This document shows, in pieces, positions 1 to 29,833 of a stretch of DNA of 29,833 nt; within the stretch, counting starts at the first letter, position 1, and the number at the start of each line of letters is the position of its first letter. The notes under the pieces were generated by a model, which saw only the letters and a list, made by a program, of their open reading frames with translations, ran no database searches and was not told the origin of the DNA. Position numbers and translations under genes: made by a program. Where the stretch lies: the IMG/VR virus record IMGVR_UViG_3300018080_000458, positions 1 through 29,833 of that record. One strand, given 5' to 3'. This stretch comes from a virus.

Positions 1-162
1 CACTCGCCGGCCTTGATCGACCCGCCGGCCTCGATCCACTCGCCGGCCTCGATCGACTCGCCGGCCTTGATCGACCCGCCGGCCTTGATCCACTCGCCGG
101 CCTCGATCGACCCGCCGGCCTTGATCGACCAGCCGGCCTCGATCGACCAGCCGGCCTCGATC
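1..162 (-). repeat. 18-bp tandem repeat, nine units, in frame
   Basis: Nine contiguous 18-bp units (1-18, 19-36 and so on to 145-162) vary around GATCGACCCGCCGGCCTT on the plus strand. Variation falls mainly at three places: GAC or CAC at the unit start, CCG/TCG/CAG after it, and CTT or CTC near the end. The unit length is six codons and the minus-strand frame stays open, so this is a protein repeat and not a CRISPR array or iteron set. The array continues past the left edge. Near-identical units favour copy-number change by slippage or recombination. Confidence 0.85.
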
Positions 163-317
163 GACTTGAACACGGATTTGTTGCGGAACTCGATCGACCC
201 CGTTACTGACAATTCAAGCAACGGCAAATTGATTTCACACTCGATTCGCAAGTTGCCTTCGTAATGCTCCTTGAGGTCTTCTTGTCGCGTCACCACCGTT
301 ACCTGGTCACAGCTCAT
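1..317 (-). CDS. Hexapeptide-repeat protein, C-terminus cut by window edge
   Basis: The frame opens with ATG at 317, with an AAGGGAG ribosome site about 7 bases upstream, and runs off the left edge without a stop, giving at least 105 residues. Residues 1 to about 52 are non-repetitive and begin MSCDQVTVVTRQEDLKEHYE. From about residue 53 the protein is a regular six-residue repeat, [SW]-I-[EK]-A-G-[WGE], at least nine copies. Short hexads with an aliphatic residue at a fixed place are typical of left-handed or bactofilin-like beta-helices, so a small beta-solenoid is likely; this is inference from the pattern. The start lies 3 bases after the ERCC4 nuclease stop, so it belongs to the early operon. 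Its function is unknown. The plus-strand open frame over the same DNA is a mirror of the repeat. Confidence 0.72.
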   Translation of the reverse strand, partial: MSCDQVTVVTRQEDLKEHYEGNLRIECEINLPLLELSVTGSIEFRNKSVFKSIEAGWSIEAGWSIKAGGSIEAGEWIKAGGSIKAGESIEAGEWIEAGGSIKAGE

Positions 318-320
318 TTC

Positions 321-857
321 TTACGCTCCCTTTCGAGTAACAACTGCCGTTTGCGCGTCTGTTTGTTCGCAGACGTGCTTCCAATACTTCTGACATGCCC
401 CGAATACGCGAATCTCACCGGCCCGACGATCGCCCACGGTCCACCAGTGGACGTGTGGGTAGCGGATGCTCCAGCTCGTGATCGTGCCCTCAACGCTCTT
501 GGGAAACAGTCCGCTCCGCCAGTCCGGGCGGCTATCGACCGGCCGCCAGATCTGCCGCAGATCGGCCTCCACGACGATCGCGGCGAACTGCATCGCATCG
601 AGCCTCTGAATCTCCGCTTCGAACCGCCGGCGGTTCTGGCCCAGCGTGCCGAAGAGGTCTTCGAGCGATTTCCGCTCGATAGCGAATTCGCCTTCGAGCC
701 CGACCAGCGAGTAGTCGCCGGTGGGCAAGTAGGTCCGTACGATCTCGATCGACGTGTAGCCGAAGATCGGCAGCATGCCGAGGAACCGATACGGGTGCTG
801 CTCGCGATTGTCCACGACGATCGTGAACGGGGCGGGTCGCGGCTTCTTCTTGGCCAT
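321..857 (-). CDS. ERCC4-type (XPF-like) nuclease
   Basis: 178 residues. The XPF/ERCC4 nuclease signature is visible near the N-terminus: VVDNREQ (residues 14-20, with D16), TGDYSL (46-51, D48) and IERKSLEDL (60-68, the E61-R62-K63 motif). These acidic and basic residues form the metal site that nicks branched or flapped DNA in this family. The protein is essentially one nuclease domain, with no helicase and no obvious tandem HhH, as in other phage-encoded stand-alone ERCC4 proteins. It is probably cytoplasmic and acts on recombination or replication intermediates alongside RecT and RecD2. The stop is 3 bases before the next start at 317, and the HNH gene ends 30 bases upstream. The exact substrate cannot be read from sequence. 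Confidence 0.85.
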   Translation of the reverse strand: MAKKKPRPAPFTIVVDNREQHPYRFLGMLPIFGYTSIEIVRTYLPTGDYSLVGLEGEFAIERKSLEDLFGTLGQNRRRFEAEIQRLDAMQFAAIVVEADLRQIWRPVDSRPDWRSGLFPKSVEGTITSWSIRYPHVHWWTVGDRRAGEIRVFGACQKYWKHVCEQTDAQTAVVTRKGA

Positions 858-887
858 CCCTGCGGCTCCCTTTCCTGCCCTTCTTCT

Positions 888-1265
888 TCAAAAGTCCTCG
901 TCCCAATACTGGTTCTGCCGGCTGTTCTCCGAGAAATCGACAAGCCGCAGGTTCTCCGGTCGGTTGTCGTGTTTGTTGCGGTTGACGTGGTCGACGGCCA
1001 TGTCCCCGGGCACAATCTGCCGGTGTCGGATCATCCAGACCAGGCGGCCGACGGTCGTGGCCCGCCGCCCGCCGGCCAGGTAGGCCCGGATGCAAGGCCG
1101 CTGCTGGTGGTCCAGGTACGTGGCCAGTTGCGTCTGCTTGCCGTTGACCGAATAGACGTTGCCTTCGTCGTCGGTCGCGAACCGGCCGGCCCGGATCGCC
1201 TCCAGTAGCTCGCCGTCGGAGAGCTTTCGGTACTTTCGCTTTTTCTTGGAATTGCTGCTTCTCAT
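888..1265 (-). CDS. HNH endonuclease
   Basis: 125 residues from ATG at 1265, chosen because this ATG overlaps the RecD2 stop in a TGATG junction; the open frame extends further upstream but only as a shadow of RecD2. The N-terminus is basic (SKKKRKYRK). The C-terminal third carries the HNH motif: D92-H93 in AVDHVNRNKHDNRPENLRL, with N101 and N105 as the downstream Asn residues. The preceding region (residues 35-85) looks like the NUMOD/AP2-like DNA-contact part common in phage HNH homing enzymes. It sits directly downstream of the RecD2 C-half. Free-standing HNH genes like this are often selfish homing endonucleases, although a role in DNA processing cannot be excluded. Confidence 0.86.
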   Translation of the reverse strand: MRSSNSKKKRKYRKLSDGELLEAIRAGRFATDDEGNVYSVNGKQTQLATYLDHQQRPCIRAYLAGGRRATTVGRLVWMIRHRQIVPGDMAVDHVNRNKHDNRPENLRLVDFSENSRQNQYWDEDF

Positions 1266-2683
1266 CACGTTGCCAGCTCCGTCAGCTCCAAAAGATCCTC
1301 GGCCCAGGCCTCCGCGAGCAGCTCGCCGCGGCCGGCGATGAGCTGCTCGGCCAGGAACGTCTTGCGGTCCCAGAGGCCGCTGTGCCGGCAGGCCGCGTCC
1401 GCCACGCCCTTGGGGCCGATGCCGACGGTGAGCGTTGTGGCCCGCGATACGGCTGTGTAGATCCATTCGCGATTCATGACCCGCCTGGCCCCGGCGTAGC
1501 CGTCGAGCATCACCAGGACGATCGGCCATTCGGAGCCCTGGCTCTTGTGCACGCTGATCGCATAGGCCAGGTCGAAGTCACAGCCGGTCCCCGCCTGCTT
1601 TTCGTCGCCTTCCTGCTGCTGCGATCGCCGGCCACAGGGCACGCGGATCAGCCGGTACGGTGCCTCCAGCACGGCCGTGAAGCGGCCCGCTGCGACGTCC
1701 AGCACGCGGGCCTGCTCGCCGTTGGCCACGCGCGTTTCGTCCGGACGGGGCGATCCGTTCGCCTCGCCCTCCACCAACGGCAGCCAGCCGTTGCTCGTGC
1801 AGACGATCTTGTCGTCCGTACGAAACGGACAGCCGTCGACTGTGCGGCCCCGCGGATTCAAAAGTTTCTGGAGGTGCTTGTTGAGCGTCTTGCGGGCCAG
1901 CGGTGACTTTTCGTTGACCGGCACCACGACTTGCACGTCCCACACGGGATCGCAGGCCGGGCCCTTGAGTGCATCGAGGCCGTTGCCCAGGCCGTGTTCA
2001 AAAAAGGATTCCAGGGCGGCGATTTGCTCGGCCGGCTGCCGGCAATCGAGATGGATCAGGTTTTCCGGCTCGTCCCCTTCCAGGCACAGTGCCCTGGAAA
2101 ACGTGATGCGGTGGCGGTCGCGGATTTCGGCACACGTTTTGACGATCCGGCCGGCATTGCGGCGGATCTTGGTGAGCGTGCCGGTGGGTACGCCGGCCTG
2201 GATCAGGTCCCTGAGCGGTGCCCCGTGGCCGACGGGGGCGAGCTGGTGCGGATCACCGATCAGCAGCACGTGGCAGCCCCGCGGCCTGGCCGCCAGGAGT
2301 GCAGCCAAGAGCGTGGTGTCGATCATGCTGGCTTCGTCGACGAACAGGTAGTCGACCTCCAGCGGGTTGTCTTCGTCGTGCGCGAACTGCCAGCCCCGGT
2401 CCCGCGTGCCCTCTTCGTCGGTCTGCATCACGCCCAGGAGCTGGTGGATCGTGACGGCCGTGATCGACAAGCCTTGAGCGGCCAGGCTCTCGGTGGCCCG
2501 CACGGCCGCCTTGCCCGTGGGAGCGCAGACGGCGATCCGGGCGGCCCCGTGCATCCCTTTGACCGCCCGAATGACCTGGGCGAGCGTGAACGTCTTCCCT
2601 GTGCCGGGCGAGCCGGTGAGGATCCCCAGGTAGCCGGTCAGGGCCTTGCGAAGTTCGGCACGTTGGTGATCAGTTAGTTTCAT
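1265..2683 (-). CDS. recD2: RecD2-type helicase, C-terminal (motor) half
   Basis: 472 residues from ATG 2683, which overlaps the GIY-YIG stop (ATGA); an in-frame start 16 codons upstream exists but lies inside the GIY-YIG gene. This is the complete SF1B motor: Walker A GSPGTGKT at residues 24-31, motif Ia CAPTGKAA near 53, Walker B FVDEASM with D116-E117, motif III LLIGDPHQL, motif V ISVHKSQG and motif VI YTAVSRA. It is an ATP-driven 5'-3' DNA helicase. It lacks the OB/HhH N-domain of RecD2, which is encoded separately at 3107-4075, with the GIY-YIG gene exactly between them. The two products (322 plus 472 residues) add up to a normal RecD2 length, so they may assemble in trans. Confidence 0.9.
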   Translation of the reverse strand: MKLTDHQRAELRKALTGYLGILTGSPGTGKTFTLAQVIRAVKGMHGAARIAVCAPTGKAAVRATESLAAQGLSITAVTIHQLLGVMQTDEEGTRDRGWQFAHDEDNPLEVDYLFVDEASMIDTTLLAALLAARPRGCHVLLIGDPHQLAPVGHGAPLRDLIQAGVPTGTLTKIRRNAGRIVKTCAEIRDRHRITFSRALCLEGDEPENLIHLDCRQPAEQIAALESFFEHGLGNGLDALKGPACDPVWDVQVVVPVNEKSPLARKTLNKHLQKLLNPRGRTVDGCPFRTDDKIVCTSNGWLPLVEGEANGSPRPDETRVANGEQARVLDVAAGRFTAVLEAPYRLIRVPCGRRSQQQEGDEKQAGTGCDFDLAYAISVHKSQGSEWPIVLVMLDGYAGARRVMNREWIYTAVSRATTLTVGIGPKGVADAACRHSGLWDRKTFLAEQLIAGRGELLAEAWAEDLLELTELAT

Positions 2684-3120
2684 GGCTGCCTCTGTTCGTC
2701 GCAGCAAGACCTTATCTGTTCGTCGTAGCAAGACCTTATCACTTCTATCAATTGTATTGGGTCAATTCCGTATCGCCTGAGTGTCGTGGCATTCTTCTCG
2801 ACCTTCTTGATTCGATCTTGACACGTCAAGCAACAAGAATTCATCTTTGGCCATAAGGCTGCAATCAAAGAGCCTTCCACCGCCAGGCGGTCGCATTTGT
2901 TTGTTATCTCGATGAAGACCCCCGAGCTGAATCCAAGTGACGGCCCCCCGCCTCTTCTGGATCTTGTGCTGTGGTAAATTAGCCTTTGCATGCCGTTCTT
3001 TGTTTGGCCGATGTACCAAAGGGTATTGCCCTGAAACAAGATGTAGACACACTGGACGGTGGGGATTCTCTCGACCGATCCAAGCAGTCTTTTAACGTCG
3101 TCGTATTTAGCTGGTTCCAT
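2680..3120 (-). CDS. Free-standing GIY-YIG endonuclease splitting recD2
   Basis: 146 residues from ATG 3120, overlapping the end of the RecD2 N-half by 14 bp; its TGA overlaps the RecD2 C-half start by 4 bp. GIY-YIG landmarks: CVYIL (residues 24-28, the GIY strand), WYIGQT (35-40, the YIG strand), R46, H50, and the metal-binding Glu E82 in EGSLIAALWPKMN (82-94). The DNA is visibly more AT-rich than its neighbours (for example around 2745-2880 and 3085-3120), which suggests recent arrival. The C-terminus ends in a duplicated 8-residue unit. There is no room for an intron ribozyme or intein splice ends, so this looks like a homing-endonuclease gene inserted directly between the two halves of a helicase gene. 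Confidence 0.88.
   Translation of the reverse strand: MEPAKYDDVKRLLGSVERIPTVQCVYILFQGNTLWYIGQTKNGMQRLIYHSTRSRRGGGPSLGFSSGVFIEITNKCDRLAVEGSLIAALWPKMNSCCLTCQDRIKKVEKNATTLRRYGIDPIQLIEVIRSCYDEQIRSCCDEQRQP
2691..2738. repeat. 24-bp direct repeat, two copies, one mismatch
   Basis: Units 2691-2714 and 2715-2738 differ at one base (C versus T). They are in frame in the GIY-YIG gene and encode the near-duplicate C-terminal octads (IRSCYDEQ, IRSCCDEQ). The pair lies at the junction with the RecD2 C-half, so it may mark the insertion end or a slippage duplication. Confidence 0.85.
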
Positions 3121-4075
3121 TTGATTTTCCCAGTTCCGGCCAGCGGGGCGGCGTGACAAAGGTCTCGCGTTGGGCCTGTGTGACGTGTCGGGCGATGCGG
3201 GTCTCGGCCCAGGCCTTGGGCGCTTCGGCCAGCCAGTGGCGGTTTGACTGCTGTTCGATCCGCTCGGTGAGCAGCTCGTGTGTCGTGGCCCAGTCCAGGG
3301 CGGCGTCCATGCGGACCTGGTCGCCGGCGATCGAGCGGCACAGCGCACGCCGGCCGTCTTCCCAGCAGTGCCAGGTGTGGCCGTTGCCGTCGCTGGCCAG
3401 GGCGTGCCAGAGGCAGTAGCCCTGCCGCTGGACGGCCGCCGGATCGTGGCCCAGTTCCAGATAGAGGGCATCGGCCCGTGCGAAGCCGGCCCCCGTAAAA
3501 CGCATGAGCTGATACGGATTGTCGCGGATGATCCGCGGCGCGTCTTCGCCCCATTGGCGGATCACCTTGTCGGGGAGCGAGCGAGGGAAGCCGCGGGAGC
3601 CGATCAGGTCCTGGACCTCGATCGTGACCTTTTCGAGCCGTTGGTGGGCCCTGAAGTGCTCGGCAGCGGCCTCGGCCTTTTCGAGGGTCATGCCCTCGAT
3701 CTCGGCGGCAATGCGTACCGGGTCGGTCCGCACGACGTCGAGCGACCCTTCGCGAAACAGGTTCCAGATCCGCTGGGCCCGGGCGCTGCCGATCCCCGGG
3801 CCTCGTTGGAGATACTTGACCGTGGCCCGCTCGCCGATCGGTGTGGCCAGGGTGGCGGACGAGAAGTGAAACTGTCGGCCGTACTTGGGATGCTCGACCC
3901 AGTGCCCCAGAAAGCGGTAGGTGAGGCCGCATTGCAATGCACCGCGACGGGCCCGGCCCTTGACCACGCGGCCGTCTTCCAGGTCACCGATCACGGTCCG
4001 TCGCTCGGGATCCTCGTTCTGGAAGACCTGGCGTTCCCAATCGAAGACGGCGATCAGCTCTTCGTCGCGGTGCAT
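3107..4075 (-). CDS. recD2: RecD2-type helicase, N-terminal domain half
   Basis: 322 residues. It matches the RecD2 N-terminal region: an OB-like barrel at residues 25-90 (TVIGDLEDGRVVKG, LTYRFLGHWVEHPKYGRQF), the conserved PIGERATVKYLQRGPGIGSA helix-hairpin-helix with a second HhH near EGMTLEKAEAA, then the helical region with the NPYQLMRF motif typical of RecD2. No Walker A is present. The last residues (about 314-322) run into sequence shared with the GIY-YIG start, so the original C-terminus has been altered by the insertion. The start has only a weak ribosome site. It is followed by the GIY-YIG gene and then the motor half, all in one transcript. It is likely to bind DNA and, if it assembles, to pair with the motor half. 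Confidence 0.86.
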   Translation of the reverse strand: MHRDEELIAVFDWERQVFQNEDPERRTVIGDLEDGRVVKGRARRGALQCGLTYRFLGHWVEHPKYGRQFHFSSATLATPIGERATVKYLQRGPGIGSARAQRIWNLFREGSLDVVRTDPVRIAAEIEGMTLEKAEAAAEHFRAHQRLEKVTIEVQDLIGSRGFPRSLPDKVIRQWGEDAPRIIRDNPYQLMRFTGAGFARADALYLELGHDPAAVQRQGYCLWHALASDGNGHTWHCWEDGRRALCRSIAGDQVRMDAALDWATTHELLTERIEQQSNRHWLAEAPKAWAETRIARHVTQAQRETFVTPPRWPELGKSNGTS

Positions 4076-4195
4076 GGCAAAAGATCAGGCGCAAGGAGTT
4101 AAGGAATCACGCTCGGATTTGGGCCAGACCTTGGCGTAGTCTGGAAAAAACGCATCGATCGGCGGCGTTTGCCCATTGCTTTTGTCTCGCGGGTC

Positions 4196-4268
4196 AAAAG
4201 AAACAGCCGGCCGGCCGTCGTCCTGACGAGGGGCGAATGATCCTCGCGCGTTCGCCGCCGGCCGGCTG
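4196..4268 (-). terminator. Probable Rho-independent terminator or attenuator after the SSB-like gene
   Basis: A perfect 12-bp inverted repeat, CAGCCGGCCGGC (4204-4215) with GCCGGCCGGCTG (4257-4268), is followed on the minus strand by TTTCTTTT (4203-4196). The 41-base loop contains a second dyad (GGCGAA/TTCGCC). It lies in the 216-bp gap between the SSB-like gene and recD2, the longest gap inside the early operon, so it may set the level of downstream expression. The rest of the gap holds no gene with a usable start. Confidence 0.55.
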
Positions 4269-4291
4269 CCGGGAGCAGCCTGGTTGGTCGC

Positions 4292-4864
4292 TCAGGAAAA
4301 CAGGTCGCTGCCGTCGAAGGGAGGATCCTCGGCCGCCGGCGGAGCCGCCGCCTGGTTCGCTCCGTTGCCGTTGCCGCCTGCCGGAGGCGTGCTGAACGGC
4401 TCGTCATGGCGGAGCTTGGCCCGGTTGATCGGGATCCCCTTGGCCCGCGGATCGTCGAGAGCCCAAATGTTGAAGTTCAGCTTGCACCGCTTCTTGCCGT
4501 TGTACTCCTCCTCCACGAGCCGGCCGGCGAACTGGCGACCGACGGCCTCGGGCTCGAAATGGATGTCGGGATCGACTCCCTTGGCCTTGCACTCGGCCAG
4601 GCCCGCGTTGGTCGCCAGGCCGAGGGCCACGGCGAACTGAGCCACCCTGCCCTGGGACGCCTGGGAAAGCGAGAAGTACTCGCGATGCACCTTGCCTTCC
4701 TGGTCAGCGACGTCGGCGGCGAGCACTTCGCAGTCGGCGTGCATGGCACCGCTCTTGGGATCGAACTCCTGGATGGCCAGGACTTCGAAATGGGCGCCGC
4801 ACGGTTGCGGCCGGTCCGGTCCGTCCAGCTTGGACGGGTCCACGTCGGTCATGTCGAGTCGCAT
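4292..4864 (-). CDS. SSB-like single-stranded DNA-binding protein (DUF669-like)
   Basis: 190 residues with a GAGGGAG ribosome site upstream of ATG 4864. The body (residues 20-145) is a single beta-rich domain containing GAHFEVLAIQEFDPKSG, a REYFSLS strand and a FAGRLVEEEYNGKKRCKLNF strand, the pattern of phage DUF669/gp2.5-like proteins. Residues 157-180 are a Gly/Asn/Ala/Pro linker, and the chain ends in the acidic tip PPFDGSDLFS. A disordered linker plus an acidic tip ending in Phe is the hallmark of SSB proteins, where it recruits partners. The gene sits between recT and recD2, which fits a role in coating ssDNA during recombination or replication. The family assignment is moderate; the SSB-like tail is the strongest evidence. 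Confidence 0.65.
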   Translation of the reverse strand: MRLDMTDVDPSKLDGPDRPQPCGAHFEVLAIQEFDPKSGAMHADCEVLAADVADQEGKVHREYFSLSQASQGRVAQFAVALGLATNAGLAECKAKGVDPDIHFEPEAVGRQFAGRLVEEEYNGKKRCKLNFNIWALDDPRAKGIPINRAKLRHDEPFSTPPAGGNGNGANQAAAPPAAEDPPFDGSDLFS

Positions 4865-4879
4865 GGGTTTGCTCCCTCG

Positions 4880-5065
4880 CTACTGGGACAACGCCCTTGT
4901 GAGGGCGTCGATCTGGGGTTTGCCGGGAGCCGGCCAGGTGGGCGGGAATCCCAGCACGTCCAATCCTGTGAAATAGACACGTTTGCTGCCGTATCGCCGC
5001 ACGAGCGGCACGAGTTCGCGCGGCCAGTGGTTCTCCTGGACGGCCAGGAGCCACGGCCGCTTTAC
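4880..5065 (-). CDS. Possible small protein, start codon uncertain
   Basis: Between recT and the SSB-like gene, a minus-strand frame of about 61 codons ends at TAG 4882-4880, directly before the ribosome site of the next gene. It reads like a real protein, with stretches such as WLLAVQENHWPRELVPLVRR and VYFTGLDVLGFPPTWPAP. It has no ATG; the frame is open upstream into recT, and in-frame GTG codons occur only further in. The recT stop TAA overlaps its beginning, so it may start by coupling at a non-standard codon near 5065 or at a downstream GTG. I do not recognise the family. It could also be the remnant of a longer gene. Confidence 0.4.
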   Translation of the reverse strand, partial: VKRPWLLAVQENHWPRELVPLVRRYGSKRVYFTGLDVLGFPPTWPAPGKPQIDALTRALSQ

Positions 5066-6108
5066 GAGTTTCCCTCCCGCCTGGCCTTCTCGGCCCGCAG
5101 GACGTCGAGCAGGTGGTTGCAGTCGGGCTCCGAGAGGTCCGAGATCTTGGTCGCTTCGGCCCGAGCGAGCATGGCGACCAGGTTGTCACGCTTCACGTCC
5201 AGCTCGATGACGAGCTGCTTGACTTCGGCGATCTGCTCGGCCGTGGCCTTGCCGTTGCCGTTGCCGCCCGCGGCCGCAGCAGGCTGCTGGGCCGGCTTCT
5301 GGACCGGTTGCGGCTCGGCAGTCGCCGCGGCCGTTTGGCCGGTCATCAGGTGCGTGGTCAGGCCCTGCTTCTGCGCCTCGGCCTCCTGGGCCGCCGGCGA
5401 ATCGTCGGCCGGCGTCTCGGGCAGCGGCGACGGGACGGCATTTGTCGCCGGCCCACCGAGAGTCATGTACGCCACGTCGGAGGTCTCCACGGGCCGGGCA
5501 TCCAGGTTGTGGCCGTCGAAGTCGGCGACTTCCTCCGGCGTGTAGTGGCCGGCCACGACTTCGGGCGAGAAGGCCCGGATGGCGTCGCTCACGACGCGGG
5601 CCCAGAGCATTTGCATGCGGGCACGGGGCGTGGCGTACTTGGGCTTGAGCTGGAGTTTCTCCCGCTTGCCGGCCGCCAGGGTGGTGACGACGTCGCTCTC
5701 CTTGCCCGCGTAGACGAAGGGCTCCTTCATCGCCTCCGTCCAGGTCAGCTCGAAGGTCGTCGTCGTGCCGTCCAGCGTGATCTCGATGGCGGCTCGCTTG
5801 GGTGATCGCTCCAGGATCTTGTGCGCGCCGCCGAGCTGCGTGTGGAAGTCGGCCAGCATGGCCTCGGCCTTCATCGACAGCTTGCCCTGGATGAGGTGGT
5901 ACCGCTCGGCCAGTGCCAGCGGCGGCAGTCGCTTGGCCGCGCATTCCAGGGCCAGCACGTGGCCCTGGGCCGCCGTCTCGCAGCCGAACATGCGGCTCTT
6001 GTAGATCGCGTCGCCAATCTCGCGGATGAAGCCGGCGACGTCTCCCGCTCGATCGTAGACGGCCGGCATGGCCGCCTTCTTGAGCGGTTCCAATGCAGTA
6101 CTAGTCAT
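5062..6108 (-). CDS. recT: RecT-family ssDNA-annealing recombinase
   Basis: 348 residues; AAGGGAG lies upstream of ATG 6108. RecT-family features are an N-terminal helical segment (about 25-60), the block PLALAERYHLIQGKLSMKAE (residues about 62-81), a basic GGAHKILERSPKRAAIEITL strand, and the helix ATPRARMQMLWARVVSDAIR followed by PEVVAGHYTPEEVADF. Residues about 225-290 are a low-complexity Ala/Gln/Pro linker and the last 50 are a helical C-domain. RecT proteins coat ssDNA and anneal complementary strands in phage recombination. The gene is followed by the SSB-like and recD2 genes. The usual partner exonuclease (RecE, lambda Exo or YqaJ type) is not seen; a DEDD exonuclease lies two genes upstream. 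Confidence 0.82.
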   Translation of the reverse strand: MTSTALEPLKKAAMPAVYDRAGDVAGFIREIGDAIYKSRMFGCETAAQGHVLALECAAKRLPPLALAERYHLIQGKLSMKAEAMLADFHTQLGGAHKILERSPKRAAIEITLDGTTTTFELTWTEAMKEPFVYAGKESDVVTTLAAGKREKLQLKPKYATPRARMQMLWARVVSDAIRAFSPEVVAGHYTPEEVADFDGHNLDARPVETSDVAYMTLGGPATNAVPSPLPETPADDSPAAQEAEAQKQGLTTHLMTGQTAAATAEPQPVQKPAQQPAAAAGGNGNGKATAEQIAEVKQLVIELDVKRDNLVAMLARAEATKISDLSEPDCNHLLDVLRAEKARREGNS

Positions 6109-6147
6109 GACATGCTCCCTTTGAAGTAACGTGTCAGAAACAGAGAG

Positions 6148-6288
6148 TTAGAGGTCCGGGTTTTGCTCAATGATGACTTGGTTGGCTTCGCCTGGCTCCG
6201 GACGGCGAACGCGGAATCGACTCAACGGATCAACGTGGTACAGCCTTTGGTCTTTGACGTAGAGCAGCTTGAGGGAAACGGAATCCTC
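6148..6288 (-). CDS. Doubtful open frame overlapping the zinc-ribbon gene
   Basis: A second minus-strand frame, ending with TAA at 6150-6148, reads like protein (LLYVKDQRLYHVDPLSRFRV, then PGEANQVIIEQNPDL) and overlaps the 3' end of the zinc-ribbon gene in the +1 frame. No ATG, GTG or TTG is suitably placed. It could be a separate small gene with a rare start, an extension of the zinc-ribbon protein reached by +1 slippage at its CGT-TGA stop, or decay from an indel. Without it, the 120 bp upstream of recT would contain only the recT ribosome site. Confidence 0.3.
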   Translation of the reverse strand, partial: EDSVSLKLLYVKDQRLYHVDPLSRFRVRRPEPGEANQVIIEQNPDL

Positions 6289-6616
6289 GCAGGTTTTCCA
6301 GCGCCCGCAATTGGCCCGTGCTAACGCGTCCGTGTCGCTCGATCGTGGCGGCGATGTCCGCCGCTTTTTCGGTGACGCTCAGGCCGAAACCGAAACCCTC
6401 GTCCGGCAGGCCCTCGGCCAGGTCCTGGATCTCTTCGACAACGGCCAGGGCGTGGTCGACGTCGCTGTCCGTGTCGACGTCTCGCGGCCTGCGCGTGCGA
6501 TCGTCCTGCTGCCGAGGTTCGCAGAACGGGCAAGGCGGTATCGGGTGCATGGACCCGGTCCATGTGTACCTCTTGCCACACGCCTTGCAGGTCACTCCCC
6601 ATCGGCCCTCCGTCAT
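6230..6616 (-). CDS. Zinc-ribbon protein of the early operon
   Basis: 128 residues from ATG 6616, which overlaps the exonuclease stop in a TGATG junction; the longer upstream open frame is a shadow. The N-terminus holds a compact zinc ribbon: C-x2-C in VTCKACGKRYTW (C10, C13) and C-x2-C in PCPFCEP, about 18 residues later. A charged Arg/Asp linker (about residues 37-55) leads to a helical C-terminal half with the phrase RVSTGQLRALENL, a pattern common in small phage proteins beside SSB or RecT genes. Its role is unknown; binding of nucleic acid or protein is plausible. The last 15-20 residues are less convincing because another frame also looks coding there. Confidence 0.65.
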   Translation of the reverse strand: MTEGRWGVTCKACGKRYTWTGSMHPIPPCPFCEPRQQDDRTRRPRDVDTDSDVDHALAVVEEIQDLAEGLPDEGFGFGLSVTEKAADIAATIERHGRVSTGQLRALENLRGFRFPQAALRQRPKAVPR

Positions 6617-7614
6617 CAGAAGACCCCCATCTTCGCGGCCACCTGGCAGGTCACGATCAGGTCGGTCTTGAGGTAGTCGATGGCCGCCTGGCGGTCCTTG
6701 GGCGGACCCCAGAAGAGCGCGGCGAACTGGTCGCCCTCGCCGCTCTTGCGCGTGACGCCAAAATACTGGGCCAGGCGGTCGAGCTTGACCCACTTGTCGC
6801 GGCCGTGGGCGCCGCAGCCCCAGAGCTGCATCAGGTCGACGAAGATGCGGTTCCAGTGCCGGCCGTCGTGGATCGCTTCCGGCGGCACGTCGACGCCCAA
6901 CAGCCAGGAGCGTTGGACGAGGAACGGCAGGTCGAACCCGCAGATGTTGTGCCCGATCATGCGCGTGCCGTTGGACAGGCAGGCCAGGAACTGGCTCCAG
7001 AACCGCTCCAAAAGGTCTTTTTCGGAAAACTCGCCGAGCGGGTGCGGGGCCTGGTGGTCCAACACGGGCCAGCCGTCATTAAGCGGGAAGTCGCCCGTCC
7101 CGTAGCCGATCGCCAGGACCTGGCCGGTCAGCGCACTGAGCGGTGCGTCGTCGACAAAGGCCTGCCACTGCGTGTTGCGGGCCTCTTCGGTGTGGGTCGT
7201 GACGTCGGCAACCGCCTGCTCGTGTTCCTTGCGCTTGGCCTCGATCTTGGCGTCGATCTTGGCCTGGTCCTTGAGATTGCCGGTCTTGACCGTGGCGGGA
7301 TCAAACGGCTGGTCGAGCAGCTCGTAGCCCTTGACTTTGGTCGGGTCGAACTCGAACAGCTCGGCCAGCAGCTCGTCGGAGACCGGGCCCGTCTCGATGT
7401 CGAAGAAAATCGCCGTCGGCGTGACGTCCGACTTGACCGGCGTCTTCTTGCCGGCCGTCGCTTCCGGCTCCGAGTCCGGTTGCGGCTCGGCCGTCGGTTC
7501 CTTGTCGGCATCGGCCGGTGGCGATGCGGACTCCGTTTCGACGGCCGTGGCCGGCCCGCCTGCGGGCGCCTCTTCAGCCGTCCCGAAGAGGTCTTCAAAC
7601 GCGTCGCTTTTCAT
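6616..7614 (-). CDS. DEDD-family 3'-5' exonuclease (PolB-exo-like)
   Basis: 332 residues. Residues 1-62 are acidic and Pro/Ala-rich, probably disordered. The catalytic core follows: Exo I IFFDIETGP (D72, E74), Exo II GHNICGFDLPFL (D228) and Exo III IDYLKTDL (Y314, D318), the D-E-D-D quartet of the DnaQ/RNase H-like fold. A long charged helix (about 118-140) lies between Exo I and II. The protein resembles the stand-alone predicted PolB-type 3'-5' exonucleases; no polymerase domain is present. It lies just upstream of the zinc-ribbon and recT genes, so it may trim DNA ends for RecT or proofread. Its start overlaps the previous stop (ATGA). Confidence 0.85.
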   Translation of the reverse strand: MKSDAFEDLFGTAEEAPAGGPATAVETESASPPADADKEPTAEPQPDSEPEATAGKKTPVKSDVTPTAIFFDIETGPVSDELLAELFEFDPTKVKGYELLDQPFDPATVKTGNLKDQAKIDAKIEAKRKEHEQAVADVTTHTEEARNTQWQAFVDDAPLSALTGQVLAIGYGTGDFPLNDGWPVLDHQAPHPLGEFSEKDLLERFWSQFLACLSNGTRMIGHNICGFDLPFLVQRSWLLGVDVPPEAIHDGRHWNRIFVDLMQLWGCGAHGRDKWVKLDRLAQYFGVTRKSGEGDQFAALFWGPPKDRQAAIDYLKTDLIVTCQVAAKMGVF

Positions 7615-7877
7615 GACATGCTCCCTTTTCCTGTGGACTCACACTCACGAACAACTTGACGGATCGCCCGAACGATCCGTGCGGCGTCTTTCCAGGTCAG
7701 CCCGAGATCGGGGCGGGCCGCATAACGGCCGGTCGAGCAGGCCGCTTCGGCAACATGCCGGTCGTCAAAGATCCAGATCCAGGTGCCGGCGGCGTTCTCG
7801 TAGGCGACCACGTTTGTCGGCCGGACCGGGTTGACTGTCCGGGGGTCGGCAGCCCGGACGGGGCGGACGGCGATCAT
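7611..7877 (-). CDS. Small early protein of unknown function
   Basis: 88 residues, bounded by ATGA overlaps on both sides, which supports it as a real gene. No catalytic motif is visible. The middle, NVVAYENAAGTWIWIFDDRHVAEAACSTGRYA, suggests a small beta-sheet unit with exposed Trp and Tyr, followed by a helix (WKDAARIVRAIRQVVREC). There is no signal peptide or membrane segment. It is translationally coupled to the exonuclease gene. Confidence 0.68.
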   Translation of the reverse strand: MIAVRPVRAADPRTVNPVRPTNVVAYENAAGTWIWIFDDRHVAEAACSTGRYAARPDLGLTWKDAARIVRAIRQVVRECESTGKGSMS

Positions 7878-8320
7878 GCGACCTTCTCCTCTGCTGCGGC
7901 CCGGGCTTCCCGTTCGCGCTGCCGGTTGAGTTGCCGTTGGACGTCGAGCCGCTGACCGGTGATCCTGGCGGCCACCTGGTGCACGGCCAGGCGTGCGTTG
8001 GCACGGCTCGTGCCCTTGGCGAAACAGGTGCCCGGCTCCAGCAGCTCGGCCGCCCGCTGGCTGTCGGTGCCTGCGTAGAGAATCGCCCAGTCGCGGAACC
8101 GCAGCACGGCGAAGTACTCGCGACGCGGCTTGCGACGCCGGGGCGTGGCCGGCCGGTGATCTTCGACGCAGAAGCGGGTCTTGGGCAGGCCCATTTTTCT
8201 GGCCCGCAGCTCGGCATGGCGGCGGGTGTAGAAACGGCCGACGGAGGTCCAGGCCTTGTTGCTGCGTACGAGCAGCTCGAAGTTGGCCTGCCGTGGACGC
8301 GGTTCAGCGCAGGTGCTCAC
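7874..8320 (-). CDS. Basic early protein, first gene of the early operon
   Basis: 148 residues from GTG 8320, chosen for the strong AGGAGGGAG site about 6 bases upstream; an ATG further up (8398) lacks a ribosome site and would add an unlikely leader. The protein is basic, with ELLVRSNKAWTSVGRFYTRR near the N-terminus, a beta-rich middle (EYFAVLRFRDWAILYAGTDS) and a C-terminal helix full of Arg, Gln and Glu (QRLDVQRQLNRQREREARAA) that may be a coiled coil. Binding of nucleic acid is plausible from charge alone. I do not recognise the family. It overlaps the next gene by ATGA. Confidence 0.62.
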   Translation of the reverse strand: MSTCAEPRPRQANFELLVRSNKAWTSVGRFYTRRHAELRARKMGLPKTRFCVEDHRPATPRRRKPRREYFAVLRFRDWAILYAGTDSQRAAELLEPGTCFAKGTSRANARLAVHQVAARITGQRLDVQRQLNRQREREARAAAEEKVA

Positions 8321-8621
8321 GGTCGTCTCCCTCCTGTTCTTGGGCGAAAGAAAGAGGCAGGGAAAAAGAAAGGAGGCACCACGGACCGCGAGATGCACAC
8401 GTACAAAACGCGAGACGTCGGGGTCAAGACGTCCGTCGTGTCCGTGGTGCCCGGCAGCGTCCTGCCGTAAAGGCCCCCAAGCAAGGAAGAAAAGATGCGG
8501 CGACGGCCCGGCAACACCGCAAGCGGCAAGCCTCCCGCGTGCCGCCTCGGCTCAGCCGCATTCGTCGCCGCAAGAACGCCGGCACCGCAATCGGGGTCGT
8601 CACCGATGCCGGCAGAAGGTG
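8321..8621. other. Intergenic region between integrase and the early operon
   Basis: About 300 bp with no convincing gene on either strand. It should carry the early promoter for the minus strand, but I see only a weak candidate: TTGACC on the minus strand near 8425-8430 with no good -10. It contains the dyad described separately and a pyrimidine-rich stretch on the minus strand (about 8346-8374) before the ribosome site of the first early gene. Confidence 0.5.
8360..8451 (-). terminator. Long-loop dyad with pyrimidine tail after integrase
   Basis: A perfect 12-bp inverted repeat, GGCACCACGGAC (8375-8386) with GTCCGTGGTGCC (8440-8451), has a 53-base loop. On the minus strand it is followed by a TCCTTTCTTTTT tract. 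It may terminate integrase transcription, or be an operator or antitermination element ahead of the early operon. The long loop makes a simple terminator less certain. Confidence 0.38.
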
Positions 8622-9506
8622 TCAGATGGTGGGCTTGCTCGGTCTTGGCAGCACGTCGCAAAGCGAATCGGCTGCAACGATAGACGGAGCAATGTAGTGC
8701 TTTCTCGCCACCTTTTCTGAGTGACCGACCACTTGAGCGGCCCACGATACTCCGCGCATGGCGGCGGCGTACGATTCGCTGGTGCGACGTAGGCAATGGA
8801 ACAGGTGGCGTCGGTCGGTCGGCAGATTCGCCTCCGCAAGAAGCTCTCGAAAATCCGTCCAGATCCTTCGTTTTTTGCGAGGATACGGAAAGAGCCGCTC
8901 TCGCTCTGGCGGAACGCTTTGCCGGATCAGGCTGACGGTATCCGGGTGCAGCCGGAAGAGGCGATCTGCCCGTCGGCCCTTGATGTTTGCCGCAGGCACG
9001 AACCAGGTACCGCGTTCGAGATCGACGTCGGCGAGTTTTGCTCCCCATACCGATCCGATGCGGCATGCCGTATCCCAGATCACCAGAATGAGAATTTGCC
9101 AGGCAAGCGATGCCGGGCAACCATCCCATGCTCCTGGCGCGTTTCGGCAAGCAACCAAAAGTGCTTCCAGTTGTTCGAGGAAGAAAGCCTCCGGTATCCG
9201 GTCGGGCTCCAGCATCTTGGGTATGCAGCGCGGCGGATCGCAGAGACCGTTTTCGGCAGCATCGCGCCAAATGGCCAGGATGGCGGCCCGCTTGGCGTTG
9301 ACGGTTCTGGGAGCCCTTGAGCTGGCGAGCCAGTGGAGCCACGCCACCACCGTAGCGGGGGTTAGATCGGCCAGTGTTGCCGGGCGTTTGAGCCAGCGAT
9401 CGAAGAGCCGAATGGCGATCGCCATTTGTTCGACGGAATTCTCCGCAAGTGACAATCGGAACGGGACATACGTTTCCGACAAATAGCGGCAAAGTTCCTG
9501 TTGCAT
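8622..9506 (-). CDS. int: Tyrosine recombinase (phage integrase)
   Basis: 294 residues from ATG 9506, which has a GAGGGGGG site 7 bases upstream; a TTG at 9539 would add 11 residues. The N-terminal half (residues about 8-80) is the SAM-like core-binding domain (LFDRWLKRPATLADLTPATV). The catalytic domain shows R149 in DTACRIGSVWGAKL, a beta-hairpin Lys near K176, H237-x2-R240 in HCLRRT, H262 in VVGHSE and the nucleophile Y271 in KHYIAPS. It catalyses integration and excision between attP and attB. A probable attP core made of a tRNA-Leu 3' end lies about 620 bp upstream, past the repressor gene. The length is at the short end for phage integrases, so the extra arm-binding domain may be absent or very small. 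Confidence 0.92.
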   Translation of the reverse strand: MQQELCRYLSETYVPFRLSLAENSVEQMAIAIRLFDRWLKRPATLADLTPATVVAWLHWLASSRAPRTVNAKRAAILAIWRDAAENGLCDPPRCIPKMLEPDRIPEAFFLEQLEALLVACRNAPGAWDGCPASLAWQILILVIWDTACRIGSVWGAKLADVDLERGTWFVPAANIKGRRADRLFRLHPDTVSLIRQSVPPERERLFPYPRKKRRIWTDFRELLAEANLPTDRRHLFHCLRRTSESYAAAMRGVSWAAQVVGHSEKVARKHYIAPSIVAADSLCDVLPRPSKPTI

Positions 9507-9590
9507 GGAAAAACCCCCCTCGGCAATACGGTTTTTCAACCATAGCTTCCTGCCGTAGCGGGGTCATCCAACAATCGGACGACTTGTGCC

Positions 9591-9624
9591 CTATTCGCCT
9601 AGACATGCGTCCATGGCCTATTCG
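9591..9624. other. Possible integrase or excisionase arm sites
   Basis: Two direct copies of CTATTCG (9591-9597 and 9618-9624) are spaced 27 bp apart, in contexts CCCTATTCGCC and GCCTATTCGGC. A third, inverted copy lies at 10205-10211 on the other side of the tRNA-Leu core. Such spacing around an att core is what arm-type sites look like, but the match is only 7-9 bases. They occupy part of the 293-bp gap between integrase and the repressor, which holds no gene. Confidence 0.3.
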
Positions 9625-9720
9625 GCGGATTGTGCCGCAAGGAGCCCCGCATATAGTGGGGGCCATACGGCCAGTTGGTAGCACCAACCAGGTCGCCGCA
9701 GAGACGGCTTAGAAGGTGCC

Positions 9721-9752
9721 GTGTGTTTTAGGATGTGTAGAAACTAACACAC
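9721..9752. promoter_or_regulatory. Possible second repressor operator upstream of integrase
   Basis: GTGTGTTTTAG (9721-9731) and CTAACACAC (9744-9752) form an imperfect dyad. The right arm shares CTAAC-A/G-C with the stronger operator at 10007-10025. It is placed between the repressor gene and integrase, about 215 bp upstream of the integrase start, where the repressor could affect integrase transcription. Confidence 0.35.
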
Positions 9753-9799
9753 GACAGACAAAGCGTCAAGCCCACAAATCAAGGAAAAGCTGAAAAGCG

Positions 9800-10006
9800 T
9801 CAGGCAGAGGGTTGGCGATCAGCCACAGCACCGAGTTGACGCAGAAGAATTTCGGCCGGTCCGCGAGGCTTGCAGCGATCGGTTTCCCATTGTGCTACGG
9901 CATCGCGAGTGACACCCAGGCGCTCTGCAAGTGCCTTCTGCGTGAGATCTAAACGATTACGGAGATCGCGAATCTCATTTGCAGTAATTGACATGGGCTC
10001 GCTCAT
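9800..10006 (-). CDS. XRE-family HTH transcriptional regulator (probable phage repressor)
   Basis: 68 residues. Almost the whole protein is a Cro/CI-type helix-turn-helix: EIRDLRNRLDLTQKALAERL (helices 1-2), GVTRDAVAQWETDRCKPRGP (recognition helix and the conserved WE-x-[DG]-x3-P turn), then LLRQLGAVADRQ. There is no dimerisation or autoproteolytic domain, so it resembles a small Cro-like or single-domain repressor and cannot be cleaved by RecA like lambda CI. It sits between the attP core and integrase. A near-perfect dyad abuts its start codon and overlaps a sigma70-like promoter, pointing to autorepression. ATG 10006 is taken as the start; ATG 9994 is the alternative. Confidence 0.83.
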   Translation of the reverse strand: MSEPMSITANEIRDLRNRLDLTQKALAERLGVTRDAVAQWETDRCKPRGPAEILLRQLGAVADRQPSA

Positions 10007-10025
10007 GGTGTTAGATTCTAACGCC
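10007..10025. promoter_or_regulatory. Operator dyad at the repressor promoter
   Basis: GGTGTTAGATTCTAACGCC is a 19-bp dyad with 9-bp arms and one mismatch, centred on T10016. It touches the repressor start codon and covers the -10 element of its predicted promoter, so a bound dimer would block transcription. The arm consensus is GGYGTTAGA. Confidence 0.62.
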
Positions 10026-10043
10026 TAGAAGCCGGAATAGCAA
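10015..10043 (-). promoter_or_regulatory. Predicted sigma70-type promoter of the repressor, near-leaderless
   Basis: On the minus strand, TTGCTA (10043-10038) and TAGAAT (10020-10015) are separated by 17 bp, matching the -35 in 4 of 6 and the -10 in 5 of 6 positions. The start point would fall near 10008, about 2 bases before ATG 10006. No ribosome site is present, so the mRNA is probably leaderless. Confidence 0.55.
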
Positions 10044-10125
10044 GGGAGGCCCGTGGCTGTCCTACCGTCCACAGCACTGTACGGCGCGGTCCTTACGGAT
10101 TCCGCCAGCCACGAGCCCGCCCCAA

Positions 10126-10182
10126 TGCGGGAAGGGAGACTTGAACTCCCATGAGCCGAAGCTCACTAGGCCCTCAAGTTAG
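10126..10182 (-). other. attP: tRNA-Leu(GAG) 3' fragment, probable attP core
   Basis: Reading the minus strand, this is the 3' part of a class II tRNA: anticodon loop TTGAGGG (10177-10171, anticodon GAG), anticodon 3' stem CCTAG, a variable arm TGAGC-TTCG-GCTCA, the T-arm GGGAG-TTCAAGT-CTCCC, acceptor 3' strand TTCCCGC and discriminator A, with no encoded CCA. The expected 5' acceptor GCGGGAA and the D-arm are absent, and the five bases before the loop pair at only three of five positions. So the tRNA is not complete. A 3' tRNA fragment beside an integrase, flanked by phage genes, is the classic attP arrangement in which the phage restores the tRNA on integration. Confidence 0.7.
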
Positions 10183-10195
10183 TCTCTTCGGGGTC

Positions 10196-10223
10196 TTGAC
10201 AGGCCGAATAGTGGGGATAGGCT
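10196..10223 (+). promoter_or_regulatory. Possible promoter of the divergent membrane gene
   Basis: A perfect TTGACA (10196-10201) is followed after 16 bp by TAGGCT (10218-10223), a poor -10. It lies about 45 bp upstream of the start at 10268 and partly coincides with the inverted CTATTCG copy. The remainder of the 10026-10267 gap holds the tRNA-Leu fragment and a 7-bp dyad (CGTGGCT/AGCCACG, 10052-10113). Confidence 0.38.
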
Positions 10224-10267
10224 GGATGGCGAGGTGACCAATCTGCTGAACTTACGGAGGCTACGCT

Positions 10268-10618
10268 ATGAGCTATCCGACTGCTCCGCCGATTGCCGTG
10301 CATGTGCCCACTGCCGTCAATGCCATCACTTCCAAGAACGAGCACCGAAAACGGGTACTCAGACAGGCGATGGTGCTAGCTACCTACGTTTGGGATGCAG
10401 CAATTGTAGCGGTTCCAGTGATTAGCCTAATTCTGATTGCCAATCGTGCGGCGATTGCAGAAAGAGCGGCTGATTCAGCAGGATTGACGCTGCCGGCTGG
10501 AATCGCCACGCCGCTATTGATGGTCGGATTGACCTGGTGTGGCTTCTGGTGGGGCTTTCTTACGTTTGCCTATGCCGTCGTGATGGTCACGTTGGTGGTC
10601 CTGTACCACTGTCGATGA
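10268..10618 (+). CDS. Small inner-membrane protein, the only plus-strand gene
   Basis: 116 residues with GGAGG about 7 bases upstream of ATG 10268. The first 40 residues are polar and basic (KNEHRKRVLRQ). Two hydrophobic segments follow: about residues 38-60 (LATYVWDAAIVAVPVISLIL) and about 82-114 (IATPLLMVGLTWCGFWWGFL, then a Val-rich end), the second long enough to span the membrane or form a hairpin. It stops 30 bp before the convergent glycosyltransferase gene. Being divergent from the lytic genes and next to attP, it may be expressed in the lysogen, for example as a superinfection-exclusion or conversion protein. Holin-like function is possible but the orientation argues against it. Confidence 0.68.
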   Translation: MSYPTAPPIAVHVPTAVNAITSKNEHRKRVLRQAMVLATYVWDAAIVAVPVISLILIANRAAIAERAADSAGLTLPAGIATPLLMVGLTWCGFWWGFLTFAYAVVMVTLVVLYHCR

Positions 10619-10648
10619 TCGACGGAACGGCAACGTTTAGAATGATTC

Positions 10649-11380
10649 TCAGGCTTTTGCCCGAGCCTCAGCAATCGCTTGCTGAACCTTCTTTTCCCAG
10701 TCCTTCGTCCAGCCGGGCTGGATGGGCTTGAGCTGGCGGACGATCTTCTCCTGGCCGCGGCGTTCGTAGCCGCCACGGCCCATGGCCGAGAGGTGCCGGG
10801 GGTTGCGGATCGTGCCCCAGCGATGGACGAACGACGGCCGGCCGGTCGGGGAGGCCTGCGGAATGCCGATCCGTTTCATGCGCGTGGCCAGGCCCTGGTC
10901 CTGGCCCGATTGCATGGCCGGGTAGCCGCCGGCCGCCAGAAAGGCCCGCCGCGTGAAGACCCAGGCCGCGTGAAAGAGGCCCCGGGTCTGCTTCCGCCGG
11001 AGCCGCTTGGGATGGTCGTTCCAGACCACGGCGGGCCGCGACCACTCGACCCGGCCCGCTTCCAGCAGCTCGGCCGCCCGCTCCAGGTGCCACGGCAGGT
11101 AAATGTCGTCATCGTCCCAGACGGCCAGGGCGTCGACGTCCGGCGAAACAAGGGCGGCCGTCGCGTTTCGCTTCTCGCCCAACGTGCAAAACCGCTGGCC
11201 GATGCTCACGAGCCGCCAGCCCGGGCCGGTCTGCTCGCAATACTGGCCAGCGTCGTCCAGGATGATCAGCTCCCGCTTTGCCAAGGGGTACGTCTGCCGC
11301 TGGAAGCACTCGATCGATTCGGCCAGCAGCTCGGGACGGTTGTAGGTGGAACAGATGCAGGCGATCTTGATGTCCGGCAT
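10649..11380 (-). CDS. Glycosyltransferase, family 2 (GT-A fold)
   Basis: 243 residues. The N-terminus IACICSTYNRPELLAESIEC is the nucleotide-binding start of GT2 enzymes, LIILDDAG follows at residues 38-45, and the metal-binding acidic cluster is VWDDDDIYLPWH (D89-D92). FHAAWVFTRRAFLAAGGYP and the later GQDQGL resemble the acceptor-side region of such enzymes. It would transfer a sugar from a nucleotide donor; donor and acceptor are not predictable. The C-terminal 40 residues are basic and helical. It is the last gene of the late operon, three bases after a second glycosyltransferase. Confidence 0.85.
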   Translation of the reverse strand: MPDIKIACICSTYNRPELLAESIECFQRQTYPLAKRELIILDDAGQYCEQTGPGWRLVSIGQRFCTLGEKRNATAALVSPDVDALAVWDDDDIYLPWHLERAAELLEAGRVEWSRPAVVWNDHPKRLRRKQTRGLFHAAWVFTRRAFLAAGGYPAMQSGQDQGLATRMKRIGIPQASPTGRPSFVHRWGTIRNPRHLSAMGRGGYERRGQEKIVRQLKPIQPGWTKDWEKKVQQAIAEARAKA

Positions 11381-11383
11381 GGA

Positions 11384-12130
11384 TCAGGTCGAGCTGGATG
11401 GGGGCGGTGTTTGGACAAGTTGCCAGCCGTGGGCACGGTAGTAGTTGTGAATCTGAATTTTCTTGACGTGCTCCGAGGTCTGGTTCCAAAGGGCGTGGCG
11501 ATCGTTGCCGTACTTGCGGCCCTTGAGCGAGCCCCAGAAATCCTGATCGCCGGGCGGGTGCGGGCAGGCAAAACTCTTCACGCCGAGGTGCTTTTGCAGA
11601 GAAAAGCTGAGGTGGTAGTCCTCGCCGGCCGTGGACGGACAGCCGGGCATGCGGGGCTCCAAGACGAAGTAGCCCAGCCAGCGCCGGGGCAGGAACCAGG
11701 CGTGGCCGATCACGTCGACTTCGTCGATGCGATCGTTGGGCCGGGGCCAGCCGAATTTGGGCCGCAGGCTGCGATCGCCGGCCGGGAATCGGACGCCGGC
11801 AGCACCCACGAGGCCGCCCGTCTCGGCATGCGTCCGCAAACAGTTCTCGAACCATCTTGGGCCGGGGATCGTGTCGTCATCGAAGATGCATACGAAGTCC
11901 GTGGCCAATGAGGCCGCGTAGTAGAATCGCTGCCAGACGCCCTGGCGGATTTGGGAGCCGGTGACGATCACCGAGGCGTCGCAGACCGGCGGCGATTTCG
12001 GGCCGTCGTGCCAGACGTGAATGCACGCGGACCGGATCGTCTGCCGGCGGATCGCCTCGATCTGCTGGCCGATGTAGCTCATGCGGGCGTGCGTGCCGAT
12101 CACGACGCCGATCGTGGGCGTATCACTCAT
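11384..12130 (-). CDS. Glycosyltransferase, GT2-like, second copy
   Basis: 248 residues from ATG 12130, overlapping the sulfotransferase stop by 8 bp. GT-A features: PTIGVVIGTHARMSYIGQQI at the N-terminus, FVCIFDDDTIPGPRWFENCL with D84-D86 as the DXD-type metal site, and GAAGVRFPAG. The later segment MPGCPSTAGEDYHLSFSLQK has the acidic pair often acting as catalytic base. It is not a recent duplicate of the GT at 10649, since the two share only the fold-level pattern. It is probably cytoplasmic and modifies a virion protein or host surface glycan. The C-terminus is Pro/Ser-rich (PPPSSST). Confidence 0.8.
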   Translation of the reverse strand: MSDTPTIGVVIGTHARMSYIGQQIEAIRRQTIRSACIHVWHDGPKSPPVCDASVIVTGSQIRQGVWQRFYYAASLATDFVCIFDDDTIPGPRWFENCLRTHAETGGLVGAAGVRFPAGDRSLRPKFGWPRPNDRIDEVDVIGHAWFLPRRWLGYFVLEPRMPGCPSTAGEDYHLSFSLQKHLGVKSFACPHPPGDQDFWGSLKGRKYGNDRHALWNQTSEHVKKIQIHNYYRAHGWQLVQTPPPSSST

Positions 12131-12701
12131 CAGGCAGTCTCTCGGGGTCGTATCCGTACGCGGCAAAGTCAATCGCTGCGAAATCGCGGACGAGTCGCAT
12201 GCAATAGGCGTCGTAATAGTCCGCGAGCCGATACGGCCGGTTGTGGTTGATCTGCTTGATCGGGCCCTTGAACTTCGCATCGGCCATGAACGGCAAGGCG
12301 TCAAATTCGTCCTGCAACGACTCGAAACGCAAGACGCGGTGCAGCCGGCAGCCGGAGAGCATCGTGGCCTGCGGCGGCTCTTGGGTGGACAGCGGCGGGG
12401 CTTCCATGTTCGTGTCCCACTCAAGATACTCACGAAACGTCCAGCGGCGGCAGAGCCGGTACATATTGCTCCGCGGCCGGCTGCGACGGAAGAGATAGTG
12501 GGACAGGTGCCGCGCGAACGGATTGCGAACCACGGCAAAGGCGAAGTGCAGCTCCGTGTCCGGCAGCGGGTGCATCGCATGATGCCGGCCGACGGCGCGG
12601 GCCTTGCCAGGAAAACACTTCAAAAGATGGGCCGAGATGGCCCGCGAAGCCGTCCGGGGAACGGCGTAGAAAACGAACGGGGGATCATTACAGAGAATCA
12701 T
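12123..12701 (-). CDS. Sulfotransferase-family protein
   Basis: 192 residues from ATG 12701 (ATGA overlap with the GT4 stop). The two PAPS-binding elements of sulfotransferases are visible: a 5'-phosphosulfate loop FVFYAVPRTASRAISAHLLK (P15 to A21) and the 3'-phosphate motif FAVVRNPFARHLSHYLFRR (R59, S67). The rest is helical and the size is short for the family, typical of Sulfotransfer_2-like proteins in phage and polysaccharide clusters. It would move sulfate from PAPS to a hydroxyl on a glycan or protein. Flanking glycosyltransferases suggest that a sugar is the acceptor. Phage sulfotransferases are uncommon. Confidence 0.75.
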   Translation of the reverse strand: MILCNDPPFVFYAVPRTASRAISAHLLKCFPGKARAVGRHHAMHPLPDTELHFAFAVVRNPFARHLSHYLFRRSRPRSNMYRLCRRWTFREYLEWDTNMEAPPLSTQEPPQATMLSGCRLHRVLRFESLQDEFDALPFMADAKFKGPIKQINHNRPYRLADYYDAYCMRLVRDFAAIDFAAYGYDPERLPDE

Positions 12702-13834
12702 AGGGTCGCGTCTCCACTGCTAGTGCATACGGGCTCAAGAAGCATGTCGTCAAGAAGCCGATAGCCGGCCACGGTCTCGAAGAGGCGGTTCCAGTCGTCC
12801 GTGATGGGGCCCGGGTCCGCAAGCTGCTCGACGCGCGCCCGGGCCGCTTCGGCGATCTGCATGCGGAGCGTTTCGTCATAGGCCAGCAGGGCGGCATAGA
12901 ACTTCAGTTCCCCGTCATTTCCGCCGCTCGCGTCGGAGCCCAGGTAGCCGGTGATGCCGTGCTCGATCATCTCCCGCCAGCCCCATTCGTTCTGGGCCAC
13001 GATCGGCACGCCGGCAGCCATCGCCTCCAGGCCCACGCGCGGCCAGTTCTCTTTGGCTCCGCCGTTGATCGGCAGCAGGCAATGGCAGCGGCCAAGGAAT
13101 TCGGTCGAGCTGATCTCTTGCGGCTTGAGCGCCGTCGCCCAGCGGGGCGGCCGGCCGAGCTTGCGCTGGAGCTTGTCGTTCCAGCCCATCACCAGGGCCC
13201 GCCGTTGCTTATACGGCACCCCGCCGTAGATCGCCCACGTGTTGGAACTCCACTTGTCGGCGTCCGGGCGGGAGAGCCGGCCGATGACGAACTCTTCGCC
13301 CGCAGCATGGGCCCGGGGCTGGAACGGAAACTCGCTCAAGTCAAAGGCCCCGCGGATCACGTGAGCGTGCACGAGCGGATCGTAGCCCTGAGACAGGCGG
13401 TTCAACTGCAATTCGACCTGGCCCTGCTGGAAGCGGGACTGGTAGACATAGGCGTCCATCAATCCGTGCTTGCGTGCCGTGGCCAATTCGGCGGGGAAGC
13501 AGAAGGTCATGCAGTTGACCCACACGAGCCGGCACTCCAGGCGGCGCAGCTCCTGGACCGAGCTGACGTAATGGGCGTTGCAGAAGCCGATCACGATCGA
13601 GCCGGCCAGGCCCGGGACGTCGGCCAGTTTGCGGGGGCCGTCGACCTCGATCGTCTTGGCCCCGATCGCATCGAGCCGCCGGCGATACGTCTCGTTCGGT
13701 TTCCATGTCGGCACGAGCGTGACGTCCCAGCCGGCTTCCCGCCAGAGCTTGACCGTGTGCCAGCACTCGGTATTGGCCCCGCCCATGTTGCCGGGATAGC
13801 CGAGCACGAAAACGTGAAAGGGATGCAGACTCAT
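12698..13834 (-). CDS. Glycosyltransferase, GT4-like (GT-B fold)
   Basis: 378 residues from ATG 13834, which overlaps the previous stop (ATGA); the longer open frame upstream is a shadow. The N-domain begins HPFHVFVLGYPGNMGGANTE, with the Gly-rich acceptor loop of GT-B enzymes, and continues WREAGWDVTLVPTWK. The C-domain has the GT4 donor-site pattern ENWPRVGLEAMAAGVPIVAQ followed by EWGWREMIEHGITGYL, including the E-x7-E-type acidic pair. There is no signal peptide. It is the first of four consecutive coupled genes (GT4, sulfotransferase, GT2, GT2) that look like a glycan-building cassette inside the late operon. Confidence 0.85.
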   Translation of the reverse strand: MSLHPFHVFVLGYPGNMGGANTECWHTVKLWREAGWDVTLVPTWKPNETYRRRLDAIGAKTIEVDGPRKLADVPGLAGSIVIGFCNAHYVSSVQELRRLECRLVWVNCMTFCFPAELATARKHGLMDAYVYQSRFQQGQVELQLNRLSQGYDPLVHAHVIRGAFDLSEFPFQPRAHAAGEEFVIGRLSRPDADKWSSNTWAIYGGVPYKQRRALVMGWNDKLQRKLGRPPRWATALKPQEISSTEFLGRCHCLLPINGGAKENWPRVGLEAMAAGVPIVAQNEWGWREMIEHGITGYLGSDASGGNDGELKFYAALLAYDETLRMQIAEAARARVEQLADPGPITDDWNRLFETVAGYRLLDDMLLEPVCTSSGDATL

Positions 13835-14340
13835 TTCTTCTTCCGCGGAGGTTTGACTTCGGCGAGAAACTTGTTCTTGGGGCAGCGCTCGGTGGCCATT
13901 TTGATCTTGTTGATCAAGGCGATGTTGCCGGAGCTGGTCCGGCAGCCGCAGACACGACACCGCTTCTTCTTGGCGTTGAAATCGGGGCACGGTCCGCAGA
14001 TCGTCTCGAAAATCTCCTGGACCCGCTCCGCACTCCGTACGGGCCGGCCAAAGCGAATCCAACGGCGGACTGCCTTCGAGTAGCGCTTGGCACAATCCTT
14101 GAACGACGGGAGATCATCGGACGTGGGAGACGGTTGCGGCTCCGTCGGCGGATCGCCGCTGCCGGAACGACACGGCACGGGCACGCCGGCCAGCCATTGC
14201 CGCTGCTGCTCGGGAGTGAAAAGGGCGTTGCAGATCGCCAGCAGGCCGCAGGTCCGGCAGCGGAAGTGGATCCCGTCCGGCCCGTGGGACGTCTCTTCCC
14301 ACGTATGCCCTGCCGTGTTGTAGCGATCGTTATCAGACAC
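13831..14340 (-). CDS. Cys-motif (probably zinc-binding) protein
   Basis: 169 residues from GTG 14340, chosen for the GGGAG site 8 bases upstream and the 8-bp overlap with the preceding gene. The N-terminal part holds HFRCRTCGLLAICNALF (C-x2-C-x5-C), and the C-terminal part has ETICGPCPDFNAKKKRCRVC followed by GC and, 20 residues on, ERCP. The paired C-x2-C knuckles suggest two zinc sites or one shared site. The tail ends in a basic PPRKKK. The C-terminal Cys pattern recurs in phage proteins next to glycosyltransferases, but I cannot name its function. It is translated just ahead of the GT4 gene. Confidence 0.68.
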   Translation of the reverse strand: MSDNDRYNTAGHTWEETSHGPDGIHFRCRTCGLLAICNALFTPEQQRQWLAGVPVPCRSGSGDPPTEPQPSPTSDDLPSFKDCAKRYSKAVRRWIRFGRPVRSAERVQEIFETICGPCPDFNAKKKRCRVCGCRTSSGNIALINKIKMATERCPKNKFLAEVKPPRKKK

Positions 14341-16102
14341 CGGAGGAACTCCCGGACCACTCGGGACACGCGCCGGGATCCTCGCAAAGGAACTCAACGC
14401 AGCAGATCAGCGGGTGATGGGTGCAGATCGATTCGGGGGCTGTCGCGCTACCGTAGCCGTAGACGTTGCCGTTGACGTCGGCGGTCACCGTGCCGCCGGC
14501 ACAGATCGCTTTGGACTCATCACAGGCACAGCCGGCCGGCATGGGGCCGTCGTCCTGGTCCAGCTCCAACGAAGCCGTGCCCACACTGAAAGAGAGGGTC
14601 GAGCTGACCGCGTCGGCTTCCTCGTCCCGCTTGCCCCAGATCCGCACGTAGTAGGTACGGCCCGGCTCGAGGCCGCCAAAGCGCTTGGTGCAGGAGAACG
14701 AGCCGCCGCCGGTCCCGGACGAGGAAGAATCTCCGTCTCCCTCCACGTCGCCCAGACGCAGGACGCCGGCCGAGCAGCCCGCACAGGAACCGTCCCCGTC
14801 GTCACAGAAGCCGTCCTGCTGGATGAACTCGCCCGGATCGTCCGAGTCGAAGGTGACGTCCTGGCAGGCGCTGGACGATCCGCTGGAGCCGCTGCTGGAT
14901 CCGCAGATGTCGATGCAGGAGACGACGGCCTGCTGGCCATCATAATCGCCGGCCGCAAACGGGGCACTGCCGCACTGGCAGCAGCGGTCGTGAAGATCCG
15001 TACACTCGTCAGTTACGATGGACCAGAAATTGCCGCCGCTGTCCCACTCCCAGACGCAGTAACCTGGATCGCAGGAGTAGTCACCGGACGAGCTGCTGGA
15101 CGATTCGCCGCTCGACGACGGCACACCGCTCGAAGAGGACGAATCGGAACAGCAAATGTAGACGCAAACCGGGGCCGCCGGCGTCTTGGTGCAGAGCAGG
15201 CCGTTGCGGAAATCGAGCACGACCCGCGACGCGCACACGTTGTCTCCGACCCGCGTGAGGCCGGTGAGCACGGTGACCGTGGTCGTCAGGTCGCAGTCGC
15301 CGGACGAGGAACCGGACGAGGATCCGCTGCCGGACGACTGGCCGCTGCTGCTGGGCTGGCCGCTGGAGGATTCGCCGCTGGACGAATATTGGCAGTTGCC
15401 CAATGCCAGGACTTCGAACCACTGCTCATCGGCAAAATACTTGGCGTAGCCGAGCGTGCCGGCCGGAACGCCCGAGGTGGTGGCAAAGGCTGCCGAGTTG
15501 ACCACACCCACCGGATCGTAGACCGTGAAGCAGACGTTCGACTCTTCGCAGGTCGGGTTGCAATCGTTGCCGTTGAACCAGAGCTTGGCCTCGGCCTCGC
15601 CGCAGGCCGCCAGGGGCTCGGTGAGCACGAACCGCCAGATGTCCTCGAAAGCTCCAAGCACTTCCCAGCGGCCGCTCTGGGCGTTGAAGGTACACCAGAC
15701 CCAATCCCCGTCGTCGAAGCGGGGCATAATGGCCATCTTGGGATCGAGCCGCATCGTGTCCCGCAGCGGCGGCGGGTAGCCGCCCGGATGCCAGATCCGC
15801 ACCTCGTCCTGAAAATCGTTCTTGCTCCATTCCTTGTCGCCCGATCCGTAGCGGACCCGCCTGGCCAGGGCCGCGTGCCAGTAGTACGGCTCGGTGAATT
15901 CAAGCCGCCAGGACGAGGTCAACTCAAAGAGATCGAGGCAGGCGGGCGGGCGCTGGCTCTGCCGTGGATTGACCGTGCTCGTATCGGCCTCGGCCGTGTC
16001 CAATAGCTGCGCGTTCCGCTCGGCGTCCAACGCGCGGACCAGGTCTCGCTGATCGGAAGCCCGTATCGGGGAGCCGCGTTCTGGCCGCGGGAGTCTGGGC
16101 AT
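14333..16102 (-). CDS. Large Cys/Ser-rich late protein, probably a virion tail-tip or fibre component
   Basis: 589 residues. Residues 1-240 form a globular region (LTSSWRLEFTEPYYWHAALA, then Trp-rich strands such as WVWCTFNAQSGRWEVLGAF). The remaining chain alternates small Cys-bearing modules with Ser/Gly linkers, notably around residues 240-275 and 320-345, and ends EWSGSSSGV. A hand count gives about 34 Cys, so many disulfides or metal sites are likely, unusual for a cytoplasmically made phage protein. The segment GGLEPGRTYYVRIWGKRDEE resembles a fibronectin-III strand pair. Following the tape-measure and tail-tip genes, it is best read as an exposed tail component. No enzyme motif was found. 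Confidence 0.65.
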   Translation of the reverse strand: MPRLPRPERGSPIRASDQRDLVRALDAERNAQLLDTAEADTSTVNPRQSQRPPACLDLFELTSSWRLEFTEPYYWHAALARRVRYGSGDKEWSKNDFQDEVRIWHPGGYPPPLRDTMRLDPKMAIMPRFDDGDWVWCTFNAQSGRWEVLGAFEDIWRFVLTEPLAACGEAEAKLWFNGNDCNPTCEESNVCFTVYDPVGVVNSAAFATTSGVPAGTLGYAKYFADEQWFEVLALGNCQYSSSGESSSGQPSSSGQSSGSGSSSGSSSGDCDLTTTVTVLTGLTRVGDNVCASRVVLDFRNGLLCTKTPAAPVCVYICCSDSSSSSGVPSSSGESSSSSSGDYSCDPGYCVWEWDSGGNFWSIVTDECTDLHDRCCQCGSAPFAAGDYDGQQAVVSCIDICGSSSGSSGSSSACQDVTFDSDDPGEFIQQDGFCDDGDGSCAGCSAGVLRLGDVEGDGDSSSSGTGGGSFSCTKRFGGLEPGRTYYVRIWGKRDEEADAVSSTLSFSVGTASLELDQDDGPMPAGCACDESKAICAGGTVTADVNGNVYGYGSATAPESICTHHPLICCVEFLCEDPGACPEWSGSSSGV

Positions 16103-16105
16103 GGA

Positions 16106-16993
16106 TCAGGCTCCCGGAGAACTGCTGCTGTCGCCGCCGCACGTGGCTTCGGTAAACATGGACGAGAAGTCGGCCTGGTCGTAACGGTCTACACAGTTTC
16201 CGCCCGTGTCTTTCATGCGGATCCGCACCCAGCCATCCTGGCGCATTTCGTGGTTCCAGCCGCGGATCTCCGTGTCATCCTGGATTCGCCGCTTGCGAAA
16301 TACGCAGCTCAGCTTCCAGCAATACGGATCGAGTAGGCTGAACTGGCTCGACTGGTCGACTTCGTATCCTTCGAAGAGGATCGTCTCGGCTTCGGAGTCG
16401 AGAAAGGTATCCGAGTTGACACAGCCGATCAGCTCGTCCCATTCGTCCAGCGGCGGCTCATCCACATAGTCCCACTCCACGTGGTACTCGGTAATCGGGA
16501 TTACGATTCGCGCATTGACGTCCGGACCCGGCATGGGGCCGTCGGGATAGGCCTCGCAATTGTCTTCCCATCGCACGGAATCGCCAGGCATGGTCAAGAA
16601 CTGCCCGGACGTGCGGACGCGCAACTTGAGCGAGGTGCCCTCGGGATGCGAGGGCTTGGTGATCGTGCAGGGCCAGGCCGCGTTGCCGTAATCGGTGGCG
16701 TAGCTCGCACGGACCAGGGCCACCATGCCGCCGTTCTGCTCGTAGCTGACAAGCTGGGAATTGGGATTCGTGAGGATCTCGTACTTCGGGCAGAGATCGG
16801 GCGAGAAGGGCTCGATCGTGATGTTGCGGCAGTAGCAGTAGGGGAGCCCGGGCCACTGGTAGCCGGCGAGACTCTGGGCGAACGCGTACCGCTCGTTCCA
16901 CAGACAGAGAAAGAACCGCTCGCCGCCGTTGCCGCTGGCGGCGTCGTGCTGGCTGCGTGCACTGCCGGCGAGTTCTTCGTACTGGTAGGACAT
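16106..16993 (-). CDS. Probable tail-tip (distal tail-type) protein with Ser-rich end
   Basis: 295 residues starting 14 bp after the tape-measure stop, the usual place of the distal tail protein. The body is beta-rich (ERFFLCLWNERYAFAQSLAG, ARIVIPITEYHVEWDYVDEP, WKLSCVFRKRRIQDDTEIRG) without transmembrane or catalytic features. The chain ends in CGGDSSSSPGA, a short Ser-rich tail like those on other late proteins here. The assignment as a tail component rests on position and composition, not on a recognised family. Confidence 0.6.
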   Translation of the reverse strand: MSYQYEELAGSARSQHDAASGNGGERFFLCLWNERYAFAQSLAGYQWPGLPYCYCRNITIEPFSPDLCPKYEILTNPNSQLVSYEQNGGMVALVRASYATDYGNAAWPCTITKPSHPEGTSLKLRVRTSGQFLTMPGDSVRWEDNCEAYPDGPMPGPDVNARIVIPITEYHVEWDYVDEPPLDEWDELIGCVNSDTFLDSEAETILFEGYEVDQSSQFSLLDPYCWKLSCVFRKRRIQDDTEIRGWNHEMRQDGWVRIRMKDTGGNCVDRYDQADFSSMFTEATCGGDSSSSPGA

Positions 16994-17006
16994 GACGCCT
17001 TTCCGC

Positions 17007-19148
17007 TTATCCCCAGGCCGGCATGGGATTGGGGGCCATTTGCTGGTTTTTGGCGTCGCTCATCTTGACCTTGAGCGCTCCGCCCTCCACGGCCGTGGCG
17101 AGCTTCTCGGTGGCCCCGGCCGTCTTCTCGGCCAAGGCGTTGGCCTTGGCCTGCTCGTTGGCCCGGGCCGCCTCCTGCTGCATCTTCTCGGCGAGCTGGG
17201 CCAGGCCGACGAACTCGTACTTCCCGCCCTTGCCCGGCGAGTCGCCGCCGGCCGGGCCGGGAGCGCCTTTTTCGCCCGTGCCCGACTCGCCGCCGGCCGC
17301 GGCCGCGGCGGCCTGCTTGTCGGCCTTGGCTCGCCGATCGGCCATGCGCTTGCCGAGCTGGCCGTACAGTTCCTCGATGCGGTCGTTCGTCTTTTGGACG
17401 TTGGCCTCGGTGAGCTGCGGCATCTCCTGGATGCTGCTCTTGAAACCGTCCAACAGCGGCGTGGCATTGAACTCCCACTGTTCGCCGCGGATCCAATTCA
17501 ACAGGGATTGCCAGAGTCCCTTGATGTTCTCGATGAGGTTCGTAAAGAGCGTGGCCGTGAAGTCGCCCAACGTGACGAAGATCTCCTTCCAGTTGCCAAA
17601 GAACCAGGTGGCGATCTCCCCGACGTTGACGAAGAACGTCTTAAAGCGTTCCCAGGAGTTGGCCAAAAAGAGCTTCGTGTGCTCCATGCCGAGCCGCCAA
17701 TAAATGTCCCAGTCGCGGATCAGGTCGCCGAGGTCCGCAAGCACCGACTTGAAGAAGTCGGGGAACAGGGCGGCCAGGCCGCCGATGGCCACGGCCACCA
17801 GGCCGATGGGGCTCAGGAGCATGCCGAGCGCCGCCCCCAGGGCCCCCACGATCGCGACCAGGCCCTTGGCGGCCACGACGGCCCCCACGATGACGCCGCC
17901 GATCCTGGCGACCTGCGAGATCAGCTCGCGATTGCGGACGATCCAGCGCCCCACGGCACCGGCCACGGCCAGAAGCGGATCGGCCAGCGTGAGCACCACG
18001 CCGGCGGCCGAGGCCAGGAAGTCCAGGACGGCCAGACCGATCGTCTTGAGCCCGCCCAGGACGTCGCCCAGGTTCTCGGCGTTGCCGGTGATGATCCCGA
18101 TGGCCTGGCCGATGACGCCGGAGATCCGGCCCCAGGCCTCTTCGGCGAAGTCGCGGACGTCGCCCAGGATCTCCCTGATCCGCTGGCCGTAGAGCTTGGC
18201 GAATTGGCCGGCGAACTCGCCGACTCGCTTGAGCACCGGCTTGAGGACGAAGGTCTCGACGATCATCATGCCGATATCGGCCAGCGAGTTCTTGACGTTG
18301 CCGGTGATCGTGCTCCACAGTCCGCCGAGCGTCTGGGAGAGCTTGGCCATGCCGCCGGCGAACTGGCCCGAGCCGGTCGTCAGGTTGCCGAGGGCCCGTT
18401 CGAAATCGGCGAAGGAGATCTTGCCCTCGGAGGCCATCTTGCGGATCGCGGCCTCGGGGACACCGAACATCTTGGCCAGCTCGCGGCCGATGGGGATGCC
18501 GCGTTCGAGGAACTGGTCGAGCGTCTCGGTCATCATGCGGCCCGTGCCGCGGACTTTGCCGTAGATCGCCGCCAGGTCGCCGATGGCCGCCCCGCTCAAG
18601 GCCGAAATGTCGCCCAGGCGGGTCATCGTGGGGATGATGTTTTCCTGGGCCGTTCCAAACGCCAAGAGCTGCTTGGCCACGCCGGCCAGCTCCTGCTGCT
18701 CGAAGGGCGTGGAGGCCGCGAAGGCGTTCACTTCCTCCATCATTCGCTTGGCCTTGTCGGCCGAGCCGAGCAGGACTTCAAAGCTCGTGCTGAGCGTTTC
18801 GACTTCGGCAGCCAGTTTGAGCGTGGGACCTAGCACGAAGCCGGCGAACAGCCCGCCGGCCATGGCCATCTGCAAGAGTCGCACGGGACGCAGGAGGCCC
18901 GTGAGGGCTTCGCGGACGCGACGGATGCGATCGGTGCCCATGGATTGCAGCCGGCTGACGACGCGAGACACGCCCGAGGCGACCGAGCGGACCGGGCTGA
19001 TGAGGCCCGTGAAGCCGCGGTTCAGCACGTTCACGGGACTGAGGGTCGCCTTGAGCCGGGCGGCCAGGCCGTCCGTCTTCTTCAGGACGACCGCCATGCC
19101 CCGCTGGCCGATTTGCACATAGGCTTCTGCAAGTCGAAACGCCATCAC
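17007..19148 (-). CDS. Tail tape-measure protein
   Basis: 713 residues, the longest gene in the window. The N-terminal 350 residues carry the recognisable tape-measure domain: LAAEVETLSTSFEVLLGSAD, FAASTPFEQQELAGVAKQLL, DISALSGAAIGDLAAIYGKV, ERGIPIGRELAKMFGVPEAA and GGLWSTITGNVKNSLADIG. Several hydrophobic stretches (about residues 95-115, 390-470) could insert in the membrane at DNA injection. The C-terminal 120 residues are Ala/Lys/Glu-rich and probably coiled coil. It sets tail length; the size would suit a tail of roughly 100 nm by the usual 0.15 nm per residue rule. It directly follows the tail chaperone pair, as in most siphoviruses. ATG 19148 or 19145 could be the start. Confidence 0.93.
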   Translation of the reverse strand: MMAFRLAEAYVQIGQRGMAVVLKKTDGLAARLKATLSPVNVLNRGFTGLISPVRSVASGVSRVVSRLQSMGTDRIRRVREALTGLLRPVRLLQMAMAGGLFAGFVLGPTLKLAAEVETLSTSFEVLLGSADKAKRMMEEVNAFAASTPFEQQELAGVAKQLLAFGTAQENIIPTMTRLGDISALSGAAIGDLAAIYGKVRGTGRMMTETLDQFLERGIPIGRELAKMFGVPEAAIRKMASEGKISFADFERALGNLTTGSGQFAGGMAKLSQTLGGLWSTITGNVKNSLADIGMMIVETFVLKPVLKRVGEFAGQFAKLYGQRIREILGDVRDFAEEAWGRISGVIGQAIGIITGNAENLGDVLGGLKTIGLAVLDFLASAAGVVLTLADPLLAVAGAVGRWIVRNRELISQVARIGGVIVGAVVAAKGLVAIVGALGAALGMLLSPIGLVAVAIGGLAALFPDFFKSVLADLGDLIRDWDIYWRLGMEHTKLFLANSWERFKTFFVNVGEIATWFFGNWKEIFVTLGDFTATLFTNLIENIKGLWQSLLNWIRGEQWEFNATPLLDGFKSSIQEMPQLTEANVQKTNDRIEELYGQLGKRMADRRAKADKQAAAAAAGGESGTGEKGAPGPAGGDSPGKGGKYEFVGLAQLAEKMQQEAARANEQAKANALAEKTAGATEKLATAVEGGALKVKMSDAKNQQMAPNPMPAWG

Positions 19149-19864
19149 TCACCTGCCGTGGATCTCTTTCAAGAGGATCCGGTTTTGTTCCGTGGATCGC
19201 ATCCGCAGGTAATCCTTCATCACGAGCTTCTCGATCTGGTGGTCGGGTGTCACGGCTCCCATGAGGACGCACAGCGGGATCAGCCGCAGGTTGTTCACTT
19301 CGTCGGGGGTGAAGCCGTACTCCCGCGCGAAGAAGACGTACAACTCGGGCCAGCCGGTGATCCGACTTTGGGGCTTTCGTCTGCCGGGTTCGCCGCCCGA
19401 GCCTTCGGGCTCGGGCCAGATGAGTTTCCCGCGTCGGCCTCGCCGCTGGCCAGGTGGACCTTGGCCACGACTTCCTCCAGCCGCTCTTCGCCGATCTCTT
19501 CGAGCAACCGCAGAGCGTCCTCCGGCGTGGCGAATTCGGCGGCGTGGTCCTCTTGCAAGCAGGCCCAGAGCTTGAAGGCCACGCCGCGGAGCGAGTTCTC
19601 GAAGGCGGTCATCTCGGCCGCTTCGACCACGCGCGACTTGACGGCCACCTTCATGGCGGCCTGCCAGATCGTATCGTGCTGCTCCTTGGGCGCGTGCTGG
19701 CAGGCCCGGGCGGCCAGGACCAATGGATCCTCGCGCTGCGAGACGATGTAGGCCTCCAACTGGGCGCAGAGCCCGACCACGGGCGGTGCTCGCAGCGTGT
19801 ACTGTTTGTCGCCCACGGTCACCTGCTGGGTGAGCTGGGCCGCGGTCCTGGCGTGTCCGGCCAT
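19149..19864 (-). CDS. Tail assembly chaperone GT-type fusion, made by -1 frameshift
   Basis: Ribosomes start at ATG 19864, read 147 codons of the G frame to the GGGAAAC heptamer (19430-19424), slip -1 and read 91 more codons to TAA/TGA at 19149, giving about 238 residues. The extension is clearly coding: WPELYVFFAREYGFTPDEVN, then LIPLCVLMGAV and a C-terminal helix KLVMKDYLRMRSTEQNRILL. It abuts the tape-measure start at 19148. As with lambda gpGT, the G part coats the tape measure and the T part recruits tail-tube subunits. The annotated span covers both frames; the join is at 19424. Confidence 0.85.
19295..19864 (-). CDS. Tail assembly chaperone, G-type (unshifted product)
   Basis: 189 residues from ATG 19864 with GAGGAAAG just upstream; an in-frame ATG at 19912 lacks a ribosome site. 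The first 145 residues are mainly helical (LTQQVTVGDKQYTLRAPPVV, CLQEDHAAEFATPEDALRLL, EEVVAKVHLASGE). After the slip site the unshifted frame runs on as a low-complexity tail (SSGPSPKARAANPADESPKV). It lies between the tail-tube and tape-measure genes, the conserved location of this chaperone. Confidence 0.85.
   Translation of the reverse strand: MAGHARTAAQLTQQVTVGDKQYTLRAPPVVGLCAQLEAYIVSQREDPLVLAARACQHAPKEQHDTIWQAAMKVAVKSRVVEAAEMTAFENSLRGVAFKLWACLQEDHAAEFATPEDALRLLEEIGEERLEEVVAKVHLASGEADAGNSSGPSPKARAANPADESPKVGSPAGPSCTSSSRGSTASPPTK
19395..19430 (-). promoter_or_regulatory. Programmed -1 ribosomal frameshift signal
   Basis: Minus-strand slippery heptamer G-GGA-AAC (19430-19424), a 7-base spacer TCATCTG, then a perfect 9-bp hairpin GCCCGAGCC-CGAA-GGCTCGGGC (19416-19395). 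Heptamer type, spacer length and stem all match canonical -1 signals, and both frames are coding on their own sides. Confidence 0.9.
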
Positions 19865-19935
19865 TCTTTCCTCGGAGGGATCTTTGGAGTGGAAAACGCA
19901 GGGAAACGTCAATCAATCAAGGGCAGCCGGCGTGC

Positions 19936-20346
19936 TTACGAGCTTTCGCCGGCCGTGGCAAGGATGCCGTGGTAGGTCGGCGGTCCGGTCGGCTCGAAGC
20001 CGTACTCGACCTCCACGATCTTGCCGTCGTTGATGTCACAGGCGATCGGGTGCGTGCCGATGATCACGGGCACTTCGATGTAATTCTCGTCCGTGGCGTC
20101 GACGTGCAAGTTGAGCGTGCCCGTGTCGCCGATGCGGTAGGGCATATTGCCCTCGCTGTCGAGCTTCGTGGTCACCGAGCCCGAAAAATCCTCCACCGTG
20201 GCCACGCCCTTCTTATGGCCGCTGGTGCTGTTGGAGGCGTATTTCTCGATGTTCGCGTTCGGGTCGAAGCTCCAACCGGTGACTTCGGCGATCGCTCCGC
20301 CGGCGTTTTTGGCCGAGCCGTTCTTGCCGCTGAATGCCTCGCTCAT
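19936..20346 (-). CDS. Major tail tube protein
   Basis: 136 residues, located directly before the tail chaperone pair. The sequence AEVTGWSFDPNANIEKYASN, then VATVEDFSGSVTTKLDSEGN, IGDTGTLNLHVDATDENYIE and PVIIGTHPIACDINDGKIVE form the beta-strand pattern of siphovirus tail-tube proteins. It has no Ig-like extra domain. It ends ATAGESS. It forms stacked rings around the tape measure; assignment rests on gene order and strand pattern. Confidence 0.78.
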   Translation of the reverse strand: MSEAFSGKNGSAKNAGGAIAEVTGWSFDPNANIEKYASNSTSGHKKGVATVEDFSGSVTTKLDSEGNMPYRIGDTGTLNLHVDATDENYIEVPVIIGTHPIACDINDGKIVEVEYGFEPTGPPTYHGILATAGESS

Positions 20347-20381
20347 GGAATGGCTTCCTTGTCGTCAGGTGAATAGGTGGA

Positions 20382-20855
20382 TCATCCCGAGCTGGAAGAA
20401 GAACCAGAAGAACCGCTGGAGGAACCCGAAGACGAGCTGCTCGCCGCCTCCGCGGTCCTGGCCCGGGTTACGGTTACTTGGAACTGGGAGACGAACTGCC
20501 ACGTGGTGTCCTGCGGATCGTCCGACTGGAGCGCGTAGCTATCCGTGTGCCGGACGTCCAGGGCCCGATCGTCGTCGATCGGGAAGTCGCGGTTGGCCAG
20601 GGCCTCTTCCAGGGCCCGCTGGATCGGCTTGCCGGCGGTGAGGCCGGCGGCCCAGATGCTGATGCGAACCTGCTCGCTGCGGATGAGGCTGTCCGTGGTC
20701 CGCTCCGAGGCCGTGCCGGCGGGCCAGTCGATGCGGGCACACGGCAGGGCCGCGTTGCGGGGAATGCGGCCGGTGAAGACCCGCTCCACAGGCAGAAGCC
20801 CGTTGAGCGTGGCATCCGCTGCCCACAATTCGTGGATCTTTCCTTCCAGGCTCAC
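20382..20855 (-). CDS. Tail terminator or completion protein with Ser/Gly tail
   Basis: 157 residues from GTG 20855 with GAGGG upstream. The body resembles DUF3168/gpU-type tail terminators: GKIHELWAADATLNGLLPVE, an alpha-beta core containing RSEQVRISIWAAGLTAGKPI, and strands WQFVSQFQVTVTRA. These proteins cap the tail tube before head joining. The last about 20 residues are almost only Ser and Gly in runs of three to five Ser separated by Gly, starting right after the final strand, so the tail is probably an exposed flexible appendage. It lies 6 bp after the gp10-like gene. Confidence 0.72.
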   Translation of the reverse strand: MSLEGKIHELWAADATLNGLLPVERVFTGRIPRNAALPCARIDWPAGTASERTTDSLIRSEQVRISIWAAGLTAGKPIQRALEEALANRDFPIDDDRALDVRHTDSYALQSDDPQDTTWQFVSQFQVTVTRARTAEAASSSSSGSSSGSSGSSSSSG

Positions 20856-20861
20856 CGGCCG

Positions 20862-21320
20862 CTACCCTCGCTTCTTGGCCCCGGTCGCTGCAAGCCGACC
20901 GATCTGTTCGCGGAACTTCATGAGCGTGTCCAGCAGCCACGGCCGCGGCTGGATAAGTCGCGTGCCCAGCTCCAGGAAGATCATGTAGATGCCTTTGGCG
21001 GAGACTCCCACGCGGACTTCCGGGGCCTTTTCGTTGTCGTTGAACTCCATCACGATTTCGTCGCGGCCCTGGCCCGTCCGCAGGCGAGGCGGCTCGCCCG
21101 GCCGGCTCGGGTTGTCGTACACGGTACGGCCCTTGAGAAACCGGCCCTGGTTGTCACGACCGCCCTTGATCCTCGTGCCCGTGTTGGGCGTCGACACGGC
21201 TTCGCGGCATTTGGCGTGGTAGAAGACGCCGGCACGCTGGATGCCCTCGGCCGTCGCCTGGCGGAGCAGGCGGGCGAACTGGCGATCGTGGACTTTGACG
21301 ACGACACCACCACGGACCAT
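20862..21320 (-). CDS. HK97 gp10-like head-tail or minor tail protein
   Basis: 152 residues. The gp10-family pattern is visible: an N-terminal helix (FARLLRQATAEGIQRAGVFY), a central loop with GRTVYDNPSRPGEPPRLRTG, then VGVSAKGIYMIFLELGTRLI followed by QPRPWLL, the conserved E-x-GT-x(4)-RP motif. These proteins sit at the head-tail interface or early tail. It overlaps neither neighbour (5-6 bp gaps), consistent with the connector, gp10, terminator, tube order seen here. Confidence 0.82.
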   Translation of the reverse strand: MVRGGVVVKVHDRQFARLLRQATAEGIQRAGVFYHAKCREAVSTPNTGTRIKGGRDNQGRFLKGRTVYDNPSRPGEPPRLRTGQGRDEIVMEFNDNEKAPEVRVGVSAKGIYMIFLELGTRLIQPRPWLLDTLMKFREQIGRLAATGAKKRG

Positions 21321-21325
21321 GGTTT

Positions 21326-21979
21326 CTAAACCCTCCGTACGAGCAGCTTGGGCAGCGCATCGAGACGCTCCGGACGGACGTACTGGTCGAGCCGGTAGAC
21401 GTCGCCGGCGGCGTCCGTCACGCGGTAGTCAGCCCCCACGGGATCGATCGACAGACCGGACAGGTCGTCGGCCAGGAGGATCTCGCAAGAAGCCTCGGTG
21501 GCGTCCTGGCCGTGCTCGATGGCCGTCTGCTGGCTGATCGGTTGCACGCGGGCCTGGACGTCTTCGACGATCGTCTCCCACGTGGGCACGGCCTCGCCGT
21601 GGGAATCCTTGGCATACGTGGCCTGCTCGATCACGACCAGGTTGTCCAGCCCGGCTTTGACGGCCAGGTTGACGGTCACGGCCGAGTACTTGCTGCCCAA
21701 CACCTGCTCGGCAAGCTCAAGGATCGTGTGCCGATTGCCGGCATCGTCGACGATCACCGAGCCCAGCGGCGGCCGCTCGGGCGTCTCGCTCAGGGGCCAC
21801 TGCCAGACTGTGCTGCCGCGGCGGACCTCTCCCGCGGCCTGGTCCGGATCGTCCATGGCGAGCTGGTTGCGATGGGCCGACGTGACCGCGACGTCGGCGC
21901 GGCCGGCGACCACCAACGTGACCTCCTCGAGGCCGTCGACGATGGAAGCGAAATCATCGCTGATCGAGAGCGGGGCCAT
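21326..21979 (-). CDS. Probable head-closure or connector protein
   Basis: 217 residues. The middle and C-terminal part (NLVVIEQATYAKDSHGEAVP, TWETIVEDVQARVQPISQQT, DYRVTDAAGDVYRLDQYVRP) resembles the short beta-barrel head-closure proteins that plug the portal after packaging. The N-terminal 100 residues (ISDDFASIVDGLEEVTLVVA) look like a second domain not usual in that family. The assignment comes from position between the capsid and gp10-like genes and strand pattern; I would not name a family. Confidence 0.55.
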   Translation of the reverse strand: MAPLSISDDFASIVDGLEEVTLVVAGRADVAVTSAHRNQLAMDDPDQAAGEVRRGSTVWQWPLSETPERPPLGSVIVDDAGNRHTILELAEQVLGSKYSAVTVNLAVKAGLDNLVVIEQATYAKDSHGEAVPTWETIVEDVQARVQPISQQTAIEHGQDATEASCEILLADDLSGLSIDPVGADYRVTDAAGDVYRLDQYVRPERLDALPKLLVRRV

Positions 21980-21985
21980 GGCGGC

Positions 21986-22213
21986 TTAGGTGTATCCCTG
22001 GGAAATGATCTCGACGGGCATGCCGTCCGGCTCGCCCTCGGCAATCAGGCGGTTCAGGCGGCTGATGGTCTCGGTGAGCATGTTGCAGTAGGCCGACCAC
22101 TGTACGGTCTGGCCGTTGACCGAATAGCTCGGCTTGGGATTGGCGAGCACCTCCTTGAGCCTGGCCGCGGCGTTCTCACGGGCTTCCACCAGGTTGTCCG
22201 TGTAATCGCTCAT
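21986..22213 (-). CDS. Small head-tail region protein
   Basis: 75 residues between the capsid and connector genes. It is a helical hairpin-like protein: NLVEARENAAARLKEVLANP, then the strand pair PSYSVNGQTVQWSAYCNMLT, and a second helix ETISRLNRLIAEGEPDG. Proteins of this size and pattern commonly follow the capsid gene in phages of environmental bacteria and are likely accessory structural factors; the function is unknown. Confidence 0.7.
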   Translation of the reverse strand: MSDYTDNLVEARENAAARLKEVLANPKPSYSVNGQTVQWSAYCNMLTETISRLNRLIAEGEPDGMPVEIISQGYT

Positions 22214-22230
22214 GTGGCTGTTCTCGCAAT

Positions 22231-22286
22231 CAAAAGGTGCCCGGCCTCCCGGCCGTTGGTGGCCAAATTACGACCGGGAGGACCGG
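22231..22286 (-). terminator. Possible terminator or attenuator after the capsid gene
   Basis: CCGGCCTCCCGG (22241-22252) pairs with CCGGGAGGACCGG (22274-22286) except for one bulged base. On the minus strand it is followed within 4 bases by TTTTG (22235-22231). It occupies the 154-bp gap downstream of the major capsid gene, where partial termination would keep capsid mRNA in excess. No other feature is seen in the gap. Confidence 0.45.
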
Positions 22287-22367
22287 GGAAACTACCGGAC
22301 TGCCAGGCCAGATGGGACGATCAGGACCGCAGCCGGCAGGTTGTCTCTTTCAATCAATCACGTGCAA

Positions 22368-23609
22368 TCACGTGCCGCTGGAGCTGGTGGCCGAGGCACA
22401 GTGACGCTGCCACGTCCTCGGCTCCAGGACCGCGGCGGCTCCGCGCTCACTCGCCTTGTAGCGGAGCACGATGTCCTGGGTGAACTCGGCCTCGCTGTTG
22501 GCCGCCGCCTGAACCACGGTGATCGGCCAATTTTCCATGTAGGCGAAAGCCCGGGTCGGATCGCCGTAGAACCAGTAGCCGGCGGCCGCGGCGGCGTCCA
22601 GGCCCAGGCCGTCGGCGGCCGTCAGCCGCGCGTAAAGCAGCCGGCTCGACCTCAACGTGAGCCCCATGCCGGCCAGCGGGTTGCCGGCCACCACGATGTT
22701 GTCCGTGCCGGATCGCGTCTCCGTGGCCGACAGCAACCGGCGGCCGGTCATGGCCAGGTGGGGCGGCGTGAACAGCGTACGGCCACCAATGAGGATCGGC
22801 TCGTTCGTGTTCGGGTCGGTCATCTCGGCGAACAACTGCTCGGCCGCGTCGATGCTGGTCCAGTCGACCAGCGCGTTGTTGTCGAGGTGGTTGACCCAGG
22901 GCTCGTCCGTGTCCGCGGCGGCGTAGAACGTGTCGAGCGCGGTGCCGTTACGGCGGTAGTTCTCCGTCGCGCCGATCATCACGTCCAACAGCCGCTTCTC
23001 CTTGTTCAGGCCGAGGATCTCGCCCACTTCGGCCGCGCGTCGCGTGACCAGGCCGGTGCGGTCGAAGAAGATCGCCTCCTTCGTGACCGGGATGATCAGG
23101 CCCCGCTTGGTGGTCGAGGGAGTCTCGACGTACTCCTCGCCGAAGCCGAAGGTCGGGTAGTCCTGACCTTCGCGGACGGTCATGCGATCGTTGCCCGGAT
23201 CGCTCGTGTGGGCCACGCCGGGGATCTTCTCGCCGTCGAGCCGGGTGGGCTGGGCGGGGATCAGGCTGCTGGCCACGAACTCTTCGCGGCGATAGCCCTC
23301 CAGGACCTTGCTCACGAGCAACTGGCCCGTGATGTTGGCAAAGGCGGTCGAGTCGACCGCACTCATCGATTCCTGCACCGACACGGTGCCGGTGGGATCG
23401 AAGACCTCCTTGACGAAGCGGTAGCCGCACGACTCGCCGCCGTCGCGATCGAAGATCAGCTCTTCGGCCAGGTCGCGGAGCGAGAACTCTTCGACGGAGA
23501 TGCCGCCCGTCTCGCCGACACGGCCCAGGGCGAGCGATTCGCGCAAGTCGCGATACGTCGCCGCCGGGTCGAGCCGCCAGTCGCGGGCGATGTTTTTGGC
23601 TCGAATCAT
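22368..23609 (-). CDS. Major capsid protein with short Ser/Gly end
   Basis: 413 residues from ATG 23609 (AAGGAGT upstream); an ATG 16 codons earlier has no ribosome site. It follows the protease/scaffold and decoration genes, the standard place. The sequence fits an HK97-like fold: an N-arm (DLRESLALGRVGETGGISVE), an E-loop-like stretch, a long spine-helix region (GLVTRRAAEVGEILGLNKEK) and a P-domain strand set ending near ENWPITVVQAAANSEAEFTQ. The middle segment NEPILIGGRTLFTPPHLAMT is typical of large Mu gpT-like and related capsids. It ends CASATSSSGT, a Ser/Gly tip as in other late proteins. Confidence 0.85.
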   Translation of the reverse strand: MIRAKNIARDWRLDPAATYRDLRESLALGRVGETGGISVEEFSLRDLAEELIFDRDGGESCGYRFVKEVFDPTGTVSVQESMSAVDSTAFANITGQLLVSKVLEGYRREEFVASSLIPAQPTRLDGEKIPGVAHTSDPGNDRMTVREGQDYPTFGFGEEYVETPSTTKRGLIIPVTKEAIFFDRTGLVTRRAAEVGEILGLNKEKRLLDVMIGATENYRRNGTALDTFYAAADTDEPWVNHLDNNALVDWTSIDAAEQLFAEMTDPNTNEPILIGGRTLFTPPHLAMTGRRLLSATETRSGTDNIVVAGNPLAGMGLTLRSSRLLYARLTAADGLGLDAAAAAGYWFYGDPTRAFAYMENWPITVVQAAANSEAEFTQDIVLRYKASERGAAAVLEPRTWQRHCASATSSSGT

Positions 23610-23697
23610 CGTAAAAGACTCCTTGGATTCTTTGGAAAGGCAAAGGCAGGGAAGCACGGCAGCGCCGCGATCGGCACGGTGCCGAACGATGCCGGCA

Positions 23698-24201
23698 CTA
23701 CCCCGAGCTGCTGGAACTGCCAGCGACCTGGGCCGCCACGCCGCCCTCCATGATCGTGGACTTGATCCGCACCAGGACGGTGGTCACGGCGACCGCTTCG
23801 GGCTGGGCCACGCGCCCGACCGCCAGGCTCTCCGAGGCCACGCCGACCACGGTCTGGTCGAGCAGGGCAGTGCCGCCGGCGGCCTCGTCACAGCCCACGA
23901 GAGCGCCCAGGTTGAAGGTGGCACTGGCACAGTCGAACTCGAACTCGCCCGTGGTGGCCACGCGGATCGGGTCCGTGTCGCCGTCGCGGCTCTGTTGCTC
24001 GGCCACGCCCAGGAAGTACTGCTGGAACGTGTCCTGGTTGAGGGCTTCGCTGCCCTGGTCGGGCAGATCGGACGCCGGCTTGGGAGCGTGCGTGGTCCAG
24101 TCGAGAAAGACGAGGTCGCCGATCTCGATGACCGTGTCCGACGCCGGTGCGATGAACACGGGATTCGTGTCGCCCCGGCGGTATCGCATCTGATTGGACA
24201 T
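23698..24201 (-). CDS. Head decoration-type protein with Ser/Gly tail
   Basis: 167 residues. It begins MRYRRGDTNPVFIAPASDTV and continues IEIGDLVFLDW, the barrel-like beginning of DUF2190/decoration proteins that stabilise capsids. Then FLGVAEQQSRDGDTDPIRVA, a Cys-containing strand region and PEAVAVTTVLVRIKSTIMEG. The C-terminus ends VAGSSSSSG. It is placed between the protease/scaffold and the major capsid genes, as in lambda gpD-type arrangements. An outer-surface position would expose the Ser tail. Confidence 0.72.
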   Translation of the reverse strand: MSNQMRYRRGDTNPVFIAPASDTVIEIGDLVFLDWTTHAPKPASDLPDQGSEALNQDTFQQYFLGVAEQQSRDGDTDPIRVATTGEFEFDCASATFNLGALVGCDEAAGGTALLDQTVVGVASESLAVGRVAQPEAVAVTTVLVRIKSTIMEGGVAAQVAGSSSSSG

Positions 24202-24275
24202 TTTGGTTCTCTTGGAAAAAGGTGGTGATGATGGCCTGGGTCAGCAGCCTCGTCGGCCGCGGAAAGCCGGCAGGA

Positions 24276-24707
24276 TCACTCTCGCCAGGCCGCGACGCGA
24301 TCGGCCTGGGCCGGGGCCCGGCCGGCATTCTGACCGTAGCGGCTGCCGGACGTGGGCGAGCCCGTCTTGCTTGCCGACGCCAGGAGCGTCTTGCGATCCT
24401 CGATCAGGGCCTGACGCTGGGCCGGATCCTCTTCGCGGAACAACGCCTCGAAGAACATCTCGCTGACCTGCGTCTTGTCGGCCGGATCGAGCTTGGCCGC
24501 CTCCAGCTCTTCGTGGATCGTCTTGCGGCGGGCGTGCTGCTCGATCTCGGCCTTGAGCTTGGCGTTCTCTTCGCGGAGCGTCTTGAGTTCCTCTTGCAGG
24601 GCCTTGGCCTCCCGGCTCTCGGCGATCTGCCGGGTGAGCTGCTCGATCAGGTCCGGACGCTGCGTGCGGAGCTGCTCGAACGTCGCCTCTTTCAACTCGG
24701 TGGACAT
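24276..24707 (-). CDS. Nested scaffold protein (internal in-frame start)
   Basis: 143 residues from ATG 24707, residue 188 of the protease ORF, with AGGAGG (24718-24713) 5 bases upstream, stronger than the site of the full-length gene. It begins MSTELKEATFEQLRTQRPDL and is almost wholly helical and charged, as phage scaffolds are. This copies the lambda C/Nu3 design, in which most scaffold is made without the protease. The C-terminus (SRYGQNAGRAPAQADRVAAW) is the expected capsid-binding end. Confidence 0.8.
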   Translation of the reverse strand: MSTELKEATFEQLRTQRPDLIEQLTRQIAESREAKALQEELKTLREENAKLKAEIEQHARRKTIHEELEAAKLDPADKTQVSEMFFEALFREEDPAQRQALIEDRKTLLASASKTGSPTSGSRYGQNAGRAPAQADRVAAWRE

Positions 24708-25268
24708 GGTGTCCTCCTGCTTGTTGGTGGATTTGGATTCCGATCCGGATTCGGACGTGGATTCCGTAGATTCCGTGGATTCAAAGAGTCCGGCCGTGGT
24801 CGCGGGGTCGGCAACGAGGTCGACCGAACGCACCGATTCGATCTCTTCGACGATCGTCTTGCCGCTGCGGCGGGCAACGCGGCCCATGGCGTCGTGCGAG
24901 AGGCCCACGTTTTCCGGGGCGTGCTCGGCATCCCAGAGGAGCTGCTCGGCCAGCGCGTGCTTGGGATTGAACTGGAGGTCCGCAAAGAGCCCGTCTTCGC
25001 GGAACGTGACGGCCGTCAGCCGGCCGATGCGGTCGCGGTAGCTGCGACTGTTTTCCTTGCCGGCGTGGTCGACGTTGACGGCCTTGCCTTCGTACAGGGT
25101 GGTCGCCTTTTTGAGGGCCTCGGGCAAGTACTCGCGGCCGTTGCGGCTGGCCAGGCCGATGATCTTGACGCCGCGGATGACGCTCGCGGCCCTGTCGGCC
25201 TGGACCGCGATGCCGCGGTTGTCCGAGTATTCCTGGAGACGCTCCAGCCCGTGTGCTTGCGTTGTCAC
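24276..25268 (-). CDS. Prohead protease fused to scaffold domain
   Basis: 330 residues from GTG 25268 (AGGAGG about 8 bases upstream; the earlier ATG would read through the terminator-like hairpin). Residues 1-165 form a serine prohead protease: GKAVNVDHAG with H68, NVGLSHDAMG with S124, and VRSVDLVADPATTAG, the expected third-residue region, as in HK97 gp4-type enzymes. A Ser/Thr/Glu linker (163-185) leads to a helical coiled-coil scaffold region (ESREAKALQEELKTLREENA, AKLKAEIEQHARRKTIHEEL). The protease cleaves scaffold and capsid arms during head maturation. The scaffold part is also made alone from an internal start. Confidence 0.83.
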   Translation of the reverse strand: MTTQAHGLERLQEYSDNRGIAVQADRAASVIRGVKIIGLASRNGREYLPEALKKATTLYEGKAVNVDHAGKENSRSYRDRIGRLTAVTFREDGLFADLQFNPKHALAEQLLWDAEHAPENVGLSHDAMGRVARRSGKTIVEEIESVRSVDLVADPATTAGLFESTESTESTSESGSESKSTNKQEDTMSTELKEATFEQLRTQRPDLIEQLTRQIAESREAKALQEELKTLREENAKLKAEIEQHARRKTIHEELEAAKLDPADKTQVSEMFFEALFREEDPAQRQALIEDRKTLLASASKTGSPTSGSRYGQNAGRAPAQADRVAAWRE

Positions 25269-25289
25269 TGCCAAGGCCTCCTGTCCAAC

Positions 25290-25354
25290 AAAAAAGGCCC
25301 GGCACTGCCGCAAATCCCTCATGAATCCAGAGGGGTTTGTGGCGGTGCCGGGCC
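25290..25354 (-). terminator. 25-bp hairpin with T6 tail upstream of the protease gene
   Basis: Arms 25296-25320 and 25330-25354 enclose a 9-base loop (ATGAATCCA). On the minus strand the stem has three A-C mismatches and is followed by TTTTTT (25295-25290), an intrinsic-terminator shape. On the plus strand the same three positions become G-U pairs, so a plus-strand RNA would pair at all 25 positions. It lies 21 bp before the protease start. It could be an attenuator, an RNA-processing site or an antisense-RNA element. Confidence 0.65.
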
Positions 25355-25383
25355 CGGTTGTTCCGCGTACCCGACGTCTCGCG

Positions 25384-25644
25384 CTACTTATCGGTGCCGT
25401 CGAATTTTCGCCGCACGCAGGTTATCCTGCCGTGCTCGTAAGCGATTTCGATGGCAATCCTCCCATAAAAGTTAGTCGATTCTGCATGTTCGGTCAACTC
25501 GTTTAGCCGCTGGTAGGCCCGCTGTCGCAGCACCCGGTTGTGCTCGGATCGGCCCAGAATCCCCTTTTTCGCCGGGGATTGCGGGGTCAAAGGAGGGTTC
25601 AGGACGCAGGTCCCGCTCGTGCTCGGCTTGGGCCTTTGTGGCAT
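25384..25644 (-). CDS. Small late protein upstream of the protease
   Basis: 86 residues from ATG 25644; a weak AAGGATG is the only ribosome site. The first 35 residues are Pro/Ser-rich, then a basic helix (SEHNRVLRQRAYQRLNELTE) and a strand pair YGRIAIEIAYEHGRITCVRR. The end FDGTDK is followed by the stop near the hairpin. The C-terminal strand pattern recurs in small phage proteins of unknown role. Two other frames are open here, but their products look non-coding. Confidence 0.5.
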   Translation of the reverse strand: MPQRPKPSTSGTCVLNPPLTPQSPAKKGILGRSEHNRVLRQRAYQRLNELTEHAESTNFYGRIAIEIAYEHGRITCVRRKFDGTDK

Positions 25645-25687
25645 GCAACATCCTTGCCCGCTTCGGTTTCCGTTCCTCAGCCACGCC

Positions 25688-25954
25688 TCAGCCACGCCGC
25701 AGCCGCTCCGGTGTGGCGTCCCAGGCCTTTTGTTTGGCCTGGTCCAGCTCGAACTGAATGCCCTGGTCGTCGGGATACGGCTCGAAATGATCGACTTCGC
25801 CCATGAGGATCTCCAAGGGAATGCCCCTGGGGAAGGCCTTGCACCCGGGCATGGGGAACTCATTGTAATGCCTGCACCAATGGCAGTAGCCGCCGCGGCC
25901 GCGGTTCCGCTCGCCCGTTCCGCAAATGCGGTTCTGTTCGTCGGCGTCAGACAT
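25688..25954 (-). CDS. Small Cys-containing late protein
   Basis: 88 residues from ATG 25954 (GGAGG about 4 bases upstream), overlapping the MuF gene end by 8 bp. A short Cys/His cluster ([20 protein letters not shown], then MPGCKAFP) could bind a metal. It is followed by [20 protein letters not shown] and [18 protein letters not shown]. This GCKAFP-x-GIP-x-EI pattern recurs in small proteins encoded next to portal and MuF genes, so it is probably an accessory of head assembly. Its function is unknown. Confidence 0.72.
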
Positions 25955-27842
25955 CGTTCCTCCGCTTCCTCTGGTACTTTAGGCCCCATCGTTCTGCCGT
26001 GTCAAGCCATGCGCGGTGCTGGTGCCGGGCCATCTGGGCATCGGCCCGACGCTCCGCCTCGCCCGGCGAGAGCCCCCGCCGCAACAATCGATCGCGCTCC
26101 CGACGCCAGTGGAACACGACCCGGTTGTGCCATGCCAGCTGAAAGCGAATTCCCTGGCCCGGCTCGGCGGTATGGCCCGGCTCGGGCTCGGCAATGTAGC
26201 GGTAGCGGGTCGTCACGCTGCGGATCTGCCGCAGGCCGTGGTTGAGCAGGAAGGCACCGTCCTCGCCGGAAAGCGGCAGGTCCTGGGCGAACGTGCCGGA
26301 CGGCTCGATGGTGGTCGGATGATGGTTGTGCGTGACAACGACATCGGCCATGCCCTGGAGCTGATCGGCTGTAAAGCCGACGCTATTGTGTGCTCCCTTC
26401 TGCCGGAACAACTCCCGGCCGTCGGCGTCGAAGGCGATTGCCCACTCAACGTCCTTCGTGCCGGCTATCTCCTGCTCGACGCTTCGCAGGTAGCGCTCCA
26501 TCTTCTCGGGCGTGCTGACGTCGGGCAGGCCGTGGCCGGCCGCGATCGTCTGCTGGGGCTTGGGCAGAAAACGCATCGGTCGCACAAAGCCGTGCCTGGC
26601 CGTTTCCTTGAAGAGCAGCTCCCGCTGAAGGATCAGCTCTTCGACAGCCCGCCGGCGGGTCTCGCGGTCCGCGGCCGACTCGCTGCGGATCTGCGTGGTG
26701 GAAAGCAGCTTGCCGCTGTCGGGATCCACGAAATGTTCCCACTGCGGCTTCTGGCCGAGCGAGGCCAGTCGGCCGGCCATGGCGTTATAGCGTCGCGTGC
26801 CGACGGCCAGACGCCGCCGCCGATCATCGGCCTGGTCGAACCAACGGCTGTAGGCGGACGGATCGGGGATCGTGTCGGCCGAAGCGTTTTTGAAGGTCGC
26901 GCGCACGGCCGGATCGTCCAGGAACTCTTCAGGCGGCTTCAGCACTGGCGAAGCGTAGCAGCGGCAGTTCGGCTCGTCCGGCAGCTCGGGCAGCGGGTCG
27001 CCGGAAGCGGCATCGCGAAAGCTCCCGTCCTCTTGCCGGCGATAGATCCGGCCATGTCGCAGGGCGTGTTCCGGGCGTGTCCATTGATCCATCACCGCGA
27101 GCACCTGCATCCCATCGAGCATGTCGCCGAGCTGGTCGAATGTGGCCTGCTGGGCACGCACGGCCACGCGTCGGCCCTCGGTGCGAGCGATCCGCTGGGC
27201 CTTGTAGCGGATCCCGCCTACGGCCGGCTCCAGGCGCTTGCGGAGCGTGCGAAGATCCTCGGCCTGTGAAATGCTCTGCGTCAGCTCGCCCAGGATCTGC
27301 TGCCGGGCCGACGGCTCCCACTTCCGCAACCGCTCTTCCCAGCTAAGCCCACCCGGATCGGGCTGCGTGAGGTACTCCCGCGTCTTGTCGGTCGACGGCG
27401 GCGGAAACAGCGTGTTGCGGATCATGCGGACCGCTTCGTCGCGACCGATCTCCCGCCGGCGGATCGGGCCGTACAGATCGTCGACGTCGACCTGCGTTGC
27501 ATCCTCCAGCACGAGCAGGTCCCGGTGCAGCGGTCGGAACCATTTGGGCGGGATCACGTCCAGCAAACAGTCCACGGTGTCGCGGTAGGCCAGCTCGACT
27601 TGCCGCTCGGCCCACTGGCCGACCCAGTCACGGACGGCGCTGGCCGTCTTGGCAAAGGCCGATTCGGCCCGGTGGAGCGTGTCGTGATAGGGCCGATCCT
27701 CACTGGCCAGACCGACCAGGTCCTTAACAAGGCCGTTCCAGATCCTGCCCACCTGGCCGGCCAGTCGCTCGCTGCGATCGATCGTGTCGACTTGCCATTG
27801 ATGGAAGCGGCCGGCCAGCCGCTGATCGATTGCAGAGACCAC
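25947..27842 (-). CDS. MuF head-morphogenesis protein with JAB-like C-terminal domain
   Basis: 631 residues from GTG 27842. Residues about 180-300 contain the phage Mu gpF-type domain: [40 protein letters not shown] and the terminal [10 protein letters not shown] (291-300). Such minor head proteins enter the prohead with the portal. A charged, helical middle (300-450) leads to a C-terminal region with [11 protein letters not shown] (H505, H507, H508) and [15 protein letters not shown] (S525, D528), the H-x-H-P...S-x2-D pattern of JAB/MPN metallopeptidases. MuF proteins often carry variable C-terminal enzyme or toxin domains injected with the DNA. The domain identity is motif-level only. Confidence 0.83.
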
Positions 27843-27845
27843 GCA

Positions 27846-28046
27846 TCACCCCTTCCCTGTCGTCTTCTCGGCCGCTGCCTTCGGAAAGGCGATCTTGCCC
27901 ACGTCCCTGGCTTCCAGTTGCCGCATTCGCTCTTCGAGTATCATGAGACGGCCGTGCATGGAGTGAACGACCTCGGAGAGGGCCGTGTAATCCTCTCGCA
28001 GCGTACAGGCGTGATCGTTCGCGTCGGCCGCCGGATCGGCAGGCAT
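27846..28046 (-). CDS. Small coiled-coil late protein
   Basis: 66 residues, ending 3 bases before the MuF start and beginning 14 bp after the fibre-like gene. An Asp/Ala-rich start, then heptad-patterned helix LREDYTALSEVVHSMHGRLM followed by ILEERMRQLEA, and a Lys-rich end. The coiled coil suggests it multimerises or binds a structural partner. No family recognised. Confidence 0.6.
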   Translation of the reverse strand: MPADPAADANDHACTLREDYTALSEVVHSMHGRLMILEERMRQLEARDVGKIAFPKAAAEKTTGKG

Positions 28047-28060
28047 GTCCGTCTCCTGCG

Positions 28061-29830
28061 TCAGGGCCGGCCGGCGATCGAGTCCAGCTCGTACGGATCG
28101 TCCGCATCGGCGGGAATCGTGATCTCCTGCCAGGGAGCCACGTCGCCGCGGCGGAGCTTGTACGTCGTGCCCGGAAAGAGGCCGGTGAACTCGACAAGCC
28201 CCGTTGCGCCACTCGTCTGGGTGCGGACGGTCGTATCGTGAACTACGCCGTAGGAACCGCTCGCCGGCCGGTAGGTTTGGAGATTGACTTCTACGTCCTC
28301 TTCAATAACGCCGTTTTCGTCGTAGCAGTAAAAGTACCCGGTGACTTGCCCGGGATCGCTGGGCGTGATGGAGACGGCTGCCATCGAATAGGTCTGATTG
28401 ACATCAGCGGCCACGGCCAGCGTGGTGGGCGTGAACGTGTAGCCGGCCTTAGTGACGGCGACCGACCACGTGGCATTATCCAATGCGAACACCACTTCGC
28501 CGTCGACGTCGGTCTGGGCCAGGTAGTTTTCGGCCCCGCTTTGCACGCGGACCTTGGCGTTTTCCAGGGGGTCGCTGCCATCGTCGACGGTAATCGTGAC
28601 GGTGTTCGCTCCCGATCCGGCATCGCCGCTCGTCTGCCAGGAACCGCCGCCGTGTGACGACGTCAGGTCCGTGTTGACCTGTGTCGAAATCTCCTCTTTC
28701 GTAAGCGACGCGCCGGTTCCCTGGGCGAGCTTCGCCACCGACCCCGCCGCGGCCGTCGTCTCGCCCGTGTCGTCAGCAGCGAATTGCGCGAGCGCCGTCG
28801 ACGTCAACGCGGAGGCCGTTACCTCGAACGTGAAGGCGGATAGCGTCCGCGTCGCATGGGCCCAGACCTGTTCGGCCGTAAGCGTGCTCGTGCCGATCGT
28901 GGGCTTGTTCGACACGTCCGCATCCCAGTCGACCGTCGCCGGCGACTTGGCGACCGCCGCCCCCGATGCGTGCCGGCTCGTGATCGCCGCGTCAAGATGC
29001 TGTAGGAGCTTGCCGACAGTCCCGGCTATGTCGTGATTGCCGCTTAACAGGCGGTCGAGGATCGCGTCGCGGGAGGCGTTGCCGATCGCCGCCAGGGTGA
29101 GGTCGTCCAGGTCGGGCAGGTTTTCGAGCAACTTGTCCACGACGGCTTGTTTGATCGCCTCCCCGGTGGCGTCATCGGCGAGCTCGCCCTCGATTGCGGC
29201 GACCAGCGCGTCGCGCTCGCCGGACGTGAGCGCGACGGCCGGCAGGTTTGTAAACGTGCTGCCGTCGAGCGTGGCCGGCAGGCAGTCGACGTAGCCGGCG
29301 ATCGTCCCTTGATTGGCGGCCGTGGCGTAACTTGCCGTGGGCAGTGTGCGGGCCTCAAACTCGGCCACGGTGGGAACGTCCCCGACGGCGGTCTGTGTGG
29401 CGTCGTGCTGCGTGTCCTGGGCCGTGTCGAGTTCGTCAAGCGTGTTGATCGTGCCCACCAGGCCGGCAACGCGGTTGTTTGCGTCGACGGTCGGCAGGCC
29501 GCCGGCGGCGCCGGGGGTGGCCTTGGGGACGGCTCCGCCCTGGGTGTAGATGATAACCGGCTCGATTTGGACGTCGGCGGTCGAACTGGCGGCCGACAGA
29601 ATGAGCAGGTCACAATTCGTCTCCGCCTGGGTGAGGTCGAATAGATAGACACCCTTGGCGAGAGTCGCGGAGAGCTCGGCCGGGGTGACGTCGTTTGTTT
29701 GGGCAACAGCGGCGCCGTCCTTAGAGATGCGGGCCGTGATGTTGGCCGCGTCTCCGGTCTTCGGCGCGTCGGCGTTGGTGTCGTGTGCGTAGACGGGGAC
29801 CTTCTGGCCGGCGACGTTTTTGAATAGCAT
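28061..29830 (-). CDS. Tail-fibre-like or receptor-binding protein
   Basis: 589 residues with ATG at 29830, 3 bases from the right edge, so the start looks real although its ribosome site lies outside. Residues 1-95 (VPVYAHDTNADAPKTGDAAN, LAKGVYLFDLTQAETNCDLL) form a domain often found at the start of phage fibre or baseplate proteins. A helical Ala/Thr/Asp-rich middle (125-340) includes the fibre-associated phrase LTAEQVWAHATRTLS. Two Ig-like or carboxypeptidase-regulatory-like beta sandwiches end the chain (VTITVDDGSDPLENAKVRVQ and ITPSDPGQVTGYFYCYDENG). It probably binds the host surface. Its place upstream of the head genes is unusual. Confidence 0.7.
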   Translation of the reverse strand: MLFKNVAGQKVPVYAHDTNADAPKTGDAANITARISKDGAAVAQTNDVTPAELSATLAKGVYLFDLTQAETNCDLLILSAASSTADVQIEPVIIYTQGGAVPKATPGAAGGLPTVDANNRVAGLVGTINTLDELDTAQDTQHDATQTAVGDVPTVAEFEARTLPTASYATAANQGTIAGYVDCLPATLDGSTFTNLPAVALTSGERDALVAAIEGELADDATGEAIKQAVVDKLLENLPDLDDLTLAAIGNASRDAILDRLLSGNHDIAGTVGKLLQHLDAAITSRHASGAAVAKSPATVDWDADVSNKPTIGTSTLTAEQVWAHATRTLSAFTFEVTASALTSTALAQFAADDTGETTAAAGSVAKLAQGTGASLTKEEISTQVNTDLTSSHGGGSWQTSGDAGSGANTVTITVDDGSDPLENAKVRVQSGAENYLAQTDVDGEVVFALDNATWSVAVTKAGYTFTPTTLAVAADVNQTYSMAAVSITPSDPGQVTGYFYCYDENGVIEEDVEVNLQTYRPASGSYGVVHDTTVRTQTSGATGLVEFTGLFPGTTYKLRRGDVAPWQEITIPADADDPYELDSIAGRP

Positions 29831-29833
29831 CTA

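Follow-up and report, generated by a model that had tools for sequence, protein, structure and literature searches.

We found that the helicase RecD2 is encoded by two separate open reading frames (ORFs) in IMGVR_UViG_3300018080_000458, a linear IMG/VR virus contig of 29,833 bp from an uncultured phage (hereafter, the window), and that a GIY-YIG endonuclease gene lies between them. It seems fairly probable that insertion of this gene broke RecD2 in the lineage of the window, that the two halves work together in trans, and that the GIY-YIG protein spreads. A broader reading, which we offer more tentatively, is that the linker between the two parts of RecD2 is a recurrent fission site, invaded by endonuclease genes of unrelated families (GIY-YIG, HNH, possibly MUG113 plus Dam) and by other genes, and that a two-polypeptide RecD2 with its N-domain in trans is stable in several phage lineages.

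All genes of the locus are on the minus strand. The RecD2 N-half, with its OB and HhH domains, occupies 3107..4075 (322 aa) and its C-terminal end reads ...PPRWPELGKSNGTS*. The GIY-YIG gene follows at 2680..3120 (146 aa), and the SF1B motor half, which starts MKLTDHQ and carries the Walker A motif GSPGTGKT, at 1265..2683 (472 aa). The N-half and the GIY-YIG gene overlap by 14 bp (3107-3120), and the GIY-YIG gene and the motor by 4 bp, ATGA (2680-2683). These sizes, this order and both overlaps agree with the initial annotation. The motor ATG at 2683 has a good Shine-Dalgarno sequence, read from the sequence as AGAGG at 5 nt spacing (2689..2693, minus strand) within the 3' end of the GIY-YIG gene. 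An alternative motor start is the upstream in-frame TTG at 2731, which would add 16 residues. These are encoded by a 24 bp tandem repeat in two copies at the 3' end of the GIY-YIG gene (2691..2738, minus strand; IRSCYDEQ IRSCCDEQ). The RecD2 halves are in one frame, and read-through joining them is ruled out by three in-frame stops between them. Directly after the motor, with a 1-bp overlap, there is a gene for an HNH endonuclease (888..1265, 125 aa; PF13392, E 1.2e-10), a second endonuclease beside the split helicase and outside RecD2.

Pfam searches assigned OB_YrrC and HHH_RecD2 domains to the N-half (PF14490, E 1.4e-21; PF23139, E 2.1e-8), which lacks a Walker A motif, and AAA_30 (E 5e-32) and UvrD_C_2 (E 3e-15) to the motor. 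Helicase motifs I-VI are all intact in the motor (GSPGTGKT, APTGKAA, VDEASM, GDPHQL, KIRRNA, VHKSQGSEW, YTAVSRA). Because the N-half matches positions 5-292 of the TIGR01448 profile and the motor positions 315-709, the halves are consecutive pieces of one RecD2, as had been proposed. The halves score 120.6 and 241.4 bits, and the fused protein of L094, the nearest relative that we found, scores 371.6 bits. The curated equivalog cut-off of NCBI for TIGR01448 is 500 bits, which is missed by both halves and by the fused protein. Since even the latter reaches only 371.6 bits, these phage proteins are, by profile score, best taken as a divergent RecD2-like group with no equivalog call.

The RecD2 of L094 is a single ORF of 797 aa that covers TIGR01448 27-709 in one stretch; the uninterrupted homologue, for which a search had been suggested, is thus at hand. 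It is 67% identical to the N-half and 68-69% identical to the motor of the window, and the two sequences were grouped in trees at 100/99 and 100/100. L094 keeps the gene order of the window without the GIY-YIG gene and without the HNH gene. This order forms a conserved recombination cassette of a RecT-like protein, a small unnamed protein, RecD2 and an ERCC4 nuclease. In the window, the syntenic upstream neighbours are a RecT-like single-strand annealing protein (5062..6108, minus strand; phrog_561, E 1.4e-11) and a family-less protein of 190 aa (4292..4864, minus strand), which had no Pfam or PHROG match. Downstream is the ERCC4-type nuclease (321..857, minus strand; PF02732, E 1.4e-10), whose gene is at the same place in nine relatives; the HNH protein of the window had no match in the loci of nine relatives searched. 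The nearest relative has only about 70% DNA identity, too distant for dating the insertion or fixing its exact borders.

We compared both halves with L094 and obtained dN/dS of about 0.3 for each (N-half, dN 0.28 and dS 0.93; motor, dN 0.26 and dS 0.80), estimates in which dS is high and the own branch of L094 is included. The ERCC4 neighbour gave similar values (dN 0.30, dS 0.77). The N-half is as conserved and as constrained as the motor, and the motor, with intact motifs, is very unlikely to be decaying.

The assignment of the inserted gene is weak by profile, because its protein scored 16.1 bits against PF01541 (E 0.014), below the Pfam cut-off of 22.6 bits. However, the GIY...YIG motif (VY26I, YIG36-38) and the catalytic residues R46, E82 and N94 are present, and Y26, YIG36-38, R46, H50, E82, P91 and N94 are shared without change by two cyanobacterial proteins annotated as GIY-YIG. 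Judged by these signature residues, the GIY-YIG assignment is right. The gene is foreign in composition to its surroundings: its GC content is 0.49 against 0.67 on both sides, and its GC3 is 0.59 against 0.83-0.85 in the RecD2 halves, so the higher AT content attributed to the insert is confirmed. It is probably a free-standing homing endonuclease gene, and its distribution is of the kind expected for one, as it sits at the break in the window while the same site is uninterrupted in L094 with the same neighbours. A tblastn search of the GIY-YIG protein against phages found no match, nor did a search, made without a positive control, of the contigs of L094 and 14 other relatives. No close homologue was present in the collections searched, which thus gave no sign of horizontal spread.

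Because L094 has one ORF and neither endonuclease gene, the simplest history for the lineage of the window would be that insertion of a free-standing GIY-YIG gene broke RecD2. The gene would have entered the linker that joins the OB + HhH N-domain to the motor, leaving two ORFs with separate starts. The three ORFs may then be translated from one message by coupling at the two overlaps of 14 and 4 bp. The N-half and the motor could act in trans as a two-piece RecD2, and the GIY-YIG protein may cut uninterrupted alleles and thereby spread. We infer the assembly of the halves into a working two-piece enzyme; it is indirectly supported, and made more plausible, by one clade of 12 rows among the relatives that is uniformly two-gene.

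The break is far from unique. The initial annotation had considered the case uncommon, a picture that our survey corrects: RecD2 is broken at the same domain boundary in about 26 further viral contigs. Four others (L041, L069, L072 and L126) were excluded from this count because they resemble frameshifts or contig edges. Single-protein scans of viral contigs had given no relatives, and these were recovered with alignment queries. A scan of genome contigs gave mostly bacterial Dda- or RecD-like proteins, with only L157, which is fused, in the group. The gap in the split viral genes holds HNH, MUG113 plus Dam, CsrA or other genes, or none. The junction gene of L111 and L112 is HNH (phrog_374, E 1.5e-45 and 4.1e-32), and the junction of L097 encodes Dam (E 3e-10) with a weak MUG113 match (E 0.017). 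In ten relatives (L016, L100, L021, L024, L025, L108, L240, L244, L245 and L253), no gene separates the halves, which overlap or abut, so an endonuclease is not required for the split state. The trees require at least 5-6 fission/fusion changes. That the linker connects domains which fold independently is the probable reason why it withstands breakage.

These insert-free splits are what the initial annotation had named as evidence against a break by the GIY-YIG gene. RecD2 might have been split first, abutting halves being left by a break or a re-start, with the GIY-YIG gene invading their junction only later. Free-standing homing endonucleases often invade junctions between existing genes. 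Within the all-split clade, junction HNH genes are found only in L111 and L112, their kin having no insert there, and related HNH genes also occur downstream of the motor (L240, L250) and upstream of the N-half (L111); endonucleases thus turn over around a gene that is split already. Since insert-free splits are frequent in the relatives, the break may be older than the insertion, a doubt also voiced about gene 43 of Aeromonas phage 25 (PMC2988022). However, the two-half relatives without a GIY-YIG gene belong to other lineages, and the break of the window comes after the linker 'WP' motif while those of L014, L097, L016 and L018 come before it. Because of this difference and because the sister is fused, insertion in the window is not refuted. 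An earlier split would have to share the same short branch with the insertion, which requires two events instead of one, and we regard this order as somewhat unlikely. Insertion as the cause of the break is what we infer.

A different possibility is that the halves are no longer one enzyme, so that the motor would act on its own, as a short helicase of RecD type, and the N-half would be either a distinct DNA-binding protein or a remnant. Published assays found motor activity in the RecD2 of Deinococcus radiodurans lacking its first 150 residues (PMC3757182), and the motor of the window may not need the whole N-domain. But the N-half matches the motor in conservation and constraint, is found beside it in all split relatives, and has been kept throughout the 12-row two-gene clade, which makes this reading quite unlikely. 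Introns and inteins often harbour endonuclease genes, so we also considered hidden splicing, by an intron of group I or II, by an intein, or by split-intein halves in a fractured gene; known cases combine gene fragments, split inteins and a free endonuclease, going by a reference quoted in PMC3653736. In positions 1-4500 there was no Rfam match to a group I or group II intron at E<=5, and Pfam showed an intein domain in neither half. The gap is taken up by the endonuclease ORF, which overlaps the halves at both of its ends. Only about 8 residues follow the conserved linker in the N-half, and the motor begins 2 residues before conserved sequence, too little for intein halves to fit in. An intron or intein, whose absence had been asserted before, is thus rejected, and splicing is extremely improbable. 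Finally, this is a single metagenome contig, and a DNA-level search found its exact junction in no other viral contig searched, which could suggest a broken gene being lost or a chimeric assembly. Against this stand the intact motifs, the dN/dS of about 0.3 and the functional start signals. The ends to either side of the insert match, and many independent contigs share the arrangement. An assembly artefact is rejected, and decay or artefact together is very improbable.

We found no report of a split RecD2 in the open-licence papers searched. In Bacillus subtilis and D. radiodurans, RecD2 has the same domain order (OB, HhH, SF1B motor) in one chain, while the phage proteins fall below the TIGR01448 cut-off even when fused. 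The break of the window falls where the N-terminal domain of RecD2, roughly 280 aa long, ends; this domain has been described as uncharacterised, although it is presumed to bind ssDNA and to bring about strand switching (PMC12143592). Because several phage lineages naturally separate this domain from the motor, its role is testable by adding it in trans. Moreover, one gene exists here intact, split without an insert and split with one, and it can be asked whether mobile endonuclease genes cause fission or settle in genes that are split already.

Insertions that split genes whose pieces reassemble have been reported for nrdA of Aeromonas phage Aeh1 and gene 43 of phage 25 (PMC2988022). In Aeh1 nrdA/mobE, as in the window, a free-standing homing endonuclease gene splits the gene of a DNA-metabolism enzyme into two ORFs, the frames overlap or abut, and there is no intron or intein; likewise, no self-splicing element was detected between the ORFs of the window. 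The endonuclease of Aeh1 is HNH and the enzyme a ribonucleotide reductase, whereas the window has GIY-YIG and a helicase; the function of the split Aeh1 enzyme was shown by experiment (PMC2988022), whereas that of the split RecD2 is predicted from sequence. Phage 25 gene 43A/43B resembles the window in having a GIY-YIG-type (seg-like) gene at a split replication gene, and its relatives are split with a different spacer; it differs in being a DNA polymerase whose pieces were co-purified and shown active (PMC2988022). The T4 topoisomerase genes 39/60 with mobA also show endonuclease insertion between pieces of one ancestral subunit (PMC2988022). That system differs in its HNH endonuclease and in the enzyme, a topoisomerase. 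We know of no recurrence of the 39/60 split across lineages. Gene splitting by endonucleases is thus already known from Aeh1 nrdA and T4 39/60, and the window adds a variant in a RecD2 helicase.

The helicase RecD2 is encoded on the minus strand of the window as two open reading frames (ORFs): a 322-residue N-half carrying the OB and HhH domains (4075-3107) and a 472-residue SF1B motor, identified by its motor domain match (2683-1265). Because they cover positions 5-292 and 315-709 of the RecD2 model TIGR01448, they are two consecutive pieces of one protein, as the initial annotation had claimed. Between them lies a 146-residue ORF (3120-2680, minus strand), which overlaps the N-half by 14 bp and the motor by 4 bp (ATGA); these coordinates bear out the order, lengths and overlaps reported earlier. 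Its GIY-YIG profile match was weak (E 0.014), and the residues defining the fold and active site (Y26, YIG36-38, R46, E82 and N94) were invariant in comparison with two annotated GIY-YIG proteins from cyanobacterial plasmids. The higher AT content noted for this insert was confirmed, with GC of 0.49 and GC3 of 0.59 against 0.67 and 0.83-0.85 in the N-half and motor. A 24-bp repeat occurs twice at its 3' end (2691-2738), adjoining the ribosome-binding site of the motor, and its copy number could alter the spacing of the motor's coupled start. A second endonuclease gene, of HNH_3 type (888-1265, minus strand), overlaps the motor end by 1 bp and is missing there in other relatives. Elsewhere, an 18-bp tandem array of about nine copies at the contig end (2-166) codes on the minus strand for S/W-I-x-A-G-x hexapeptide repeats, and two glycosyltransferase genes, of families 2 and 1 (10649-13999, minus strand), are situated between the integrase and the tail genes.

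A spliced gene was considered and rejected. No intron was detected by Rfam in window positions 1-4500, and domain searches found no intein in the N-half or motor, in agreement with the initial annotation. The two pieces share one frame with three stops between them. The N-half ends about 8 residues beyond the conserved linker and the motor starts 2 residues ahead of conserved sequence; thus there is no space for split-intein halves.

We gathered a large set of relatives by alignment-based scans of viral contigs. Their neighbour order is conserved: RecT-like protein, small unnamed protein, RecD2, ERCC4 nuclease. An uninterrupted homologue of the joined protein was found in the nearest relative, L094 (67% identity in the N part, 68-69% in the motor), as a single 797-residue ORF; this locus lacks both the GIY-YIG gene and the HNH gene found after the window's motor. 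The window and L094 were sisters in both the motor-only tree (100/99) and the both-halves tree (100/100). The simplest reading is that RecD2 was broken on the window's own branch as the GIY-YIG gene came in. The protein of L094 scores below the NCBI equivalog cut-off for RecD2, and members of this group are RecD2-like as judged by domain order and motifs.

About 26 further contigs are broken at the same RecD2 boundary. The intervening genes encode a 285-residue phrog_5931 protein (L014), a Dam methyltransferase with a weak match to the GIY-YIG-like MUG113 (L097), an ORF resembling CsrA by eye alone and overlapping both halves (L018, 3768-3941), an 88-residue ORF (L102), small ORFs (L110, L250, L252), HNH endonucleases (L111, L112), a pyrophosphohydrolase (L061) and other products (L139, L142, L136, L154). 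Two loci have a short gap without a gene (L247, L134). In ten, nothing intervenes and the frames overlap or abut (L016, L100, L021, L024, L025, L108, L240, L244, L245, L253). The initial annotation had regarded split relatives without a GIY-YIG gene as contrary to its account; such relatives exist, as these ten illustrate, while the window's own sister is fused. In the first two scan rounds, 113 of 141 distinct loci, a non-random sample chosen by similarity, were fused and 23 were scored as split, four of which (L041, L069, L072, L126) were set aside because they resemble frameshifts or contig edges. Two sister phages share an added cysteine-rich, zinc-ribbon-like segment at this linker, in frame in fused L017 (3560-4000) and at the N-half end in split L102 (2291-3589).

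The motor tree needs nine changes of state, of which well supported branches force six, and the both-halves tree, with a smaller set, needs six, five of them forced; these counts carry no direction between fission and fusion. However, the RecD2 model and outgroup proteins are single chains, and a linker 'WP' motif kept in fused relatives stays with the N-half for the window and L100 but with the motor for L014, L097, L016 and L018. These sequence features favour repeated fission rather than one split followed by many re-fusions. Within the five-row clade that contains the window, the order in which L014, L097 and L015 branch is poorly resolved, and the L014 and L097 breaks may therefore be one shared event; relative to the motif, the break in the window falls on the opposite side from both. 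For the window, insertion of the endonuclease as the cause of the break is moderately favoured, a grade that covers the whole account, since L094 is fused. For a twelve-row clade in which all loci are split, it seems likelier that the split preceded the endonucleases, because junction HNH genes occur only in L111 and L112 and their kin lie upstream of the N-half in L111 (1918-2529) or downstream of the motor in L240 (4926-5528) and L250 (4955-5575), as if endonucleases settle round an already split gene. For gene 43 of Aeromonas phage 25, the same doubt over order has been raised before (PMC2988022).

Helicase motifs are retained in every split motor shown, with motif II altered in L018. In the comparison of the window with L094, the N-half shows dN 0.28 and dS 0.93, the motor dN 0.26 and dS 0.80, and the neighbouring ERCC4 gene dN 0.30 and dS 0.77. 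Both pieces are thus constrained like this neighbour, although the pairwise value also takes in the lineage that kept the gene intact. All twelve rows of the all-split clade are two-gene in the both-halves tree, which would be odd were the pieces non-working. The Deinococcus radiodurans RecD2 lacking 150 residues is active (PMC3757182), so the motor might possibly work alone. In the Bacillus subtilis enzyme, strand switching is believed to be brought about by the N-terminal domain of RecD2 (PMC12143592). We infer that RecD2 would here be a two-piece enzyme whose N-domain acts in trans.

In the open-licence literature searched, we found no report of a split RecD2, or of repeated breakage of one linker with differing occupants. 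Free-standing homing endonucleases are already known to split genes, namely nrdA of Aeh1, gene 39/60 of T4 and gene 43 of phage 25 (PMC2988022), and the RecD2 gene of the window is likewise interrupted by an endonuclease gene.

Follow-up and report, generated by a model that had tools for sequence, protein, structure and literature searches.

Several unrelated virion proteins of one phage end in short serine-rich tips. These tags are real, are maintained by selection and occur preferentially in virion genes. The best-supported reading of the sequence data, and one that we consider somewhat probable, is that the Ser/Gly tips make up a C-terminal O-glycosylation tag system of the virion that operates via a co-encoded enzyme cassette. 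The window analyzed, IMGVR_UViG_3300018080_000458 (29,833 nt), is a phage contig with its late genes on the minus strand. An earlier note on this DNA had listed five late proteins with Ser-rich tips, and all five C termini read as it claimed, with internal runs also present in the 589-residue protein (Table 1). The list can be extended, as the putative tail tube protein also ends in Ser. The identities given to the cement (decoration) protein, the tail terminator and the major capsid protein (MCP) are borne out by Pfam matches for the first two (PF09956 Phage_cement_2, E = 3e-5, and PF11367, E = 2e-10, respectively) and by an HK97 fold for the third (AlphaFold2 and Foldseek), the last five residues of the MCP model being disordered with pLDDT below 50. 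The proposed tail-tip role did not gain such backing: the protein showed no significant fold match and matched no known family, and its role is taken from gene order, as is that of the 589-residue Cys/Ser-rich protein, which matched no Pfam or PHROG family.

Table 1. Tagged proteins and glycosylation cassette of the window
Feature	Position	Strand	Remark
Cement (decoration) protein, tag GSSSSSG	23701..23721	-	protein 23698-24201
MCP, tag ATSSSGT	22371..22391	-	protein 22368-23657
Tail terminator, Ser/Gly tail of 19 residues	20385..20441	-	protein 20382-20855
Putative tail tube protein, ends AGESS	19936..20346	-	weak PF18906
Putative tail-tip protein, tag GDSSSSPGA	16109..16135	-	protein 16106-16993
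Cys/Ser-rich 589-aa protein, tag SGSSSGV	14336..14356	-	protein 14333-16102
Cys-rich 589-aa protein, 12 poly-Ser runs	14333..16102	-	positional equivalent of the giant Ser-rich protein preceding GT1
GT1, GT4-type glycosyltransferase, conserved cassette head	12698..13834	-	PF00534
Sulfotransferase-like protein	12123..12701	-	PF03567, E = 1.4e-4, just above cut-off
GT2-like glycosyltransferase, ends PPPSSST	11384..12130	-	below Pfam cut-off
GT2 glycosyltransferase	10649..11380	-	PF00535, E = 1.4e-8

The GT2-like glycosyltransferase supplies a sixth SSS end in the window, the meaning of which is doubtful. An apparent tag on the tail assembly chaperone, SSSRGSTASPPTK at 19295, was probably read past a frameshift site and was left uncounted; in this region (19149-19912) a second frame overlaps the first (19295-19912 and 19149-19343), an arrangement like that of programmed frameshifting. 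Separately, the contig end (3-317) carries a tandem repeat that encodes SIEAGWSIKAGGSIEAGEW-like units.

Within-protein shuffles rule out chance arising from a Ser-rich composition. SSS is found within the last 12 residues of 6 of the 34 window proteins (the five plus the GT2-like enzyme), whereas 2000 shuffles of each window protein yielded 0.09 such proteins on average and at most 2. Position was assessed in 2281 proteins, a set drawn from the loci fetched by then that includes the window and its own near-copies, with gene calls from our own script, which may miss Ser-rich genes. Of these proteins, 83 have SSS in their last 15 residues and 3 in their first 15, and the run occurs in 113 of the 33,438 internal 15-residue windows (0.34%). 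Likewise, the tagged loci contain 120 SSS triplets in the last 10 residues versus 6 in the preceding ten. The tags do not originate from a DNA repeat, slippage or a microsatellite, as AGY and TCN Ser codons are mixed approximately as under independent choice: among 58 pairs of adjacent Ser codons, 14 are identical (15.5 expected) and 23 switch between AGY and TCN (27.1 expected). Given that the Ser codons are mixed at random, the run is therefore kept by selection at the protein level and not by a DNA repeat. Nor is the tag a habit of the host as a whole: host contigs from four genomes in which the capsid family and GT1 are present gave only 1 tagged protein in 202, itself a chance-like case.

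Relatives of the capsid occur among IMG/VR contigs and within Planctomycetota genomes, with names that are mostly Pirellulales or Thermoguttaceae, and comprise both phages and prophages. None was found in the phage-record collection, and a query of viral contigs with the tail tube protein matched only the window's own record. The earlier note had suggested a common tag, and the relatives favor that idea, in that the tags follow lineages, move between unrelated virion proteins and tend to occur together. The MCP is tagged in L002-L014, and the cement protein in L004, L005, L007, L008 and L012-L014. Tail tube homologues bear an SSS tag in L006, L044, L013, L014 and L173, and proteins of the type encoded at 21326 are tagged in L013 and L163. 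The Thermoguttaceae loci L136 and L145 bear tags on the cement protein, the MCP and a further small protein of the tail region, and the L163 homologue of the putative tail-tip protein ends in CCSSSSSSGS. Often the tag is an extension past the end of untagged homologues; for example, L005, L006 and L044 have a tail terminator whose last residues, SRARVH, immediately precede the position at which the Ser/Gly tail of the window protein begins. Co-occurrence, uncorrected for descent, is seen for cement and MCP tags (12 loci with both, 8 and 8 with one, 114 with neither; p = 1e-7), for MCP and tail terminator tags (p = 0.003) and for MCP and tube tags (p = 0.01). Several Planctomycetota genome loci (L145:12755-15586, L136, L125, L093, L147 and others) have clustered capsid, connector, tube-like and tip genes with no room for a tape-measure gene, and are possibly reduced or domesticated elements. 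Opposite-strand genes follow the tip gene in L093 and L158.

The presence of three glycosyltransferases and a sulfotransferase in the same operon, also claimed earlier, agrees with Pfam, although one of the glycosyltransferases scores only below the cut-off. At the head of the cassette lies GT1, in which the E-x7-E motif (ENWPRxGLE) is kept in 19 of 19 aligned sequences. Its profile matches in the PDB are group 1 or GT4-type enzymes, most of them active toward small molecules or lipid carriers rather than proteins, which speaks against the glycosylation reading. A tblastn search of 50,697 phage records returned no match to GT1. The genes behind GT1 vary among loci and include GT2, GT64, GT92, GT7C-like, FkbM methyltransferase, SPASM and sulfotransferase members. 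A constant first enzyme with variable later ones suggests a glycan whose initiation is fixed and whose extension varies. One tag outside the virion genes was seen at L163:17106-17660, where a Galactosyl_T-like protein (PF01762, weak) ends in VGSSSG.

We then compared tags with GT1 across 56 capsid-family loci for which enough sequence or whole-genome information was available. Tag and GT1 are both present in 10 loci, GT1 alone in 7, the tag alone in 1 and neither in 38 (Fisher p = 5e-6), so that tags occur in 10/17 loci with GT1 versus 1/39 without; the survey of relatives for tags without a glycosyltransferase thus leaves the earlier proposal of a link unrefuted. The association withstands a worst-case recount (p = 3e-5) that adds L125, whose GT1 starts at the edge of the contig, and counts against it L093 and L136, the status of which is ambiguous. 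On the capsid tree, GT1 and the tag each change 8 times, and phylogenetically independent pairs agree in direction and are rarely opposite, although just 4 of them lie on well-supported branches, a number that is too small to reach significance. In GT1 contigs outside the original sample, the 319 genes that lie upstream of the enzyme include 15 tagged ones and the 275 other genes none, compared with 1 of 424 genes in control contigs. The proposed link stands less well in other respects: of the 32 further GT1 contigs in which late genes lie upstream, only 9 are tagged (two of the tagged ones, L205 and L206, being near-copies), and GT1 has a more constant neighbor than the tags, a long poly-Ser protein.

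The main rival explanation, which we judge somewhat unlikely, is that the tags are unmodified flexible tips that serve solubility, act as an entropic bristle, protect against C-terminal proteolysis or space the assembly, and that their link to the cassette reflects the shared ancestry of one phage group. The Ser/Gly composition is indeed that of inert linkers, and the disorder of the MCP tip in the model is in keeping with such a role. Moreover, L158 and L093 have tags with no neighboring GT1, and GT1 without tags is common, the strict SSS tag being absent from 7 of the 17 capsid-family GT1 loci and from 23 of the 32 new GT1 contigs. However, an inert linker has no need of poly-Ser over Gly, Ala or Thr, and the strong association of tag with GT1 recurs in L166-L170, whose connector and tail genes are of another set, and in the distant lineages L145 and L173.

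The poly-Ser protein that lies beside GT1 is 500-870 residues long and Cys-rich; it contains 12-46 poly-Ser runs, and Ser makes up as much as 42% of it. GT1 directly follows its gene in about 30 contigs, and in many the start of GT1 lies within about 30 nt of it, whereas in the window the small gene 13831-14340 separates the 589-residue protein from GT1. At least 2 runs are encoded in a nearby frame in 34 of 50 GT1 contigs, and at least 12 in about 25. Giant proteins of this kind, with 25-42% Ser and rich in Cys, are encoded directly upstream of the GT4 gene at L198:7447-9984, L170:7770-9998, L166:8089-9987 and about 20 other places, and possibly represent phage serine-rich-repeat glycoproteins. 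Composition-based gene calling misses these giant genes or places them on the wrong strand. The poly-Ser protein is likely to be a main substrate of GT1. A rival reading, that the cassette serves mainly to glycosylate this Ser/Cys-rich tail protein as a phage serine-rich-repeat glycoprotein and that the short tips are accidental or weak by-products, would account for the proximity of the two genes in many contigs, most of them tipless. We consider it improbable, as the tips are sharply C-terminal and found on several proteins at once, and as GT1 in the capsid family tracks the tips better than it tracks the poly-Ser protein, for which the association is weak or non-significant (p 0.02-0.28, depending on the cut-off).

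None of the window's cassette proteins has a hydrophobic membrane-like segment, in contrast to lysogenic-conversion Gtr systems, which do have such segments. This feature, the late-operon position with overlapping genes, and a scan of the early genes within the 30 kb available that gave no base-modification enzyme all argue against the idea that the glycosyltransferases have no connection with the tags and act on host surface glycans (superinfection exclusion) or on phage DNA. Phage glycosyltransferases are known in both roles (PMC12619734), but the idea leaves the tag link unexplained and is very improbable.

Virion glycosylation has precedent in the mycobacteriophages. According to PMC12619734 and PMC11256854, which cite Freeman 2023, the capsid and tail-tube subunits of these phages bear C-terminal glycans. 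The translated ends of Che8 are NKTGS for the capsid and YSDGS for the major tail protein, and those of Firecracker, taken as representative of the Corndog cluster, are PLVGS and KGDS, respectively; just one of the other structural proteins examined in the two phages ends in Ser. Phages of the Corndog group also encode an O-methyltransferase and glycosyltransferases within the structural operon (PMC4351075). The parallels with Che8 and the Corndog group are that unrelated capsid and tail proteins have Ser at or near the C terminus and that the phage encodes several glycosyltransferases and a methyltransferase, the genes for which lie in the structural operon in the Corndog group. Unlike in the mycobacteriophages, the tag described here consists of 3-6 consecutive Ser, as a rule with Gly after them, and as many as five proteins carry it, among them the cement protein and the tail terminator. 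Further differences are that the head enzyme is a GT4 without a match in the phage records searched, that the hosts are Planctomycetota, that a sulfotransferase is present, and that modification is a prediction in the present system.

A second comparison is with the serine-rich-repeat adhesins of Gram-positive bacteria, which have adjacent GtfA and GtfB. There, as here, a long poly-Ser protein adjoins a GT4-type enzyme and variable extending glycosyltransferases. In contrast to the adhesins, the genes here are virion genes, Cys-rich modules lie between the Ser linkers, and short tags are present on other proteins.

Returning to the O-glycosylation reading, the Ser/Gly tips would be flexible C-terminal acceptor tags. 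GT1, predicted to be a soluble phage GT4 enzyme of the same late operon, would add the first sugar both to poly-Ser stretches in the Ser/Cys-rich tail protein and to capsid, cement and tail proteins at their tagged C termini. Extension and decoration of the glycan with further sugars, methyl groups and sulfate would then fall to the variable enzymes encoded downstream, and the resulting surface glycans may help adsorption or shield the particle. We infer the action of GT1 on protein Ser, the modification of the tags and the benefit to the phage. A bolder and more tentative proposal is that poly-Ser is a general, transferable acceptor tag recognized by one phage glycosyltransferase. Gain of SSSG at the C terminus could then bring any virion protein into the glycan coat, with the identity of the glycan, including sulfated glycans, set by a swappable downstream cassette.

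In the literature covered, virion glycosylation has been documented in a few mycobacterial phages. If the reading favored here is true, virion glycosylation would extend to phages of Planctomycetota, with a recognizable sequence tag and a candidate initiating enzyme. It would then be predictable from sequence, and the enzyme and its tag would offer a genetically simple pair to study.
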